This document shows positions 1-64,000 of a stretch of 64,000 nucleotides of DNA, piece by piece. The notes below the pieces were generated by a model that was not told the DNA's origin, ran no database searches, and saw only the letters and a program-made list of their open reading frames with translations. This DNA comes from Bernardetia sp. ABR2-2B (GTDB lineage: Bacteria > Bacteroidota > Bacteroidia > Cytophagales > Bernardetiaceae), in NCBI RefSeq assembly GCF_037126435.1, contig NZ_CP147020.1:2035293-2099292 (forward strand). The letters are read 5' to 3'. Both the position numbers and the translations under genes were made by a program. Numbering within the stretch: position 1 is the stretch's first letter; the number at the start of each line of letters is the position of its first letter.

Positions 1-1
1 T

Positions 2-625
2 TTAGGGAAACATTCTACTATGGAGATTACAGACGAAGACTATTTCTATCAAAAAAGCTTGTATCTAAGTTATGAACATTTACTTTCTCAAAAATGGATT
101 GGAGGGCTTTCCTTTAGATATTCAGAATTGAATATTAATACGACTACCTTGCGTGGACATTTTCGCCATTATTCTCCTATCAGAAAAATTGACTTGACCT
201 TGTGGCAGCAAGTAGCTTTTGAGAGAATTTTATCAAATAATTCTTTTTACGACCCTGTTTCTAGGCTTCGTTTTCAGTTTGCAGCAAATAAATATTTTAC
301 TATTTCAAATAAAAAACTTATTGGAACAGTTTCTTTTGAGCTTTTTAAAGAAATTCAGAAAATAAACCCAAATTCGGAACGTCGTTTTTTTCAAGAGCAG
401 CGCATCCAAACAGAATGGTTTTTCCCTGTTCACAAAAATATCTATTTGGGAGCATTTGTAGGATTTCATACCAAACAATTTATCGCTTTAGCGCAGTTTG
501 ATATGGATGGAGAAGAACTAAAACCTACAAGAAATCTAAATCAACAAACGCCTATTTTTGGAATAAATGCCATTCTTACTTTCGGTAAAAATAATATTCC
601 TAATAGGCGTTTGTTGATAGAATAA
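2..625 (+). CDS. C-terminal part of a putative beta-barrel outer-membrane protein
   Basis: The reading frame is open to the left edge of the window, so this is the 3' end of a longer gene; the ATG at 20 is probably internal. The ~200 visible residues alternate polar and hydrophobic/aromatic positions (for example DLTLWQQVAFERI and NIYLGAFVGFHTKQF), as expected of transmembrane beta strands. I recognise no named family; DUF2490-like barrels look similar, but this is a weak guess. The gene converges on the minus-strand YceI gene with only 13 bp between them and no clear terminator hairpin. Confidence 0.6.
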   Translation, partial: LGKHSTMEITDEDYFYQKSLYLSYEHLLSQKWIGGLSFRYSELNINTTTLRGHFRHYSPIRKIDLTLWQQVAFERILSNNSFYDPVSRLRFQFAANKYFTISNKKLIGTVSFELFKEIQKINPNSERRFFQEQRIQTEWFFPVHKNIYLGAFVGFHTKQFIALAQFDMDGEELKPTRNLNQQTPIFGINAILTFGKNNIPNRRLLIE

Positions 626-638
626 AAAAAGGTTTCAT

Positions 639-1205
639 CTACTTTTTCTCATACAACTTCAAATCCGAATCCATATCAACTTTTATAGTTTCAGCTATTT
701 TTTGAAACATAAGAGAAGGGATTTCTATATCGTGGTCTTCTAATTTTATATTAAATGTACTTTTGATAGAAGCCTTTCCATTCTTTACAATTATCTGACT
801 AGGGATTTTACGAGCTTGTTTTTTGCCATGAATTTCTAAATCTCCAACAGCCATTACATCATACGTTCCATCAGTTTTAAGGTTGTAATCTCCTTCTATT
901 TTCCCCTTGAAAGTTGCATTTGGATATTTTTCACTCTCCATATAATTCTCATTAAAATGCTGCTGCATCAGAGAAGATGGAAAAATAAATGATTTGATAG
1001 GAATACGAAAAGAAAAGGCATTAGTTTTAGTATCAATTACGCCTTTACAAGCTTTGTTATTGGCTTCTATGTCTTCCATCGGTGCGCTAGAAAAAAAGTG
1101 TACTTTACTTTCTTCCAACGTATAACGCTGTGCAAAAACAGTTGAGAAGATGCTTTGAAAAACAAATAATATTGCAAAAATAAATACTGAGTGATAAGTT
1201 TTCAT
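639..1205 (-). CDS. YceI-family periplasmic lipid-binding-like protein
   Basis: The 188-residue product has a signal peptide (about residues 1-25, ending VFAQ) and one YceI domain over the rest. Recognisable YceI features are the opening YTLEESKVHFFSSAP strand, the ...ESEKYPNATFKGKI strand and the GDLEIHGKKQARKIP motif (usually GxLTxHGxTxxV). YceI proteins are lipocalin-like and bind isoprenoid or other amphiphilic ligands; the ligand here is unknown. It lies 29 bp downstream of the DUF5777 gene on the same strand and probably shares its transcript. YceI, DUF5777 and a small c-type cytochrome often occur together in Bacteroidota, which suggests a redox or quinone-linked role (inference). Confidence 0.82.
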   Translation of the reverse strand: MKTYHSVFIFAILFVFQSIFSTVFAQRYTLEESKVHFFSSAPMEDIEANNKACKGVIDTKTNAFSFRIPIKSFIFPSSLMQQHFNENYMESEKYPNATFKGKIEGDYNLKTDGTYDVMAVGDLEIHGKKQARKIPSQIIVKNGKASIKSTFNIKLEDHDIEIPSLMFQKIAETIKVDMDSDLKLYEKK

Positions 1206-1234
1206 AAGTGAGTTGATGTTAAGGTTTGATTAGT

Positions 1235-2149
1235 TTATTTGAATTTGCTTCTATTGACTACAAATTCTCTTGTTAAGTTGAAGCCAAAATGTATGCCACC
1301 GTCTAGCCAGTCGCCACGTGTTTCGGCAATGAAGCCTTTTTCTATCATCGAACGAGAGTTTGTTAGATGTAATTGAAATACGTGTCCACCAGTTTCAATA
1401 TCAAAACCTATTGAAAGAGAATTATAAAAAGAATCAAAAAGTGGCGAATTTTCAACAGGCAAACGATAAATATATTCAGCATTGAAAGATGTTCTTTTGG
1501 TTAGTTTTATTCTACCTCCAAAACCAAGTGCATAAATATCATTTGCATCATTTTCAGTCGGAACAAGATTGCGATGCACCCACGAAGGTGCAAGTAAAAA
1601 CGAAAATCCTTCGCTAAACTTCTTACTCAAAATAAGCTGATTAGAATAGCTCAAACGATTTGCAAGAGTTCGCTCTTGTCCTGTAGGAGGTTTTAACGTA
1701 TTTATAGCTGCTGTTCCTACGTAAGTCAGACTAATAGGCATATTTTTTTCGCCAGTGCTTTGTCGTAATAAGTCAGCCTTAAAAAGCCCGTCATACGTTT
1801 TTTGAAAAGAATTTCTACCCAAACCTATCATAACTCTATCACTTATTCCATATTCAAAAGCCAACCTAATAGTTGCTTGGTCTAAGCCAAAAAACTCATA
1901 TCCTCCACCATCTAAAGTTCCAAAACGGTGCGAAATTCTAAATTCTAAAGCTCCCTTGGCTACTTTTTCAGTAGTGTGAAGATTGATAAGGCGAGTGGAT
2001 TTGTATGCTCCCAAAACATAATCAGTTGTTGGGCTTTCTTCTTCTTGCTCATCTAAAAGAGCGTCTAAGTCATCTTGAGCAAATGAAAACTGAATCAAAA
2101 AGTAAGAGAAAAATAGAAAAGCAGTAGTAAGTAAGGAATATCTATTCAT
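1235..2149 (-). CDS. DUF5777-family beta-barrel protein
   Basis: 304 residues with a signal peptide (about 1-24, ending FSFAQ) and an acidic linker (DDLDALLDEQEEE). The remainder is typical of DUF5777: a TRLINLHTTEKVAKGALEFR opening, then HRFGTLDGGGYEFFGLD, and repeated amphipathic strands ending near the C-terminus. It is expected in the outer membrane. It sits between the YceI gene (29 bp downstream) and the haem lipoprotein (about 320 bp upstream, separated by a palindromic repeat). No enzyme motif is visible and its transport or binding role is unknown. Confidence 0.75.
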   Translation of the reverse strand: MNRYSLLTTAFLFFSYFLIQFSFAQDDLDALLDEQEEESPTTDYVLGAYKSTRLINLHTTEKVAKGALEFRISHRFGTLDGGGYEFFGLDQATIRLAFEYGISDRVMIGLGRNSFQKTYDGLFKADLLRQSTGEKNMPISLTYVGTAAINTLKPPTGQERTLANRLSYSNQLILSKKFSEGFSFLLAPSWVHRNLVPTENDANDIYALGFGGRIKLTKRTSFNAEYIYRLPVENSPLFDSFYNSLSIGFDIETGGHVFQLHLTNSRSMIEKGFIAETRGDWLDGGIHFGFNLTREFVVNRSKFK

Positions 2150-2261
2150 TGTTTCGTTTTTTTAGTAGTAATAGCTAAGGAATGACAAATTATTAATTGT
2201 AAATGAATACAATAATCTGATTATCAAATACTTGTAATTTTAAAAGTAGTAATTTATATAC

Positions 2262-2400
2262 TACTAGACAACCAACTATTGATTCTTTATTTTTGTGTAG
2301 GTCAGCCTCGTAGAGCAGACCGTTTGTAGTAAATAGATTTAGTTTTTCATATAGACGGTCTGCCCTTTGGGACTGACCTATTTAGTGAAAATGTCTAGTA
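2262..2400. repeat. Palindromic intergenic repeat (TAGGTCAG family), copy 1
   Basis: An imperfect 26-bp inverted repeat (2298-2323 against 2355-2380, starting TAGGTCAGCCTCGTAGAGC) forms a long hairpin. It is bounded outside by TACTAGACA (2262-2270) and TGTCTAGTA (2392-2400). A diverged copy of the hairpin lies at 14785-14870, and an element with the same TACTAGACA-type ends lies at 22569-22702. It fills most of the 317-bp gap between the haem lipoprotein and DUF5777 genes. It looks like a MITE or REP-type element, with no transposase linked to it in the window. Confidence 0.75.
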
Positions 2401-2466
2401 ATATGAGCAATTTATTTAACCTTCACCCCCAAATTTTATATTTTATGAGAATTGTTAAAATAATTT

Positions 2467-2850
2467 CTAGTCATTAGGTGCGCCATTTTCAATCCAAGCC
2501 TTTACAAAGTCTAAGTTACATTTAGAAATTTGGGCTGCACCTTTTGGCATTGGAGAAAACCCAGACATATGGCTGATAGAACCTAATAGTGAGCCTCCAT
2601 CTGCCCTAGATTTTAAAGATTCGTAATCTTCAAGATTTATTCCTGCACCAATAGAAGATGCAGCAGTATTAGAATGACAAGGATAGCAATTTGTTTGTAA
2701 AATTGGCTTCACATCTCCTGAAAGTGTAACCTGTGAAGTATCACAATCAGTAACTGTAATTCCCTCTTCTTCTTCGTTTTTCCATTCACAAGAAGTAAAT
2801 ACGAAGCCTAAGAGTAAGGCAATAAATAGAAATCTTGCTTTGCTTTTCAT
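2467..2850 (-). CDS. Mono-haem c-type cytochrome lipoprotein
   Basis: About 127 residues from the ATG at 2850. A longer frame to 2970 exists, but its N-terminus is not signal-like and runs through a hairpin repeat. From 2850 the protein begins with a clear lipoprotein signal (MKSKARFLFIALLLG, lipobox TSC). One haem-attachment motif, CYPCH, lies in DVKPILQTNCYPCHSN, followed by a Met-containing stretch (SHMSGFSPMPKGA) that could supply the sixth haem ligand. Such lipoproteins carry electrons at the membrane. It is the first gene of the minus-strand set with DUF5777 and YceI. Confidence 0.8.
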   Translation of the reverse strand: MKSKARFLFIALLLGFVFTSCEWKNEEEEGITVTDCDTSQVTLSGDVKPILQTNCYPCHSNTAASSIGAGINLEDYESLKSRADGGSLLGSISHMSGFSPMPKGAAQISKCNLDFVKAWIENGAPND

Positions 2851-2915
2851 AGTTTTTTTTGTTTTTTTATAAGTAGAAAGGAAATATAGAAGTTGTTTGA
2901 GAATAGGTGTGTGTG

Positions 2916-2949
2916 TTTGTTGGTGTCGCTTCGCTAAAACACCAACAAA
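2916..2949. repeat. TTTGTTGGTGT hairpin repeat, copy 1
   Basis: A perfect 11-bp stem (TTTGTTGGTGT at 2916-2926, ACACCAACAAA at 2939-2949) with loop CGCTTCGCTAAA. The same stem with a nearly identical loop recurs at 5808-5841. Both copies lie upstream of minus-strand genes. Confidence 0.75.
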
Positions 2950-3064
2950 GGCTAAGTAGTGTAAGTGCAATTCATTAATAAAGAAGGTTGCTATTCATTA
3001 TACTAACAACGTATATACGCACACAAGGTAAAAACTTTTCTTCTAAAATACTAGATTTTCTTTT

Positions 3065-5047
3065 TTATTTTGAAAGAACTGTAATTTCTACTCTTCGATT
3101 GAGTTTTCTTGTTTCTTCTTCTGAGTTACTGGCAATAGGATATTTTCCTCCATACGCTCGTGTCTGAATGCGTGAACGAGGAATACCATGTGAAACTAAA
3201 TAATTCTGAACCGTTCGGACACGCTCTCCCGAAAGACGGAGATTGACGGTGTGCAAACCTACATTATCGGTATGTCCACCTAGAGAAATTTTCATTTTTG
3301 GATATTTTTTGAGAATTGCTAGGAGCTTTTCCAAATCTGAATAAGCTCCACTCAATAGTGTAGATGTTCCTTGTTTGAACTGAATATTATGGAGGTTGAG
3401 CGTTTTTCCAACTACGAATTGTTTATCAAATTCCGATTCTTCTTTTTGCTTTGTTGCGTTATTTTCACTCTGATTCTTATTTTCTATTTCCTCTTTGTAG
3501 TCTTCCTTATTTTTCCCTTCATTCTCTAAAGGATTCTGAACTACTTCATTTTTGTTATTAGCAGTAAGATTATTTTTTATACTTTTAGATTTTTCATCTG
3601 CTTTTACAAAGACTTTCTGATAAACCGTATCTCTGATATATACTGTATCACGAACATAAATAATTTTTTCTTTAATGATTTCTTTTGGCTTTTCTAATTC
3701 TATATTTGATAGATTTTCAGAGTCATTATTTTTAGCTTCTAAATAAATAGGCTTTTCAACTACTTTTTCTACAATTCTATCCACAAAAACTGTATCACAG
3801 GCTGCACTGACTTTTTCATTCCCTTGATTTGCACTTATTTCAGTTTCTTGATTATCATCTTTTCGTTCTTTAAGTTGATTGATTTCTGCCAAAATTTTCT
3901 CCTGTTGTTTTTCCAACTCTTTCAATCTATTTTCTTTTTCGTTTTGCACCTCTACCTTTTCGTTTTTTTCTTTCCAGATATACACTCTTCCATCATACGA
4001 AGCTGTTGCTACTGTTCCGTTTTCAGTTGGACTAAAACGACAAACACGAACTATTTTTTTATGCTCTGAAAGAATCGCTAGATTTTCTTTTGTTTGTACA
4101 TTCCAAATTTTGGCAATCTTTCCATTTGCACCTGTGGCTACCCAATTTCCATTTTTGCTATATGATGCTGCACTATAATTTTCTTTTGGAGAAACTTTGA
4201 AAATATCCACTTTTTGAGCAGAAAAATAATCCCAAATAACAAGCATTCCATCAAATGCCCAACCTGTAATTTGATTCTTGTTTGCACCAATGACAATATC
4301 ATTTATATCTGATTTTGAATAATGAAAACGACGAACTAACTTATGATTTTGAAGAGAAATAGAATATACATAATGGTCGACGCTAAAAATCAGTTCTTTT
4401 TCTGTACTGGCAATAGTTCCTCCTGTAATCGTATTTGAGAGAAGGTCTTTTTCAGAATTAATAGAAAAAACTTGCATCGGAATCTGATTCGGAATATCGA
4501 TACGGACACGCATAATATAACCATTGTCGCCACCAAAATACAAGTATTTATCATCTGGAGAAAAAACGACAAAAGAAGCAGAACGCAAAATAAGTCCATT
4601 TGTAAGAGATAAAGGTTTATTTTTGTATGTTCCTAGAAGTTTTCCATAGCGAGAATCCCACAAACAAACTGTTCCATCTTCGGAAGCACTAGCTAGTAAA
4701 TTTCCTTTTTTGTTGAAGGTAACTTCATAGACACTTGCCGAATGAGAACGCAAACGATGTCTCAAAATACCTGTTTTGACATCCCAAATAATAATTGTTC
4801 TGTCCAAACTAGCCGAAGCAATCCATTTTCCATCAGGACTAAAACGAATATTTTGCACACCTGCCGAATGCCCTCTCAATGTTTTATCTAAAATAAACTC
4901 CACTTCATTTTTATCATTATCTATCTTTTCAAAAGCAGAGTTTTGACTTTTGAAAGAATTTTGAGCCATAGTTTTTTGATTCTCTCCCAAAAAGGAAGAA
5001 ATCAAAAGAATATAGCACCAAGAGATAAAAACAAGGGATTTTTGCAA
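3065..5047 (-). CDS. WD40-repeat / OmpA-domain envelope protein
   Basis: 660 residues. A signal peptide (about 1-29, ending TMAQ) is followed by WD40 repeats over about residues 55-365, with blades such as LRGHSAGVQNIRFSPDGKW and IIIWDVKTG. Then comes a coiled coil (about 365-400), a charged low-complexity linker with two RDTVY repeats (about 400-545), and a C-terminal OmpA/MotB-type peptidoglycan-binding domain (about 550-660) with GGHTDNVG and LSGERVRTVQNYL. The OmpA domain should anchor the protein to peptidoglycan while the propeller faces the periplasm. WD40-OmpA fusions are known in Bacteroidota, including the PorE-like proteins of the T9SS machinery; a T9SS or gliding role is inference. 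Confidence 0.82.
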   Translation of the reverse strand: MQKSLVFISWCYILLISSFLGENQKTMAQNSFKSQNSAFEKIDNDKNEVEFILDKTLRGHSAGVQNIRFSPDGKWIASASLDRTIIIWDVKTGILRHRLRSHSASVYEVTFNKKGNLLASASEDGTVCLWDSRYGKLLGTYKNKPLSLTNGLILRSASFVVFSPDDKYLYFGGDNGYIMRVRIDIPNQIPMQVFSINSEKDLLSNTITGGTIASTEKELIFSVDHYVYSISLQNHKLVRRFHYSKSDINDIVIGANKNQITGWAFDGMLVIWDYFSAQKVDIFKVSPKENYSAASYSKNGNWVATGANGKIAKIWNVQTKENLAILSEHKKIVRVCRFSPTENGTVATASYDGRVYIWKEKNEKVEVQNEKENRLKELEKQQEKILAEINQLKERKDDNQETEISANQGNEKVSAACDTVFVDRIVEKVVEKPIYLEAKNNDSENLSNIELEKPKEIIKEKIIYVRDTVYIRDTVYQKVFVKADEKSKSIKNNLTANNKNEVVQNPLENEGKNKEDYKEEIENKNQSENNATKQKEESEFDKQFVVGKTLNLHNIQFKQGTSTLLSGAYSDLEKLLAILKKYPKMKISLGGHTDNVGLHTVNLRLSGERVRTVQNYLVSHGIPRSRIQTRAYGGKYPIASNSEEETRKLNRRVEITVLSK

Positions 5048-5153
5048 AATGGGAAAGTTACGTAAAACTCTAAGAAATTTTAAGATTCTTAGCGTTTGAA
5101 CAAGTTGATGAGTAAGGGGAACAAATTTACGAATCTTAGTTTATAAAAGAACA

Positions 5154-5741
5154 TTAAAATTTAGTTTTGAAAATTTCAGAAGCAATGAAAGCATCTTTGA
5201 CAGAATTGGGGTCTTTCATCATCGAACCAAATCGCCTTGCGCCACTCTGCTGAGTTTTGTAATTATCATAATGAGCTTCATCACTATTCATAGAATAATT
5301 TTGAGGTCTTTGCCCTCTGTCTGATATATCAATATCTTGATTACTCCGAACACCACGATTTAATTGCTCTTTCAAACGTCTTGTTTCTGGGCTTTCAGTA
5401 ATAGGTGTACCAAGTTGTGGAATAATTGGTTTTTTCTCTGGAATTTCCTTCAAACTTTTGTTTCGCTCTGCCAACTCTCTTGCTCTTCTTTCTCTTACTT
5501 CTTGCAAAAGATTTTCAGCAGGATTTACTTCTTCTTCTTCTTTAGGAAGCTCATAAGGCTGTGTGAGAGCTTTTAAAGTATCTTCCAACGAACGCCTTGC
5601 TTTGGGTTTTGGTGGTTCGATGACGATTTCTTCCTCGTCCATATTGTGTCTGAAATTATCTCTCAATTTCTTGGTGCGAGAATAAATGACAAACAGAATC
5701 ATAAATACAATAAAAATCGATAAAAATATAAATTCAGCCAT
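5154..5741 (-). CDS. Unknown protein with an N-terminal membrane anchor
   Basis: 195 residues. One hydrophobic helix (about 2-20, FIFLSIFIVFMILFVIY) is followed by a long charged region rich in Glu, Arg and Pro (about 40-130), including a helical stretch around LLQEVRERRARELAERNK. The C-terminus is short and more conserved-looking (MMKDPNSVKDAFIASEIFKTKF, of which IFKTKF are the last residues). I do not recognise a family. The layout suggests a membrane-tethered cytoplasmic tail that could act as an adaptor. It follows the WD40-OmpA gene by about 106 bp on the same strand and starts just downstream of a hairpin repeat. Confidence 0.7.
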   Translation of the reverse strand: MAEFIFLSIFIVFMILFVIYSRTKKLRDNFRHNMDEEEIVIEPPKPKARRSLEDTLKALTQPYELPKEEEEVNPAENLLQEVRERRARELAERNKSLKEIPEKKPIIPQLGTPITESPETRRLKEQLNRGVRSNQDIDISDRGQRPQNYSMNSDEAHYDNYKTQQSGARRFGSMMKDPNSVKDAFIASEIFKTKF

Positions 5742-5807
5742 ATTTTTTTATTTTTTGAACCGTTGAGGTTTATAGTTAGTGAAGTTATTTAATAAATAGA
5801 TTTTGTA

Positions 5808-5841
5808 TTTGTTGGTGTCACTACGTTAAAACACCAACAAA
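5808..5841. repeat. TTTGTTGGTGT hairpin repeat, copy 2
   Basis: The same perfect 11-bp stem as at 2916-2949 (5808-5818 against 5831-5841), with loop CACTACGTTAAA. It lies in the 203-bp gap between two minus-strand genes of unknown function. Confidence 0.75.
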
Positions 5842-5944
5842 GGCAGGGGCATTTTCTTTAGAGTTGGGATTGCAAACTCAATTCTGAGAAAAACTCACAT
5901 TCTTAAACAACTTCAGTATATAAACGCCACTAAGTTACAAATTG

Positions 5945-6448
5945 TTAAGGTAATTCTGCAATCGTAACACGATAAGGCATTTTTTGGCTTCTATCAATGA
6001 TGGTATAAACGAAATATTTATCGTTTGCATAATGGGTAATATAAATATTTCCTTTCTTTTCTTGTTTGGTTTGGTCTAAATTAAAATCTACAAATTGAGC
6101 TACAAAATCTTCATACGGCTGACGGTGCTGAAAATGAAGTTGTAATTGATTTGTTTTTAGTCCTTTTTGTGGAGAAAAAATACTTTGCATGATATACTGC
6201 ACATCGTGATAATAGATTTCGAACATCCACATATCTACTTGTGTAGTTCCGTGCTTTTCAGAGCTTACATAAATCCATTCTTTCTTACCAATCTCTTTAT
6301 CCACTCCATCTGGATTTTTGCGATTTTCGAAAAATGAGATAAACTCTTTTACTGTAAGCTGGTTTTTATCAGTTTGAGAAGGATTTTTATTCGTAAAAGA
6401 AAAGCTAAGAAAGCCAATCAAAAAGAGAATAGGAAATAGGAATTTCAT
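5945..6448 (-). CDS. Secreted protein of unknown function
   Basis: 167 residues with an N-terminal signal sequence (MKFLFPILFLIGFLSFSF, about 1-19). The mature part is mixed alpha/beta with no recognised motif; aromatic-rich segments such as DMWMFEIYYHDVQYIMQ suggest a small globular periplasmic domain. No lipobox is present. The neighbours do not indicate a role: an unknown anchored protein downstream, and a divergent two-component operon upstream across 267 bp. Confidence 0.65.
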   Translation of the reverse strand: MKFLFPILFLIGFLSFSFTNKNPSQTDKNQLTVKEFISFFENRKNPDGVDKEIGKKEWIYVSSEKHGTTQVDMWMFEIYYHDVQYIMQSIFSPQKGLKTNQLQLHFQHRQPYEDFVAQFVDFNLDQTKQEKKGNIYITHYANDKYFVYTIIDRSQKMPYRVTIAELP

Positions 6449-6462
6449 TGAATTTTATTTTA

Positions 6463-6492
6463 GGAAATGGATATTAGGAACTAGAGATTAGA
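6463..6492. repeat. Degenerate AGGAAATGGATATTAGG-type word repeat
   Basis: A short AT-rich run built from related words (GGAAATGG, ATTAGGAA, AGATTAG). It resembles the runs at 47217-47262, 47762-47794 and 61905-61945. It lies just upstream of the 5945-6448 gene. Confidence 0.45.
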
Positions 6493-6715
6493 AAACACAA
6501 TAGAGTAACCAAAAAATCGTGCTAAAATTACGAACTATTTTTTACTTCACAGAAAATAAGACTCCTCCTCATTATCTGTACAGAGTACAAACACAATTAT
6601 TAAAATAAATTTTTAATCAAACAACTTTTCCAAAACTAACTATATCTTCATACATTTACGTTCCCTTGTAATTAAGAGTTATCATTCCGTTTAAGTATAA
6701 AATAAGTTTACTGCT

Positions 6716-7462
6716 ATGGATAAAATAAAAACCTTTGTTGTAGAAGACGAGCCTATGGTCAGAGAAGAAATGATATGGCACGTTACTCATCATCCTTTAT
6801 TAGAGTTTTTGGGGAGTAGTGGAACAGTCAAAGAGGCTACTAAACAAATAGCAAAGCTACAACCAGATTTAGTTTTATTTGACATTCAGCTTTCAGATGG
6901 AACATCTTTTGAGATTTTGAATCAACTTCCACAACTTGACTTCAAGTTTATATTTATAACTGCTTTTGAGCAGCATACCATAAAAGCCATTCGATATGGA
7001 GCTTTTGATTATCTTTTGAAGCCTGTTAATGATGAAGAATTTGCATCAGCCGTAGAGCGACTGAAGGAAAAGACATTGATAGACTCTAATGAAAGATTGG
7101 CTCTTACAAACCGAGTTTATCAAAAAAAGAAACTTACTTTAGAAGATATGATTTCTATCTCTTCCGTTGATTTTATCCAAATGGTAGGGTTGAAAGATAT
7201 TATTTTCTGTGAAAGTGATTCGTCTTATACCAAAATTCATTTACAGAATAACACAATGATTATAGCCTCCAAGACACTCAAGTTTTATGAAGAAGTTTTG
7301 CCTTCAGAGTATTTTTTGCGTTGTCATCAATCTTTTTTAGTCAATAAATTTCATATTGATAAATATTTAAAGACAGGTTATATTCTATTGAAAAATGGAA
7401 AGAATATTTCTGTTTCGGTTAGAAGAAAAGAATACGTACTAAATAGCTTGAGTGGATTATGA
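6716..7462 (+). CDS. LytTR-family response regulator
   Basis: 248 residues. The receiver domain (about 1-120) has the acidic pair near residue 10 (VVEDEP), the phospho-acceptor Asp56 (LVLFDIQL), Thr82 (FIFITAF) and Lys102 (LLKPVND). The C-terminal LytTR DNA-binding domain (about 145-245) shows the usual FCESDSSYTKIHL and FLRCHQSFLVN motifs. It is the cognate regulator of the kinase that follows: the kinase ATG overlaps this stop codon (ATGA). LytTR regulators bind pairs of short direct repeats upstream of promoters. A TAnnTTTA box at 6651-6658 is a possible promoter. The repeated elements at 9.3, 10.0 and 11.9 kb are candidate target sites (inference). Confidence 0.93.
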   Translation: MDKIKTFVVEDEPMVREEMIWHVTHHPLLEFLGSSGTVKEATKQIAKLQPDLVLFDIQLSDGTSFEILNQLPQLDFKFIFITAFEQHTIKAIRYGAFDYLLKPVNDEEFASAVERLKEKTLIDSNERLALTNRVYQKKKLTLEDMISISSVDFIQMVGLKDIIFCESDSSYTKIHLQNNTMIIASKTLKFYEEVLPSEYFLRCHQSFLVNKFHIDKYLKTGYILLKNGKNISVSVRRKEYVLNSLSGL

Positions 7463-9366
7463 TAAAATATATTTTTACAGTCTTTTTGTATTTACTGACT
7501 ATTACTTTCCCAGTGGCTGCACAAACAGAGCCTACTAGAGATGAGCTATTGAAAGAAATAACAGCAACAGTCGTTAAGAGTGATTTTCAGAAAAGTGCAA
7601 CAGCGTTTTGGCAAGACAAACTAAAAGAAGAAAGATATGCTTCTGATGTAGTAGTGAGAGCAAAAATAAATTACATGATAGCACGAAGTTTTGCATCTCA
7701 AAATATGGATAGTGCAGAAGTTTATGTAACCAAAGCTCTGATGCTAGTTGAAAATATAGAAGGATACGAAAACGTAAAACTATCTATATATAACGGTTTG
7801 GGTAATATTGCTCAACTTAAAGGTAAAATATTTTTAGCCTCTTTTTACTATAATAAAACAATTTCAATACTAGATGTAAATCCTTTTGTAGATGTTCCTA
7901 ATGAGAGTAAGATACAATACTATTTACATAGTGGTCAGGCAAATATAAAAATAGGGCTTTATGAAAGTGCTTTCGAACTAAATAAGAAAGCTGAAAAATT
8001 TCTCTCTCCAGCTATTAAAGAAAACTATCTTTGGTTTAGAGTATATTCTCAGTTGTTTGCTAGTGGATACCAAAGAGGAGTAAATACGGATTCTTTAGAA
8101 ATTTATTTAGAGAAGGTAGAAAAATATTCAGATACAGAAGTTGCCAAACGCTTTTATTACGAACACAAAGCAAAGTTTTTTGAGCTGACAAAACAGCTAG
8201 ATTCTGCAAAAGTCTACTTTGAAAAAGTAGTAGAGTTTGAGAAAAATAAATATTTAGATGAGCCTAATAGTACTATTATAGGAAATATTTATATTGGCTA
8301 TTGTCACCTTTTAGAAAATAGTGTAGATAGAAAACAGCTAACAGAAGCAAAAAGTCTTATCAACCAATTACAGGATTTAGAAAAATATAATTATCATCTT
8401 CAAGTTACTGACAGTATTCCTTTTTGGAGTGCTATGGCAACCTATTATTATGAGACTAAAGATTTCGAAAAATACAAAAAAGCTAAAAATAAAGTAATTG
8501 ATTTGCAGACTATCACACAACGAAAATCAGAATTACAAGCAAAGGAAGAGATGCAGTCTATGTATCAACTTAAAGAAAATCAGAAGTCAATAACGATGCT
8601 AAGTAGAAGTGTGAAAGTAAAAGAGAATCAGCTTCAAACTACTCAATCAATGCTTATTATCGTTACTCTGCTAATAATAGTAATTCTCTCTAGTATGGCT
8701 GTTTTATATTACAGGCAGAAAAATCAAAAATTACAGCAAGAATATAGGCAAGTAGTATTAGAACAAAAACTTCTTCGTACGCAGATGGAACCTCATTTTA
8801 TTTTTAATACACTTTCCACTCTTCAAAGTATGATTCGTTTTCAAGATTCTAAAAAGGCAATAAATTACCTCAATTATTTTAGCAGGTTATTACGTAGCAA
8901 CTTAGAACTTAGCCGACAAGAAACTATTTCATTAGAAGACGAATTAGAAACCTTAGAAACCTATTTCAAATTACAACAAACTCGTTTTCAAGACAAATTT
9001 GAATATCATATCAATGTCAATGAAGAGGTAGAAACAGGTGCAATTTTTATTCCTCCTATGCTCATACAGCCTTTTGCAGAAAATAGCATTTTGCACGGTT
9101 TTAAAGGAGAAAGTAAAGAATGGAAAGTGCAAATTGTTATCAGAGAGCTTGTAGAAAAAAATCAATTAGAAATAGAAATTATAGATAATGGAATAGGAAT
9201 AGAAGAGATAAGAGAAACAAAGAAAAAATCATTTTCTGGAGCTATCACAAAAGAGAGATTACAAATTTTGTCTAAAAAACACAATACACCAACAGATTAT
9301 CAGATTGTTTCGGAAAAAGGAAAAGGCACAAAAGTTTTGATGAAACTTCCTATTATTGGCAAATAA
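7459..9366 (+). CDS. TPR sensor kinase, LytS/His_kinase (PF06580) type
   Basis: 635 residues. There is a signal-like N-terminus (about 1-21, ending VAAQ), a periplasmic TPR-rich sensor region (about 30-345), a short coiled coil, and one transmembrane helix (about 397-418). The cytoplasmic His_kinase domain carries the phospho-acceptor His446 (MEPHFIFNTL), the N box with Asn542 (QPFAENSILHG) and the G box IIDNGIGIEE (575 onward). The end is a GKGTKVLMKLP strand. The TPR sensor suggests a protein or peptide ligand. The last codons are part of a ~110-bp element that recurs twice downstream. Confidence 0.92.
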   Translation: MIKYIFTVFLYLLTITFPVAAQTEPTRDELLKEITATVVKSDFQKSATAFWQDKLKEERYASDVVVRAKINYMIARSFASQNMDSAEVYVTKALMLVENIEGYENVKLSIYNGLGNIAQLKGKIFLASFYYNKTISILDVNPFVDVPNESKIQYYLHSGQANIKIGLYESAFELNKKAEKFLSPAIKENYLWFRVYSQLFASGYQRGVNTDSLEIYLEKVEKYSDTEVAKRFYYEHKAKFFELTKQLDSAKVYFEKVVEFEKNKYLDEPNSTIIGNIYIGYCHLLENSVDRKQLTEAKSLINQLQDLEKYNYHLQVTDSIPFWSAMATYYYETKDFEKYKKAKNKVIDLQTITQRKSELQAKEEMQSMYQLKENQKSITMLSRSVKVKENQLQTTQSMLIIVTLLIIVILSSMAVLYYRQKNQKLQQEYRQVVLEQKLLRTQMEPHFIFNTLSTLQSMIRFQDSKKAINYLNYFSRLLRSNLELSRQETISLEDELETLETYFKLQQTRFQDKFEYHINVNEEVETGAIFIPPMLIQPFAENSILHGFKGESKEWKVQIVIRELVEKNQLEIEIIDNGIGIEEIRETKKKSFSGAITKERLQILSKKHNTPTDYQIVSEKGKGTKVLMKLPIIGK

Positions 9367-9427
9367 AACGAATACTTCATAGTTACTTACACTTTTGAAG
9401 AATATCTATACAGATACTAAAAGGAGA
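9314..9427 (+). repeat. TCS-linked upstream element, copy 1 (includes kinase 3' end)
   Basis: It starts inside the kinase's last codons (AAAAAGGAAAAGGCACAAAA) and runs past the stop through GAATACTTCATAGTTACTTA, TATCTATACAGATAC and AAAAGGAG. Copies 2 (10044-10162) and 3 (11862-11976) are nearly identical over about 85-100 bp. A -7-like box (TACCTTCG, 9451-9458) begins 25 bp after the AAAAGGAG. It precedes the lipoprotein gene at 9612. Confidence 0.85.
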
Positions 9428-9450
9428 TTTCAAGTACTAGCACACACCCT

Positions 9451-9458
9451 TACCTTCG
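9451..9458 (+). promoter_or_regulatory. Putative -7 box after repeat copy 1
   Basis: TACCTTCG is one base off the Bacteroidota TAnnTTTG consensus. It sits 25 bp past the end of the repeated element, as in the other two copies. The lipoprotein start is about 150 bp further on, so the leader would be long. Confidence 0.4.
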
Positions 9459-9611
9459 TAGTATTAATTATTAGTTCGAGTTATTGAGTATAAGTATGAA
9501 ACAATTAGGTTTACTCTTAATAAATGGAATAGAGATAATTACATCTTTTTCTCACTTTCGACTAATAATAAAATATTAATATGTTATTTTATCTTACAAA
9601 TCACAAAAATA

Positions 9612-9890
9612 ATGAAAGAATCTAAAAATATTTTCAAAATTATTTTAATTACTATATTAGTCTGTTCATTTGCTCTTACTTCATGTAAAGATAATGAAGT
9701 TGAAGTAGATTGTGATGCTTTGACAACTCAATCACAAGATGCTTGGGCAGAATATTATCAGGGTATCAAATCTGATGCTAACTGTAAAGCATATAAAAAA
9801 TCTTTACAAGCAAATATTGATGCACATTGTTGGACAAAAGAAGAAGAGGAAACAGCTAAAAATGTGGTTGAATCTCTCCCTTGCGACTAA
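9612..9890 (+). CDS. Small Cys-containing lipoprotein
   Basis: 92 residues with a lipoprotein signal peptide (MKESKNIFKIILITILVCSF, lipobox LTSC with the lipid-bearing Cys near residue 26). The mature part is about 67 residues and has further cysteines (VDCDAL, DANCKAY, AHCWTK and a final LPCD). These could form two disulphides in the periplasm. It is followed by a strong terminator, so it is a single-gene unit. It is the first gene after the LytTR/kinase pair and lies downstream of repeat copy 1. No family is recognised. Confidence 0.75.
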   Translation: MKESKNIFKIILITILVCSFALTSCKDNEVEVDCDALTTQSQDAWAEYYQGIKSDANCKAYKKSLQANIDAHCWTKEEEETAKNVVESLPCD

Positions 9891-9896
9891 TATGTT

Positions 9897-9942
9897 GACA
9901 CTATCCTATCAAGTGTGTAAGTTAATAGGATAGTGTCTTTTA
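9897..9942 (+). terminator. Rho-independent terminator after the small lipoprotein gene
   Basis: A perfect 13-bp stem (GACACTATCCTAT at 9897-9909, ATAGGATAGTGTC at 9925-9937) is followed by TTTT. It starts 7 bp after the stop codon. Confidence 0.85.
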
Positions 9943-9982
9943 AATACTTGTTGGTAAAAAATACTTATTCAAACTTGTATTA

Positions 9983-10129
9983 ATGCTATTCTTCAAAATA
10001 AAATTTCTTACCATTTTATTTATAAACACTCTTCTCAAAGCACAAAAAAGGAAAAGGCACAAAAGTTTCGATAAAACTCACTATTATTGGAAAATAAAAC
10101 GAATACTTTATAATTACTTACACTTTTGA
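9983..10129 (+). pseudogene. Orphan signal-peptide fragment fused to the repeat
   Basis: A 48-codon frame starts with a good signal peptide (MLFFKIKFLTILFINTLLKA, then Q) and enters repeat copy 2 immediately afterwards. There it reads the repeat in a frame with no coding sense. It looks like the 5' end of an exported protein whose body was replaced by the duplicated block. It may not be expressed. Confidence 0.35.
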
Positions 10130-10162
10130 ACAATATCTATACAGATACTAAAAGGAGCTTTT
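10044..10162 (+). repeat. TCS-linked upstream element, copy 2
   Basis: It matches copy 1 from AAAAAGGAAAAGGCACAAAA through a decayed kinase 3' end, then through AAAACGAATACTTTATAATT, TATCTATACAGATAC and AAAAGGAG. It lies 106 bp upstream of the leader-peptide gene at 10268. Weaker similarity to copy 1 continues beyond the AAAAGGAG up to the promoter-like box. Confidence 0.85.
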
Positions 10163-10181
10163 AAATAATAGTGTATCTGTT

Positions 10182-10189
10182 TACTTTTA
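10182..10189 (+). promoter_or_regulatory. Putative -7 box for the leader-peptide gene
   Basis: TACTTTTA is close to TAnnTTTG and lies 25 bp after the AAAAGGAG of repeat copy 2. The peptide ATG is 79 bp downstream. There is no good TTG box about 20 bp upstream, which would fit an activator-dependent promoter (inference). Confidence 0.45.
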
Positions 10190-10267
10190 TAATGTTGGCA
10201 ATCAGTTCAAGTCATTGAATAGCCAAATGTTTGTACTATTATTTCATTTTTCAAATCAAATTTACAT

Positions 10268-10447
10268 ATGAAAAAATTCAAAAAATTTCGTTTATCAACT
10301 AAAGAAGCTAGTGAAATTAAAGGTGGAGAGTTTTATGATACCATTAATGGTGAAGGTGGAGGTGGTCAACCCTCAAGGCAGTATTGTAGAAGTATAAATA
10401 AAGATCATTGTTACTCACCTCTGTCTCAGCGTTACTACTGTTGCTAA
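10268..10447 (+). CDS. Double-glycine leader peptide, Cys-rich (bacteriocin/pheromone-like precursor)
   Basis: 59 residues. The N-terminal leader is basic with LSTKEASEIKGG, matching the double-glycine leaders (LSxEEMxxIxGG) processed by C39-peptidase ABC exporters in Bacteroidota. The predicted cleavage is after Gly20. The 39-residue core has a Gly-rich run (GEGGGG) and four cysteines (Cys40, Cys48 and the last two residues, Cys58-Cys59), plus several Tyr. It has its own repeat-linked promoter region and a strong terminator. No modification enzyme, exporter or immunity gene is recognisable beside it. It could be a bacteriocin, a signalling pheromone for the adjacent kinase, or a natural-product precursor; the choice is open. 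Confidence 0.72.
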   Translation: MKKFKKFRLSTKEASEIKGGEFYDTINGEGGGGQPSRQYCRSINKDHCYSPLSQRYYCC

Positions 10448-10450
10448 TTC

Positions 10451-10513
10451 AATGTACGGTTCTATAACAAAAAACCAACCCCCTTCTTAAAGTAGGGGGT
10501 TTCGTTGTACATT
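10451..10513 (+). terminator. Nested hairpin terminator after the leader-peptide gene
   Basis: The inner stem AACCCCCT (10477-10484) pairs with AGGGGGTT (10494-10501). An outer stem AATGTAC (10451-10457) pairs with GTACATT (10507-10513). It begins 4 bp after the stop codon. Confidence 0.8.
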
Positions 10514-10565
10514 CAACTATATCAGTTTCAAATTTTAGTTATCAAAAAATATAAGTAACAAGGAC

Positions 10566-11733
10566 CTCAGTCCTCTGACAAAAGATTTTAAATTTAGATA
10601 AAAAAAAGCCATAATTGAGTTTCTCACAAAATTTTTCTCAATTATGGCGAAAGCAAAGTATGCTTCTAGTGGTAAAGTTACAAAATTAGTTAGTGTTTTA
10701 TCTTCTCATTTAAAAGGGTTTCATTTAGCCCGAGTTCAATTTATAGGTCTTTTTGTAATAGCTGTTATAAAGGTAGGTCTAGGAGGTTTAATTCAAATTG
10801 CAACTGCGTTTGAAAGGAATGTAGAATACAGTTCTTCTTTACGTCGTATAGAACGCTTTTTAAATTATTATGAGCTTGATTTTCAAGCAATTACTAATTT
10901 GATTATTTCCTTAGAAGGCATTGAACAATGGGAAAATATCGTACTGTGTTTGGATAGAACGAATTGGAAAGTTGGAAAAGAGCATATTAATATTTTGCTT
11001 CTCTCAGCAGCTCATAAAGGGGTATCTATTCCTCTTTGTTGGTCTGTACTTTCGAGGACAGGAAATTCAGCTACTCAACAACGAATTGATTTGATAGAAG
11101 ATTTCTTAAATCAATTTCCTAATTTATCTATTACTGCTCTTGTAGCAGATAGAGAGTTTATAGGTAAAAAATGGTTTTTCTATTTAGCTACAAAAAAATT
11201 TGATTTTGTAATGCGTATAAAATCTAACTTTAAAGCTACTAGAAAAGGGAAAACAAAGTCTATTGTAGCATGGTGTAGAGGGCTTTCGATTTCAGAAACC
11301 TATCAACTAGATGGAACATTTGTAGTCAATGAAGCAGAGGTATATTTATCTGTAAGTCGAACACAAAAAGGATATATTTATTTAGCATCACCTGTTTTAT
11401 TGGATAATATTTTTGAAATTTATAAACAACGTTGGGAAATCGAAACGTTGTTTAAAGCACTAAAATCACAAGGTTTTAACTTAGAAAATACAAAATTAAC
11501 AGAACCAAATAAAATAGCTAAATTAATTGCTTTGTGTTCCATTGCCTTTGTTTGGTGTTACAAAGTAGGAGAATGGAAACATAAAAAAACAAAAATAAGA
11601 GTCTGTTCAAATGGATATAATGAATACTCTTTTTTCAGATATGGATTAATAGAAATTAAAAAAATACTCAATAATCCAATGACTAGTGAAACTAAATTTG
11701 ATCAAAAAATTAAAGTTTTGTCAATGGAGTAAG
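10566..11733 (+). mobile_element. IS4-family insertion sequence with 9-bp target duplications
   Basis: A 1168-bp element. The left end starts CTCAGTCCTCTGACAAAA; the right end, read on the other strand, is CTTACTCCATTGACAAAA, matching at 13 of 18 positions. It is flanked by the direct repeat AACAAGGAC at 10557-10565 and 11734-11742, a target-site duplication of the length expected for this family. One intact transposase fills it, and the transposase stop codon lies inside the right end. The clean ends and intact duplication suggest a fairly recent insertion between the leader-peptide and lipoprotein units. Confidence 0.9.
10644..11732 (+). CDS. IS4-family DDE transposase
   Basis: 362 residues. 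The catalytic acids are Asp104 (LCLDRTNWK), Asp169 (LVADREFIG) and Glu267 within the IS4 signature Y-x2-R-x3-E-x6-K (Tyr260, Arg263, Glu267, Lys274; YKQRWEIETLFKALK). The N-terminal region (about 1-90) carries the helical DNA-binding part. Length and motifs look complete, so the enzyme is probably active. The first codons follow a short palindrome (CATAATTGAG at 10610-10619, CTCAATTATG at 10637-10646), which could limit translation. Confidence 0.95.
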   Translation: MAKAKYASSGKVTKLVSVLSSHLKGFHLARVQFIGLFVIAVIKVGLGGLIQIATAFERNVEYSSSLRRIERFLNYYELDFQAITNLIISLEGIEQWENIVLCLDRTNWKVGKEHINILLLSAAHKGVSIPLCWSVLSRTGNSATQQRIDLIEDFLNQFPNLSITALVADREFIGKKWFFYLATKKFDFVMRIKSNFKATRKGKTKSIVAWCRGLSISETYQLDGTFVVNEAEVYLSVSRTQKGYIYLASPVLLDNIFEIYKQRWEIETLFKALKSQGFNLENTKLTEPNKIAKLIALCSIAFVWCYKVGEWKHKKTKIRVCSNGYNEYSFFRYGLIEIKKILNNPMTSETKFDQKIKVLSME

Positions 11734-11861
11734 AACAAGGACATAAAAGTCTCATTTTTTTTATATAAAAAACCTGTTCTATTAAAACTAAAAATATAAT
11801 ATACTTGGTTAGTTATCTATTTAGTATTTACAAATATTCCTCAATCATATTTTTATCAAGA

Positions 11862-11976
11862 AAGGGAAGAAAAAAACACGAATGAAACTTCCTATTATTG
11901 GCAAATAAAACGAATACTTCATAGTTACTTACACTTTTGAACAATATCTATACAGATACTAAAAGGAGCTTTTAAG
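11862..11976 (+). repeat. TCS-linked upstream element, copy 3
   Basis: From 11881 it is almost identical to copy 1 (ATGAAACTTCCTATTATTGG, then TAAAACGAATACTTCATAGT) and shares AACAATATCTATACAGATAC plus AAAAGGAGCTTTTAA with copy 2. To the left, 11862-11880 reads as a diverged kinase C-terminus (KGKKKTRMKLPIIGK in one frame against KGKGTKVLMKLPIIGK in the kinase). The kinase tail was therefore part of the duplicated unit. Confidence 0.85.
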
Positions 11977-11992
11977 TAGGTTAGGCGACGAC

Positions 11993-12000
11993 TACATTTG
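11993..12000 (+). promoter_or_regulatory. Putative -7 box for the 12038 lipoprotein gene
   Basis: TACATTTG matches the Bacteroidota TAnnTTTG box exactly. It starts 25 bp after the AAAAGGAG of repeat copy 3 and 45 bp before the ATG. The region around -33 has TTTTAA rather than TTG. Confidence 0.55.
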
Positions 12001-12037
12001 TAGTATATTATTTTACAAACTAAACGCCTATTGCTTT

Positions 12038-12667
12038 ATGAGACCTTTAAGTTTATTGTTTTTATTGTTTTTTGCTCTCGCTTTCACTTCTTGCCAAACA
12101 TCTACAGATACGACAGAAACATCTGACCTTCCAAATGACATATTGGAAAATGATGATGCCTTCGAAAAGTTATTTGAATACATCAACTCCCACTACCCAG
12201 ACCTTGATAAAAACAAGATTGAATTAATGGAATTTCATTACTCAGCTAATGTTGGCTCTCAAGATGACTTCTCTAGTTCAATGAGCCTTACTTTTGTAAA
12301 GGGTGATGATAAAGATGCTATTGTAGAATATGATATTGACAATGACGGCAGTCTCAGTAATAGTGGTGTTGATATTACTGTTGGAGGACCTATTAACGGA
12401 AAAATATCAAATACTTACGAAACATATCAGCCTTACCTATTTTCTCCAAAAGTGATAAACTTGGAAGTAGTACGTAAAGCTATAAAGGAATCTACAGTAA
12501 AATTTAAAGAAGCTACGAACGTAAAGAAAGCATATTGCAGTAATTTTACTATTGAGAATAAAGGTAATGAAAAGCCTACTCTTCAGCTTCGTATAAAGCG
12601 ACGTAAATTCGCTGCTACTATGAGTAGATCCTACAAATGGACATTAGAGGGAGATTTTATCAAATAG
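12038..12667 (+). CDS. Lipoprotein of unknown function
   Basis: 209 residues with a lipoprotein signal (MRPLSLLFLLFFALAF, lipobox TSC) and a Thr/Ser-rich linker. The body is acidic in the middle (FVKGDDKDAIVEYDIDNDG) and basic at the C-terminus (LQLRIKRRKFAATMSRSYK). No family is recognised; the strand pattern suggests a small beta-rich periplasmic domain. It is the third gene preceded by the repeated element, so it probably shares regulation with the lipoprotein at 9612 and the leader peptide. It could protect the cell from the peptide or help sense it (inference only). Confidence 0.7.
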   Translation: MRPLSLLFLLFFALAFTSCQTSTDTTETSDLPNDILENDDAFEKLFEYINSHYPDLDKNKIELMEFHYSANVGSQDDFSSSMSLTFVKGDDKDAIVEYDIDNDGSLSNSGVDITVGGPINGKISNTYETYQPYLFSPKVINLEVVRKAIKESTVKFKEATNVKKAYCSNFTIENKGNEKPTLQLRIKRRKFAATMSRSYKWTLEGDFIK

Positions 12668-12736
12668 TCTCTCCGTTTTTTTACTCATACTAAATTTACC
12701 TAAGTAGTCATACAAAATTAACAATACATATAACTG

Positions 12737-12900
12737 ATTAGCAAGTGATTTATATGATTTTTAAGATGAAATACAAGATAAATATAAATACGAACAATAG
12801 TAGTTTTTTTTAATACTTATTTAATTTTCATTGTATTATCCTTTAATTATCATATTGATCATAAAACCGATAGCTCGGCGAAGCCAAATCACTCGCTAAT
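12737..12900. repeat. MITE-like inverted-repeat element, copy A
   Basis: The left end ATTAGCAAGTGATTTATATG pairs with a right end closing in AAATCACTCGCTAAT. The right arm holds an extra GC-rich piece (CGATAGCTCGGCGAAGCC) that is shared with copy C (57153-57302) and absent from copy B (44034-44141). It occupies most of the gap before the 12943 gene. Confidence 0.8.
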
Positions 12901-12942
12901 TATGTCTTACTACCTACACTAATTCTTAAAATCTTTATTTCA

Positions 12943-13386
12943 ATGAAAAAATTGATATTGCTTTCGCTGTTCTTTATTTCTGTTATCTCATATACTCAAG
13001 CAAAAGGGATTCCGATTCCAGTATGTTTTCCGTGTGAAGAAATAACAGTAGTAGAGGAACTACCCGACGAAGAAAACCTAAAACCAGAACAAGCAGGATA
13101 TTATTTAGACTTGGGCTATATCTATGAAGAATATGGAATCGTTTTTATTCCATTCTGGAATATAGAAGGAAAGTATGTTCTCTACAATAAAAATCATAGT
13201 ACCTATTATGAAATCACAGCCGAAGAGCTCCAAGAACTCCAAGAAAAATACGATTTAGATTTAGATGATAATCCTTTAGGGTTATGGGCAAAATTTGGAG
13301 GAAAGCTGATTTTGATGGGATTTATAGGGTTAGCCATCTTTGGTATGTTATCTAAATCAGATGAGGAGGAGGAAGAACAAAAATAG
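12943..13386 (+). CDS. Membrane protein of unknown function with acidic tail
   Basis: 147 residues. A signal peptide (about 1-20, ending TQA) leads to an exported domain with a CFPCEE motif and acidic patches. A transmembrane helix lies near the C-terminus (about 116-137, FGGKLILMGFIGLAIFGML), followed by a very acidic cytoplasmic tail (SDEEEEEQK). The CxxC-like pair could be redox-active or metal-binding, but no thioredoxin fold is evident. It is followed by two small membrane-protein genes on the same strand, probably one transcript. Confidence 0.65.
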   Translation: MKKLILLSLFFISVISYTQAKGIPIPVCFPCEEITVVEELPDEENLKPEQAGYYLDLGYIYEEYGIVFIPFWNIEGKYVLYNKNHSTYYEITAEELQELQEKYDLDLDDNPLGLWAKFGGKLILMGFIGLAIFGMLSKSDEEEEEQK

Positions 13387-13433
13387 ACAAACAATATACT
13401 TGAGAGTAATTTATAACATAAAACTCAAAATAT

Positions 13434-13655
13434 ATGCTACACAGACTTTTCTATCGTCTAAAATATTCTGCTTTATCTTCTCTATTTGCTGGAATACTAC
13501 TACTGTTTTTTCAAGAGATGCGAACTTATGGAATCTATGCAGTTGTGGGAGGAATACTTTTATACTTCTTATTTGGTTGGCTAGAGTATAAAACACAAAA
13601 AAAACATTCTTATCCAGCAGATGAGAATGGCAATGCAAAGCCAACATATCGTTAA
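13434..13655 (+). CDS. Small two-helix membrane protein
   Basis: 73 residues with two predicted transmembrane helices (about 13-27, SSLFAGILLLFF; and 33-48, IYAVVGGILLYFLFGW) and a short hydrophilic tail. No family is recognised. It lies 47 bp downstream of the 12943 gene and 40 bp upstream of the 13696 gene. Confidence 0.6.
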   Translation: MLHRLFYRLKYSALSSLFAGILLLFFQEMRTYGIYAVVGGILLYFLFGWLEYKTQKKHSYPADENGNAKPTYR

Positions 13656-13695
13656 TCATTATCATTTAATATATACTACTAAAAATTCAATAACT

Positions 13696-14436
13696 ATGTC
13701 TTTTATTTTTCCAATAATCATTCTCGGTTTAGTTTTGGGAGGTTACTTCTATTATATGAAAGTTTATTATCCTAAATTCAAAGAACAATATACAGCAGCT
13801 CACGACGAATTTGAAAGTGAGTGGACACAGGACAAAGAAAAAATTGTCAATGAATATTTCTCTAATCCAAATAAATTTGGTTTGATGTCAGAGATTACAA
13901 AAGGAGAAAATATTGTTGGGGTAATTTCTGCAAAACTGCCAGAATCTTTCAAATCTCAAGCTAAAGAAGCCATTGTAGGAGCAATTACGTTTACCAGTAA
14001 AGCCGATATGTCTCTGTATTATTTAGTCGCAACGGATAAAGGATTGCATTACACCGTTTTTGATGGCGAAAAATGTATTCTCAACGAAGTTTTTGATTAC
14101 GACAATATAGAACAGGAGACAATAAATGAAAATACATTTTCTTTTGTCTATAAAGGAGAAAAATTTCCTTTCAAAAAGGCTCTTCTACCAGCAGGTTACC
14201 CTCGTTTCAATGTACATGAAAGAAGTAAAACACCTACATCTAACGACCGTTCGGTTAATTATTTTGTGAGAGAATTTCTAGCTTATGAAACAACTAATAA
14301 TGCAGAATACAAACAATCTAATGATGCTATTCCAAAACTCAATTTAGATGCTATGAAAGTATCAAAAGAACAACTAAAAGATACAAAAGTAAGAGAATAT
14401 TTGAGCGAAGAATTTAGAAAAAAATTAGTTGCCTAA
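13696..14436 (+). CDS. Membrane-anchored protein of unknown function
   Basis: About 246 residues from the ATG at 13696; an upstream in-frame ATG at 13621 overlaps the preceding gene and gives a poor N-terminus. A single N-terminal transmembrane helix (about 2-20, FIFPIIILGLVLGGYFYYM) is followed by a cytoplasmic or periplasmic domain. Mid-domain segments such as YYLVATDKGLHYTVFDGEKC and NTFSFVYKGEKFPF resemble the PH-like domains that read out lipids or proteins, but this is speculative. A terminator follows. Confidence 0.65.
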   Translation: MSFIFPIIILGLVLGGYFYYMKVYYPKFKEQYTAAHDEFESEWTQDKEKIVNEYFSNPNKFGLMSEITKGENIVGVISAKLPESFKSQAKEAIVGAITFTSKADMSLYYLVATDKGLHYTVFDGEKCILNEVFDYDNIEQETINENTFSFVYKGEKFPFKKALLPAGYPRFNVHERSKTPTSNDRSVNYFVREFLAYETTNNAEYKQSNDAIPKLNLDAMKVSKEQLKDTKVREYLSEEFRKKLVA

Positions 14437-14472
14437 TTGTTTAGGTCTGTACAAACGTTTAAATAAAGGGGG

Positions 14473-14566
14473 AGAAGTTTGAAGTTGATGAGATTTTACA
14501 AAAAATCTGTGAACTTCAAACACTTCTAATATCACAAAAGCTGACGGATTATTTTGTCAGTTTTTG
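14473..14566 (+). terminator. Long hairpin followed by a terminator hairpin
   Basis: A first hairpin pairs AGAAGTTTGAAGTT (14473-14486) with AACTTCAAACACTTCT (14512-14527), with an inner AGATTTT/AAAATCT stem. The second, CTGAC (14541-14545) with GTCAG (14556-14560) flanked by AAAA and TTTTT, looks like the terminator of the 13696 gene. Confidence 0.65.
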
Positions 14567-14580
14567 TCTTCGAAAATATT

Positions 14581-14745
14581 TCACCTTTTCTTCTTCCTCT
14601 TTCCAACCTTGAAATCAAATTTACCTGGCGTTCTGAATATATTGATACTAATCATTGTTGCATCTTTGTTTGCTCTCTAAATTTATTGATTTTCTATATC
14701 TTTAAAATAATTAGCAGCTTTTGGGTTTTCCTTTCGAATTTTGTA
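14581..14745 (-). pseudogene. Decayed copy of the AsmA-like gene 3' end
   Basis: Read on the minus strand, this gives NKDATMISINIFRTPGKF, DFKVGK and KKKR then stop. The intact gene at 23190-26420 ends DKDATMISINIFGTPDEF, DFKLGK and KKRK. The match continues upstream into AANYFKDIENQ (intact: AAKDLEKVENE) but is broken by two in-frame stops. Only about 50 codons survive. The remnant is separated from its parent by the giant gene, so the parent's last part was duplicated, or the region rearranged, long enough ago for stops to accumulate. Confidence 0.85.
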
Positions 14746-14784
14746 GTGAAAATTTCAAAGAAAGAAACTGTTTAAGAATTACTC

Positions 14785-14870
14785 CTAGATAGGTCAGTCT
14801 CGTAGAGCAGACCGTTTTGCAGTTGATACTTGCAACCTTAGTAGGCGGTCTGTCCTTTGGAACTGACCTA
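14785..14870. repeat. Palindromic intergenic repeat (TAGGTCAG family), copy 2
   Basis: The left arm starting TAGGTCAGTCTCGTAGAGC pairs with a right arm ending GGAACTGACCTA; the loop differs from copy 1 at 2298-2380. An outer CTAGAT replaces the TACTAGACA border. The rest of the gap to 15052 shows no feature. Confidence 0.75.
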
Positions 14871-15052
14871 TTTGCTATAAAAAACTCATTTTGAAAACAT
14901 AGTTTTCTATTTTTAAACAACTTCAAACTATAGAAAAACTTACTACTTAGTTTTTAAATTATTGTCAAATTAATATTTATGTAGAAATAGATTCATCAAG
15001 ATTGAAATTTGGTGTTGCTTGAAAATGAATAAAGTTTGTGTCATTAGCCTCT

Positions 15053-15087
15053 ACAAAAAAACCATTCCTTAAAAAAGAATGGTTTTT
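15053..15087 (-). terminator. Terminator of the giant surface-protein gene
   Basis: An AAAACCATTC arm and its GAATGGTTTT partner form a hairpin flanked by A and T runs, so it could work in both directions. It lies just past the stop codon of the minus-strand gene. The hairpin at 22141-22173 is a close relative. Confidence 0.8.
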
Positions 15088-15124
15088 GATTTGCTACTTT
15101 AATCTTAATTTTTCTTGATTATTT

Positions 15125-18100
15125 TTAGTCAATAATAAGCTGTTTAGAGTAAGAAGAATTATTTTGATTAAAACGCATCATATACATTCCACTAGATTGT
15201 TTTTGAAGATTAATTTGAAAGTCTTGGCTTCCTTTTTCGAAGGTTGTAGAATGAATTTCTCTACCAATTCCATCAAAAATAGTGATTTCAATATCTTCTA
15301 AGAGAGCTTTTCCAAAGTGAATATTGAACCTTCCATTACTAGGGTTTGGATAAATTTTGAACACATCGTCTTTCAAATCTTCTTCGCCTGTAATGGTGTC
15401 ATCTTTAAGAGTGAAATAAGCTGTTCTGGTCTGAATCTGACAACCATTTTGATTTGTGATTTTGGCAGAATAATAACCTTTCTCTGTCGGAACAATTTCA
15501 AATTCAGCACCCAAATTTGTGTTTAATTCTCCTTCAAAATACCATTCTACGCTTGAAACTTCAGCTTGAGAATTATTTATATCTTCTACAAAAAGTGATT
15601 TTTTATCCTCACTTAATCTCAAATAGATAGGCATAATTTCAAAATGATTGATGGCTATTTCATTTGAAACTGAACTACAAGAAGCATTTTCATTAGAAAT
15701 ACTACGAACTTGATAACTTCCTTGGTTAGAAGTAGAAATAGAAGTTAGATTTTCATATTCTCTTACGACTCTACCACTTCTGAGCCACTCATAAACTACA
15801 TTATTTTGAGGGCTTTGAATAGAAATTATTGTTTCTGTATTCGGACAAACTGTACTTTGCGAGGTTTCCAAAACAGGATTTTGAGGAATATCTGTAATGA
15901 TTACTTCCACTTCTGCACTTGCTTGGCAGCCGTTTTCATTTGTTACTTGCAACGTATAAATTCCAGATTGAGTAACTTCTTGACTTTGAGCATTTCCAAT
16001 TACCTCATCATTTAGAAGCCATTCATAACTTACATTTTCTCCTGCTAAAATAGCATTGATTGTTCCATTTTGACAGAATCTTATGCCGTTTTGCTGCTGG
16101 ATTTTAGCTACTGGATTTTGGTTTAATTTGACTCTTACCTTTTCAGAAATAAAGCTACAAACGCCTTTTTGCACCAAAACTTGATAACTGCCTTGGCGAT
16201 TTGCAATAATAGTTTGTCCTGTCAATCCTGCATCATTTCCATTCAAAAACCAACTATAAGTTGCATTTTCTACTTCTTGTGCTGTCAGTTCGATAGCGTT
16301 TTCGCAGCTTGTTTGGTTACTTTCTCCTGTGATTTTAGCCTCAAAAGTAGCTTGTGTTCCTACACCAACAGCTATTCTTTCACTTTCCTTTCTACCAATT
16401 CCGACAACCGAAATATAGAAAGTCGTATTTTGTGAAATTGAAGGCAATTCAAAATCAGAATCATCACTTTCTACCAATAAATTTCCATCTGTTTGTTGGT
16501 CATAAACTCTATAAATCGTTCCTGATGGAGCAGTCATTTTTAGTGTAGCTTTTCCTTCTCCACAAACTGTAGAAACTGAAAGTACGCTAGGTATTTCTGG
16601 GAATGTCCACTCATTATCAGCTACAGGAGCTGAAAGTTTTGTCTCTCCAACTCTTTCATTTACAGAAACTAAACTAAAAGAATAAAAAGTATCAGGGTTC
16701 AAATCTATTGCTTCATAACTTGATGCATTACTTGGTAGAGTTGCAATCAGAACATTGTTTTGAAAAAGTCTGTATGAAGTTATATTCTGTGTAATCGGTT
16801 GCCATTCAAGATTAATCTGTGTTGTACTGATAGCTGTTGCCACAAGGTTAATAGGCGTAGCAGGTGTTGGTAAAGGTGGAGTAGGAACTACCTTTTTTCC
16901 TTGCACCATAAATTCATATACTACATCATCACAATCATCATTATTTATCGTAATTGTAGCTGTTTGTACTAGATAGGTAGTTGGAGTAAAAGTAACATCA
17001 AATGTTTCTGTTGCTCCTGCTGCTATTGTTGTCGGAATATTAGATACTACAAACTCTGCATTATCACTTGTAATTGAAGCTATAGATATTACTTCGCTTC
17101 CTGTATTAGACAGTACATAGGTTTTGGTGTTATCTGTAATTACATTTCCAAAATCTGTGTCGTCTGCTGTATTTGGTGTAATATCTCCATTTACGATACT
17201 AACAGAGTTGCCAATAACATCAATTTCCCTTGTAGGATTAACCGTTACTGTGAATGATTCTGTTGTAGTATTTCCTGCTGCATCAGTTACTACGAAAGTA
17301 TTTGTAGTAACACCAATAGGAAATGCAGAGCCTGAAGATAATCCTGCCGTTTGGTTGTTAGTGGCTATCTCACAATTATCGTTTACTGAAATGAAATAGT
17401 TTACCACTGCTGTACAACTTGCTGCATCAACAGGAATTGTTATATCAGTAGGAAGAGTAAGACTTGGAACTTGAGTATCAGCTAATTTTGTCCCACTAAC
17501 TATAAAAGTATAAGGGTTTTCATTACTATCATTATTAGCAATAGAAATTGTGGCTGTCTGTGTACCTGTGTTGGTTGGTGTATAAGTAATATCAAATATC
17601 AGACTTCCATTTGCAAGAATTGAATTTGCTGCTGGTTGTGTGCTGACATCAAAATCAGATGATCCTGAAATAGCTACTAACGGTGTTCCTGTCAAATTTA
17701 ATGTTCCTGTACCTGTGTTTTGTATAGTAAATCTATGTGTAACTACTGAACAACTTGTACCAAAATCTGTACTATTACCTGTACTGACAAATGTAGCTCC
17801 ATTTAGAATATCATTGCCATTTCCTTGAAGGTTTATTTCTGGAGGACTTATATTTGTTCCTTGTACAGAAAAATAATAATCTCTCTCATCACAATCGTTA
17901 TTATTGATGGTAATTGTTGCAGTTCTTGTTCCTGTTCCACTTGGAGTGAAAGTAACATCAAATGTAGTCGTGGTATTTCCAGCAATAGTAGTATTATTTG
18001 TAAAATTACTTACTGCAAAATCTGTTGCATTTGTTCCTGTTACATTAATGGAAGAAATAGTTAAGCTAGAGTTTGTTACTGTGTTCTGAATAGTATAAGT

Positions 18101-21100
18101 AATGGTTCTGCTTGTTGTTACATTTCCAAAATCTGTATTATCAGCAACACTTGGGGTAACATCACCAGAAACAATAGAAGTAGCATTTCCTTGTACGTTT
18201 ATTTCAGCTATATTGCTTGGCACAGTACCACTAACACCATTTGAAGAGCCGTCGATCCAGTTTGAAGAAGCTCCTGTCAGAGCAAAATTAGTGAGTGTTC
18301 CATCATTATTGTTGCTTGTCAAGTCATTCAAGGTCGTAACTGTTGTATTATTTCCTCCTGCAACCCCTTGGTTAAAGTTGTAATAAGCGAGTAAACCTGT
18401 TTCATTTCCAACTAGTTCATTATTTATATTCGCATTAATTTCTGAACAACTACGAGCTACATTCCAAATACGAACTTCGTCTAAAGCACCACTAAGCCTT
18501 CTATTACCACTTCCTAAATGACCTAAATAATAATAAACGTTATTGTTTATAGAGGTTGTTGATGCAGTGCTTCCAACTAAAACACCATCGAAGTAAAGTA
18601 AGAGTTGTGTAGTAGTTTTAACAGCAGCTATGTGATGCCACTGATTATCAATATAATTTACTCCTGTTGTAGTAATCTCGTCTCCTCCTAAATCTGCAGC
18701 TGGAACACGTTGTCCAAATCGTAATTCTCCTCCTCTCCCAAAACCAAGAAAACTATAACTTTGAAGACTACCAGCAGCATCTGTCCCATCTAATAACATA
18801 GTATTAGGTGTATCTGCCTTAAACCACATTTCATAAGTATATGCTGAGGTAACAGGAATAAAACCAATATCAACATAGTCATCAACTCCATCTAAACTTA
18901 AGGCATTGTTATTTGAAGCTATATCCCCTGTACCTTGTACAGCAAAATCAAAAGCAGCTTCATCAGGGTCATTACTATTAATAGTAATCGTTGCAGTACG
19001 CAACCCAGCAGCAGAAGGTGTAAACGTAAGATCCATGCGAATGCCTAACCCTCCTGGTAGAATAGTTACTGGAAATGATATACCTAAAGAGAAGTCAGAG
19101 CTATTTGCACCAATCACATTGATAGATGAAATATCTAAATCTGCTGTTCCTGTGTTTTCAATAATATAGGTTACTCTTCTACTTGTTGTTACACTACCAA
19201 AGTCTGTATTGTCTGTTGTGCTTGGAGTCATATCTCCATCAGCAATATCATTACCATTACCTTGGACATTAATATTCGCATTTGCAGCACACAAAAGAGC
19301 ATCTCCTGTAATTGTCCAATTATTAGGAGCAGAAGTAAGAGTACTTCTTTCAGCTACTGCCGTACAGTAAGTTAAGGCAGTAGCTCCTAAAGTTATATTA
19401 GGTTGTAGAGTCTGTCCAGCCCAGCCTATGAGTGTAGCATCATAGTTAGTTGTATTTAATCCCGAGTTATTAAGCATGTCTGGCATATCCACAACACTAG
19501 ATATATCCCATCCTCCAATATCTTGATTGAAAGCCGTTGCACCTAAAAACATAGCAGACATATCTGTAACATTACCTGTATTCCACCCTCCAATATCTTG
19601 ATTGAAAGCTATTGCATTACTAAACATCCCAAACATATATATAACATTACTTGTATTCCACCCACCAATATCTTGATTAAAAGCCGTTGCACCCAAAAAC
19701 ATCTCAGACATATATATAACATTACTTGTATTCCACCCTCCAATATCTTGATTGAAAGCTATTGCACCTTCAAATATACCATGCATACCTGTAACATTGC
19801 TTGTATTCCACCCTCCAATATCTTGATTGAAAGCCATTGCACCCAAAAACATCTCAGGCATATATATAACATTGCTTGTATTCCACCCTCCAATATCTTG
19901 ATTGAAAGCTCTTGCACCTCGAAACAAACCATACATACTTGTAACATTACTTGTATTCCACCCTCCAATATCTTGATTAAAAGCTATTGCAGCACCAAAC
20001 ATACTAGTCATATCTGTAACATTACTTGTATTCCACCCTCCAATATCTTGATTGAAAGCCATTGCAAGATTAAACATACTAGTCATATCTGTAACATTAC
20101 TTGTATTCCACCCTCCAATGTCTTGATTGAAAGCCTGTGCAGCATAAAACATACTAGACATGTCTGTAATATTGTCTGTATCCCAAGTATTCATAGTTGT
20201 GTTACCATCAAATATGGTGCATCTACGAAACATGAAAGATAGGTCTGTGACTCCTGTTAAGTTGGGAGTATCAGTGGCATTATAAGTAAGGTTGTTGCAA
20301 CCATAAAAAGCCTTTGCCATCGAAGTCCAAGCTATATTCCCCCATGCTTCTATGGTTCTTATTTTTGTTTTCTCTGCTAAATTATTATTCATATAAAACC
20401 TTGGGAAATCTCCAGTAATAGCTATTTCATAACTACTCCCATTTTCTAAACCTGTTATGGTATAATCTCCAGTTTGTCCTGTAGCAGAGCCGTCTCCTAC
20501 ACCTGTGTTGCTAAGGTTTGTCCAAGTGATGTCATAATTATATGTCTCTGTTGTTTCTGTTGGAATCGTGATTGTTCCATCAGTGGTTATCCAAGTAGTA
20601 CGGAAAGAGTCTGGGGTAGGTGGAGTGCCAAATATATAGGCTGCCCCTGCTGAACTACCTCCTTCATCTTCTAAGCGAGCTCCTATTATAGCATAATTAG
20701 AAATGGCAACAGCCTGTCCAAAGTAGTCATCTGCTTCTACATCACTAGCTTGTATTTTCGCTTCTTCTACCCAAGCTGAACCATTATGTTTAAATATATA
20801 AGCTGCTCCTGCATCTCTTCCTCCAGTATCTTCTCTAAAAGCTCCTACAATAGCATAATCACGTGAAATTGAAACTGAGTAACCGAATATATCCCCACTT
20901 CCTACATTACTAGCTTGTACTTTGGCTTCTTGTATCCAGTTTGTGCCATTACGTTTGAAAAAATAAGCTGCTCCTGCTGCATTACCACCTGTATCTTCTA
21001 ATTGAGAACCTATAAGAGCATAATTACCTGAAATTGAAACAGAAAAACCAAAAAAATCACTATCACCTACATCATTAGCTTGTAGTTTGGCTTCTTGTAC

Positions 21101-21874
21101 CCAGCTAGTACCGTTACGTTTGAATATATAAGCAGCACCTGCATCAAAAACGCCTGTATCTTCTCTATACGCTCCTACAATAATATCATTACCTGAAATT
21201 GAAACAGAAGTACCAAATAAATCTATAGCTTGTGTATCATTACCTAGTAGTTTTGCTTCTTGTACCCAATTTGTACCGTTACGTTTGAATACATAAGCAG
21301 CACCTGCTGCGTTTCCTCTTGTATCTTCTTCTGAAGCTCCTACAACAACATAATCACCTGCAATGGAAACAGAAATACCAAATAAATCTCCAGTTTCCGT
21401 GTCATTACCTATTATTTTGGCTTCTTGTATCCAAGTTGTACCATTGCGTTTGAAAATATAAGCTGCTCCTGCATTATCTCCTTGTGTATCCTCTAAGTAA
21501 GAGCTTACGACAACATAATCACCTGAAATTGAAACTGAGTGACCAAAACCATCTCCAGTTTCTGTATCATTACCTAGTATCTTAGCTTCTTGTACCCAAG
21601 TTGAACCATTATGTTTAAATATATAAGCTGCTCCTGCATTATCTCCCCTTGTATCTTCTAGATGAGCACCTACAATAGCATAATTATTTGAAATAGAAAC
21701 TGAGTAACCAAAGTCATCATTGCTTTCAGCATCTCCTGCTAATAGTTTTGCTATTTCTGTAGTAGGTTGTGCCATGACTTGCTGAATAGAACAGCAAATA
21801 ATGAATAGAAAAACACTTTTAATCAAAAGGTTTTGCCAGTAATTAATTTGAAAATTGTAAAACTTTTGTAACAT
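15125..21874 (-). CDS. Giant T9SS-secreted surface protein (FG-GAP, BspA/DUF285, ASH, LamG, HYR, FN3 domains)
   Basis: 2249 residues. A signal peptide (about 1-35, ending VMAQ) is followed by seven ~55-residue FG-GAP-like repeats (about 40-425; e.g. [26 protein letters not shown]). Next is a BspA/DUF285 block (about 500-800) with nine 25-residue AFNQDIGGW repeats. Then come a choice-of-anchor-D/ASH domain (about 862-985), a LamG/concanavalin-like domain (about 988-1172), two more ASH domains, an HYR domain (about 1463-1550), a fourth ASH, an FN3 (about 1668-1760) and Ig/PKD-like domains. It ends in a type A T9SS sorting domain (about 2168-2249; [14 protein letters not shown]). It should be an exported, surface-anchored adhesin. 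A single gene, flanked by terminators. Confidence 0.93.
19490..20165 (-). repeat. Tandem 75-bp repeats inside the giant gene (DUF285 block)
   Basis: Nine in-frame copies encode [14 protein letters not shown] followed by a variable 11-residue part. The DNA copies are very alike over TCTTGATTGAAAGC and CCACCCTCCAATA-type segments, so unequal recombination could change the copy number. Confidence 0.9.
20630..21757 (-). repeat. Tandem ~165-bp FG-GAP repeats inside the giant gene
   Basis: Seven in-frame copies each encode about 55 residues with the pattern FGxSVSIS, VVGA, EDT, [11 protein letters not shown] and WVQEAK. The last copy is shortened. In structure this resembles the blades of an integrin-like beta-propeller (seven blades). 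Confidence 0.88.
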
Positions 21875-22140
21875 TGTTAATCAATATTATGAAATGAAAT
21901 AATATCATCTGTTATAGTTAAGCATCTTACTTTAAGCATTTTAACTGTGTTTGCAGATGTGGAGAAATAGCTTCTCCCATAATGAGTTACAAAAGTATTG
22001 GATTGAGATATGAGTTAAAATAGGGCATTTGGGGTATTTTTTGATGAGCCATATTTTTGAAATGCCTTTTAAAGAATAATATTTACACTGACTTTTACCA
22101 TTATCCTTTTTCGCTCTGTTACTTATTACAGATTATAAGC
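21875..22140. other. Upstream region of the giant gene, no gene seen
   Basis: AT-rich DNA upstream of the minus-strand giant gene. It should hold that gene's promoter; I see no repeat or convincing small gene here. Confidence 0.5.
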
Positions 22141-22173
22141 AAAAAAACCACTCTTCAAAAAAGAATGGTTTTC
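22141..22173 (-). terminator. Terminator downstream of the broken T9SS gene
   Basis: AAAACCACTCTT pairs with AAGAATGGTTTT (one mismatch) around a short A-rich loop. It resembles the hairpin at 15053-15087 and lies 28 bp past the stop of the pseudogene. Confidence 0.7.
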
Positions 22174-22200
22174 TATTATTATAATCTATCTTATTCTGTA

Positions 22201-22530
22201 TTACTCTTTTACAATACGTACAGTTCTTGTGCTTTCAGCACCTGAAATTTGAAGTAAATACAGTCCAGCAGCTTGTTTTTCTAAGTTAATCGTTCCTTCT
22301 AAGAATGCTCCTTCTTTTTCTTATTTTCTTCAGAAACCATTCTTCCCATTGCATCAAACAAACGAATCGCCACTATTAGCGCAATTAATAGCTTCTCTCA
22401 AAGAGCCAGCTCCTGTATCGGCAGTTGTGGTAACTACTGTAGAACATAAGACTCGCACTGCATGTACAGGGTTAAAAAAATTACAGGCATAGACTGAGAA
22501 TAGTACAAAAGATACAATTATATTTTTCAT
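22201..22530 (-). pseudogene. Remnant of a T9SS-secreted beta-helix protein (large internal deletion and frameshift)
   Basis: From the ATG at 22530 the minus strand encodes a signal peptide (MKNIIVSFVLFSVYA) and a mature start containing TTADTGAGSLREAINCANSG. This is the usual first turn of a right-handed beta-helix adhesin. The frame then stops, and another frame resumes directly with the end of a type A sorting domain (RLFDAMGRMVSEEN, then GAFLEGTINLEKQAAGLYLL, closing RTVRIVKE). A frameshift also lies in the AAGAAAAAGAAGGAGC run. The whole central body is missing. This is what is left of a second large surface protein. Confidence 0.82.
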
Positions 22531-22568
22531 AAAGTATGTATTAGAAGATGTTGAACTGATAAATCATA

Positions 22569-22702
22569 ATACTAGACAAAAAAATCCGACCTCACTAAAA
22601 GGCGAAGCCCTCGCTGAAAGCAATCTCTCCGAATTTGAATAGTATTTTTCCCCTCCTTGGGCTGGGCTGGGGGAGGTCAAAAAGAAAAATATCTAGTAGT
22701 AT
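22569..22702. repeat. Inverted-repeat element with TACTAGACA-type ends
   Basis: AATACTAGACA at the left faces TCTAGTAGTATT at the right, with an inner GACCTC (22588-22593) facing GAGGTC (22673-22678). The ends match those of the element at 2262-2400; the inside differs and is GC-richer than its surroundings. Confidence 0.6.
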
Positions 22703-23189
22703 TCTGATAAATAGTAATTAATTAAACTAATTATATTTTTACTTTAGTCATAATATTAGTTTAAGATTATTTTTTCAAAAAATAAGGTTTTTTAAATAGA
22801 TTAAAATTGAAGCAAACTATTTTAGTTCGTCTTCTTATCAGAAATAAGATTATTCAAAGAATATTCCCTTATATTAAGAGTGGATAAAAATATTAAGAAA
22901 ATTATCAATTTAATTTGTAACTGTCATAGAATTCAACGGTATCTTGGGTAATTTTTAACTCAATAACTTGGCTTTTCTAAAACACTTTAACAAAAGTCAT
23001 ACTTTCTACAACACCACCGAATACTTTATTTCTTGCAAAAGTAACTTCCGTTTTGCAGTTGTCAAAATTTATATTTTTGTAAAACAAGAATAGAGTTTGT
23101 AAAAAGTGAGAAGAGCTAATTTTTCAGTAAAAAAACGCTTCAAACATCTATATGGAAATAGAGAAATGCTATTTCTTGTCTTTAGAAAC
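22703..23189. other. Long AT-rich intergenic stretch, no gene recognised
   Basis: No supported gene, RNA or repeat was found. A plus-strand frame overlapping 23106-23288 is only the complement of the AsmA gene end. Confidence 0.5.
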
Positions 23190-26100
23190 CTATTTTCTTT
23201 TTTTACCCTTCCCAAGCTTAAAATCAAACTCATCTGGCGTTCCGAAAATATTTATACTAATCATAGTGGCATCTTTATCTTCATCTGAACTCTGAATTTC
23301 ATTTTCTACTTTTTCTAAGTCTTTAGCTGCTTTTTTGTTTTTCTTAAACATGGATTGCCAAGCTGCTTGTCGGACTAGTTTAAAAGGCACTTCGACCACA
23401 TAATTCATCTTCAAATCTGTATCAAAATTTTGAGTACCAGAAATAAACATATAACCAAGCGAAGAACTTATTTCCATACGTGGAATATCAATACGTCCTT
23501 TTTTAATATTGAAAACATTAGATAGTTCTCCAAAACGGACATTTTTCAAGTCTTTGTCTCCCATATAATCAGAAAATGCTTGAAAAGGAGGGAAGTTTAC
23601 CAAACTACCATCTCTTATATTTAACTCTGCATGAGCTTCAGTTTCTCCTAAGTAAGGGACTAAATCTGTGTGCATCCGAACCTTAGACTTTACAGTTCCA
23701 CTAATTCTGCCATGAACATTTTCTTTTACTAAAAAATCCTGTCCAAAATTATCAAACCTAAAGAAAAGCCTGTCAAGGTCTGCATCATCAATCTTCAAAT
23801 CACTATCAAAATAAATATGTGTTGGGTCTGAGCCATTAAAATAACCATTGAGGTCAAAATGACCATCAGCAGAACCAAAACTAAGTGAATCAATGTATAA
23901 ATAATGCTCACTCGTACTTCGCATTTGAGTTGTGATATTGGTCAAATGATAGTTGTGATACGTTAAGTCGCCTACTTTTGCATCTAGTTCAAGATTAGGA
24001 AACTCAACACTAAAAATATTAAAAACACTATCATGATTTACTTTTGTTATTTTTTCATTTATCATTTTTGGCTCTTCATAATCCATTATTTCATCGACAT
24101 CTAAAGTTTGAGCTACTAATTTGACTTTTGCCTTAGATTCTTTTGTACTATCAAGATAATTGAAAAGTTGTGCCTCTAGTTTAATATCTGACTTACCCAA
24201 TTTCCCACTAAAATTTTTGATACTTATATCTCCTTTTCGCAGACTAAAATCGCCGTGCAAACCTTCAATTTTGAGCTTGTGCTGACGAAACTTTCCGTGC
24301 AAATCTGTAAGTTTCAAATCAGTATTTTCAAACCAATTACTTTCTCGTACATTTTTACTATTGATATTCAGTAAGGCTTCTACTTCAAAATCTTTTAAGG
24401 TTTCATCTTTGTATTCTTTGGGAAGATAATTTATACCTTCGTAGGTCAGCAAATCATTGAATATCAGATTATCAGAAGTAATATCAATATAAAACTCAAC
24501 AGGTTTTTCTTTGTGTTTTGGCAAAAGGGCATGATAATTTTTGAGATAAGCATCTAAATCAAAATTACTTTTATCAATTTCGCCATGAAAACGCTTTACA
24601 CGAATATCATTTTCGTCAATAAGAATATCAATATGAAAATCGTGAATAGTATGAGCGTAATTTTTTAAATCAAAAAACAAACTATCCACCAAAAATTCTC
24701 CTTGTGGAATACCATCAGCCTGACGAATATATTTTGTATTGGTCAGAAATTTTGTATCAAAAACAAGATTAGTAATTACTTCGGTCGTACTTTTGGAAAG
24801 CGCAGAATCAAAAGCTAACAAAACAGGTAAATTTAGTTTTGAGGCTTTTCCTTTCAAATCGGCTTCTACATCAGCATCTTTATTGTGTAGAAGTGCCGTA
24901 AGATTAGAAACTAAGCCTGAAAGTTCTAGTTTAGAATCCTCTACTTCGACATCAAAATAATCAATTTGTAATTTCCCTCCTATAAAACTTGCCTTTGAAT
25001 TAAGATTTTTGACAGGATGTGGATAATAATCAGGTGCATAAAAACTGACATTTTTGAGTACAATACGGCTATCTGTTCCATCTTTTAGCTCACCTAATAT
25101 TCCTTCAATATCATCAGCATCTAAGAGTTCATCAATATTCATATCAATAATAGCTTGTCCTTGTAAGCCTTCTACCATATCCAGCTCAAAAAGTTCGTAT
25201 AGAGATACTAAATTCAAACTAGAGTGCAAGTCAATAGAAAAATAAGGGTCATCAAAATTTATGACGTGAAAACTCCCTTTTACAAAGCTATTTTCAGGCT
25301 TTCCACTCAAGTTGGTAAGGTAAATTTCAGAAGTTTTGAGGTTGCGTTCTTCGCCATTAGTATAATATCCCATAAAACTCAAATCACTAATAGACTTGTT
25401 GGCATTTGGATTGATAAACTGAGCATTTTCACAACCAAACTCTAATCCTATTTTTGGATTTCCTTCAGTCAGTTTGCCTTGAATCATTCCCTTGAAGTAT
25501 ATCTCACCTTTATTTCGATAGCTTTCTAGTTTTTCATAAACATCTGGGGGAGCAAATGAAGTTATAAGCTTAAAATCAGGTTTTTTTCCTTGAATTGAAA
25601 TATCTATATCCATATCATTTTCTATATCTATAAACCCTTCCAAACCAAAAACACCTCCTTCTATTTGCAACTCGCTTGGGTCTATATCTAAATAATTATC
25701 TTTCAAATTATAATGTATATCAGAGATAATATTGATATGTTTTTTTACAAAGAAATCCATCTTGTGTAGATTCAAATCTACCAATTCAAAATCAATATCT
25801 AAATGGTTATCAATAAAATTAGTATTATAGGTAAAGGTGCTTTTTGCTTTTTTTATTTGCGTTTGTACAAGATTATTCTCCAAACGATCTTCTTTTTCTA
25901 CAAAAACATCAATCAGTTCTATAGATTTTAAATCTAAATGAAAGTGATTTTCCTTATCTTTTTCGGCTTTTTCTAATTCTGTTTTTAGTTCTTTTGGGTT
26001 GAGTGATTTTGCCAAAACAAGATTGATAGTGCTATCTTCAAAACGAATAATATGTAACTCTCCTTTTTGTACGACGATTTTTTTTATGGTGTATTCGCCT

Positions 26101-26420
26101 TCCAAAAGCTTCCAAGCATCAAAACCAATATAGACATCATCGAAGGCATAGACAGGACGCTGCGTTTCGTCATTAGAAGAATAAAACTTTAAGTCTTCCA
26201 AATCAACAGAGATATAAGGAAAGTTTTTGAAGGGCGATATATGCAGTCCACCGAGTGTAGTATGTCCTACTTGCATTTCATTGAGTTTCTCGGTTACTTT
26301 TTCAGCAATAAAATCTTGATTTTTGTAGAGGATATAAGGAGCAATCAAAACTAAAACAAACAAAAACAGAAAGCCTATCAAAAGCCAACGCCAAAGTTTT
26401 TTCCTTTTAAATATTTTCAT
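23190..26420 (-). CDS. AsmA-family outer-membrane biogenesis protein
   Basis: 1076 residues. A basic N-terminus and one transmembrane helix (about 11-32, WRWLLIGFLFLFVLVLIAPYI) precede a very long periplasmic region of repeated beta strands. The region is typical of AsmA: the N-terminal GHTTLGGLHISPFKNFPYIS segment, LDLKSIELIDV, and the C-terminal FPPFQAFSDYMGDKDLKNVR and ARMEISSS-like region (IDIPRMEISSSLGYMFISG). AsmA/TamB-like proteins form hydrophobic bridges that move phospholipids between the membranes. The last ~50 residues are variable and basic (LGKGKKRK). A decayed copy of this end lies at 14581-14745. Confidence 0.88.
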   Translation of the reverse strand: MKIFKRKKLWRWLLIGFLFLFVLVLIAPYILYKNQDFIAEKVTEKLNEMQVGHTTLGGLHISPFKNFPYISVDLEDLKFYSSNDETQRPVYAFDDVYIGFDAWKLLEGEYTIKKIVVQKGELHIIRFEDSTINLVLAKSLNPKELKTELEKAEKDKENHFHLDLKSIELIDVFVEKEDRLENNLVQTQIKKAKSTFTYNTNFIDNHLDIDFELVDLNLHKMDFFVKKHINIISDIHYNLKDNYLDIDPSELQIEGGVFGLEGFIDIENDMDIDISIQGKKPDFKLITSFAPPDVYEKLESYRNKGEIYFKGMIQGKLTEGNPKIGLEFGCENAQFINPNANKSISDLSFMGYYTNGEERNLKTSEIYLTNLSGKPENSFVKGSFHVINFDDPYFSIDLHSSLNLVSLYELFELDMVEGLQGQAIIDMNIDELLDADDIEGILGELKDGTDSRIVLKNVSFYAPDYYPHPVKNLNSKASFIGGKLQIDYFDVEVEDSKLELSGLVSNLTALLHNKDADVEADLKGKASKLNLPVLLAFDSALSKSTTEVITNLVFDTKFLTNTKYIRQADGIPQGEFLVDSLFFDLKNYAHTIHDFHIDILIDENDIRVKRFHGEIDKSNFDLDAYLKNYHALLPKHKEKPVEFYIDITSDNLIFNDLLTYEGINYLPKEYKDETLKDFEVEALLNINSKNVRESNWFENTDLKLTDLHGKFRQHKLKIEGLHGDFSLRKGDISIKNFSGKLGKSDIKLEAQLFNYLDSTKESKAKVKLVAQTLDVDEIMDYEEPKMINEKITKVNHDSVFNIFSVEFPNLELDAKVGDLTYHNYHLTNITTQMRSTSEHYLYIDSLSFGSADGHFDLNGYFNGSDPTHIYFDSDLKIDDADLDRLFFRFDNFGQDFLVKENVHGRISGTVKSKVRMHTDLVPYLGETEAHAELNIRDGSLVNFPPFQAFSDYMGDKDLKNVRFGELSNVFNIKKGRIDIPRMEISSSLGYMFISGTQNFDTDLKMNYVVEVPFKLVRQAAWQSMFKKNKKAAKDLEKVENEIQSSDEDKDATMISINIFGTPDEFDFKLGKGKKRK

Positions 26421-26728
26421 ATTAAATTTTGAATAGGTGCTAAGTTAAATGCAAGTAAATCAATTTTAGTCTAGTCTATTTTTAAAAACAAGATACAAAT
26501 ATATTGCAACAAACTGTAAAATTTTGCTTTAAAAAAATAAGAGTTCCTATAAAAACAACCAATAGTCGTTGCTTGGTTTTACCGAGTAACTTATAAAGGA
26601 AAGGCAAGTTTTCAAAATTGTAGTATATTTGAAGTAATTTTGCCATTACAGAAATATAAAATAACAAAGCTATGATAGGCTCTTATATCCTTAGACTATG
26701 GCTGTAAAAAAATAGATTCAAGTAATAA
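26421..26728. other. Divergent promoter region, no gene recognised
   Basis: About 308 bp between the divergent AsmA and TRIC genes. It must hold both promoters; no clear TAnnTTTG box stands out and no repeat family is present. Confidence 0.4.
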
Positions 26729-27367
26729 ATGGAAAATATTTCACAAGCTGACTTTACCGTATTGCTAGACCTTTTTGGCACATTTGCTTTTGCAATTAGT
26801 GGGATTAGATTGGCAACAGGAAAACAAATGGACTGGTTTGGAGCATATATTATTGGATTAGTAACTGCCATTGGTGGAGGAACATTGAGAGACCTATTGC
26901 TTAACTTGCCTCCCTTTTGGATAGTAGATGCGAAATACTTTATAACCACAGGGGTTGCTCTTATTGCTACACTAATATTTAAAGATAAGCTATTCAAGCT
27001 AGGAAGCACTTTATTTATGTTTGACACAATCGGACTTGGCTTATTTACTGTCGTTGGTATAACCAAAAGTATTGATGCAGGGCTTTCTATTTGGGTCTGT
27101 ATTGTTATGGGAACGATTACTGGTTCTGTGGGTGGTATTATTAGAGATATATTACTAAATGAAATCCCTTTGTTGTTCCGTAAAGATATTTATGCACTTT
27201 CTTGTATTGCTGGAGGTGGAGTATATTTTATTTGTGATTACTTTCATCTACTTACTGGCATAACAGAGATAGTAGCTGCTCTAACAGTAATTATTGTGCG
27301 ATTGATAGTTGTGAAATTTCATATTCATCTACCACAGTTGCAGCCATTAGACAATAAAAAAGAATAA
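26729..27367 (+). CDS. TRIC-type (UPF0126/YicG) cation channel
   Basis: 212 residues with about seven transmembrane helices in two similar halves. Each half has the family motif: AIGGGTLRDLLL in the first and GSVGGIIRDILL in the second. The DxFGTFAFAISG opening is also typical. Bacterial members form trimeric K+/Na+-permeable channels in the inner membrane. Length matches the family. It stands alone on the plus strand. Confidence 0.92.
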   Translation: MENISQADFTVLLDLFGTFAFAISGIRLATGKQMDWFGAYIIGLVTAIGGGTLRDLLLNLPPFWIVDAKYFITTGVALIATLIFKDKLFKLGSTLFMFDTIGLGLFTVVGITKSIDAGLSIWVCIVMGTITGSVGGIIRDILLNEIPLLFRKDIYALSCIAGGGVYFICDYFHLLTGITEIVAALTVIIVRLIVVKFHIHLPQLQPLDNKKE

Positions 27368-27529
27368 GTTAAAAAGACAATGAGTAATACTTTAAAGTAC
27401 AATTGGAAGTTTTAAAGAAAAAGAAGGAAACTGGATTAATGAATACTTTCCCATATTTATCAAGTATGATTTCTTTACTTATGACTTAGAAAGCTAAGGT
27501 AATAAATCCCCAGCAGTCGAAAACTATGG

Positions 27530-27577
27530 TAAAACCTAACCTTTAGTAAAAGTATTAAAGTTTAGGCTTAGTTTTGT
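27530..27577. terminator. Possible bidirectional terminator
   Basis: CCTAACCTTTA faces TAAAGTTTAGG (one mismatch), with AAAA on one side and TTTT on the other. It lies between the convergent TRIC gene and the membrane-protein gene at 27590. Confidence 0.45.
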
Positions 27578-27589
27578 TATTAAAGTCTG

Positions 27590-28381
27590 TTACTCTTTCC
27601 TACTCTTGACAAACCCCAACACCTCTCCCACCGTTTGCACAGCAGCAAAAACAATCACAAAAGCAAACTTTCCAGCCTCACCCAAATCTATTTGAATAGG
27701 TAATTTATCCGTATTGGCTGCAAAATATAGCATTGTTCCTAAGATAATAGAAACATGCAAAACTAACATTTGCGTAGAGAATACTTGATTTTGGCTTTGG
27801 TCTGTATTTGTTTGATAGTTTTGTTGATATTTATCTTGCTGCAAGTTTGCGTAGTTTTTTGATTGCTCTTCTTGTTGTTTTCTTGAAAATTCTATTTCCA
27901 ACTCTTCTTTACTTTGATTATCAAATTTATTTTTACTTAGTTTTTTAAATAAATAAATCAGAATTACTATTTCAGTCAAAACAGCCAAAACTAAATTGAG
28001 ATTAAATTCCATATTTTTAAAAAATACAGTAAACAAATTATTTAGTGTAGCATCACTATTAGGAGAGGCGATAATTCCAACAATTACAATTATAAAGACA
28101 AAATAAATTGCCATCGGAAAAAGCATTGTTCTTGTCGCTTTATTTTTGATTTTTAATTCTGTTTTAGAAATTTGATTTTTATTATAATTGATTCTATTCT
28201 CAAAAAATCTAAAAATAATACGTATTACTTCTTCTGCCCAATACAAATAAATGACAGTAAAAAAGCTCCATTTCCAAACGATAATACCAAAAAAGGTAAA
28301 ACCATTTACCAAAAGGCTAAACAAAAAACGAATAAGAGCGATATTTTTTGCATAAAGTTTCTTTATTTTTGAAGTAGGCAT
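27590..28381 (-). CDS. Multi-pass membrane protein (DUF6498-like)
   Basis: 263 residues with about six transmembrane helices: two near the N-terminus (around 17-52), two in the middle (around 90-110 and 128-147) and two at the C-terminus (around 205-255). A hydrophilic Gln/Asn-rich loop (about 160-200) separates the last pair. A YWAEEVIRIIFRFFEN segment after the second helix resembles DUF6498 proteins. Function unknown. It is transcribed toward the TRIC gene. Confidence 0.6.
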   Translation of the reverse strand: MPTSKIKKLYAKNIALIRFLFSLLVNGFTFFGIIVWKWSFFTVIYLYWAEEVIRIIFRFFENRINYNKNQISKTELKIKNKATRTMLFPMAIYFVFIIVIVGIIASPNSDATLNNLFTVFFKNMEFNLNLVLAVLTEIVILIYLFKKLSKNKFDNQSKEELEIEFSRKQQEEQSKNYANLQQDKYQQNYQTNTDQSQNQVFSTQMLVLHVSIILGTMLYFAANTDKLPIQIDLGEAGKFAFVIVFAAVQTVGEVLGFVKSRKE

Positions 28382-28655
28382 ATTTTTCTTTGGTAATTTT
28401 CACGAATATTTTGATAAAAAAAGAGATGTAAAAACACTTAAATATACTGACTTTCAACAATTTAAAGTATTTAACCCTTCTAAATTGCAAAAAAATATGT
28501 ATTTTAATTGTCTAACATAAGGAAATTTGCAGTTTTCTAACTAATTTTACACTACAAATCGAATTGGAGTAAGCAGAGAAATTGTAAAACAAAATCAGCC
28601 TTACTTTCATTTTATTAAAAAATCTTATTACAAAAATCTATATACAACTTATACA

Positions 28656-29450
28656 ATGGCAGCAGAAGTTATTGCAGAACCTACCAAACCACAAATGAAT
28701 GCGCCTGTTCGCAGTATGTGGGATGGAGGAAACGAACCATTAAAGGCAAGTTATGGAAAACTCATGATGTGGTTTTTCCTTCTTTCCGATGTTTTTACCT
28801 TTGGAGCTTTTCTTATTTCGTATGGAGTAGCTCGTTTTGCGTTTCCAGCATTTGAAAAAAGCCCTGATGAATTCATTTTTTCTCAAGAATATTGGCCTAT
28901 TCCAGAGAAGGTGTTTAACTCAATGCCTCTTTTTCATGGTGTAGATGCTCCTCTTGTTTTTGTTGGTATCATGACTTTCATTCTGATTATGAGTAGTGTT
29001 ACAATGGTATTGGCTGTTGAGGCTGGTCATAGTCCTGCGCTTAATGAAGATGAAAGACAAGCAGAAGTAGAAAAATGGATGCTTTGGACTATCTTAGGTG
29101 GTGTAGCATTTCTTAGCTGCCAAGCGTGGGAATGGGCTCACTTTATTCACGGAACTGAAATGTTTATTTCAAGTATGGACGAAGTTGCTCGTAGTACAGG
29201 ATTTGGAGCAAGTTTGACGCAAAACCAATACGGTCCACCACTTTTTGCAGACTTCTTCTTCTTTATTACTGGTTTCCATGGTTGCCACGTACTTATTGGA
29301 GTGATTCTTAATATTATCATTTTCTATAATGTAGTGATGGGTGTTTATCGTCGTACAGGACACTACGAAATGGTAGAAAAAGTAGGTTTGTACTGGCACT
29401 TTGTAGATTTAGTTTGGGTATTTGTATTTACATTTTTCTACCTTGTGTAG
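28656..29450 (+). CDS. Cytochrome c oxidase subunit III
   Basis: 264 residues with about five transmembrane helices. Subunit III hallmarks are the MMWFFLLSDVFTFGAFLISY first helix, FFFITGFHGCHVLIGVI, and the C-terminal KVGLYWHFVDLVWVFVFTFF helix. Subunit III supports proton uptake and stability of the haem-copper oxidase in the inner membrane. It opens a plus-strand respiratory cluster (subunit IV, Sco, DUF420). The catalytic subunits I and II are not in the window and probably lie elsewhere. Confidence 0.94.
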   Translation: MAAEVIAEPTKPQMNAPVRSMWDGGNEPLKASYGKLMMWFFLLSDVFTFGAFLISYGVARFAFPAFEKSPDEFIFSQEYWPIPEKVFNSMPLFHGVDAPLVFVGIMTFILIMSSVTMVLAVEAGHSPALNEDERQAEVEKWMLWTILGGVAFLSCQAWEWAHFIHGTEMFISSMDEVARSTGFGASLTQNQYGPPLFADFFFFITGFHGCHVLIGVILNIIIFYNVVMGVYRRTGHYEMVEKVGLYWHFVDLVWVFVFTFFYLV

Positions 29451-29454
29451 ATGT

Positions 29455-29500
29455 CAATTACGAATTACGAATTAAAAATTACGAATTAAAAATTTAATCT
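29455..29500. repeat. Tandem ATTACGAATTA-type word repeat
   Basis: Three to four near copies of AATTACGAATTAAAA follow the subunit III gene directly. Similar degenerate word runs occur at 46336-46376 and elsewhere in the window. Confidence 0.6.
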
Positions 29501-29609
29501 GTTTGATAAAAAACTTAGAACATTGAGACTGATGTATATTCAGTTTCTGTTGTTATTATAAACAGCTTAAAATCTATTCTACATTTACAATCATTAAAAA
29601 TATAAAATT

Positions 29610-29948
29610 ATGGCTCACGTAGATTCATCACTTAGCCCAAAAGAGCAAAGAGCTAAGAATATCAAGAAAATTTGGATGGTAGCAGGTATTCTAGCACTTG
29701 TTACGGCAATAGAATACGTTATTGCTTTTACTATTGCACCAAGCATTTACAGAAATATCGTATTTATCTTGCTTACACTCGTGAAGGCTGGCTATATTGT
29801 AGCCGAATTTATGCACCTTAAGCACGAAGCTAAATACCTTATTTTTGCTATCATCGCTCCAACTATTTTTGTTTGTTGGCTTATTTTGGCAATGCTTATC
29901 GAAGGAACTACTATTTTTGGAATCCGTTTTCCAGAATTGGTAATGTAA
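29610..29948 (+). CDS. Cytochrome c oxidase subunit IV family protein
   Basis: 112 residues with three transmembrane helices (about 24-42, 50-70 and 77-100) and the typical SIYRNIVFILLTLVKAGYIV and AEFMHLKHE segments of the prokaryotic COX4 (CtaF/CyoD-like) family. It is a small accessory subunit of the haem-copper oxidase. It lies 159 bp downstream of subunit III, with a word repeat between them. Confidence 0.9.
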   Translation: MAHVDSSLSPKEQRAKNIKKIWMVAGILALVTAIEYVIAFTIAPSIYRNIVFILLTLVKAGYIVAEFMHLKHEAKYLIFAIIAPTIFVCWLILAMLIEGTTIFGIRFPELVM

Positions 29949-29995
29949 TATTCTTCCCTAGCCTCTCTAATAGAAAGAGAAAAAAGGATTTTGAT

Positions 29996-30050
29996 AAAAA
30001 TGTTTCTTTTAGTTTCTGTTTTTTTAGCAGAACTAAAAGAAACATTTTTG
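29996..30050 (+). terminator. Strong hairpin between oxidase subunit IV and Sco genes
   Basis: A stem of about 20 bp starting AAAAATGTTTCTTTTAGTTT pairs with an arm ending AAAGAAACATTTTT. It could terminate the subunit III-IV transcript or reduce read-through into the Sco gene 50 bp downstream. Confidence 0.75.
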
Positions 30051-30101
30051 TTTTGCAAAAGATTACTATTTCAAATTTCGTTTTAATAAAAACAGTTTTA
30101 T

Positions 30102-30818
30102 ATGTCAGATAAATCAGATTCTCTTCCAGAAAAGAAAAATTATAAAAACTTAGCTGTTCTACTTACTATTTTAGTTCTTCCTGCTCTTTTCATATTCTTC
30201 TTAATGACAGGAGAAACGAAGCACAAAGTATTGCCGATAATGTACAGTTTGCGTTTGCCTGAATTTGACCCTACTTTTATAAAGGCTTCGGGCTGTGAAC
30301 CAAACTTTGTAGATTCTACGCACCGAACCATTCCATTTTCACTTACCAATCAGCTTGGAGAAACAATTTCACAAGAAGATTTGAGAGGAAATATCTATGT
30401 AGCAAATTTTATTCTTACTCGTTGTACGCAAAATATTTGTCCAAAAATGGCTTCTGAAATGATACGTGTACAGGAAGCATTTAAAGATGATAAAAATGTA
30501 AAAATTATTTCGTACAGCATTGACCCAACCTACGACACACCAAAAGTTTTGAAGGAATATGCTGAAAAATATGGTGCTGATAACTCAAAATGGCATTTCT
30601 TGACAGGAACAGAAGAAGAGATTTTTCAACAAGCAAAATGTAGTTATTTTCTCCCTGCTGAAAAGAAAGATACGTATGTAAATATTGACCATTCAGAGCG
30701 TTTTGTTTTGGTAGATAAAAAAGGACAAATTAGAGGATATTACAAAGGAACAGACCTCAATGATGTCGACAGACTGATCCACGAAATACAAGTATTGCAA
30801 TTAGAAGATGAACAATAA
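30102..30818 (+). CDS. Sco/SenC-family copper chaperone, unusual Cys spacing
   Basis: 238 residues. One N-terminal membrane anchor (about 17-35) is followed by a thioredoxin-fold domain. The Cu-binding residues are visible: Cys108 and Cys113 in RCTQNICPK, and His197 in NIDHSERFVLVDKKG. Sco proteins deliver copper to the CuA site of oxidase subunit II. The usual motif is CxxxC; here four residues separate the cysteines. The gene reads cleanly on both sides, so this is a one-residue insertion rather than a frameshift. The oxidase genes upstream and DUF420 downstream support the assignment. Confidence 0.9.
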   Translation: MSDKSDSLPEKKNYKNLAVLLTILVLPALFIFFLMTGETKHKVLPIMYSLRLPEFDPTFIKASGCEPNFVDSTHRTIPFSLTNQLGETISQEDLRGNIYVANFILTRCTQNICPKMASEMIRVQEAFKDDKNVKIISYSIDPTYDTPKVLKEYAEKYGADNSKWHFLTGTEEEIFQQAKCSYFLPAEKKDTYVNIDHSERFVLVDKKGQIRGYYKGTDLNDVDRLIHEIQVLQLEDEQ

Positions 30819-30845
30819 AATCACAAAATAATTAATCTTTAGTAC

Positions 30846-30865
30846 GGATAAGGTCTGCCTTATCC
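30846..30865. repeat. Short perfect hairpin before the DUF420 gene
   Basis: GGATAAGG (30846-30853) and CCTTATCC (30858-30865) form an 8-bp stem with a TCTG loop, 14 bp before the ATG at 30880. It may be a repeat or a translation-control hairpin. Confidence 0.5.
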
Positions 30866-30879
30866 CTGCACAGATATAA

Positions 30880-31458
30880 ATGAATCAAAAAATGAATACA
30901 ACTATTCCATCAAATAATCAACCCACAACTAATCCAACAATGAAATGGACAATCGGAATTTTGTCTGTTGTTGTGCCTCTGCTTGTAGCTATTTTACTCT
31001 CTATGAATAATGAAAGCAAAATTGATTTTGGCTTTAATACTCGCATCTTGCCTCATATCAACGCTGTTTTTAATTCGCTTACTTCACTTTGCTTGATTGC
31101 TGGTTTTTTTGCTGTTAAAAGTAAAAACATTAAATTACATAGAGGTCTTATGATAACAGCTTTTATTTTGTCATCTTTATTTTTAGTTTCTTATGTAATT
31201 TATCACGCTTCTGTTCCTCATACTATTTTTGGAGGAGAGGGTATTGTTAAAGGTTTTTACTACTTTTTATTAGGCTCACACATTTTACTTTCTATTGTGG
31301 TTGTGCCTTTGGTTTTGTGGGCAATTTACTTTGCTTGGACAGGAAAAATTGACAAACATAAGAAAATCGTAAAATGGACTTTTCCTATCTGGACGTATGT
31401 TGCTATTACTGGAGTTACAGTTTATTTTATGATAAGCCCATATTATCAGCCATTATAA
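30880..31458 (+). CDS. DUF420 membrane protein (YozB-like)
   Basis: 192 residues with five transmembrane helices. DUF420 features are LPHINAVFNSLTSLCLIAGF, the NIKLHRGLMITAF loop, YVIYHA and the C-terminal IDKHKKIVKWTFPIWTYVAI. Conserved histidines in these segments could bind haem or metal. The family is almost always found next to oxidase or Sco genes and is thought to help oxidase assembly. An in-frame ATG at 30892 is an alternative start. A terminator follows. Confidence 0.88.
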   Translation: MNQKMNTTIPSNNQPTTNPTMKWTIGILSVVVPLLVAILLSMNNESKIDFGFNTRILPHINAVFNSLTSLCLIAGFFAVKSKNIKLHRGLMITAFILSSLFLVSYVIYHASVPHTIFGGEGIVKGFYYFLLGSHILLSIVVVPLVLWAIYFAWTGKIDKHKKIVKWTFPIWTYVAITGVTVYFMISPYYQPL

Positions 31459-31499
31459 TTCAGCACTAAGAAATAATATTTTGATTTTTTAAGACAAAA

Positions 31500-31543
31500 C
31501 AAAAGATTTATTTACTTTTTTGAGTAGATAAATCTTTTTTTGT
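31500..31543 (+). terminator. Terminator of the respiratory cluster
   Basis: AAAGATTTATTTACT pairs with AGTAGATAAATCTTT (one bulge), followed by a T-rich run. It lies 42 bp past the DUF420 stop. Confidence 0.75.
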
Positions 31544-31603
31544 TTATCATTTTTCGTATATTTCTATTATACGAACACAAATACAAAAAATCACTTTTTT
31601 ATT

Positions 31604-33781
31604 TTGCCAATTTCTACTCTTATAAAACGCTTTCTATGCGTTTTTTGTAGTTTATTTTTACTGAATATCTTTTTCTTTACTTCCTCTGTTGCACAAAATA
31701 GTGAGAAGGTAAATGATGGTATTTCTTTAGAAATTTGTAATGAAAAATCTATTTCCTTTGAGCAGGTAAAAAATAATATAGACAACTCTTGTTTTCAGCC
31801 CATTACAGTTTCAAAACTCAACTCAAAAGAATATCAAGAGCGTATTTTATTAAAGGCAACCATTTCAAATCCACAGAAGAAGTTTATTGTATTCAACAAA
31901 AAAATTGACTCTGTAAAAGTCTTTTTTCCAAATATTGGTAAAAATAGCACTCTACTTTCTGGGCGTTTGGTAGCTCGTTCTGAAAAACAACTATTCGAAA
32001 GTATTGAAATCAATGCTATCGAAATTCCTTCTGATTATAAAGCCTCTTTCTATGTAGAACTTATCAGTAGCCAGCAGCTTCCTCTAGTCGTAGATTTGGA
32101 AATACTGACAGAAAGAGAGTTTGAAAGAGACAAACTTTATAAGCGACACGAAGACGTGATTATCCATGCTATCTTTCAAGGAATGTTATGGATAATTTTA
32201 TTGTATAATTTATTTATTTTTGTAGCTACAAGAGAACAAGTTTATGTAGCTTATTCCATCTATATTTTTGGTTTTTCAGTCTTTAATGCTCAAAACACAG
32301 GCTTTTTCTCTGATTATATTATTCCAAATTATCCTTACTTTTCTAGCTTAGTTCGTATTTTTGGCTTGGCTGCTGCTTTCTTAGGACACGCTTATTTTAC
32401 TTTAAAATTTCTACCAGAAGAAGTTTTTGGACGTTTTTGGAAAAAGTTTTTTATCTCCTTTATCATCTTTGTTTCCTTCATGATACTCATTTATATTGGT
32501 GTAATGTACGGAACAGACAATCTAAAACTTTACACTCTACTCTCAAAAGCCGCTCACGCACTAATGATGATAAGCTTAGTAGTATTTTTTGTTTATTTAG
32601 CTATCAAACGCTGGTCAGATACAATGACAAAATATTACCTTTTGGCTTCTTTAGTATTGCTTTTGGGAGCATTTATATTCAATATTTTACAGGCTTTGGG
32701 AGTAGAAGGAGCTGGAATTATTGTAGAAGCAGGTGGTGTTTTAGAAATTTTGATTTTCTCTTTAGGCTTAGGACACCGAATGAAAAAGTTAGAGAAAGAA
32801 AATGCTAGAATACTGGAAGAGCAAAACCGAACTTTAGAGCGAAGAGTAACCGAACGAACGAGAGAAATAAGCAAACAAAAAGAAGAGATTTTAGTGCAAA
32901 ATGAAGAACTGCATCAGCAACAAGAAGAGATTATTTCCCAGCGAGATTATATAGATACACAAAATAAGCAACTCAAGAGCGCAAATACCCATTTTACAGA
33001 TAGTGTACGTTATGCTAAAACTATTCAGAAAGCTATTTTGCCAATGAAAGAGCGTTTTCAACACCATTTTGAAGATTCCTTTGTTCTCTTTCGTCCTCGT
33101 GATATTGTAAGTGGAGATTTTTATTGGATTTATGAAACAAAGGATGCAATGACTGGCGAAGATACTACGCTAATTGCAGTTTTGGATTGTACAGGACACG
33201 GCGTTCCAGGGGCATTTATTTCTCTGATTGGTTTTGCACTTTTGAATGAAATTGTAGCTAAAGAAAATATTACTTCGCCTGCCAATATTCTGAAAAGACT
33301 GGATAAACGCATTCAAGAATCTTTACGTCAGAAACAAAAACACAACTTAGACGGAATGGACGTAGCTATGTGTGCCATCAAAAAAACAGATTCTTATAAT
33401 CTAGCTGATTATGAAGTGAAATTTGCAGGAGCAAAACGTCCTATACATTTTATAAAAGATGGACAACTCAATGAAATACGAGGAAGTAAACCGTCTATTG
33501 GTGGAATGACTAGAAAGAAAATGATAGATAAATATAGCTTCGAAGAACAAACCATTATCTTATCCAAAAATGATAAAATATATCTTAGTTCTGATGGATT
33601 TATAGATCAAAACGGAGAAAACAATAAAAAAATAGGTTCGGCAAAACTCAAAGAATACTTTAGACAATTTCATGAGCTACCTTTTGCACAGCAGAAGAAG
33701 AAGTTTGAAGAAGTTTTGGACAATCACCAAGGAAAGCAAAAACAGCGTGATGACATTACAATTTTAGGGTTAAAACTTTAA
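31604..33781 (+). CDS. 7TMR-DISM / coiled-coil / SpoIIE phosphatase, paralogue 1
   Basis: 725 residues from a TTG start; no ATG fits before the signal peptide (about 1-28, ending SVAQ). A periplasmic 7TMR-DISMED2-like domain (about 40-175) is followed by seven transmembrane helices (about 190-395) with FQGMLWIILLYNLFIF and FSLGLGHRMKKLEKEN. A long coiled coil (about 395-475) contains QNEELHQQQEEIISQRDYI. The C-terminal SpoIIE/PP2C domain (about 490-725) has PRDIVSGDFYW, AVLDCTGHGVPGAFIS and the closing QRDDITILGLKL. It should couple an envelope signal to dephosphorylation of a partner such as an anti-sigma-antagonist. First of three tandem paralogues. Confidence 0.9.
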   Translation: MPISTLIKRFLCVFCSLFLLNIFFFTSSVAQNSEKVNDGISLEICNEKSISFEQVKNNIDNSCFQPITVSKLNSKEYQERILLKATISNPQKKFIVFNKKIDSVKVFFPNIGKNSTLLSGRLVARSEKQLFESIEINAIEIPSDYKASFYVELISSQQLPLVVDLEILTEREFERDKLYKRHEDVIIHAIFQGMLWIILLYNLFIFVATREQVYVAYSIYIFGFSVFNAQNTGFFSDYIIPNYPYFSSLVRIFGLAAAFLGHAYFTLKFLPEEVFGRFWKKFFISFIIFVSFMILIYIGVMYGTDNLKLYTLLSKAAHALMMISLVVFFVYLAIKRWSDTMTKYYLLASLVLLLGAFIFNILQALGVEGAGIIVEAGGVLEILIFSLGLGHRMKKLEKENARILEEQNRTLERRVTERTREISKQKEEILVQNEELHQQQEEIISQRDYIDTQNKQLKSANTHFTDSVRYAKTIQKAILPMKERFQHHFEDSFVLFRPRDIVSGDFYWIYETKDAMTGEDTTLIAVLDCTGHGVPGAFISLIGFALLNEIVAKENITSPANILKRLDKRIQESLRQKQKHNLDGMDVAMCAIKKTDSYNLADYEVKFAGAKRPIHFIKDGQLNEIRGSKPSIGGMTRKKMIDKYSFEEQTIILSKNDKIYLSSDGFIDQNGENNKKIGSAKLKEYFRQFHELPFAQQKKKFEEVLDNHQGKQKQRDDITILGLKL

Positions 33782-33818
33782 TTTTCAGTGTACTACAACT
33801 TGTCTTTTCTAAAATTAT

Positions 33819-36047
33819 TTGTATATTCAAATTACTAAAACACACTCACAAAAAATAATTAGTTATACTTTGTCTATACAACTCTTAGCAAAACGATTTT
33901 TGAGCGTTTTGTTTATCATTTTCCTTTGGAATAGCTTATCTTTAACCCCTACATTTGCACAAAATGAAACTGCAAATACAGGTAATGCTTTTTCTATTCA
34001 AATTTGTAAAGACAATACTATTTTTTATGTTGAAAAATTGAACAATGACTGCTTCAAAGAAATTCATTTAGATTCATTAAATAAAGATAAATATCAAGAA
34101 CGCATTTGGCTAAAAGTTACGGTTGCAGACACAAAAAAAGAATTTATAGATTTTAATAAAAACTTAGATTCTATAAAAGTCTATCACAATAACAAAACAT
34201 TTTTATCTGGCAGCTTGATAGCTCGTTCAGAAAAACAACTTCCTCTAAGTATTGCCATCAATGCCATTCAGATTCCAGTTTATAATCAGCCTTTTTATGT
34301 AGAAATTATTAGCAGCCGAGAATATCCAATTTCTACTGGGTTTGAAGTATTGAATGAAAAGAACTTTAACCGTATTTATGTAAAAGAAAGACGAGAAACT
34401 GTTGATTTTCAGCTTCTTTTTCAAGGAATGTTGTGGATAATCTTGCTCTACAATTTTTTTTTATTCTTATCTAGTAAAGAAAAAGTTTATCTAGCTTATG
34501 CAATTTATATTTTTGGCTTTTCTCTTTTTACTTCCCAAAATGCAGGTCTCTTAGTAGATTACTTTTCTTCTGAAAGCCCACAATTCTCACTTCTTTTCAG
34601 AATGTTTGGGCTGGCTATTACGGCAGTTGGTTTTTTCTCTTTTATTCTAACTTTCCTTCCTAAAAAAGTTTTTAATAAATTTTGGACACGTTTTTTTTAC
34701 ATCGGAATAGTCTTCTCTATCGGAATGCTCATCCCTTATATTATTATTAATTATGGATTAGAAAACAGCTATATTTATGATAAAACTTCGAAAATAGCTC
34801 ACGGAATTATACTACTTTCTAATTTGGTTTTTATAGGCTACTTAGCCAAAAATTATTGGTCAGATGTACTGGTTCGTTATTTTTTACTCGGTTCTGCTTG
34901 TGCTATGGGAGGTGCTTTTTTATCCAATGTGCTTAAAGCTGTTTTTGGAGACTCTCTAGGTGATGTGTATTTAGTGGCGCAAGTTGGTGTTATTTCTGAA
35001 ATTCTGATTTTTTCTTTAGGGTTGGGATTAAGGATGAAAAACCTAGAAAAAGAAAATACACGTATCTTAGAAGACCAAAATAAGTTATTAGAACAAAAAG
35101 TAGATGAAAGAACTAAAGAAATTTCGATGAAACAAGAAGAAATTTTGGTTCAAAATGAAGAATTACATCAGCAGCAAGAAGAAATTATATCGCAGCGAGA
35201 TTATATAGAAAAACAAAATAAGCAACTCAAAACTACTAATACGCAGTTTACTGATAGTGTGCGCTATGCCAAAACTATCCAAAAGGCAATTTTGCCAATG
35301 AAACAGCGTGTACAACATCATTTTGAAGAATCCTTTGTACTTTTCCGTCCTCGTGATATTGTAAGTGGAGATTTTTATTGGGTTTACGAAACCAACGACC
35401 CTATTACCAATGAAGAAATCGTTTTGGTTGCCGTTTTGGATTGTACAGGACACGGCGTTCCGGGGGCATTTATTTCATTGATTGGTTTTGCTATCTTGAA
35501 TGAAATCGTATCAAAGCAACTGACTACTAAGCCCGCCCAAATTTTACAGCGATTAGATGAGCGTTTGCAAGAATCTCTCCGTCAAAAACAAACAAACAAC
35601 ATGGACGGAATGGACGTCGCTTTATGTTCTATCAAAAAAGTAGATTCTATCCACCACTCTACGGGTAAAAAACAATTTGAAGTTACTTTCTCTGGTGCAA
35701 AACGACCTTTATACTATCTGAAAGATAATAATTTTGAAGAGCTAAAAGGAAATAGAATATCTGTTGGAGGTATTACAAAAAAGAAAGAAAGGAGAAATAG
35801 CATATTTGAGGAAGATAAAATTATTCTTACAAAAGGAGATAAAATTTACCTTACTTCGGACGGTTATGCAGACCAAAATGATAAAAAGAAAGAAAAAATA
35901 GGTTCTATACAACTTAGGCAAAAACTAATGGAGCTTCATATCCTTCCTCTCACAGAACAAAAAGCAAAGCTAGAAGAGTTTTTAGACTTTCATCAAGGTA
36001 AGGAAAAACAACGTGATGATATTACAATTATGGGTGTGAAACTATAA
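33819..36047 (+). CDS. 7TMR-DISM / coiled-coil / SpoIIE phosphatase, paralogue 2
   Basis: 742 residues, same architecture as its upstream neighbour: signal peptide (about 25-50), DISMED2 domain, seven helices, coiled coil with the same QNEELHQQQEEIISQRDYI segment, and a PP2C domain with PRDIVSGDFYWVYE, DCTGHGVPGAF and a QRDDITIMGVKL end. The reading frame opens at a TTG 37 bp after paralogue 1; several later TTG codons are also possible starts (for example at 33870). The periplasmic domains differ more than the phosphatase domains, suggesting different signals feeding similar outputs. Confidence 0.88.
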   Translation: MYIQITKTHSQKIISYTLSIQLLAKRFLSVLFIIFLWNSLSLTPTFAQNETANTGNAFSIQICKDNTIFYVEKLNNDCFKEIHLDSLNKDKYQERIWLKVTVADTKKEFIDFNKNLDSIKVYHNNKTFLSGSLIARSEKQLPLSIAINAIQIPVYNQPFYVEIISSREYPISTGFEVLNEKNFNRIYVKERRETVDFQLLFQGMLWIILLYNFFLFLSSKEKVYLAYAIYIFGFSLFTSQNAGLLVDYFSSESPQFSLLFRMFGLAITAVGFFSFILTFLPKKVFNKFWTRFFYIGIVFSIGMLIPYIIINYGLENSYIYDKTSKIAHGIILLSNLVFIGYLAKNYWSDVLVRYFLLGSACAMGGAFLSNVLKAVFGDSLGDVYLVAQVGVISEILIFSLGLGLRMKNLEKENTRILEDQNKLLEQKVDERTKEISMKQEEILVQNEELHQQQEEIISQRDYIEKQNKQLKTTNTQFTDSVRYAKTIQKAILPMKQRVQHHFEESFVLFRPRDIVSGDFYWVYETNDPITNEEIVLVAVLDCTGHGVPGAFISLIGFAILNEIVSKQLTTKPAQILQRLDERLQESLRQKQTNNMDGMDVALCSIKKVDSIHHSTGKKQFEVTFSGAKRPLYYLKDNNFEELKGNRISVGGITKKKERRNSIFEEDKIILTKGDKIYLTSDGYADQNDKKKEKIGSIQLRQKLMELHILPLTEQKAKLEEFLDFHQGKEKQRDDITIMGVKL

Positions 36048-36119
36048 AATAGTTTTTGTATATTTCTAAAACTTTTCCTCATAACTACTTTCTTCTGTTA
36101 CTTTAATAGAAAAACTATT

Positions 36120-38262
36120 TTGCCACTTTTCTCAAAACATTATTTTTTAGGATATTTATTTTTTGCGTTCGTATTAAATTTACTTACTTCTTATGCTGCA
36201 TTCTCTCAAAACGATGTAGCAAATTTTTCTGTGCAAATTTGTGGAGACAATAAAGTAACTTTTGAAAATTTAGATGGTAACTGTTTTGAAGAGGTAACTC
36301 CTGATTCGCTATCAAAAGCAAAATACGAGGATAAAAACAGAATTTGGCTGAAAGTTTTAGTAAAAAATGAACAGATAAAATTTATTGTTTTCGATAATAA
36401 ATTAGATTCTATTGTAGCTTATCAAAAAGAAAAATGCCTACTTACTGGACGTTTAGTTCCACTTTCTGAAAAGCAGTTAGACATCAGTACAGAGATAAAC
36501 GCTATTCAACTACTTGACTACTCAAAACCTATTTATATAGATTAGTAGTAGAAAACTTCCTATCGAACCCAAGATAGAGCTACTTACAGAAAAAGAGTTT
36601 AACCAAAATTATCTCAAACCACGCCTAAAAACAACGTTGATTCAAACATTCTTTCAAGGAATGTTATGGATTATTTTACTCTACAATTTTTTCTTATTTC
36701 TTTCTAGCAGAGAAAAAGTTTACCTCGCCTACGTCTTATATATTTTTGGTTTTTCGATGTTTTCAAGCCAAAACACTGGACTTTTGATAGATTATATCTT
36801 GCCAGAATACCCACATACTGCCTATTTTTTCAGAGTAACAGGTTTGTGTATCATTTTTATAGCCTACTCGTGGTTTATTCTTACATTTTTGCCTTCCCAC
36901 ACTATCAATAGTTTTTGGAGAAAATTCCTTAAAGTTTTGATGATAGCACAAATACTTATCACGCTTGTTTATATTGCTGCTGTCTATTTCCTTGAGAATA
37001 TTCCTCTTTACTCAGGTCTTTCTATTCCTATTTCAGCGATTGTGATGCTATTTATGATTATCTTTTTTATTCATTTAGCTACAAAATATTGGAAAAATAC
37101 ACTTGTAAAATATTTTCTTATAGGTTCTTTGTTTGTCATTGGAGGAGGGTTTATTTCAAATGCTTTGCGCTTGGTCAAACTTGACTTTATAAAAGATGTA
37201 TATACAATCGTTCAGGCAGGTGGAGTGCTAGAAATTTTAGTTTTTTCGCTTGGTTTAGGGTATAGGGTAAAAAAACTAGAAAAAGAAAATGCCAAGATTT
37301 TAGAAAACCAAAATCAAATGTTGGAGGAAAAAGTAAAAAAACGAACACAAGAAATCTCTCAAAAGCAAGAAGAAATTTTGGTACAAAACGAAGAATTACA
37401 TCAGCAGCAAGAGGAAATTATTTCTCAAAGAGATTACATAGAAACTCAAAATAGCCAACTCAAACAAACCAATACACAATTTACTGATAGTGTGCGTTAT
37501 GCAAAGACAATACAAGAAGCTATTTTACCTTTTGGCAAACGACTAACTTCTAATTTTGAAGAACACTTCGTACTTTTTCGTCCTCGTGATATTGTAAGTG
37601 GTGATTTTTATTGGATTTATGAAACTTCTGATTCTATTACTAAAGAAAAAATAATTTTAATTGCTGCCTTAGATTGTACAGGACATGGCGTTCCGGGGGC
37701 TTTTATTTCTTTGATTGGCTTTGCACTTCTCAATGAAATTGTAGCTAAAGAACACATTATTTCTCCTGCCAAAATCTTAAAACGCTTAGACGAACGTTTG
37801 CAAGAAGCCTTAAAGCAAAAACAAACTAATAATATGGACGGAATGGATGTGGCTTTATGTTCTGTAAAAAAAATGAATGCGAATAACGAATTTGAAGTTG
37901 TTTTTTCAGGTGCAAAGCGTCCTTTGTATTATATAGAAAATAAAGAACTAAAAGAGCTAAAAGGAAACAAAATCTCGGTGGGAGGAATCACTAAGAAAAA
38001 AGAAAGAACAAAAGTTACCTTTGAAGAACAAAAAATCACTCTATCAAAAAACGATAAAATCTACCTCACAACAGATGGTTTTGCAGACCAAAATGATAAA
38101 GACAAACAAAAAATAGGTTCACTTCAATTACAAGAAATAATAAAAGAAAACCACAACTTATCTCTTTCAGAACAGAAGACGAAATTAGAAGAGACTTTAG
38201 ACCATCATCAAGGAAAAGAAGAACAACGTGATGATATTACTATTTTGGGTGTGAAACTTTGA
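36120..38262 (+). pseudogene. 7TMR-DISM / SpoIIE phosphatase, paralogue 3, frameshifted
   Basis: From a TTG at 36120 the frame encodes a signal peptide and the DISMED2 domain, then hits stops at 36543 (SKPIYID, stop). Another frame continues without a gap as ISSRKLPIEPKIELLTEKEF, matching ISSREYPISTGFEVLNEKNF of paralogue 2. It runs through the seven helices, coiled coil and PP2C domain to 38262. The break lies in TATATAGATTAGTAGTAG and looks like a 2-bp loss (or 1-bp gain). The second part is intact and has a TTG at 36637, so a protein lacking its sensor domain could still be made. A sequencing error cannot be excluded. Confidence 0.85.
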
Positions 38263-38431
38263 TTTTCTACTCTACTTCTCGTAGAAGCTTATCCATATAG
38301 CTGCAAGATGTTAGGTAGTTTGCTTTTCAGGTTCACTAATATTTAAAAATTTCTGATAGGTTTTTGATTGAGCGCAAAGACAATAAAAAAAAGAAAAACC
38401 GTTATAAGAACATTATTATCAAAGTAATTTA

Positions 38432-39331
38432 ATGTTTATGACGATGAAAAAATCAACAAAAGTAACTCTATGGATTAAGCTTTCTATACCTTTATTCTTT
38501 ACTCTTTTTATCACTTCATTTTTAAAGGCGCAAGAATACGGAGATTATACAAATGATGGCTACAATCATAAGTCAGTTCGTCCTGTTCACGAATCTCATA
38601 TTGACTATCAAAAAAGCCTTTGGTACAGAATTTCATTGAGAGAAACACAAAATCGTCCGTTTTTCGCAGAAAAAAATGAAATAACAAAACTTATCATCGA
38701 TGCTGTAAAGTTAGGAATTGTTACTCCTTATCAAAATGATTCACTAAGAAACCACATGAGCAGGGAACAGTTTTTAAGCAATATTCACCTACACGAATCA
38801 GAATTAAACCTTACAGAAGAACAAATTTTTGGCTGTTGGGGAGGCTTTTTGGATAAAGATTTAGAAAATGATGATAACACTTGGGGAACAGAACTAGACT
38901 CTAGTTCTTCTGATGAGTATTATGCTAATCAGTTTTATATTTTGGAAACAAAAACAAATCAGTTTTTTGATAAAAATCGTAGCCGAATGATAAACGATAT
39001 TCAAACTATTAGCATCATTCTTCCTGCTGAAATGAATCCAGCCACAGGACTTGAAACAACAATTGCTACATTCTCTTACAAAGAATTGGTACAGAGTCTT
39101 TTTAGAAATAATTCATCTGCTATTTATTACAATCAGAGAAATAATCAAGCACACCGAAACTTAGAAGAAGCCTTTGATTTGATGCTTACAAACGGGCGAC
39201 TTATAAAATATCAAAATGCAGATGATGATTATATAATGGATATTTATGAAAACTATAATCAAACGCTTTTAGTCGCCCAGAATTATGAAGCCACAATGCT
39301 AGAATACGAAAGTAACTTGTGGGAAAACTGA
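38432..39331 (+). CDS. GldN-like gliding motility / T9SS protein
   Basis: 299 residues with a signal peptide (ending FLKAQ, about 34 residues from the first ATG; ATGs at 38438 and 38444 are better alternatives). The GldN/PorN pattern is visible: RPVHESHIDYQKSLWYRISL, LRETQNRPFF, then LIIDAVKLGIVTPYQND, and a C-terminal region with FYILETKTNQFFDKNRSRM. GldN works with GldK in a periplasmic ring of the type IX machine. Here the gene is not beside gldKLM, which is unusual; it stands alone between the SpoIIE paralogues and purD. Confidence 0.75.
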   Translation: MFMTMKKSTKVTLWIKLSIPLFFTLFITSFLKAQEYGDYTNDGYNHKSVRPVHESHIDYQKSLWYRISLRETQNRPFFAEKNEITKLIIDAVKLGIVTPYQNDSLRNHMSREQFLSNIHLHESELNLTEEQIFGCWGGFLDKDLENDDNTWGTELDSSSSDEYYANQFYILETKTNQFFDKNRSRMINDIQTISIILPAEMNPATGLETTIATFSYKELVQSLFRNNSSAIYYNQRNNQAHRNLEEAFDLMLTNGRLIKYQNADDDYIMDIYENYNQTLLVAQNYEATMLEYESNLWEN

Positions 39332-39436
39332 TTTTAATTTTTTTTTACGAAAGTTTTGATACTATCTTATTAAGTCTGTAATTTCAAGTGTGAAATTATA
39401 ATCAAAATTTGAAGTGATTCTACCATTGATTTTTTG

Positions 39437-39444
39437 TAGTTTTG
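39437..39444 (+). promoter_or_regulatory. Possible -7 box upstream of purD
   Basis: TAGTTTTG fits TAnnTTTG and lies 57 bp before the purD ATG. No well-placed -33 TTG is clear, so this is tentative. Confidence 0.35.
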
Positions 39445-39500
39445 TTTGATTAGAGAAAATTAATTATAAAATTCAGAAACACTACAAAATTCATTTTTTT

Positions 39501-40778
39501 ATGAACGTCTTAATCATCGGTTCAGGAGGAAGAGAACACGCCTTTGCTTGGAAAATTGCTCAAAGCTCACTTTGTGATAACCTTTATATCGCTACTGGAA
39601 ATGCTGGAACATCGCAAGTAGGAACAAATGTAGCCATCAAACCTACCAATTTTGAGCGTTTGGGTTCTTTTTGTGAAGAAAGTGATATTGATTTGGTAGT
39701 TGTCGGAAATGAAGAACCTCTCGTAAAAGGAATTGTAGATTATTTTAAAAATGATAATTCACTCAAAAACATTCGAATTATTGGAGCAAATCAGCAGGGC
39801 GCACAGTTAGAGGGAAGCAAGGATTTTGCAAAGAATTTTATGAATAAAAATAATATTCCGACGGCAAAGTCAGAAACATTCACAAAAGAATCTATTCAAA
39901 AAGCAAAAGAATATATTGATACCTTGTCCATTCCAGTTGTTTTGAAAGCTGATGGACTAGCAGCAGGAAAAGGCGTTGTGATTGCTCACTCAAAAGAAGA
40001 AGCTACCAAAACGCTTGATGAAATGCTTTTAGATGAAAAATTTGGAGAAGCAAGTAGTAAAGTAGTCATTGAAGAATTTTTAGATGGAATTGAAGTTTCT
40101 TTGTTTGTTCTTACAGATGGAAAAGATTATGTTTTGTTGCCAGAAGCCAAAGATTATAAGCAAATTGGAGAGGGAAATACAGGACTAAATACAGGAGGAA
40201 TGGGTGCAGTTTCGCCAGTTCCTTTCGTTACGGAAGAGTTTATTAAAAATGCAGAGGAAAAAATCATAAAGCCAACACTTCAAGGACTTCAAAATGAAAA
40301 TATAGATTATTGTGGTTTTATTTTTATTGGGCTGATGGTAGTGAAAAACAAAGCGTATGTTTTGGAATACAATGTCAGAATGGGCGACCCAGAAACAGAA
40401 GTAGTTTTGCCACGTATAGAATCTGACTTTTTGGCTTTGTTGGATGCAACAGCAAAGAAACAATTAGGAAATCACTCTCTCAAAATTTCCAAAAAAGCTG
40501 CTACTACAATTATGCTTGTTTCGGGAGGTTATCCAGAAGATTATGAGAAAGGAAAATTAATAAAAGGACATACAAATCTTCAAAAAAATGTAATTGCATT
40601 TCAAGCAGGAACGAAAGAAGATGAAGGACAAATATTCACAAATGGAGGACGAGTGATTGCCCTTACTGCACTTGCAGACACAGCAGAGGAAGCTCTAGCA
40701 GCATCAAATCACGCAGCCGAGCAAGTTGATTTTGAAGGAAAATATTATCGTAAGGATATTGGAAAAGATTTGTTTTAA
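39501..40778 (+). CDS. purD: Phosphoribosylamine--glycine ligase
   Basis: 425 residues, full family length. PurD joins glycine to 5-phosphoribosylamine using ATP, the second step of purine synthesis, in the cytoplasm. Visible motifs are the N-terminal MNVLIIGSGGREHAFAWK, GSKDFAKNFM, the ATP-grasp VLKADGLAAGKGV, NTGGMGAVSPVPF and VLEYNVRMGDPE with the metal-binding Glu/Asn. It is a single gene, closed by a strong bidirectional terminator shared with the convergent oxidoreductase gene. Confidence 0.97.
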   Translation: MNVLIIGSGGREHAFAWKIAQSSLCDNLYIATGNAGTSQVGTNVAIKPTNFERLGSFCEESDIDLVVVGNEEPLVKGIVDYFKNDNSLKNIRIIGANQQGAQLEGSKDFAKNFMNKNNIPTAKSETFTKESIQKAKEYIDTLSIPVVLKADGLAAGKGVVIAHSKEEATKTLDEMLLDEKFGEASSKVVIEEFLDGIEVSLFVLTDGKDYVLLPEAKDYKQIGEGNTGLNTGGMGAVSPVPFVTEEFIKNAEEKIIKPTLQGLQNENIDYCGFIFIGLMVVKNKAYVLEYNVRMGDPETEVVLPRIESDFLALLDATAKKQLGNHSLKISKKAATTIMLVSGGYPEDYEKGKLIKGHTNLQKNVIAFQAGTKEDEGQIFTNGGRVIALTALADTAEEALAASNHAAEQVDFEGKYYRKDIGKDLF

Positions 40779-40781
40779 GAC

Positions 40782-40827
40782 GTAAACTCCAAGCATTTTT
40801 TATTAATGCTTGGAGTTTTTTTTGGTT
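40782..40827. terminator. Bidirectional terminator between purD and the oxidoreductase
   Basis: A perfect stem AACTCCAAGCATT/AATGCTTGGAGTT, extended by an outer GTAAAC/GTTTAC pair, with A and T runs on both sides. It lies between convergent genes. Confidence 0.9.
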
Positions 40828-41810
40828 TACGGAATCAACAAGACTTTACTAGAACTTTTTCCACTTTCCAAAAAATTGTGAGCCTGTTTTCCTTCTGAAA
40901 GTTTGAATTTTACAGGAGGTTTTATATTAATTTTACCTTCTTTAATCCAATCAAAAAGTTCTTTTGCTCGTTTTTGTCGTTGTTCTTCTGAATTGAGATA
41001 ACTCCAAAGGTCGTCACCTGTAAGGGTCTTGCTAGTATCCATCAACATTCTAGGATCAACAGGTTTTGGGTCGCCTCCACTCATTCCATAAAAAACGATA
41101 TGCCCACACTCTTTCGTAACTTCAAAACTATCTTCTAAAGTGATTCCAACACTATCATAAACTACATCAACTCCTTTTTGATTTTTGACTTTTTGAGAGA
41201 TTTCTAAAACTTCTTTTTTCCAACCTTCATTCAGTAGTAGAGCATAATCAGCTTTTTGTTCTCTGATAACTTCCAATTTACTTTCACTTCTTGTAAGTCC
41301 AATCACAGTTGCTCCCTTATTTTTACAGATTTGAGTAAGTATCTGTCCTACTCCTCCAGAAGCTGCATGGACAAGTACAATTTCATTTTCTTCAATCTTA
41401 TGACTATCAGTTGCTAAATAATGAGCTGTTAGTCCTTGCAATAAAACAGATGAAGCAAGTTCAAAGTTTATATTTTCATCAATAGGAATTATATGAGATT
41501 CTGGAACAGCTACTAATTCAGCATTAGCAAAAGGAACATCTGTAAAGGCTACACGTTGTCCTACTTTATAGTTATCTGAGTTTGATTTTTGAATAATTCC
41601 AGCTCCTTCATAACCAGCAATAAAAGGAGGATTTCCTTTTAAGTGATAATTTCCTTTTCTGCGATAAATATCTGCATAATTTAGTCCAATAGCTTTCATC
41701 TCTACTAAAACTTCATTGTCTTCCAATGTAGGAACTTTAATATCTATGTACTTAAGAACATCTGAACCTCCGAACTCGGAAAAAGTAAGAGCTTTCATTT
41801 TATTTTCCAT
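40827..41810 (-). CDS. Quinone oxidoreductase (zinc-independent MDR family)
   Basis: 327 residues. The GroES-like N-terminal half has MKAIGLNYADIYRRKGNY and GYEGAGII; the Rossmann NADPH-binding motif VLVHAASGGVGQ lies at about 146-156. The catalytic zinc ligands of true alcohol dehydrogenases are absent, which places it with QOR-type enzymes that reduce quinones or enones with NADPH. The start could also be Met5 (KALTF follows). It is monocistronic, with 288 bp of AT-rich DNA between it and the divergent lipoprotein gene. Confidence 0.9.
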   Translation of the reverse strand: MENKMKALTFSEFGGSDVLKYIDIKVPTLEDNEVLVEMKAIGLNYADIYRRKGNYHLKGNPPFIAGYEGAGIIQKSNSDNYKVGQRVAFTDVPFANAELVAVPESHIIPIDENINFELASSVLLQGLTAHYLATDSHKIEENEIVLVHAASGGVGQILTQICKNKGATVIGLTRSESKLEVIREQKADYALLLNEGWKKEVLEISQKVKNQKGVDVVYDSVGITLEDSFEVTKECGHIVFYGMSGGDPKPVDPRMLMDTSKTLTGDDLWSYLNSEEQRQKRAKELFDWIKEGKINIKPPVKFKLSEGKQAHNFLESGKSSSKVLLIP

Positions 41811-42098
41811 ATTAATTATTAATCGTGTGTAAAAAAAATATTAGGTTATAGTTGAATGAATTAAGGTTTGCAATGATACATTTTTTTATTATATAATTAA
41901 ATTATTTTCGTATCTTTTTTGATAGTATTTATTTTGAGTTAATAGTTACAATGTTGCTCATTAATTCTATAATCTAACTCCAAGATATTCAGAACTTTAA
42001 AAACTCTTCTTATAGGAAATAAAACTTCTTACCCAATTATCAAAGTAAATTTCACGTTCTGTTAGGACATATAACCTCTAGCAACTACTTCTATACCT

Positions 42099-42977
42099 AT
42101 GAAAAAAACTATTTATTCTTTCACTTCATTTTTTTGTTTTTGTATTCTACTTTTTTCTGCTTGTGGAAAAAATTCTGCTTCCAAAACTGATATAAATGAT
42201 ACAGATTCTTTGACTCATCAAGCTTTTGAAAAAAATGAAACTGATGATACTGCGATAAAGAAAATTACTTACGAAATCTTCACGGATAGTGGAACAGTTG
42301 ATTTGCCCAAAATAGAACCTTCTATGCCTGATTTTGGAACTTCTTTTAAAGAACAGATTTTAGTAGTTACGGAAGTTCCTAGCCAAACCAACTTGGAAGC
42401 TATTCAAACCATTTTACAAAAAAAACAAAACTACTCTGGAGATGCAAAAGAAGCATTAGTCAAAAAGAAAAAAGAGTATTTTGATTTTTACATAGATGCA
42501 AACTCCGAAGAAATAATTGGAATGTCAGCAGATTGGGAACAAAACAAAACTATAAGTGTCATCTATAATGACAATTATTTTACAACAATAGGTTTTTATT
42601 TAGATGAATATGGAGGTGGCGCACGTTCGTATTACACAGACACTTACCTAACTTTGGATTTAAAAAATAGTAAACAGGTTACTTTATCTGATATTTTTGA
42701 TAAAAATGGAATTTCACAACTCACACAAAAACTGACAGTTAAGGCAAAAGAAATAGTAGAGAAAGAGGGAGCTTCTTCTATGGAAGATTATGGTTTTTTA
42801 GTAGAGAAAGTAGAACCAACAGAACGATTTTTTTTTACTGATAAAGGAATTGAATTTAGCTACCTTCGTACTGAAATAACAGTTGGTGCTATGCCTCCAC
42901 CTACTTTTTTATTGACTTGGAATGAATTAAAAGATATAGTCAAAGCTGATGCTTCAGTTCGTTCTTTGATGAAATAA
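42099..42977 (+). CDS. Lipoprotein with RsiV/DUF3298-like domain
   Basis: 292 residues with a lipoprotein signal (IYSFTSFFCFCILLFSAC; lipobox FSAC) and an acidic linker. The body has the DUF4163/DUF3298 order: an N-terminal part around KKKEYFDFYIDANSEEI, then YFTTIGFYLDEYGGGARSYY (the DUF3298 GGAHp-like motif), TLDLKNSKQVTLSDIFDKNG, and FFFTDKGIEFSY with a C-terminal strand ending TFLLTWNEL. The same fold occurs in the lysozyme-sensing anti-sigma factor RsiV and in PdaC. Its stop codon overlaps the ATG of the radical SAM gene by one base. Confidence 0.8.
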   Translation: MKKTIYSFTSFFCFCILLFSACGKNSASKTDINDTDSLTHQAFEKNETDDTAIKKITYEIFTDSGTVDLPKIEPSMPDFGTSFKEQILVVTEVPSQTNLEAIQTILQKKQNYSGDAKEALVKKKKEYFDFYIDANSEEIIGMSADWEQNKTISVIYNDNYFTTIGFYLDEYGGGARSYYTDTYLTLDLKNSKQVTLSDIFDKNGISQLTQKLTVKAKEIVEKEGASSMEDYGFLVEKVEPTERFFFTDKGIEFSYLRTEITVGAMPPPTFLLTWNELKDIVKADASVRSLMK

Positions 42978-44017
42978 TGCGACTCAATTTTTATATGAAT
43001 AAAAACCAAATTCAAGATGGAATAATTTATCTCAAAACGCTTACTTTCAAACGTTTTTGGAATGGCGTTTTGTTACTTTTTAGTTATTATATCTCCAAAA
43101 TCACAAAGCAAAATTACCAAAAAGGTTTTCCGATAAGCATTGCTTTTGAGCCTACAACAACTTGCAATCTGAAATGTCCTCATTGTCCGTCTGGACTTCG
43201 ACAGTTTTCTCGCCCTACTGGAAATGCAAGTAATGCTATTTTTGAAAAATTATTAAATGAAATTTCTCCTTATCTGACCTATCTTATTTTTTATTTTCAA
43301 GGAGAACCCTATATCAATAAGCATTTTTTGGATTGGGTAAAACTAGCTAATGAGAAGAATATTTATACAGCTACTTCTACAAATGCTCATTATCTGACAG
43401 AAGAAGTGGCAGAAAAAACAGTTTTATCAGGACTTTCTCGGCTTATTATTTCTTTAGATGGAGCAAATCAAGAAACCTACAAAAAGTATAGAATTGGAGG
43501 AAATATCGATAAAGTATGGAAAGGAATTGAAAATGTAGTCAAACACAAGAAAAAACACAAGAGCAAAACGCCTTTTATTATGCTTCAATTTATCGTCTTC
43601 AAACACAACGAACACGAAATAGAACAAATAAAATCAATAGGGAAAGAATTAGGAATTGATAAAGTAGTCATCAAAACAGCACAAATTTATGATTATGAAA
43701 ATCAAACTGATTTTATTCCAGAAGATGGGAAGTATAGTCGTTATAAAAAGGAAAATGAAAAAGTAACTCTAAAGAATAATTTAGAAAATAGCTGTTGGAA
43801 GATGTGGCATTCGTGTGTCGTTACGTGGGATGGAAAGGTAGTTCCTTGTTGTTTTGATAAAGATGCTACTCATCATTTGGGAGATTTAGAAAAGTATTCC
43901 TTCAATGAAATTTGGCAAAATGAAACCTATTCTGAATTTAGAAATTCATTATTACAATCAAGAAAAGAGATCGAAATTTGTAAAAACTGTACAGAAGGAA
44001 CGAAGGTTTGGGTGTAG
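42977..44017 (+). CDS. Radical SAM / SPASM-domain enzyme
   Basis: 346 residues. The radical SAM Fe-S motif CxxxCxxC is TCNLKCPHC (Cys63, Cys67, Cys70), followed by FYFQGEPYINK (a GGE-like motif) and LIISLDGANQETYKKYR. The C-terminal SPASM region supplies further cysteines: SCWKMWHSC, VVPCCFD and EICKNCTEG. Such enzymes modify peptides or small molecules. ATG at 42977 overlaps the upstream lipoprotein stop; Met7 (42995) is another start. The translational coupling suggests joint expression with the lipoprotein, but no precursor peptide is seen nearby. The family also includes enzymes unrelated to peptides. Confidence 0.88.
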   Translation: MRLNFYMNKNQIQDGIIYLKTLTFKRFWNGVLLLFSYYISKITKQNYQKGFPISIAFEPTTTCNLKCPHCPSGLRQFSRPTGNASNAIFEKLLNEISPYLTYLIFYFQGEPYINKHFLDWVKLANEKNIYTATSTNAHYLTEEVAEKTVLSGLSRLIISLDGANQETYKKYRIGGNIDKVWKGIENVVKHKKKHKSKTPFIMLQFIVFKHNEHEIEQIKSIGKELGIDKVVIKTAQIYDYENQTDFIPEDGKYSRYKKENEKVTLKNNLENSCWKMWHSCVVTWDGKVVPCCFDKDATHHLGDLEKYSFNEIWQNETYSEFRNSLLQSRKEIEICKNCTEGTKVWV

Positions 44018-44033
44018 AATAAAAAACGCCACA

Positions 44034-44141
44034 ACTTATTGAGAAATGATTTATATGATTTTTATGATGAGTGAAGATAAATGCAAATTTGTATGTGTTA
44101 TCTTGTAATTGTCATATTAATCATATAAATCACTCGCTAAT
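44034..44141. repeat. MITE-like inverted-repeat element, copy B
   Basis: AATGATTTATATGATT on the left faces AATCATATAAATCACTCGC on the right; this copy lacks the CGATAGCTCGGCGAAGCC piece of copies A and C. It lies in the short gap between the radical SAM gene and the convergent DUF697-like gene and could act as a bidirectional terminator. Confidence 0.8.
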
Positions 44142-44151
44142 TTTTATTGTA

Positions 44152-44877
44152 TTAACTCATAATTTTCTTTTTCATGCGTTCGTATTCTTCATCTGTCAAG
44201 ATTCCTTTTGCTTTAAGGTCGTTGAGTTCAGCAATTTTGGCTTCTTTTAATGCTTGTTCTTCTTCACTTTCTTTTTCCTCTTTATTTTTCTGATTTTCGC
44301 CTGATTTATTTTGAAACTGGTGTTCATATTTTCCATCTTTAGGAGCATTTGGGTCAGTTTCCATTGTTGGCTTATCTTTTTTTCCTAAATCTGTTTTTAG
44401 ATTTTCATCTTCGCCATTCATAGAATTTTTAGCCTTATCTCTCATATCAGCAGCATATTCTTTTCCTTGCTCAAACTTTTCTTTGTAGAAAGTTTTGAAT
44501 TTTTCGGTATCAATATCAAATAAATCTCCTCCAGACTCAAAGTGCTGGACAAAGACACTTCCTATTGCATAAGTAGAAGCTCCCGACAAAACCACCATTG
44601 CACCACCTCCTAAGAAAGAACCAATGATTGGAATCGTTTTGACAGCCGATGCCCCCATACGAACAAGTGTACCTCCTGCAAGAACAGAGATAAGAGATTT
44701 TCCCATATTTTCACTCATTTCAAAACCATATAGATTCGAAACTTGCTTTAACATTTCATACTGCATCGCTGAAACAGCAATTGTATCTACAAAAGGAATT
44801 GGAATTGCCCCCATTCCCATAGACCATAAAACGTGTTTTTGAACGATACCTTCGGCTTGAACTTTAGCTTGACTCAT
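44152..44877 (-). CDS. DUF697-like membrane-associated protein with SHOCT-like end
   Basis: About 241 residues from the ATG at 44877; a start at 44952 adds 25 unlikely residues. The first ~120 residues resemble DUF697/YcjF-type domains: ALWS-like HVLWSMGMGAIPIPFVDTIA, AMQYEMLKQVSNLYG, and glycine-rich hydrophobic segments around GSFLGGGAMVVLSGASTYAI. A charged linker (about 160-210) leads to a SHOCT-like helix pair (LNDLKAKGILTDEEYERMKK). The protein is likely attached to the inner membrane; its function is unknown. Confidence 0.75.
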   Translation of the reverse strand: MSQAKVQAEGIVQKHVLWSMGMGAIPIPFVDTIAVSAMQYEMLKQVSNLYGFEMSENMGKSLISVLAGGTLVRMGASAVKTIPIIGSFLGGGAMVVLSGASTYAIGSVFVQHFESGGDLFDIDTEKFKTFYKEKFEQGKEYAADMRDKAKNSMNGEDENLKTDLGKKDKPTMETDPNAPKDGKYEHQFQNKSGENQKNKEEKESEEEQALKEAKIAELNDLKAKGILTDEEYERMKKKIMS

Positions 44878-44971
44878 AATTTTGTTGTGATTGATAATTT
44901 TTGATGAATTTTTAGAATAACTGTATAATAGACTAATAACGTAAAGAGACAAATGAAGTTTTGAATAATTC

Positions 44972-46207
44972 TTATTTGAATAATTTTCTATTTTTTCTTA
45001 GATATTCTTTTGCTTCTTTTTTGGTAGAGTGTTTTCGGTCTGCGTGGTCTTTTATTTTTTCATAATAACCTTTTGCTGCCATATAATCTTTTTCTATATG
45101 AGCAATTTGCCCCAAATAAGCCAAAGAATACAAATAATATCCCGAGTCTTGTGCATCTGCACCTTCCCCAAACTCAACGGCTTGTTTGAGATATTTTTTC
45201 GCATCTTCATAATTTCTCAAGGCTCTAAAACTATGTGAACCCAAGAAGAATGCAGCATAACGCCCAATTGTTCCCTCATAACCAAAAGCATTTTTTTCGA
45301 TAAGTTCTAATGCTTTTTTAGATTCTTCAATGGTTTTGTTTCCGTCTCCGTTCAGATACAAAAGTTTTAGATACTGACGATGAAAAAAAGCATTTTTGGG
45401 ATAGATTGTATGCAAATATTCACTTAAATTTAATGCCTTTGCTCTATATGTAGGGTCTGTTTTGGATTCACTATCATAAATACGAACTAAGAAAGTTTGA
45501 GCTTCTGTTTTGGTATAAAATCCTTCTGCTGTTACTTCTTCTAATTGTTTGATTCCCTTTGCTTTGTCTCCATCTTTGAAAAACCAAAGAATGGGCTTTA
45601 ATTCTCCATAATTTTCTGGAATCCATTCTACATAATAATTATATAAGCCATCTCCGAAGAGTAGTTCTGGACTCAAATCTCCATACCCTCTAGCATCTTC
45701 TAAATAATTCAAGGCTCGTTTTCCTGCAATGGTAGCAGCCGTCCAATTTCTTCTATTGGATTCTAAACGTCCCTTAAAAGCATAAGCAGCTGATAAAAAA
45801 AAGGCAGCTTCTATTTGTTTTGGCGATTTTTTTTCTGCTTTATCAAAAATATCTTCTGCATAGGTAATTGTCGAATCCATATATTTATTAAAAACACCAT
45901 CATAGGTTTTTATGTCTTCATTAGGCATCATTTTCCAAAAATTACTCAATCCCATCAAAAAATAACCTAAAGGATGCTTTGGATAACGCTTTTTTATCCA
46001 CTTAAACTGACTTTCTGCACTTCTAAAGTCAAAATTATACATATCATTTAACCCTTGTGTTGCTTCTATCTGAATTGCCATACTATTGATAAGCATTTCT
46101 ACACTATCTGGATGAGGCAAATCTTGTGCGTTTGCACTTTGATAACTAAAAGGAGAAAGATAAAATAATGAAAATAGAGGAATGAGAATATAAAGTAATT
46201 TTTTCAT
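44972..46207 (-). CDS. TPR-repeat exported protein
   Basis: About 411 residues from the ATG at 46207, which puts a good signal peptide first (MKKLLYILIPLFSLFYLSPF, cleavage near ANAQ). A start at 46249 would add 14 residues before it. The mature part is helical with tetratricopeptide-type pairs throughout (for example YNFDFRSAESQFKWIKKRYP and YEDAKKYLKQAVEFGEG near the C-terminus). It may scaffold envelope proteins, but I cannot name a partner. It lies 95 bp upstream of the DUF697-like gene on the same strand. Confidence 0.75.
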   Translation of the reverse strand: MKKLLYILIPLFSLFYLSPFSYQSANAQDLPHPDSVEMLINSMAIQIEATQGLNDMYNFDFRSAESQFKWIKKRYPKHPLGYFLMGLSNFWKMMPNEDIKTYDGVFNKYMDSTITYAEDIFDKAEKKSPKQIEAAFFLSAAYAFKGRLESNRRNWTAATIAGKRALNYLEDARGYGDLSPELLFGDGLYNYYVEWIPENYGELKPILWFFKDGDKAKGIKQLEEVTAEGFYTKTEAQTFLVRIYDSESKTDPTYRAKALNLSEYLHTIYPKNAFFHRQYLKLLYLNGDGNKTIEESKKALELIEKNAFGYEGTIGRYAAFFLGSHSFRALRNYEDAKKYLKQAVEFGEGADAQDSGYYLYSLAYLGQIAHIEKDYMAAKGYYEKIKDHADRKHSTKKEAKEYLRKNRKLFK

Positions 46208-46335
46208 AGCTTGATAGAATATTAGTGAATGAGATAGGAATTTTGACACAAATCATTTTTACTTAAACTCTAAAAAAGACTTTTAGATAAAGCAAAATGA
46301 TTATTTATACTTACTCTAAATAACAAAATCATACC

Positions 46336-46376
46336 AAATAATTAAAGTTAGAAGTTAGATTTAAGAAGTTAGAAGT
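46336..46376. repeat. Degenerate AGAAGTTAG heptamer-type repeat
   Basis: Several close copies of AAGTTAGAAGTTAG occur in a row in the 252-bp gap between divergent genes. Related word runs occur elsewhere in the window. Confidence 0.5.
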
Positions 46377-46459
46377 GAATTTCAATTCTTTCATTCTCTG
46401 AATAATCGTACTTTGCAAATTGGTATTTCGTTGTAGAAAAAAAATAAATAGGAAAAAAA

Positions 46460-47206
46460 ATGGTGGAAATTATTTCAAAAAAAGGAACAGAGCTTTCAGA
46501 GAAAGAAGTAAAACAAATTACAGATTTGGCACAAAAAGCAAATCCTGCTTTTCCTGATGATTACCTTCATCATTTTCATATAAATAGGTACAATCCTATT
46601 TTTTATATGCACAAAATTGATGGAGAAGTAATGGCAGTTCAGGCATTTTATAATGTAAAAAATCAAACTCCTTTTCATGAAAAACCATTAGAAATCATTT
46701 TTGTAAGTGTCGTTTTTAAAAATGAAACAGCAGACAGACACATCAAGAATTTTGCAAAAAAAGGTAATTTATTATTCTTGAAAAGAAAGCTAGGTTATTT
46801 TTGGTTTTTGGGTAAATTTTTATTCATCTTCCAAACCTACAATCCCAAAGCTATCGAACGTATTTCGCCTACTTTTTATGAAACTTATCCAACATTAGAC
46901 AAACCTGTTTCTGAAAGAATCTATAATTTTGTGCGTGGTTTTATTGATAATCATCTCAAATCTGATGAAATAGAATTGAGTGATTACTTGATTCGATTGA
47001 ATAAATTCGATATTCCGACATCAATTACGGATTCTTGGAAATTTTCTTATGCTTCAAAAAATGAAAACAGAAATCAATTTTTTAGCGACCACGAAATCAT
47101 AACTAAAAAAGGAAATGATTATTTTTTGGAAGGAAGAGCCGTTTTTTTTGTAGGCTATTATAATTTTTGGAAGAGGTTGAAGCAGAAATTACTGTTTATA
47201 AAGTAG
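46460..47206 (+). CDS. Protein of unknown function, possibly GNAT-like
   Basis: 248 residues, cytoplasmic by appearance. The first part (LTDLAQKANPAF-like ITDLAQKANPAFPDDYLHHF) and MHKIDGEVMAVQAFYNV, FVSVVFKNETADRHI would fit the strand-helix order of an acetyltransferase-like fold, but no acetyl-CoA loop is clear. The middle segment LGYFWFLGKFLFIFQTYNP is hydrophobic. I do not recognise the family. It is convergent with the exosortase gene. Confidence 0.6.
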   Translation: MVEIISKKGTELSEKEVKQITDLAQKANPAFPDDYLHHFHINRYNPIFYMHKIDGEVMAVQAFYNVKNQTPFHEKPLEIIFVSVVFKNETADRHIKNFAKKGNLLFLKRKLGYFWFLGKFLFIFQTYNPKAIERISPTFYETYPTLDKPVSERIYNFVRGFIDNHLKSDEIELSDYLIRLNKFDIPTSITDSWKFSYASKNENRNQFFSDHEIITKKGNDYFLEGRAVFFVGYYNFWKRLKQKLLFIK

Positions 47207-47216
47207 GTATTTGTGT

Positions 47217-47262
47217 ATTCCCCAATCTCCATTTCCTAATTCCTAATTCCCATGTCCCATTT
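47217..47262. repeat. Left inverted repeat flanking the exosortase gene
   Basis: ATTCCCCAATCTCCATTTCC and following words are nearly the reverse complement of 47762-47794. The last codons of the exosortase (MGIRN, stop) are encoded inside this repeat. Confidence 0.75.
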
Positions 47263-47754
47263 CCTAAGAATCAAATAATACAGAATTAGCATCGTAACAT
47301 AAATAAAAATTCCTAGCAAAAGATGGCTTTGAGCATATTCTATATGAGGAGAAAGAAGAGGAAGAAATTTAATTGAAATAACAATGCGTCCAGTATTTGC
47401 GATAATTGTAACAAGCCAAGCTAAATTAAAAACAAGAATAAAGAAGTAGAAAAATCGCCACAAGTCAGTTATTTTTTTATGCAAAACAAAAGCTCCTAAA
47501 AGAAATGACATTAGCCAAAAATTAAGACCCGAACAGCTTTTATCGATAATTGTAGTCGGAGAAATTTGAGTACAAACATAACCTTCGTTCTGCAAAAGGT
47601 TAAAATCAAGTCCTGTAATTTGTTCTACCCAAATCGTAGTGGGTTTCAAAAGCCAAATAGAATACTCTACGTCAAGATTTGTAAAAATCCATTTAGCTGC
47701 AAAGCCAATACAGAAAACTGTGAATAGGAAAAGTAGAGATAGTTTGTTTTTCAA
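47236..47754 (-). CDS. xrtK: Exosortase K
   Basis: 172 residues, the short form of the exosortase family, with about four to five transmembrane helices. The Cys-Arg-His triad is visible: Cys74 (DKSCSGLNFW), Arg123 (ANTGRIV) and His144 (AQSHLLLGIF). Exosortases are membrane transpeptidase-like enzymes that cleave and anchor proteins with a C-terminal sorting signal. Size and motifs fit the XrtK subfamily. No target protein with a PEP-CTERM-like tail was seen nearby. The gene is bracketed by 33-bp inverted repeats and its C-terminus runs into one of them. Confidence 0.88.
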   Translation of the reverse strand: MKNKLSLLFLFTVFCIGFAAKWIFTNLDVEYSIWLLKPTTIWVEQITGLDFNLLQNEGYVCTQISPTTIIDKSCSGLNFWLMSFLLGAFVLHKKITDLWRFFYFFILVFNLAWLVTIIANTGRIVISIKFLPLLSPHIEYAQSHLLLGIFIYVTMLILYYLILRKWDMGIRN

Positions 47755-47761
47755 TTTTAGA

Positions 47762-47794
47762 GAAATAGGAATTAGGGAATGGAGATTGGAGAAT
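47762..47794. repeat. Right inverted repeat flanking the exosortase gene
   Basis: GAAATAGGAATTAGGGAATG and the following GAGATTGGAGAAT are nearly the reverse complement of 47217-47249. It lies just upstream of the exosortase ATG. Confidence 0.75.
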
Positions 47795-47813
47795 AAAAAT
47801 ATAATATTACTTT

Positions 47814-48470
47814 TTATTTTCTAAAACTTAAAAGCATTTCAAAACTCTCTTTCTTATTTTCATGATAAATAGGCTGATGAAAATCATTAAGACGATTCAA
47901 AAGTGAAATAAGTTGTCGTTTTTCGCTTTCTTCCAAATCTCCCACAATAAGTTCTCCTATCTTTTGCATTCTTCCTACGTGGGCAAAAAAGATTCCTTTT
48001 CCAGCTTCTGTTATGAACAATGATTTACTGCGCTTGTCTTTTTCTGACTTCTTTTCTGTAATAAAACCATTTCTTTTCAGTCGTTTTAGTATTTCTATTC
48101 CTGTTGTTTTTTCGTGAATATGATAATCAATAATTTCGGTTTTGGTGCTGCCTTCTTTAAGCATAATACTTCCCAAATAGGTAAAATCATCTAAGGTAGT
48201 GAGAGGGCTATCTTCTAAAGCCTTTTTAGTATAAAACTTTGCGAAACGATACATAAAGCCAATAAATTTTCCAATAATGCTATCTAATGTTTCGCCTGTT
48301 GGCTCTAGTTTTATTTCTTCAGATGTATTGCTTTTAGACACACGACTGTGTGTCTGTACGTAGAGCCATTCAGAGAAAATAGCTAAATCATCTTTTTCTA
48401 GTTTTTGCCCTGTTTGGGTTTCGTACTCTTGCGCTTTATCTATAAGCTCGTGTAAAATATCGTAATTCAT
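47814..48470 (-). CDS. MarR-like winged-helix regulator
   Basis: About 218 residues from the ATG at 48470; a GTG at 48569 is possible, but it would place 33 codons in a hairpin. The C-terminal half is the winged helix: FTYLGSIMLKEGSTKTEIID, the recognition helix region IHEKTTGIEILKRLKRNGFI, and the wing EKDKRSKSLFITEAGKGIF. The N-terminal half (about 1-100) is helical and probably forms the dimer. MarR proteins repress neighbouring genes until a ligand binds. The divergent TonB receptor 314 bp away is a natural candidate target. Confidence 0.82.
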   Translation of the reverse strand: MNYDILHELIDKAQEYETQTGQKLEKDDLAIFSEWLYVQTHSRVSKSNTSEEIKLEPTGETLDSIIGKFIGFMYRFAKFYTKKALEDSPLTTLDDFTYLGSIMLKEGSTKTEIIDYHIHEKTTGIEILKRLKRNGFITEKKSEKDKRSKSLFITEAGKGIFFAHVGRMQKIGELIVGDLEESEKRQLISLLNRLNDFHQPIYHENKKESFEMLLSFRK

Positions 48471-48486
48471 TTTTTTGCTGTGTATA

Positions 48487-48575
48487 TCGCTCGTGGGGAC
48501 ACAAGCAATGAATAAATCTTTTTCTGCTTTTCTAAGAAAAGCTAACTCTGTCGTTGCTCGTATTCTCACGAGCGA
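48487..48575. repeat. Long imperfect palindrome upstream of the MarR-like gene
   Basis: TCGCTCGTGGGGACACAAGC (48487 onward) faces an arm ending CACGAGCGA (48567-48575); the 25-bp arms match at about 19-20 positions, with an inner CTTTTCTAAGAAAAG stem. It lies in the MarR-like gene's leader and could be an operator, an RNA structure or a MITE. Confidence 0.65.
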
Positions 48576-48784
48576 CCTTTAAAATAAAATTTAGTATATT
48601 AACGTACTAAATAAAAAATAGTTTTTAATAAATTTAAGAAAATAATTATCTAAAACTAAAACAATTCTCAATTTTTGAGGTTAGATTTGCATTCTGAAAG
48701 CAAAATACTTTCTGTATTTTTTAAATTTAATACGTAAACATACTATAAAATTACAACTATTTTTTTATTTTATCAAAAATTCAA

Positions 48785-51268
48785 ATGACTACTTCAAAAT
48801 TTTACCACTTATTTTTTCTTTTATTTTTTAGCCTTATTTTTTCAAATTTTTCTTTTGCACAAGACGAAACACAAGAAAAATCCGTAAAAAAAGGAATTGT
48901 ACAAGGAACAGTCAGAGATAAGGACACGCAAGAACCACTTATTGGCGTTTCAGTTATTGTTGAGGGTAGTGACCCAATCATTGGCGTAGTTACAGATTTG
49001 GAAGGAAATTATAAATTAGAAATTCCTGTGGGAAGTTATAATTTAGAAGCTTCATATATTGGTTTTGCATCGCTCAAAAAATTCAATATTATTGTAAGTA
49101 CAGGAAATGCAAATAATGTAAATTTTGAACTTGCAGAATCGTATTCTAACTTAGAAGGTGTCGAAATTGTAGCACGAAAAGCAACTTCTGCATCTCCTAC
49201 AACGGTTGAAAGTCCTCTTTCTACACAGCGATTGACAACGGAAGAAATCAAAAGTAATCCAGGGGGAAATTTTGATATTTCTCGTGTTGTTCAAGCTCTT
49301 CCAGGGGTAGGAAGTACGAGTGGAGGAGGAGGATTTCGAAATGATATTATTATTCGTGGTGGTGCGCCAAATGAAAATGTTTATTATTTAGATGGAATTG
49401 AAATTCCTGTTATCAATCATTTTGCCACGCAAGGAAGTGCAGGAGGCCCTACTGGAATTTTGAATGTTTCTTTTATTGAAGATGTAACACTTAGTTCTTC
49501 AGCTTTTGAGGCTCGTTATGATAATGCACTTGCTTCTGTTTTTACATTCAAACAAAAAGAAGGAAATTCGAAACGTTTACAGGGAAATATTCGCCTTTCT
49601 GGAACTGAACTGGCAGCTACTTTTGAAGCTCCTTTAGGCAAAAAAACTACGATGCTTTTGTCTGCTCGTCGTTCGTATTTACAATTTTTGTTTGCGCTCA
49701 TTGATTTGCCTATTCGTCCAAACTATTGGGATTTTCAGTATAAAGTAACTCATAAATTCAACGAAAAAACTACACTTACAGCTATCGGAGTAGGTGCTAT
49801 TGATGATTTTAGTTTTGAAGCCCCAGAAGAATCTACACCTGAAAGTGAGTATGTTTTGCGTTCTAGTCCAAGTATTAATCAATGGAATTATACAACTGGT
49901 TTTGCTTTGAAAAGATTGGTAAAAGATGGTTATGTAAATGTAGCTTTGAGTAGAAATATGTTTGATAATCGTTTGGATCAATTCGAAGACAGACAAGAAA
50001 GTGAAGAGTTTAGAACGCTACTTTTAGAATCACAGGAGATTGAAAACAAGTTGCGTATTGATGTAAATAAATCAAAAAAGGGTTGGAAATACGCTTATGG
50101 AATTGTTGGTCAATATGTGAAATTTAATAATGATATTTTTAATCGTTTGAGAAAAGAAATACGTGATTCGACAGGAAATATCATTCAGTCAGAAGTTCAA
50201 ATCAATTATAACTCTGCGATTGATTTCTTTAGATATGGAGCTTTCGGACAGGTTTCAAAAACGGTTTTGAATAACAAATTAGGTTTGTCTTTTGGTGTTC
50301 GTACAGATATGAATACATTTATGGACACAGGAAATAATCCTTTAGAAACATTATCGCCACGTCTTTCAGCTTCGTATTATCTCAATGACGAATGGTCAAT
50401 TAATGGTTCTGTTGGTCGTTATTTCAAAATTCCAATTTATACTGTTTTGGGTTTTCAGAATGAAAATGGCGATTTTGTCAATAAATCAAACAAATATATT
50501 TCTTCTACGCACTATGTCTTGGGAACGGAGTTTTTGCCACGAGCAAGTACACGTTTTACAGTAGAAGGTTTTTATAAAAACTATGCAAACTACCCTGTTT
50601 CGGTGCGTGATGGAATTTCTCTTGCCAATCAAGGAGGAGGTTTTGGCGCAATCGGTAACGAAGCTGTTGAAAGCATTGGAGAAGGAAGAGCATACGGTGC
50701 AGAATTTTTATTCCAACAAAAGCTAGTAAGTAAAATCTTTGCTGTCTTTTCTTATACATTTGTTAGAAGCGAATTTGCTGGAACAGACGGTGAGCTTATT
50801 TCTTCTGCTTGGGATAATGGTCATTTAATTTCAGCTATCTTGGGAAGAAAGTTTGGTAGAGGTTGGGAAATGGGTCTGCGTTACCGTTTTGCAGCAGGTT
50901 CTCCTTATACACCTTTTGATTTATTGGCTTCTCAAAGAAATTATTTGACGACTGGTAATGGAGTTTTGGATAATTCTCGTCTAAATTCTCAACGCTTAGG
51001 GAATTTTAGTCAGTTTGATTTCCGTTTGGATAAAAAAATTAATTTCAAGAAAATTACATTGGATTTATATATCGACATTCAGAATGCACTCATACAGGCT
51101 TCTCCTGCTTTTCCTCGTTATACCTTTGAGAGAACAGAAGATAATTCGGGTTTCAAAACCACTAATGGACAGCCTATAAATAATGATGGCTCAAATGCAA
51201 TTCCTACCATTTTGGAAGATAGTGAACCAAGTGTTTTGCCTACTATTGGATTTATTTTGGAGTTTTAG
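48785..51268 (+). CDS. TonB-dependent outer-membrane receptor with CarboxypepD_reg-like domain
   Basis: 827 residues. A signal peptide (about 1-25, ending FAQ) is followed by a CarboxypepD_reg-like Ig domain (about 38-125; GIVQGTVRDKDTQEPLIGVS). The plug domain (about 135-265) has VVQALPGVG, IIIRGGAPNENVYYLDGIEI and an IEDVTLSSSAFEARYDN segment. The 22-strand barrel fills the rest, ending in ILEF with a terminal Phe. Such receptors import siderophores, cobalamin or glycans with TonB energy. The substrate is unknown; no SusD partner is next to it. Confidence 0.93.
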   Translation: MTTSKFYHLFFLLFFSLIFSNFSFAQDETQEKSVKKGIVQGTVRDKDTQEPLIGVSVIVEGSDPIIGVVTDLEGNYKLEIPVGSYNLEASYIGFASLKKFNIIVSTGNANNVNFELAESYSNLEGVEIVARKATSASPTTVESPLSTQRLTTEEIKSNPGGNFDISRVVQALPGVGSTSGGGGFRNDIIIRGGAPNENVYYLDGIEIPVINHFATQGSAGGPTGILNVSFIEDVTLSSSAFEARYDNALASVFTFKQKEGNSKRLQGNIRLSGTELAATFEAPLGKKTTMLLSARRSYLQFLFALIDLPIRPNYWDFQYKVTHKFNEKTTLTAIGVGAIDDFSFEAPEESTPESEYVLRSSPSINQWNYTTGFALKRLVKDGYVNVALSRNMFDNRLDQFEDRQESEEFRTLLLESQEIENKLRIDVNKSKKGWKYAYGIVGQYVKFNNDIFNRLRKEIRDSTGNIIQSEVQINYNSAIDFFRYGAFGQVSKTVLNNKLGLSFGVRTDMNTFMDTGNNPLETLSPRLSASYYLNDEWSINGSVGRYFKIPIYTVLGFQNENGDFVNKSNKYISSTHYVLGTEFLPRASTRFTVEGFYKNYANYPVSVRDGISLANQGGGFGAIGNEAVESIGEGRAYGAEFLFQQKLVSKIFAVFSYTFVRSEFAGTDGELISSAWDNGHLISAILGRKFGRGWEMGLRYRFAAGSPYTPFDLLASQRNYLTTGNGVLDNSRLNSQRLGNFSQFDFRLDKKINFKKITLDLYIDIQNALIQASPAFPRYTFERTEDNSGFKTTNGQPINNDGSNAIPTILEDSEPSVLPTIGFILEF

Positions 51269-51296
51269 AATTTATTTTGAGTAAATGATTTTTTCT

Positions 51297-51327
51297 TAAA
51301 GACGAGGTTTGTGCCTTGTCTTTTTTT
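51297..51327 (+). terminator. Terminator of the TonB receptor gene
   Basis: AAAGACGAGG (51298-51307) pairs with CCTTGTCTTT (51314-51323; one mismatch), followed by T residues. It begins about 30 bp past the stop. Confidence 0.8.
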
Positions 51328-51384
51328 GTTTGAAGTTAGCTACATTTGTATAAATTAGAATCGGCTGAAAAAACACTCACAAAA

Positions 51385-51957
51385 ATGAATCTTACAAATA
51401 GAAGCAAAAAACTAATCAAAATAGCTGCTATCTTTATTTTCTCTTATTTCGTTGTAAGAGAAATTATACCTGCTGATTTTTATTATTATAAAACAAATTA
51501 TTCTTATAATACCAATGTCTCAAGTCATCATAATTCGAAGACCTCTAAAGCTATATTTGAAACAGATACAGTAGATATTCTTGATATAGAACAAGATATA
51601 TATTTTCGTTTTTATGACTCACACCAAAATAGTGTTGAAAAAGATACAAATACTATAAAAATTTATATTAGAAAAGATATAGATACAGACTGGAGTAGAT
51701 TTGCACCTCTTTTTAAAAGTATAGATTTTGAATCCCATAATTCATACAGGTGGAACTGTAAAATTTACAAAGATAGTAAGGTAACTAGACTTGACGAATA
51801 TGGTAGTGTGGATGTTATGGGTAAGATAAATATTAATGGTTTTTGTTCTGCAAAAAAATCATCAAAAATGATTGATAATATAGTAACCAATGAAATACGT
51901 AAAGCTGTGAAAGAAAAGATTGATGCTAAATTTGAAGAGTTACTTTCTGAAAATTAA
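51385..51957 (+). CDS. Membrane-anchored protein of unknown function
   Basis: 190 residues from the ATG at 51385 (a TTG at 51346 gives 13 more). One N-terminal helix (about 12-28, IKIAAIFIFSYFVVREI) anchors a periplasmic domain rich in Asp, Lys and Tyr. Segments such as DTNTIKIYIRKDIDTDWSRF and KINGFCSAKKSS-like INGFCSAKKSSKMI suggest an alpha/beta fold. No family is recognised. The next gene starts 44 bp downstream. Confidence 0.65.
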   Translation: MNLTNRSKKLIKIAAIFIFSYFVVREIIPADFYYYKTNYSYNTNVSSHHNSKTSKAIFETDTVDILDIEQDIYFRFYDSHQNSVEKDTNTIKIYIRKDIDTDWSRFAPLFKSIDFESHNSYRWNCKIYKDSKVTRLDEYGSVDVMGKININGFCSAKKSSKMIDNIVTNEIRKAVKEKIDAKFEELLSEN

Positions 51958-52000
51958 CTTTCACTCATTTTTCAAACAAGTAAATATTTTGCATTCAAAG

Positions 52001-52714
52001 ATGAGCAAAACATCACTTATGAAAAACCTAAAAAACGATAATGAACTCTCGTGGTCGTCAGTAGTGGCAAATAATGCAATGAACAGAAAAAGAGTAGCTT
52101 CGGGTGTAAACAGCTATGAGAAAGACATCAAAATTAATATTGAATCATATTTGAAAGGCATTGAAAATGAGCAAGAAGTTCGCTGGGTAGATTTGTGTTG
52201 TGGAGAAGGGAACGCCTTATTAGAAGTTGCGAATATTCTTAAAAAAGAAGTAAACAGTTATAGATATAAGTTGGAAGGAATAGATTTAGTCGGATATTTC
52301 AACCCATCTGTTTTCGAAGCCAAAGACATATTAGAAGTTAGCGAAACAAACTTATCAGATTGGAAGACAGATCTCAAATATGATTTGATTACGATTGTAC
52401 ACGGATTGCACTACACTGGAGATAAATTGAAATTGATAAGATATGCAGCAAGTAGATTAAAAAATGATGGAATGTTATTAGCTAATCTTGATATAAAAGA
52501 TATAGAAATTACAAATGAAGTAGATAGCAAAAAGGCAATTCAAAAATATTTTCGGAAAGAAAATATAGATTACAATTTAAGAACGAAACTTCTTAGCATA
52601 GAAGGAAATAAAAATATGCAAGATGATTTTATATATCTAGGAGCAGATGATAAAGCTGGAGCAAATTACACAGGTCAAGATGTTGTAAAATCGTATTATA
52701 AAAAAAGAAAATGA
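52001..52714 (+). CDS. SAM-dependent methyltransferase (class I)
   Basis: 237 residues from the ATG at 52001; an upstream ATG at 51920 would overlap the preceding gene. Motif I is VDLCCGEGNALLEVA (a VDxxxGxG-type loop), motif II is LEGIDLVG, and YDLITIVHGLHYTGDKLKLI matches the region around motif IV. The rest of the Rossmann domain follows (RLKNDGMLLANLDI). The substrate cannot be told from sequence. Family length is normal. Confidence 0.82.
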   Translation: MSKTSLMKNLKNDNELSWSSVVANNAMNRKRVASGVNSYEKDIKINIESYLKGIENEQEVRWVDLCCGEGNALLEVANILKKEVNSYRYKLEGIDLVGYFNPSVFEAKDILEVSETNLSDWKTDLKYDLITIVHGLHYTGDKLKLIRYAASRLKNDGMLLANLDIKDIEITNEVDSKKAIQKYFRKENIDYNLRTKLLSIEGNKNMQDDFIYLGADDKAGANYTGQDVVKSYYKKRK

Positions 52715-52781
52715 CAACCAATCAAAGAATAAAACTGGTATTGATATTAATCTTATTTTAGTAACAATGAAATAAATTTTA

Positions 52782-53354
52782 ATGAAAGAAATAGAAACAT
52801 ATTATCCACAAAGCAAACAGCAATGGAGAGAATGGTTAGTTACAAATCATATTCAAAAAGATGCTGTTTGGCTTATTTTTTATAAAAAGAAGACAGGAAA
52901 ACCAACGCTGACTTGGAGTGATGCTGTAGATGAGGCTCTGTGTTTTGGTTGGATTGATAGCGTCAAAAAAACGTTGGATGAAGAAAGGTATATTCAATAT
53001 TTTTCTAAACGAAAACCAAAAGGCACTTGGTCTAAAGTCAATAAGGAAAAAGTTGAGCAGCTTATAGCCAAAGGGTTGATGATGCAAACAGGTTTGGACT
53101 GTATAAAAATTGCAAAACAAAATGGTAGTTGGGAAATTTTAGATAGTGTTGAAGCATTACTTATTCCAAAAGACTTAGAAGCAGCATTACAATCAAATGA
53201 AAATGCAATGGACTTTTTTATGAGTTTAAGTAAATCAGTTAGAAAGACAATGTTATATTGGGTTATCTCTGCCAAAAGACAGGAAACAAGACAGAAGCGA
53301 ATTACTCAAATTGCAGAACTTGCCAGTAAAGGGTTGAAACCCAAACAGTTTTGA
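52782..53354 (+). CDS. YdeI/OmpD-associated family protein
   Basis: 190 residues. The family's signatures are the opening TYYPQSKQQWREWLVTNH, VWLIFYKKKTGKPTLTWSDAV, DEALCFGWIDSVKKTLDEER and FSKRKPKGTWSKVNKEK. Members are small cytoplasmic proteins; some are described as protecting against bacteriocins, and the biochemical role is not settled. It lies 67 bp downstream of the methyltransferase. The full family region is present. Confidence 0.88.
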   Translation: MKEIETYYPQSKQQWREWLVTNHIQKDAVWLIFYKKKTGKPTLTWSDAVDEALCFGWIDSVKKTLDEERYIQYFSKRKPKGTWSKVNKEKVEQLIAKGLMMQTGLDCIKIAKQNGSWEILDSVEALLIPKDLEAALQSNENAMDFFMSLSKSVRKTMLYWVISAKRQETRQKRITQIAELASKGLKPKQF

Positions 53355-53463
53355 GAAAGGGGATAAACCTACACAATTGCTCTTAGTTGTTTCTATTCCA
53401 TTTGATTTTTCATTAGATTTGTTTTATTCAGATTTTGATAAATCTTCCAACAAAACAACTACT

Positions 53464-56400
53464 ATGAAAAATAATTCTGTTTCATTCTCTTTTTTTTTAT
53501 TACTATTCTTTAGCTTTTCATTTTTATCAAAAGCTCAAGATAACCTCAAAAGTAGTTTAGAAAAAGATGCTTTTTATCAAAAAAAAATAAATTCAGCGTG
53601 GCAGAATAATGAAATAGATAGTACATTATTCTATTATGATAAGTACGTATCAGAGCTAAACCCCAAGAAAGAAACTAAAAACTACATCACTTTTCAAATA
53701 CAACGACTCAATGTAGCTTATTTAGTTGGCAATGCTGAAGTTATTGAAAAGTCAATTGAAGAATTACAGAACTTAAAACTAAATTCAAAAAAAGAAGCTG
53801 AATTAATTCATCAAATAACCTTTCAAGAAGCAAAGTATGAGTATTGGAAGGGGTTTTATCAAAAATCAGTTGATTTATTTGAAAAAATTCCAGATTATGA
53901 ACAGCTCAAAAGCTATCAGTTAGCAAAAAGATATGCAAGTGTTGCGCCTATAAACCTAGACTTTTTAAAAATAGAGAATTTCAAAAACTCAAAATTTGAG
54001 ACTGCATCCGAGCAAACCTATCTTCTTAGTCAGCTTTTTATTTCCTACGGAATGCCTAATGAAGCTCTTTCACTTGCTCAAAAAACAATTGATTATTTGC
54101 CACAAACTGCCAACGAAATTGAAAAAACAAATGCTCAAATTCAGTACGCAAAAGTGCTTTTGCTTTATCAATTAAAGATAAGAGAAAGTCAAGTTTATTT
54201 AGATGAAATTCAAGAAAAGGTTACTAAATATGCTCCTCAAACTGAACTAGAATTGCGCTATCATGTCTTGTCTATGACCAAATTATTCATTGAGAGAAAG
54301 ATGAAAAACGTAGTAGAAGTTAGTGATTCTGTTTGGACGCTTTGTCAAAAAACCCCTGCTACAAACGCTGTCTTTCAAGACCATATTCGGGTGCGAAGTG
54401 CTATGCTTTTAGAAACTCGTAAGTGGGAGGAAGAAGAAAAATTAATAGATGAATATATAGAGCAGTTTTCAGAGCTATATTCTACAAAATCACATCAAGT
54501 TCAACAGCTTTATGCCCACAAATCACTTCTTTATTTTTATCAAAATTTCTATCAAAAAGCAGTTGATTATTCAGATAAAATACTAGAAAATCCTGTTGCT
54601 TCGGCTTACCTTCAAATTGATGTCTATAAAATTAATGCTATTGCTTATTCTAAAATAAATAATTATGAAAAATCTTTTTTTTATTCAGAAAAATATTTAG
54701 ACCTAACTAGAAAAGCATTAGGAGAAAATCACGTACAGGTGGCAAATGTCTATTCCTTAGTCGCAAGTATTTATAGAGAACAAAACAATTTGCAGCAGTC
54801 GGTAGAGTATTCTAAACGTGCAATTGAAATCTATGAAGCACAAGAACAGAGAAATTTCCCAACAGCTATTGCTCGTTCTCATCAAGTCATTTCGACAGCT
54901 TATCTAAAACTAGAAAAAGCTAAAAAAGCTCTTTTTCATACGTTAGAAGCTAAAAAAATCCTAGAAGAATTATTTTTCAAAGATAGATTTTATATTCTCG
55001 GACGAACGTATAGTAGTTTGGGAATGGTATATCGAAATCTTGAAAACTATGATTCTGCCTACACGTATTATCATCTGTCTTTAGCTGCCGAAAATGCCTT
55101 ACCAGAAAAAAATAGAAATAGAGCAAGTATAGGAAGAGTGTATAATAATTTAGGCTATGCTTTCGAAATGCAGCAAAATTATGATTCAGCTATTTTTTAT
55201 TATAAAAAATCACTAGTAGAAAAAGAAAAGAGTAATAAAAAGTGGATTAGTGCAAACGTTCTGAATAATTTGGGAAACTGTTTTGCAGCTATTTCAGACT
55301 TTACTAGAGCCGAAGAAAACCATAAAAAATCAATAGAAGTAAATCGTTTAGGAAAAGATTATGCAGACTTAGAAGTAGCTTTAGATTCCTATAAAGGTTT
55401 GGCTGATTTGAACAAGTTTTCTTTCAACACACGTCTAAATTATTATAGAAAAGCAGATGAAATAATTGATAAAATGCGCTCTCAATTGCATACCGATACC
55501 GACCAATTACTTATTAGCAAACTGACAACTGAAATTTATGGAAAAGCTCTTTCTACCTGTTTTGAGGCTACCAAAACGAAAAATGTAGATGAACAAATTT
55601 ATGAAGATGCTTTTTATTTTGCAGAAAAAAACCGTGCTTCTTTATTACGAAAACAAACACAGGAAGCTCTTGTAATGACACAAGTTCCTGAAAATTTGAG
55701 AAAGTTAGATGTAAATTATAGTTCACTCACAGATTATTATAAACGTGAAATATTAGAGCTAGAGAGTATAGAAAATGAAGAAAAAACCGAGAATCAAATC
55801 ACCAAACTAGCTTATTATAATCAACAAATTTTAGAAATAAGAAATAAACATCAAGAACTCAAAAATGAATTATCTAAAAAGTTTAAGAGCTATAAAAAAC
55901 TTCAAGAATCTAGTCAATTAGTTACGACCCAAACTGTAAAAGATAACTTGAAAGAAAATGAACAAATGATTGTTTATCAATGGTTTGAGCCGTATTTATT
56001 TGTTCAAGTAATCAGTAAAAACAGACAGTTATTTTATAGAATAAAACCTATTGATTTTGAGAAAACCTTGAAAAAATATAGAAACTGTTTGGCTAAAGAT
56101 TGTAGCTTAGAAAAATTTGTACAACAAAGCAATGCACTTTATAAAATAATCATTCAACCGATTGAGTCATCTATTAAAACAAGTCAAAAACTTATTATTA
56201 TTCCTGATGCTATCTTACAGCAAATCCCTTTTTCTACATTATCAAGTACATCTAAAAGTGATTTATCTAGCCAAGAAGTAGATTATCCGTTACTCAAAAA
56301 AGAAATTTCTTTTCATTACTCCTCCTCACTTTGGGTCTCTCAAAGACAGAGTAAAAATCAAGTAAATTATGAATATGAGTTTGTTGGGTTTGCGCCTGTT

Positions 56401-57009
56401 TTTGAAGAAAAGGAAGAAAATAATAATCTTTTGGCAAGTAATCGAAGTAATTTGAGTTCGCTTCCATACAGCAAAGAAGAAGTAGAAGAGATTTCTAATT
56501 TATTTACTAATCAAGATAAAAATGCTTTATCTTTTACAAACTTAGAAGCCAATCAAGAAAATTTAAAAACCTTTGCAGCCAAGACAAGAAGGTTGCACCT
56601 AGCTACACATAGTCAGACATTTACAAAAACACCTTTTAATTCTCATATTTGGTTATTTGGAAAAGAAATGCCACAGAAATTTTATGCAAGTGATTTGTAC
56701 GGAATGTCTTTTCCTAACGAACTGGTTGTTTTGAGCAGTTGCCGTTCTGGAGTTGGGCAAGTTGTGGAAGGAGAAGGCGTAATCACGCTTACTCGTTCGT
56801 TTCTGAATGCAGGAACAAAAAATGTTATTTTTTCTCTTTGGCAAATAGATGATTTGGCTACAAAAGAGCTAATGACTTCTTTGTATGGATTTGTTGCAGA
56901 AGGAAAAACATATTCAGAATCCTTACAATTAGCCAAACAAAGAATGAGAGCATCAGAAAAATTCAGAAATCCTTATTATTGGGCAGGTATTTTATTGGTG
57001 GGAGAATAA
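53464..57009 (+). CDS. Exported TPR-CHAT protease-like protein
   Basis: 1181 residues from the ATG at 53464 (an upstream TTG at 53377 is less likely). A signal peptide (about 1-26, ending LSKAQ) precedes a long helical TPR superhelix (about 30-800), with clear TPR pairs such as YNNLGYAFEMQQNYDSAIFY. The CHAT domain (about 890-1181) is caspase-like: the catalytic His1049 is in LHLATHS and Cys1093 is in VLSSCRSG. It ends in SLWQIDDLATKELM and YYWAGILLVGE. TPR-CHAT proteins are peptidases or signalling scaffolds. Here the signal peptide places it in the envelope or outside. No gRAMP gene is nearby. Confidence 0.92.
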   Translation: MKNNSVSFSFFLLLFFSFSFLSKAQDNLKSSLEKDAFYQKKINSAWQNNEIDSTLFYYDKYVSELNPKKETKNYITFQIQRLNVAYLVGNAEVIEKSIEELQNLKLNSKKEAELIHQITFQEAKYEYWKGFYQKSVDLFEKIPDYEQLKSYQLAKRYASVAPINLDFLKIENFKNSKFETASEQTYLLSQLFISYGMPNEALSLAQKTIDYLPQTANEIEKTNAQIQYAKVLLLYQLKIRESQVYLDEIQEKVTKYAPQTELELRYHVLSMTKLFIERKMKNVVEVSDSVWTLCQKTPATNAVFQDHIRVRSAMLLETRKWEEEEKLIDEYIEQFSELYSTKSHQVQQLYAHKSLLYFYQNFYQKAVDYSDKILENPVASAYLQIDVYKINAIAYSKINNYEKSFFYSEKYLDLTRKALGENHVQVANVYSLVASIYREQNNLQQSVEYSKRAIEIYEAQEQRNFPTAIARSHQVISTAYLKLEKAKKALFHTLEAKKILEELFFKDRFYILGRTYSSLGMVYRNLENYDSAYTYYHLSLAAENALPEKNRNRASIGRVYNNLGYAFEMQQNYDSAIFYYKKSLVEKEKSNKKWISANVLNNLGNCFAAISDFTRAEENHKKSIEVNRLGKDYADLEVALDSYKGLADLNKFSFNTRLNYYRKADEIIDKMRSQLHTDTDQLLISKLTTEIYGKALSTCFEATKTKNVDEQIYEDAFYFAEKNRASLLRKQTQEALVMTQVPENLRKLDVNYSSLTDYYKREILELESIENEEKTENQITKLAYYNQQILEIRNKHQELKNELSKKFKSYKKLQESSQLVTTQTVKDNLKENEQMIVYQWFEPYLFVQVISKNRQLFYRIKPIDFEKTLKKYRNCLAKDCSLEKFVQQSNALYKIIIQPIESSIKTSQKLIIIPDAILQQIPFSTLSSTSKSDLSSQEVDYPLLKKEISFHYSSSLWVSQRQSKNQVNYEYEFVGFAPVFEEKEENNNLLASNRSNLSSLPYSKEEVEEISNLFTNQDKNALSFTNLEANQENLKTFAAKTRRLHLATHSQTFTKTPFNSHIWLFGKEMPQKFYASDLYGMSFPNELVVLSSCRSGVGQVVEGEGVITLTRSFLNAGTKNVIFSLWQIDDLATKELMTSLYGFVAEGKTYSESLQLAKQRMRASEKFRNPYYWAGILLVGE

Positions 57010-57152
57010 AGGTATTTTTTATACAAAACGAAACCCATAATTTTAATCATGAGAAAACAACCTATTTTGCTTTCCTATAACTAAAGCTATGGATTTCGCT
57101 TTTTTAATTGCGTAAGTAAATGAGTAGAATTAAATATAACTAAAAATACCAT

Positions 57153-57302
57153 AACTTATTGGTAAATTATTTATATGATAAAATGAAGATAAATGCAATT
57201 TCAAATATAATTTATTATTTTATTATATAATTTTGTATTATCCTATAATCATCATAGTAATCATAAAACCGATAGCTCGGCGAAGCCAAATCACTCGCTA
57301 AT
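57153..57302. repeat. MITE-like inverted-repeat element, copy C
   Basis: AAATTATTTATATGAT on the left and AAATCACTCGCTAAT on the right, with CGATAGCTCGGCGAAGCC shared with copy A. It sits in the 323-bp gap between the CHAT gene and the convergent lipoprotein gene; the rest of that gap shows no feature. Confidence 0.8.
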
Positions 57303-57332
57303 CAGTCATTACTTATATTTAATTTTGTACAG

Positions 57333-57935
57333 TTACTTAACTGTAATTTCAATTATTTTTGAATCTTTCTTTATATCACTTGTTTTGAGTTCATAATCAT
57401 AATGTTGCTCATCAAGTCTATAACCTAGCTCATCATTTACAATAGCCTGTGTATAGCCTTCTATTTCAGAGCCATAGACTTTCAGATTCGGATATTTTTC
57501 TAGCAAAGTCCCAAAAGTATCTCCTATACTGATTCCATCTTCTGTTTGAGCAAGTTCCGAAGTAACAGTAATAGAACCTACTTTTTCCTCAAAAGGAACA
57601 AAATAAGCAACTATATTTCCATCTTTATCTTTGACATTAAAAATATCAAAATCGCCTTCTCCTGTTTGTAGTAAGCCTTTTTCTAGTGTTCCTTCATAAT
57701 CTGCTATTTTCATATCTGACGAAAGTCCCAAAAAAGTTTTTTCATAGATAATGAGTTCATTTTCTTGTTTTTTTTCTTCTACTACTTCCTCTTTCACCTC
57801 TTCTACAACTACTGTTGTAGTGTCCATAGTTTCTACTTCAGTAGATTCCGTTTCTTTTGTTTGGTTAGAGCCACACGAGAAAAGACTTGTAGCAAAGATA
57901 ACTAGGATACAAAATTTTAAATTTCTGATATTCAT
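57333..57935 (-). CDS. Lipoprotein with DUF1131-like C-terminal half
   Basis: 200 residues with a lipoprotein signal (LKFCILVIFATSLFSCG; lipobox FSC), then a low-complexity Glu/Thr/Val linker (about 30-62; e.g. DTTTVVVEEVKEEVVEEKKQ). A globular domain follows (about 63-200) with FLGLSSDMKIADYEG, ISIGDTFGTLLEKYPNL and a C-terminal strand. The domain slightly resembles small Gram-negative lipoproteins such as DUF1131, but I am not sure. It should sit in the outer or inner membrane facing the periplasm. Confidence 0.65.
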   Translation of the reverse strand: MNIRNLKFCILVIFATSLFSCGSNQTKETESTEVETMDTTTVVVEEVKEEVVEEKKQENELIIYEKTFLGLSSDMKIADYEGTLEKGLLQTGEGDFDIFNVKDKDGNIVAYFVPFEEKVGSITVTSELAQTEDGISIGDTFGTLLEKYPNLKVYGSEIEGYTQAIVNDELGYRLDEQHYDYELKTSDIKKDSKIIEITVK

Positions 57936-58045
57936 AATAATAAATAGTAAATAAGTTGATTGAAGTTAGTTTAGACAAACAAAGGTTTGCCTTTAATTAT
58001 CAATTTACGAATTTCTAGTTTGCTTTGAAACAATTGAAAAAAAGA

Positions 58046-58090
58046 AAAACCTTTGCTCAACTCTTTGCAAAAGTTGAGTAAAGGTTTTAG
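58046..58090 (-). terminator. Terminator of the 58128 gene
   Basis: AAAACCTTTGCTCAACT pairs with AGTTGAGTAAAGGTTTT (one mismatch). Runs of A and T flank the stem. It lies about 40 bp past the minus-strand stop. Confidence 0.8.
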
Positions 58091-58127
58091 AAAAGTAAAA
58101 AGCAATTTTTCTTTTTTTATGTAGTCT

Positions 58128-58556
58128 TTAATAAACGTCTTCACCTGTAAAACGATTCTCTAGTTCGTCAGCTACTCGTGCTACTTCAAAAATCATATAC
58201 CGAACTTGGTCATAAGTACAAAGTTCGTATTTGGTAGAAGAACCTACCTCTACATAACCATCTTTGAGTAAAATTTTGGAATAACAAAGACCACTATTTA
58301 GCTCTAAAAGTTCTTCCAAACTAATATCTTTATAATCATCTAATTTACAGACTTTAGACATAAATTCTAACATAACACCATCTCCTCTAGGAATAATATA
58401 TCCTTTTACATTTTGATAACGTCCATCACTGAGGGGAATTGTTACGATAACTGTATCGTCTGAATAATCAGTATATTTTCCATTGACTTCTTCAGCCAGT
58501 CCACGTAAATAATTTTGTACGTGCTTGTCGCTCGTTGGATTTGCTGTTGCAACCAT
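58128..58556 (-). CDS. Small cytoplasmic protein of unknown function (YbjN/chaperone-like fold possible)
   Basis: 142 residues, no signal or membrane helix. The strand-helix order (NGKYTDYSDDTVIVTIPL, DGVMLEFMSKVCKL, DISLEELLELNSGLCYSKIL, YELCTYDQVRYMIFEVARVA) resembles YbjN or CesT-type secretion chaperone folds, which use a similar layout, but no clear family motif is present. It could help stabilise partner proteins; this is speculation. A terminator follows it. Confidence 0.6.
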   Translation of the reverse strand: MVATANPTSDKHVQNYLRGLAEEVNGKYTDYSDDTVIVTIPLSDGRYQNVKGYIIPRGDGVMLEFMSKVCKLDDYKDISLEELLELNSGLCYSKILLKDGYVEVGSSTKYELCTYDQVRYMIFEVARVADELENRFTGEDVY

Positions 58557-58880
58557 AATTAGTATATTTTTTTGTGTGTGTAGGTATTTTTGATAAACTT
58601 AACTTGTGTTTTTAGCGATAGTGTATTTTACTTTTATAAGTTACTTAAAATCAATGAGTTTTCAAAATAACTATAGATGTTTTTTGCACTAAAAGAAGAT
58701 TTTATTTAGATAAATACCTTAAAAATGAATTAAATGATACATTTTGGTATTAAATGACTTGTTCTTAAAAAAAATAGTTTTATAATTTTACTGCTCATAT
58801 CCTTTACGATGTCTGATGTTACTTTTGTTCTGTCATAAAAAATAAATTATCATCCAGCTTGACATAACTATTGATACCTC
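58557..58880. other. Divergent promoter region, no gene recognised
   Basis: 324 bp of AT-rich DNA between divergent genes, probably holding both promoters. No repeat or small gene is visible. Confidence 0.4.
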
Positions 58881-59468
58881 ATGCGAACTACTATTCTGCT
58901 TTTCTTACTTTCTACTATTATCGTATATGGTGGTCTTTTGCTTCCAAAAACATTACTTATTGAGCAATCAATAGATATTCATTCTTCTTCTGCTCATATC
59001 TCTAGCTGTTTGTATGATTTGCCTAAATGGGAAAAATGGCTAGATTGGGAACACTACGAAAAAACTTCTGATAAAAACTATATTTACTCTCAATTTCCAC
59101 AAGGAGTAGGTGCATTTATGAAACTTAGAGAAGAAAATAATTCTAAAAACTCTGAAAAAGTAGAGTTATATATTCAATCTATTATAACTCAAAAGCCATC
59201 AAAATCAGATTTACAAACACTAAAATATATTGCCAATTTTGAGAACTTAGGTACACATATAGAGGGCGAATTTGAAGTACAATCAATTAATAGAAATAGC
59301 GATACTAATGTAAATTCAATGTTAAAGTTTACATTAGAAATTGACTTGGGAGACAATCCTTTTGTGCGTTATCTAGCTTATTTTTATTATAAGTCCAAAA
59401 TTGAAAAAGAAACAAATATAAGTTTGGAACAACTGAAAAAATTGTGTGAAAGCCCTGTTTTGGGATAA
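58881..59468 (+). CDS. Membrane-anchored SRPBCC-like protein
   Basis: 195 residues. One N-terminal helix (about 4-22) is followed by a domain like polyketide cyclase/SRPBCC proteins: a first strand (LIEQSIDIHSSSAHISSCLY), then DLPKWEKWLDWEHYEKT, where the D-x2-x-W-x2-W pattern is typical. A glycine-bearing strand region (YIYSQFPQGVGAFMKLREEN) and a C-terminal helix (YKSKIEKETNISLEQLKKL) complete the fold. The cavity would bind a hydrophobic ligand. The role is unknown; no operon partner is clear. Confidence 0.65.
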   Translation: MRTTILLFLLSTIIVYGGLLLPKTLLIEQSIDIHSSSAHISSCLYDLPKWEKWLDWEHYEKTSDKNYIYSQFPQGVGAFMKLREENNSKNSEKVELYIQSIITQKPSKSDLQTLKYIANFENLGTHIEGEFEVQSINRNSDTNVNSMLKFTLEIDLGDNPFVRYLAYFYYKSKIEKETNISLEQLKKLCESPVLG

Positions 59469-59582
59469 AAAACAAACTCTATAAAGAATTGAACCTTAAA
59501 AGAGAGATTTATAGCAAATAGACTTTTTTTCTAAATTGTATTTTGTAATTTTAGACACAAATTAAGTCTTCCTATCAAATAA

Positions 59583-61142
59583 TTGTTTCTCTTGAAGTAT
59601 TTATCCAAAAATTTCTTTTCTTTTTATTATATCAACTCTATCGCTAAAAGGTCAGTATTTTACCTTTTGAGTGTTGTTATTATTTCCCTTTTTTGGGTTT
59701 CCTGTTCATCTTCTAACGAATTTGAAAAACCTAAAGAAATTGCCAAAGCCGTCGAAAAACTTCCTAAAGAATGGTTTCTTTTGACGGAACGAGAAGGAAA
59801 AAGAATTTTGATAGAACCTTATGAAGGAATGAACCCGACTTTTAAATTTGAGTATGATTTAGCAAACGAGCGTATGCAAATTCGTTATCAAGCCAACTTG
59901 ACACAGCGTGTTTGGCTTGTTCAGAAACTCATAAAAAAAGAAAATACTTATACATTTTTTCTTTTAGAAAATGGAGGAAATACGACTACTCGCCTTACCT
60001 ACTCACAAACTCCCCACCCAGCCGTAGGAAGTTGGCAAGAACCTTCTGCTGTTTTTTTGCCTTACAAAAATGCTTATTTTGTTTGGGATAAAAGTCCTTT
60101 TGAAAAACAAAACCAACAAAATGCAGCTATTTCTACACAATGGGAACGTGGAGAATGGTTACGTATGAAAGGAACTATTGAAGGCAAAGATTATTCACTC
60201 TGGGCTTATGTTTGTGTAACGGCTGATGTTAGTTCGCCTCAATTTCAGCGTGGTGTTTATTTTTATGATACTTTTTGGCGAGATATTTATTTAGAAAATG
60301 CACTAGATTATAAAGATAATATAAATGTAGATGATAAAAATAATAAGAAATTTGAATGGATAATCGAAGAACGAGCTGCCTTAGATGCCGAAACTATTTC
60401 GGGCTATTTCAAAGGTTCAGTAGATTATGACTATAACTTTAAAGGTATTTGGGAGTCTGCCAAAACGAATCAAAAACTAGATTTTCTCTATGAAGAAAAA
60501 ATTCTTCCTTACTCATTAGAAAATCACATCAAACGTTTCAAAACTTCTGATGGGAGTTCTCTCTGTATTTATTATCCTCAAATTACAGGAATAGAAAATG
60601 AAGATATTTTGAAAGATTTTAATAATACCTATATCAAATCGCACGTAAATGCGTGGCAGAAGGAATTTTTGGCTAAACTAGATACCACCGATTCTCAAAA
60701 TCGAAATTGCGACATAGAAATAAATTATAATATTCTTTTTGCGAATCAGAACCTAATTAGTGGACTGTTTTTTATTCGTCAAGGAAGTAAAAGAACAGAA
60801 TATGTAGCCTTTAATTATGACTTAAAAAAGAATGAGGTTTTCAGGCTTAATCACTTATTCGAAACCGAAGTAGATAAAAGAAACCCTCAAAACAGTTTTG
60901 AAGCACGTATTCACTTACGAGCCAAACGCCACGTAGAAGTAGAATCTCAACGCCACCAAATGGAGTTTGAACCTTATGATTCACTTACCGTTTTGGAGCA
61001 TTATAATTTTCTACCTGATAATTTGAGACTGACACTTTATAGTCGCTCACAAAAACGCTTTTTTCCGATTTATATTCCTTACAAAGATTTGAGAGCCTAT
61101 ATTAAAGAGAAAGAGCGAAAGATTTATTTGGAATTGGAGTAA
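59583..61142 (+). CDS. Lipoprotein of unknown function
   Basis: 519 residues from a TTG start (another TTG at 59592 is possible; no ATG fits before the signal). The lipobox WVSC puts the lipidated Cys near residue 41, so the signal is unusually long. The mature protein has Trp-rich stretches (YFVWDKSPFEKQ, QWERGEWLRMKG) and a C-terminal DUF3298-like region (LIKIYYPQITG-type CIYYPQITGIENEDILKDF, FEARIHLRAKRHVEVES). No catalytic motif is evident. It is likely periplasmic or outer-membrane attached. Confidence 0.65.
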   Translation: MFLLKYLSKNFFSFYYINSIAKRSVFYLLSVVIISLFWVSCSSSNEFEKPKEIAKAVEKLPKEWFLLTEREGKRILIEPYEGMNPTFKFEYDLANERMQIRYQANLTQRVWLVQKLIKKENTYTFFLLENGGNTTTRLTYSQTPHPAVGSWQEPSAVFLPYKNAYFVWDKSPFEKQNQQNAAISTQWERGEWLRMKGTIEGKDYSLWAYVCVTADVSSPQFQRGVYFYDTFWRDIYLENALDYKDNINVDDKNNKKFEWIIEERAALDAETISGYFKGSVDYDYNFKGIWESAKTNQKLDFLYEEKILPYSLENHIKRFKTSDGSSLCIYYPQITGIENEDILKDFNNTYIKSHVNAWQKEFLAKLDTTDSQNRNCDIEINYNILFANQNLISGLFFIRQGSKRTEYVAFNYDLKKNEVFRLNHLFETEVDKRNPQNSFEARIHLRAKRHVEVESQRHQMEFEPYDSLTVLEHYNFLPDNLRLTLYSRSQKRFFPIYIPYKDLRAYIKEKERKIYLELE

Positions 61143-61170
61143 ATTTTCTTGTATCAAACTTTAATGTACT

Positions 61171-61620
61171 ATGAATTATAGTGAAATTATATCATCTACA
61201 AACTTTATGGGTAGCGAACCTACAATAAGAATAGAGGGGCAAGTTGATCTAGAAGTTTACACAAAAATGAAAAAAGCATTTTCTAAAGGTATAGATATAA
61301 ATTCTCTTTGCTTTTTTTCTAGTTATTCAGGTTTTGAAATAGAACTAAATCATAAATTTGAAGTGATTTTTGATGAAAATAATCCGTTGAATTATACTTT
61401 TTTAGAGTCTGAACTACTTGAAGTAACTCAACAGTTTGCTTTCCCAGAACAACAAATTAGTAGAGGTTGGAAACATATAATTATAGTTAGTTTCAATCCA
61501 TTTATTCCTAATATAATAAAAGAACTACCAATCGTAGACAATTGGTTTATCGGTAAAGCAGGAATTAGGCTAAGTTCTAAAACATTTTATAAAGGATATA
61601 GAGACTTGTATTTAAGTTGA
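61171..61620 (+). CDS. Protein of unknown function
   Basis: 149 residues, no signal peptide. Segments such as FSSYSGFEIELNHKFEVIFD and WFIGKAGIRLSSKTFYKGYR suggest a small mixed alpha/beta domain. I recognise no family. It lies 28 bp downstream of the lipoprotein gene and 29 bp upstream of the small HTH gene, so the three may be co-transcribed. It could be a toxin-like partner of the HTH protein, but no known toxin motif is visible. Confidence 0.55.
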   Translation: MNYSEIISSTNFMGSEPTIRIEGQVDLEVYTKMKKAFSKGIDINSLCFFSSYSGFEIELNHKFEVIFDENNPLNYTFLESELLEVTQQFAFPEQQISRGWKHIIIVSFNPFIPNIIKELPIVDNWFIGKAGIRLSSKTFYKGYRDLYLS

Positions 61621-61649
61621 GGTAAAAGTAACTGAAATATCAAAACATT

Positions 61650-61853
61650 ATGAATAAAAGCAATAAACCTTTTGAGCCCGTTTTTGTAGATATTACATTA
61701 GCAGGAGATGCTATACACCCAAGCGAACGTTTAATAGATGAACTAGAGTTTAGAAAAATTTCTAATCAAGAGTTTGCTCAAAAAATGGAAATAGATGTTG
61801 ATTTTATTAATCAATTTTTGAAAGGAAAAGCTAAGGAAAGCAGTATAATCTAA
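61650..61853 (+). CDS. Short HigA-like helix-turn-helix protein
   Basis: 67 residues. The segment AIHPSERLIDELEFRKISNQ then EFAQKMEIDVDFINQFLKGK matches the start of HigA/XRE antitoxins (HPGexLxeeLexxxxsqxeFAxxlgvsxxxinxilxGk). Full HigA proteins run 90-100 residues, so this one ends just after the recognition helix. The missing end usually completes the HTH domain and dimer contacts. It may be a truncated regulator or a genuinely short form. Confidence 0.6.
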   Translation: MNKSNKPFEPVFVDITLAGDAIHPSERLIDELEFRKISNQEFAQKMEIDVDFINQFLKGKAKESSII

Positions 61854-61904
61854 TAATTTTCATTCTCCTCAATCTCTTCTTTCTCTGTGGTTAAAATGTA
61901 TTTG

Positions 61905-61945
61905 TAATTCCCATTTCCCAATATCCATTTCCTAATTCCTATCCC
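61905..61945. repeat. Degenerate CCATTTCCTAATTCC word repeat
   Basis: CCCATTTCCCAATATCCATT and TTCCTAATTCCTAT follow each other, reaching the stop of the minus-strand DUF2461 gene. It is like the left repeat at 47217-47262. Confidence 0.55.
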
Positions 61946-62619
61946 TCCACTTCTTCCCAAACTACATTCAACCAGTCATTTAAAGGCTGTCCTGCAATGG
62001 CTATTTCTGCTATTTTTTGAGCAATATCATCAGATAAAAGTTCTTTATCTGTAATTGATTTTTCTACAATAAAATGTTTAAATCTAAGTAGTTCGATGTT
62101 TGGGTGGTCTTTTGGATAACCACGAGGAGCAGTTTTCAAAACTCCGTTTTCCATTTCTGAAAATCCATCAAAGTATTTTTTGAATTCTTTTTTATTGAAA
62201 ATTGCTTTTAGTTCGTCTGCATTATAATCAATTTCTTCTCTAATTTTTTTGATATAATTTTTGTTGGGTTGATAAACACCAATGGCTAGAAATGAATTAT
62301 CATTTGGGGCAATGTGAAGATAAAAAATAGGTTTTTCCGTTTTTCTTCCGTCTGGATGCAAAACAGCACTAAAATAAGTTTTGTAAGGTGTTTTGTCTTT
62401 ACTAAAACGAATATCTCTATTCAATCTAAATATGCAATCTTTTGCTGTTATACTAGAAAAAGCAGGGTCAATTTTATGTATAAAATATTCTAAAAGAGCC
62501 GTAACTAAGACAGAAAACTCTTCTCTTGCAGCTTCATATTCTTTTTTGTGTTCTTTAAACCAATCTCTATCGTTATTTTTATGTAATTTTTTGAGGAAAG
62601 CTAATGTTAAAGGGAGCAT
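61939..62619 (-). CDS. DUF2461 (TIGR02453) family protein
   Basis: 226 residues. The family motifs are LAFLKKLHKNNDRDWFKEHK near the start, CIFRLNRDIRFSKDKTPYKT, then FYLHIAPNDNSFLAIGVYQP, and TAPRGYPKDHPNIELLRFKH. DUF2461 proteins are cytoplasmic with an unknown biochemical role; some are thought to be related to nucleic-acid-processing proteins. The length is normal for the family. It is convergent with the HTH gene. Confidence 0.9.
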   Translation of the reverse strand: MLPLTLAFLKKLHKNNDRDWFKEHKKEYEAAREEFSVLVTALLEYFIHKIDPAFSSITAKDCIFRLNRDIRFSKDKTPYKTYFSAVLHPDGRKTEKPIFYLHIAPNDNSFLAIGVYQPNKNYIKKIREEIDYNADELKAIFNKKEFKKYFDGFSEMENGVLKTAPRGYPKDHPNIELLRFKHFIVEKSITDKELLSDDIAQKIAEIAIAGQPLNDWLNVVWEEVEG

Positions 62620-62834
62620 TTTTAATGGGGAGTTCTGAATTAAAATTATGAAAAGTCATATTATATTTCGCTACTTCGATAAAACAGTATTGAAACAATT
62701 AGGTTTGAGATAAAATGCTTTTTTTAGATTAATTTGTATAAATCAATACAAAATCAAAATTCTATTCTCAAAAAACAAAAAATTGTGTATCTTACCATTG
62801 CGAATATTTTTTAGACAATTATACTACTTTTTGA

Positions 62835-64000
62835 ATGGCAACTTATCATACAGTACAGAGTGGCGACACACTTTGGGGAATTTCTAGGCAATATCAAATT
62901 TCAGTAGATGAAATTCGAAGACTTAATAATATGTCAGATGCTAGTCTTTCGTTAGGACAACGTTTGCAAGTTAGCCAATCTACTCCTACGTATGGAGGTG
63001 GAAATACTGCCGTTGCATCTTCCCCAACAACCAGTTTTTACACCGTACAGGCTGGAGATTCACTTTGGAGAATTGCTACAAAACTGAATCTTTCTGTAAA
63101 TGAAATAAAAGCTTTAAATAACCTCACATCGAATGCACTTTCACTAGGACAACAGCTTCGTATAAGTGGTGGAGGTTCAGATGCTACGTCAGCTAGTATT
63201 TCTAATAGTACACCAACTATTCAAACCAATTCGCCAACAGTTGTAAAAGCTCCTGTTTTTACTCCTCGCCCAAGTTATGTAGTACAGGCTGGTGATAGTA
63301 TGTGGCGAGTTTCTCAAAAAGTCGGTGTTTCGGTAAATGAAATCAAAAGTATTAATAATCTGACAAGTAATATTTTGCGTATTGGTCAGATGCTTTATTT
63401 AGAAGAAAAGCCTGAAGTTGCCTCTCAAGCTGCACCTGTTCAAAACCCACAACCTACACAAGCTGCTCCAAAAATTATTTATCATACTGTTGTTTCAGGA
63501 GATTCTTTGTACAGAATTGCAATGGCATATAATGTTGGTGTTCAAGATATTAAAGAAAGTAATGGACTTAGCTCAAACGCACTTTCGTTAGGACAGCGTT
63601 TGATGATTACGAAAAAAGCAAAGACAACGAGTTATAGTTCTTCATCTAGCTCAAATAGTAGTGTAAGTACGAATATGGGAAGTGGAGCTTCGAAAGGAAA
63701 TTCTTCTTCTTCTGTGTCAGAGACAGGAAATATTTCGAAATACGAACAAAATAAAAAAGAAGTAATAAATCTTGATGCAATAAATGGAGTTCAGATTTTT
63801 GGAAGTGGAGGACTTTCTGCAAGTGTTGGGCGTGGTGGTGCAAACCGTCAGGTTGATGTAGAAAAAGTACAACAGCGTTTCGTACAGTTAGATTATATGA
63901 ATGCTGTCGGTGGTCTTTCACAAATTCAAGCTACTATTTCAGCAATAGATAATTTTCAACGAAGGAATAAAATTGACTGGTGGGCAGGAAAATCATCACT
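62835..64000 (+). CDS. Four-LysM peptidoglycan-associated protein (runs off the window)
   Basis: 388 residues are visible from the ATG at 62835, and the frame is still open at 64000. Four LysM domains lie at about 4-47, 69-111, 148-190 and 216-260, each with a SGDT/AGDS-W pattern (VQSGDTLWGISRQY, VQAGDSLWRIATKL). Ser/Thr/Pro-rich linkers separate them. A Ser-rich stretch (about 265-310) leads to a helical region (ANRQVDVEKVQQRFVQLDYM), which resembles the start of a peptidoglycan-binding-type domain. No signal peptide is seen at the start; the protein may use a later processing route or a wrong start may be annotated. LysM domains bind peptidoglycan. Confidence 0.88.
   Translation, partial: MATYHTVQSGDTLWGISRQYQISVDEIRRLNNMSDASLSLGQRLQVSQSTPTYGGGNTAVASSPTTSFYTVQAGDSLWRIATKLNLSVNEIKALNNLTSNALSLGQQLRISGGGSDATSASISNSTPTIQTNSPTVVKAPVFTPRPSYVVQAGDSMWRVSQKVGVSVNEIKSINNLTSNILRIGQMLYLEEKPEVASQAAPVQNPQPTQAAPKIIYHTVVSGDSLYRIAMAYNVGVQDIKESNGLSSNALSLGQRLMITKKAKTTSYSSSSSSNSSVSTNMGSGASKGNSSSSVSETGNISKYEQNKKEVINLDAINGVQIFGSGGLSASVGRGGANRQVDVEKVQQRFVQLDYMNAVGGLSQIQATISAIDNFQRRNKIDWWAGKSS

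Follow-up and report, generated by a model that had tools for sequence, protein, structure and literature searches.

A solitary double-glycine-leader, cysteine-rich peptide gene in Bernardetia, probably served by a distant exporter and VKOR fusion locus

The window considered here, a stretch of 64,000 nucleotides from Bernardetia sp. ABR2-2B (contig NZ_CP147020.1, positions 2,035,293 to 2,099,292; positions below are counted from its first letter), carries at 10268–10447 a real and intact gene of a genus-wide family. Its assignment as a double-glycine (GG)-leader, cysteine-rich peptide gene is supported, and this solitary gene probably encodes the precursor of a bacteroidetocin-like peptide, exported and disulfide-bonded, that is served in trans by a distant exporter and oxidase locus. 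The peptide is most likely bacteriocin-like rather than a new kind of system; the surrounding pathway, and above all its VKOR fusion, is of more interest than the peptide itself.

The gene, from its ATG at 10268 to the stop codon at 10445–10447, encodes 59 aa and has a single possible start, with no ATG, GTG or TTG between the upstream in-frame stop (10220) and position 10268 (Table 1). A generic GG-leader scan of the window returned this ORF as its sole match and nothing from the reversed window, while 60 Markov-simulated windows gave four such ORFs by chance, one of them with at least four cysteines; 39-aa stretches with at least four cysteines make up 0.12% of all such stretches in window ORFs of at least 150 aa. 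The ORF, the single start, the leader profile described below and this rarity by chance bear out the 59-codon gene with a double-glycine leader that an earlier note had proposed from the sequence, and translation confirms the 39-residue core with four cysteines, the last two terminal after a Gly-rich stretch. The strong terminator mentioned in that note corresponds to a terminator-like hairpin (RNA fold of 10462–10512, −14.3 kcal/mol, z −2.4). Its statement that the window holds no recognisable export or modification gene also stands: the window contains no C39 match, and beside the peptide no modification gene, thiol oxidoreductase gene or immunity gene was recognised.

Table 1. Features of the peptide locus and of the distant exporter and fusion locus
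Feature	Position	Strand	Basis or remark
LytTR response regulator paired with the kinase; neighbour	6716..7462	+	Pfam
Histidine kinase (PF06580; also TPR-like matches) from which the repeat derives; neighbour	7459..9366	+	Pfam
Repeat copy 1, at the authentic 3' end of the kinase gene and beyond	9314..9440	+	
92-aa lipoprotein-like ORF; neighbour	9612..9890	+	
Repeat copy 2, just upstream of the peptide gene	10045..10171	+	91% to copy 1
59-aa double-glycine-leader peptide gene	10268..10447	+	Translation and leave-one-out leader profile
Leader MKKFKKFRLSTKEASEIKGG, 20 aa, predicted cleavage after Gly20	10268..10327	+	Aligned to 17 other leaders of the family
Core, 39 aa, with four Cys after a Gly-rich stretch and a CC end	10328..10444	+	
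Terminator-like hairpin, then T-rich tail	10480..10499	+	Fold z-score −2.4
IS4-family insertion sequence, beyond the terminator	10566..11734	+	Transposase family; at least 16 copies, 98–100% identity, in the genome
Repeat copy 3, upstream of a 209-aa lipoprotein-like ORF	11856..11982	+	80% to copy 1
C39-peptidase ABC exporter, intact	G000:C1:2296971-2299187		DCG..C motif and all three domains
C39-like/VKOR/thioredoxin membrane fusion	L027:9074-10708 (G000:C1)		Relatives in L030, L068, L034, L071

The peptide matched no family in Pfam (E ≤ 1) or NCBIfam (E ≤ 10) and lay below the curated cut-offs of TIGR01847, TIGR04149 and NF047798; Rfam gave no match at gathering score over 6000–15000. No homologue of the core was found in the genomes of relatives or in a pattern scan of 84,980 species genomes with the peptide, which produced 592 stretches that fit a pattern, none of which was confirmed. 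Purifying selection on the window gene itself therefore cannot be demonstrated. The AlphaFold2 model of the peptide with 41 relatives was poor (pLDDT 58.9) and for this reason was left unused.

The leader, by contrast with the core, places the peptide in a family. When the whole peptide was used as a query, its own genome returned four weaker places, three of which carry leaders of the same type, and relatives returned more; in an alignment of 18 leaders (the window leader and 17 others) F4, F7, G19 and G20, in window numbering, are invariant. Since the window peptide had served to find this first set, a second profile was built from the other leaders; among 1,760 stop-to-stop ORFs of the window this leave-one-out profile recovered the peptide at E 4.9e-9, the next best match being 0.25. 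The full profile has 38 strong matches (E ≤ 4.1e-5) across all seven genomes of the genus set (7, 5, 7, 5, 2, 2 and 10 in G000, the own genome, to G006), counting also one leader that ends in GA and two peptides whose core is as short as 1 and 4 aa; four of the seven in the own genome lie near a C39-ABC exporter and three elsewhere. At the order level, the profile picks up 27 of 291 genomes at E ≤ 0.1 and 15 at E ≤ 0.001, seven of these 15 being the genus itself. The earlier note had made its proposal depend on conservation of the GG site and the cysteines among homologues, and GG is kept in 37 of the 38 genus leaders, with cores that bear cysteines at positions that cannot be aligned. The window peptide fits the Bernardetia FxKF double-glycine-leader group defined here, both by its leader and by its even number of cysteines.

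Core sequences in the 38 genus peptides vary widely while the leaders stay conserved, and cysteine accounts for 145 of their 1,456 core residues (10.0%), against 0.56% in window ORFs of at least 150 aa. The number of cysteines is even in 33 of the 36 genus cores with any cysteine and in 33 of the 34 with at least two, the three odd cores having 3, 1 and 1. Among distant cores, a set that includes four without cysteine, the corresponding figures are 13/15 and 13/13, so that 46 of 47 genus and distant cores with at least two cysteines are even. Among size-matched control ORFs taken from these loci, 385 of 986 have an even count (385 of 614 with at least two cysteines); at three or more cysteines, 23/24 genus cores are even vs 117/346 control ORFs. 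These statistics treat related sequences as if they were unrelated, and when each core cluster contributes a single row, the even ones number 31 of 37, two peptides parsed twice being still included. The nearly always even cysteine counts point to pairing of the core cysteines as disulfides.

A genome scan for C39-peptidase ABC exporters, also suggested in the earlier note, was positive: two C39 matches were found, the nearest about 250 kb from the window peptide, and one of them is an intact exporter. The second, 10 kb past it, belongs to a fusion in which a C39-like domain is joined to VKOR and thioredoxin. The interval between the two encodes GG peptides and proteins with thioredoxin domains (TlpA/ResA-like, TPR), and a HlyD-like protein follows after the fusion. 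Six of the seven genus genomes have the fusion close to GG peptides and next to a HlyD-like protein, and the exporter and fusion gene set is also present in G001, G002, G003, G005 and G006, in some of them split over two places. G004 has the fusion only as fragments detected by tblastn, and both of its GG peptides have poor cores.

The redox cysteines of the fusion, four in VKOR and two in thioredoxin, are invariant in all eight aligned sequences. The protease cysteine motif of the C39-like domain is lost in all five sequences that are complete from their own initiator Met, on which this statement rests, the other three being cut at tblastn match limits. At the other catalytic-triad positions, none of the eight has the His and one (L145) has the Asp. 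An AlphaFold2 model was good only in the C39-like domain (pLDDT mostly 74–90) and thioredoxin, the membrane part being weak (mean 65.4), and Foldseek searches with it returned PCAT1, the HlyB C39-like domain, the ComA peptidase and, weakly, the Synechococcus VKOR. According to this model, the N-terminal domain would share the fold of the HlyB C39-like domain (3zua; E 1e-4, TM 0.65 by target), which also lacks the protease cysteine; in HlyB, however, the domain is carried by an ABC transporter, whereas here it is joined to VKOR and thioredoxin.

The association of the fusion with GG-leader peptides extends beyond the genus. The fusion profile matched 41 of 395 genomes of the phylum in a scan that scored up to three candidates per genome, and 13 of 29 fusion loci have a GG-leader peptide with at least two core cysteines within about 1.5 kb (16 of 29 do not); in a control of 26 loci for this set the sole hit, obtained twice, was the window peptide. 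A further scan, of named genomes, gave 61 fusion loci, of which 37 have such a peptide within 6 kb, vs 2 of 61 in the reversed-sequence control, and the remaining 24 showed none. The fusion is also carried by a strain related to Flavobacterium johnsoniae UW101 (L206). Six of the 61 loci (L179, L180, L185, L186, L191 and L194), all of which score, come from genomes used to build the query, and the figure without them is 31 of 55; three (L209, L229 and L230) are labelled outside Bacteroidota and may be mis-binned. Among the 61-locus peptides with at least three cysteines, 49 of 52 have an even number and the other three have seven; some match the leader_Chryseo or TIGR04149 models, most of them weakly. 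A different peptide type is seen in L169, L171, L176 and L177, where tandem GG-leader ORFs with short, cysteine-free cores (DPSKGTGKG-like) lie near the VKOR fusion. A literature search, with subscription papers largely outside its reach, returned no paper on GG-leader peptides together with a C39-like/VKOR fusion, which is weak evidence of novelty.

By linkage labels set by eye, 15 of the 38 genus peptides lie away from exporter or fusion machinery. One solitary GG gene has the same neighbours in three species, the neighbours being 82–94% identical and the peptides 53–60%, with a pN/pS of 0.31–0.52 and synonymous change near saturation in two pairs. Since solitary members are kept in place across three species at such pN/pS values, the orphan state is ordinary in the family. 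Another pair (L136/L138, 94% identical) has a pN/pS of 1.48 on very few changes. Leaders of the FKKF type, to which that of the window peptide belongs, are orphans in nine of ten cases, vs 6 of 28 for the others (Fisher p 2.5e-4, computed on rows that are not independent and with linkage judged by eye), and these leaders may therefore be served less well, or by something else. Besides the window gene, a second solitary GG-leader peptide gene of the same genome (L133:6058-6222; G000:C1:2103057) lies 3.8 kb beyond the end of the window and occupies the same place in three species.

The earlier note had described a repeat-linked upstream region; a 127-nt repeat is indeed present there, one of three copies starting at 9314, 10045 and 11856 and the only three in the genome at E ≤ 0.001, but it is not a dedicated element, being a duplicated 3' end of the histidine-kinase gene (its last 16 codons and about 75 nt past its stop). 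Where the intact kinase gene ends in KGKGTKVLMKLPIIGK-stop, the remnant in copy 2 reads KGKGTKVSIKLTIIGK-stop. The corresponding flanks in G002 (77–89% identical on the regulator side; 12943–13386 vs a 144-aa ORF, 60%) enclose six tandem histidine kinases (L064:6091-17669), whose last 25 residues are identical and whose N-terminal parts differ, a pattern suggestive of gene conversion at the 3' ends. Most simply, kinase copies would be readily duplicated and lost at this locus, and the small genes would occupy the sites of former copies, in whichever order these events took place. The 92-aa ORF was considered as an immunity protein and dropped, its homologues, present in five of the seven genus genomes including the own, not being near mapped GG peptides (none of those outside the window lies within 50 kb of one).

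The window gene might instead be a remnant, silent or in decay, in a region undergoing rearrangement, with duplicated kinase ends and an active insertion sequence: it lies between kinase-end repeats and ends 119 nt before an element with at least 16 near-identical copies, and no orthologue was found. This is unlikely: the leader, GG, reading frame and terminator are intact, the insertion sequence lies beyond the terminator, and decay of the frame would not preserve four cysteines and the CC end.

GG-leader pheromones beside LytTR systems are textbook knowledge, and the position of the gene close downstream of a LytTR regulator and sensor kinase raises the question of whether the peptide is read by that two-component system, as ComC is by ComD/ComE. 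Such a role is very unlikely, for the orthologous regulator–kinase loci of G002 and G003 carry no GG peptide in the stretches examined (about 20 kb and 9 kb, the G003 contig ending inside the kinase), and among 37 mapped stretches the regulator and kinase occur only in the window and in L064, the latter chosen for its kinase. For one further orphan peptide (G006:C52:897) the nearest thing to this is a distant kinase match some 15 kb off, and a 39-aa core with two predicted disulfides would be large for such a signal.

A solitary, disulfide-bonded secreted peptide is the preferred reading, and among known systems that resemble it are the bacteroidetocins (class IIf). According to PMC6671954, these have a GG leader of 15–16 aa and a mature peptide of about 42–48 aa with cysteines (four in A and B), and their regions contain genes for a C39-ABC exporter and a multi-TM protein close by, with a thiol oxidoreductase in most; they kill Bacteroidales, and GG leader, four cysteines, C39 exporter and thiol oxidoreductase work together. 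The window peptide has in common with them an origin in Bacteroidota, a GG leader, a core of about 40 aa with four cysteines (at 39 aa slightly shorter than theirs) and the lack of a recognised immunity gene, and its genome likewise holds a C39-ABC exporter and a thiol oxidoreductase. It differs, in a comparison by description rather than sequence, in its leader of 20 aa, in its distance from exporter and oxidase, the exporter instead lying near other members with the same leader, in the VKOR–thioredoxin–C39-like fusion and HlyD-like adaptor of the exporter locus, and in family cores that vary freely. Because leader length and gene neighbourhood differ, the peptide is not filed as a bacteroidetocin.

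The 'bacteriocin-like protein' peptides of NF047798 (leader_Chryseo) likewise combine a GG leader with cores of even cysteine number, and they too occur close to a VKOR fusion of this kind; the window peptide does not match this model, and four of 41 family members do so weakly (best 0.018). Class II microcins and class IIa bacteriocins share the GG leader, a C39 exporter with a HlyD-type adaptor and an unmodified or disulfide-only peptide. The YGNGVXC motif that marks class IIa, according to PMC6671954, is absent from the window peptide, which also has none of the Pfam or NCBIfam matches sought. Least likely of the alternatives is an enzyme-modified precursor (a lanthipeptide or other RiPP): the genome has a LanC-like gene adjoining a 1,051-aa ORF and two small precursors with cysteine-bearing cores, and 11 of 41 family members, the window peptide not among them, weakly match the rSAM-modified RiPP model TIGR04149 (best 2e-5), but the LanC-adjacent precursors carry a different leader (MKTNKKLKLNTKKVVILSDEQQ..GG) unmatched by the family profile, no modification gene was recognised next to the window peptide, and even cysteine counts suit disulfides better than thioether rings. 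The two small precursors, the LanC-like gene and the 1,051-aa ORF (L247:9472-14534; G000:C1 at about 4.278 Mb) probably form a class I lanthipeptide cluster.

For the solitary disulfide-bonded peptide, the likely course is as follows. The 20-residue leader would be recognised by the single intact C39-ABC exporter of the genome, which would cut after Gly19-Gly20 and release the core of 39 residues into the periplasm. There, its four cysteines would form two disulfides, most likely through the VKOR–thioredoxin membrane fusion, and the mature peptide would leave through the HlyD-type adaptor and a presumed outer-membrane channel. The window gene would accordingly be a satellite of the exporter locus, and by analogy with bacteroidetocins its likeliest role is antagonism of related bacteria. 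Tentatively, and with low confidence, the fusion might represent a dedicated disulfide-peptide pathway of Bacteroidota, in which the protease-dead C39-like domain would hold GG leaders while VKOR–thioredoxin joins the cysteines of the emerging core, one machine serving many divergent peptides, including scattered solitary genes.

Solitary genes of this type escape cluster-based mining, which takes an exporter or modification enzyme as its point of departure. Three independent handles on a large and mostly unnamed set of Bacteroidota secreted peptides are now at hand in the leader profile, the rule of even cysteine numbers and the link to the VKOR fusion, and the C39-like/VKOR fusion offers a testable proposal for how disulfides may be inserted into leader-bearing peptides in this phylum.
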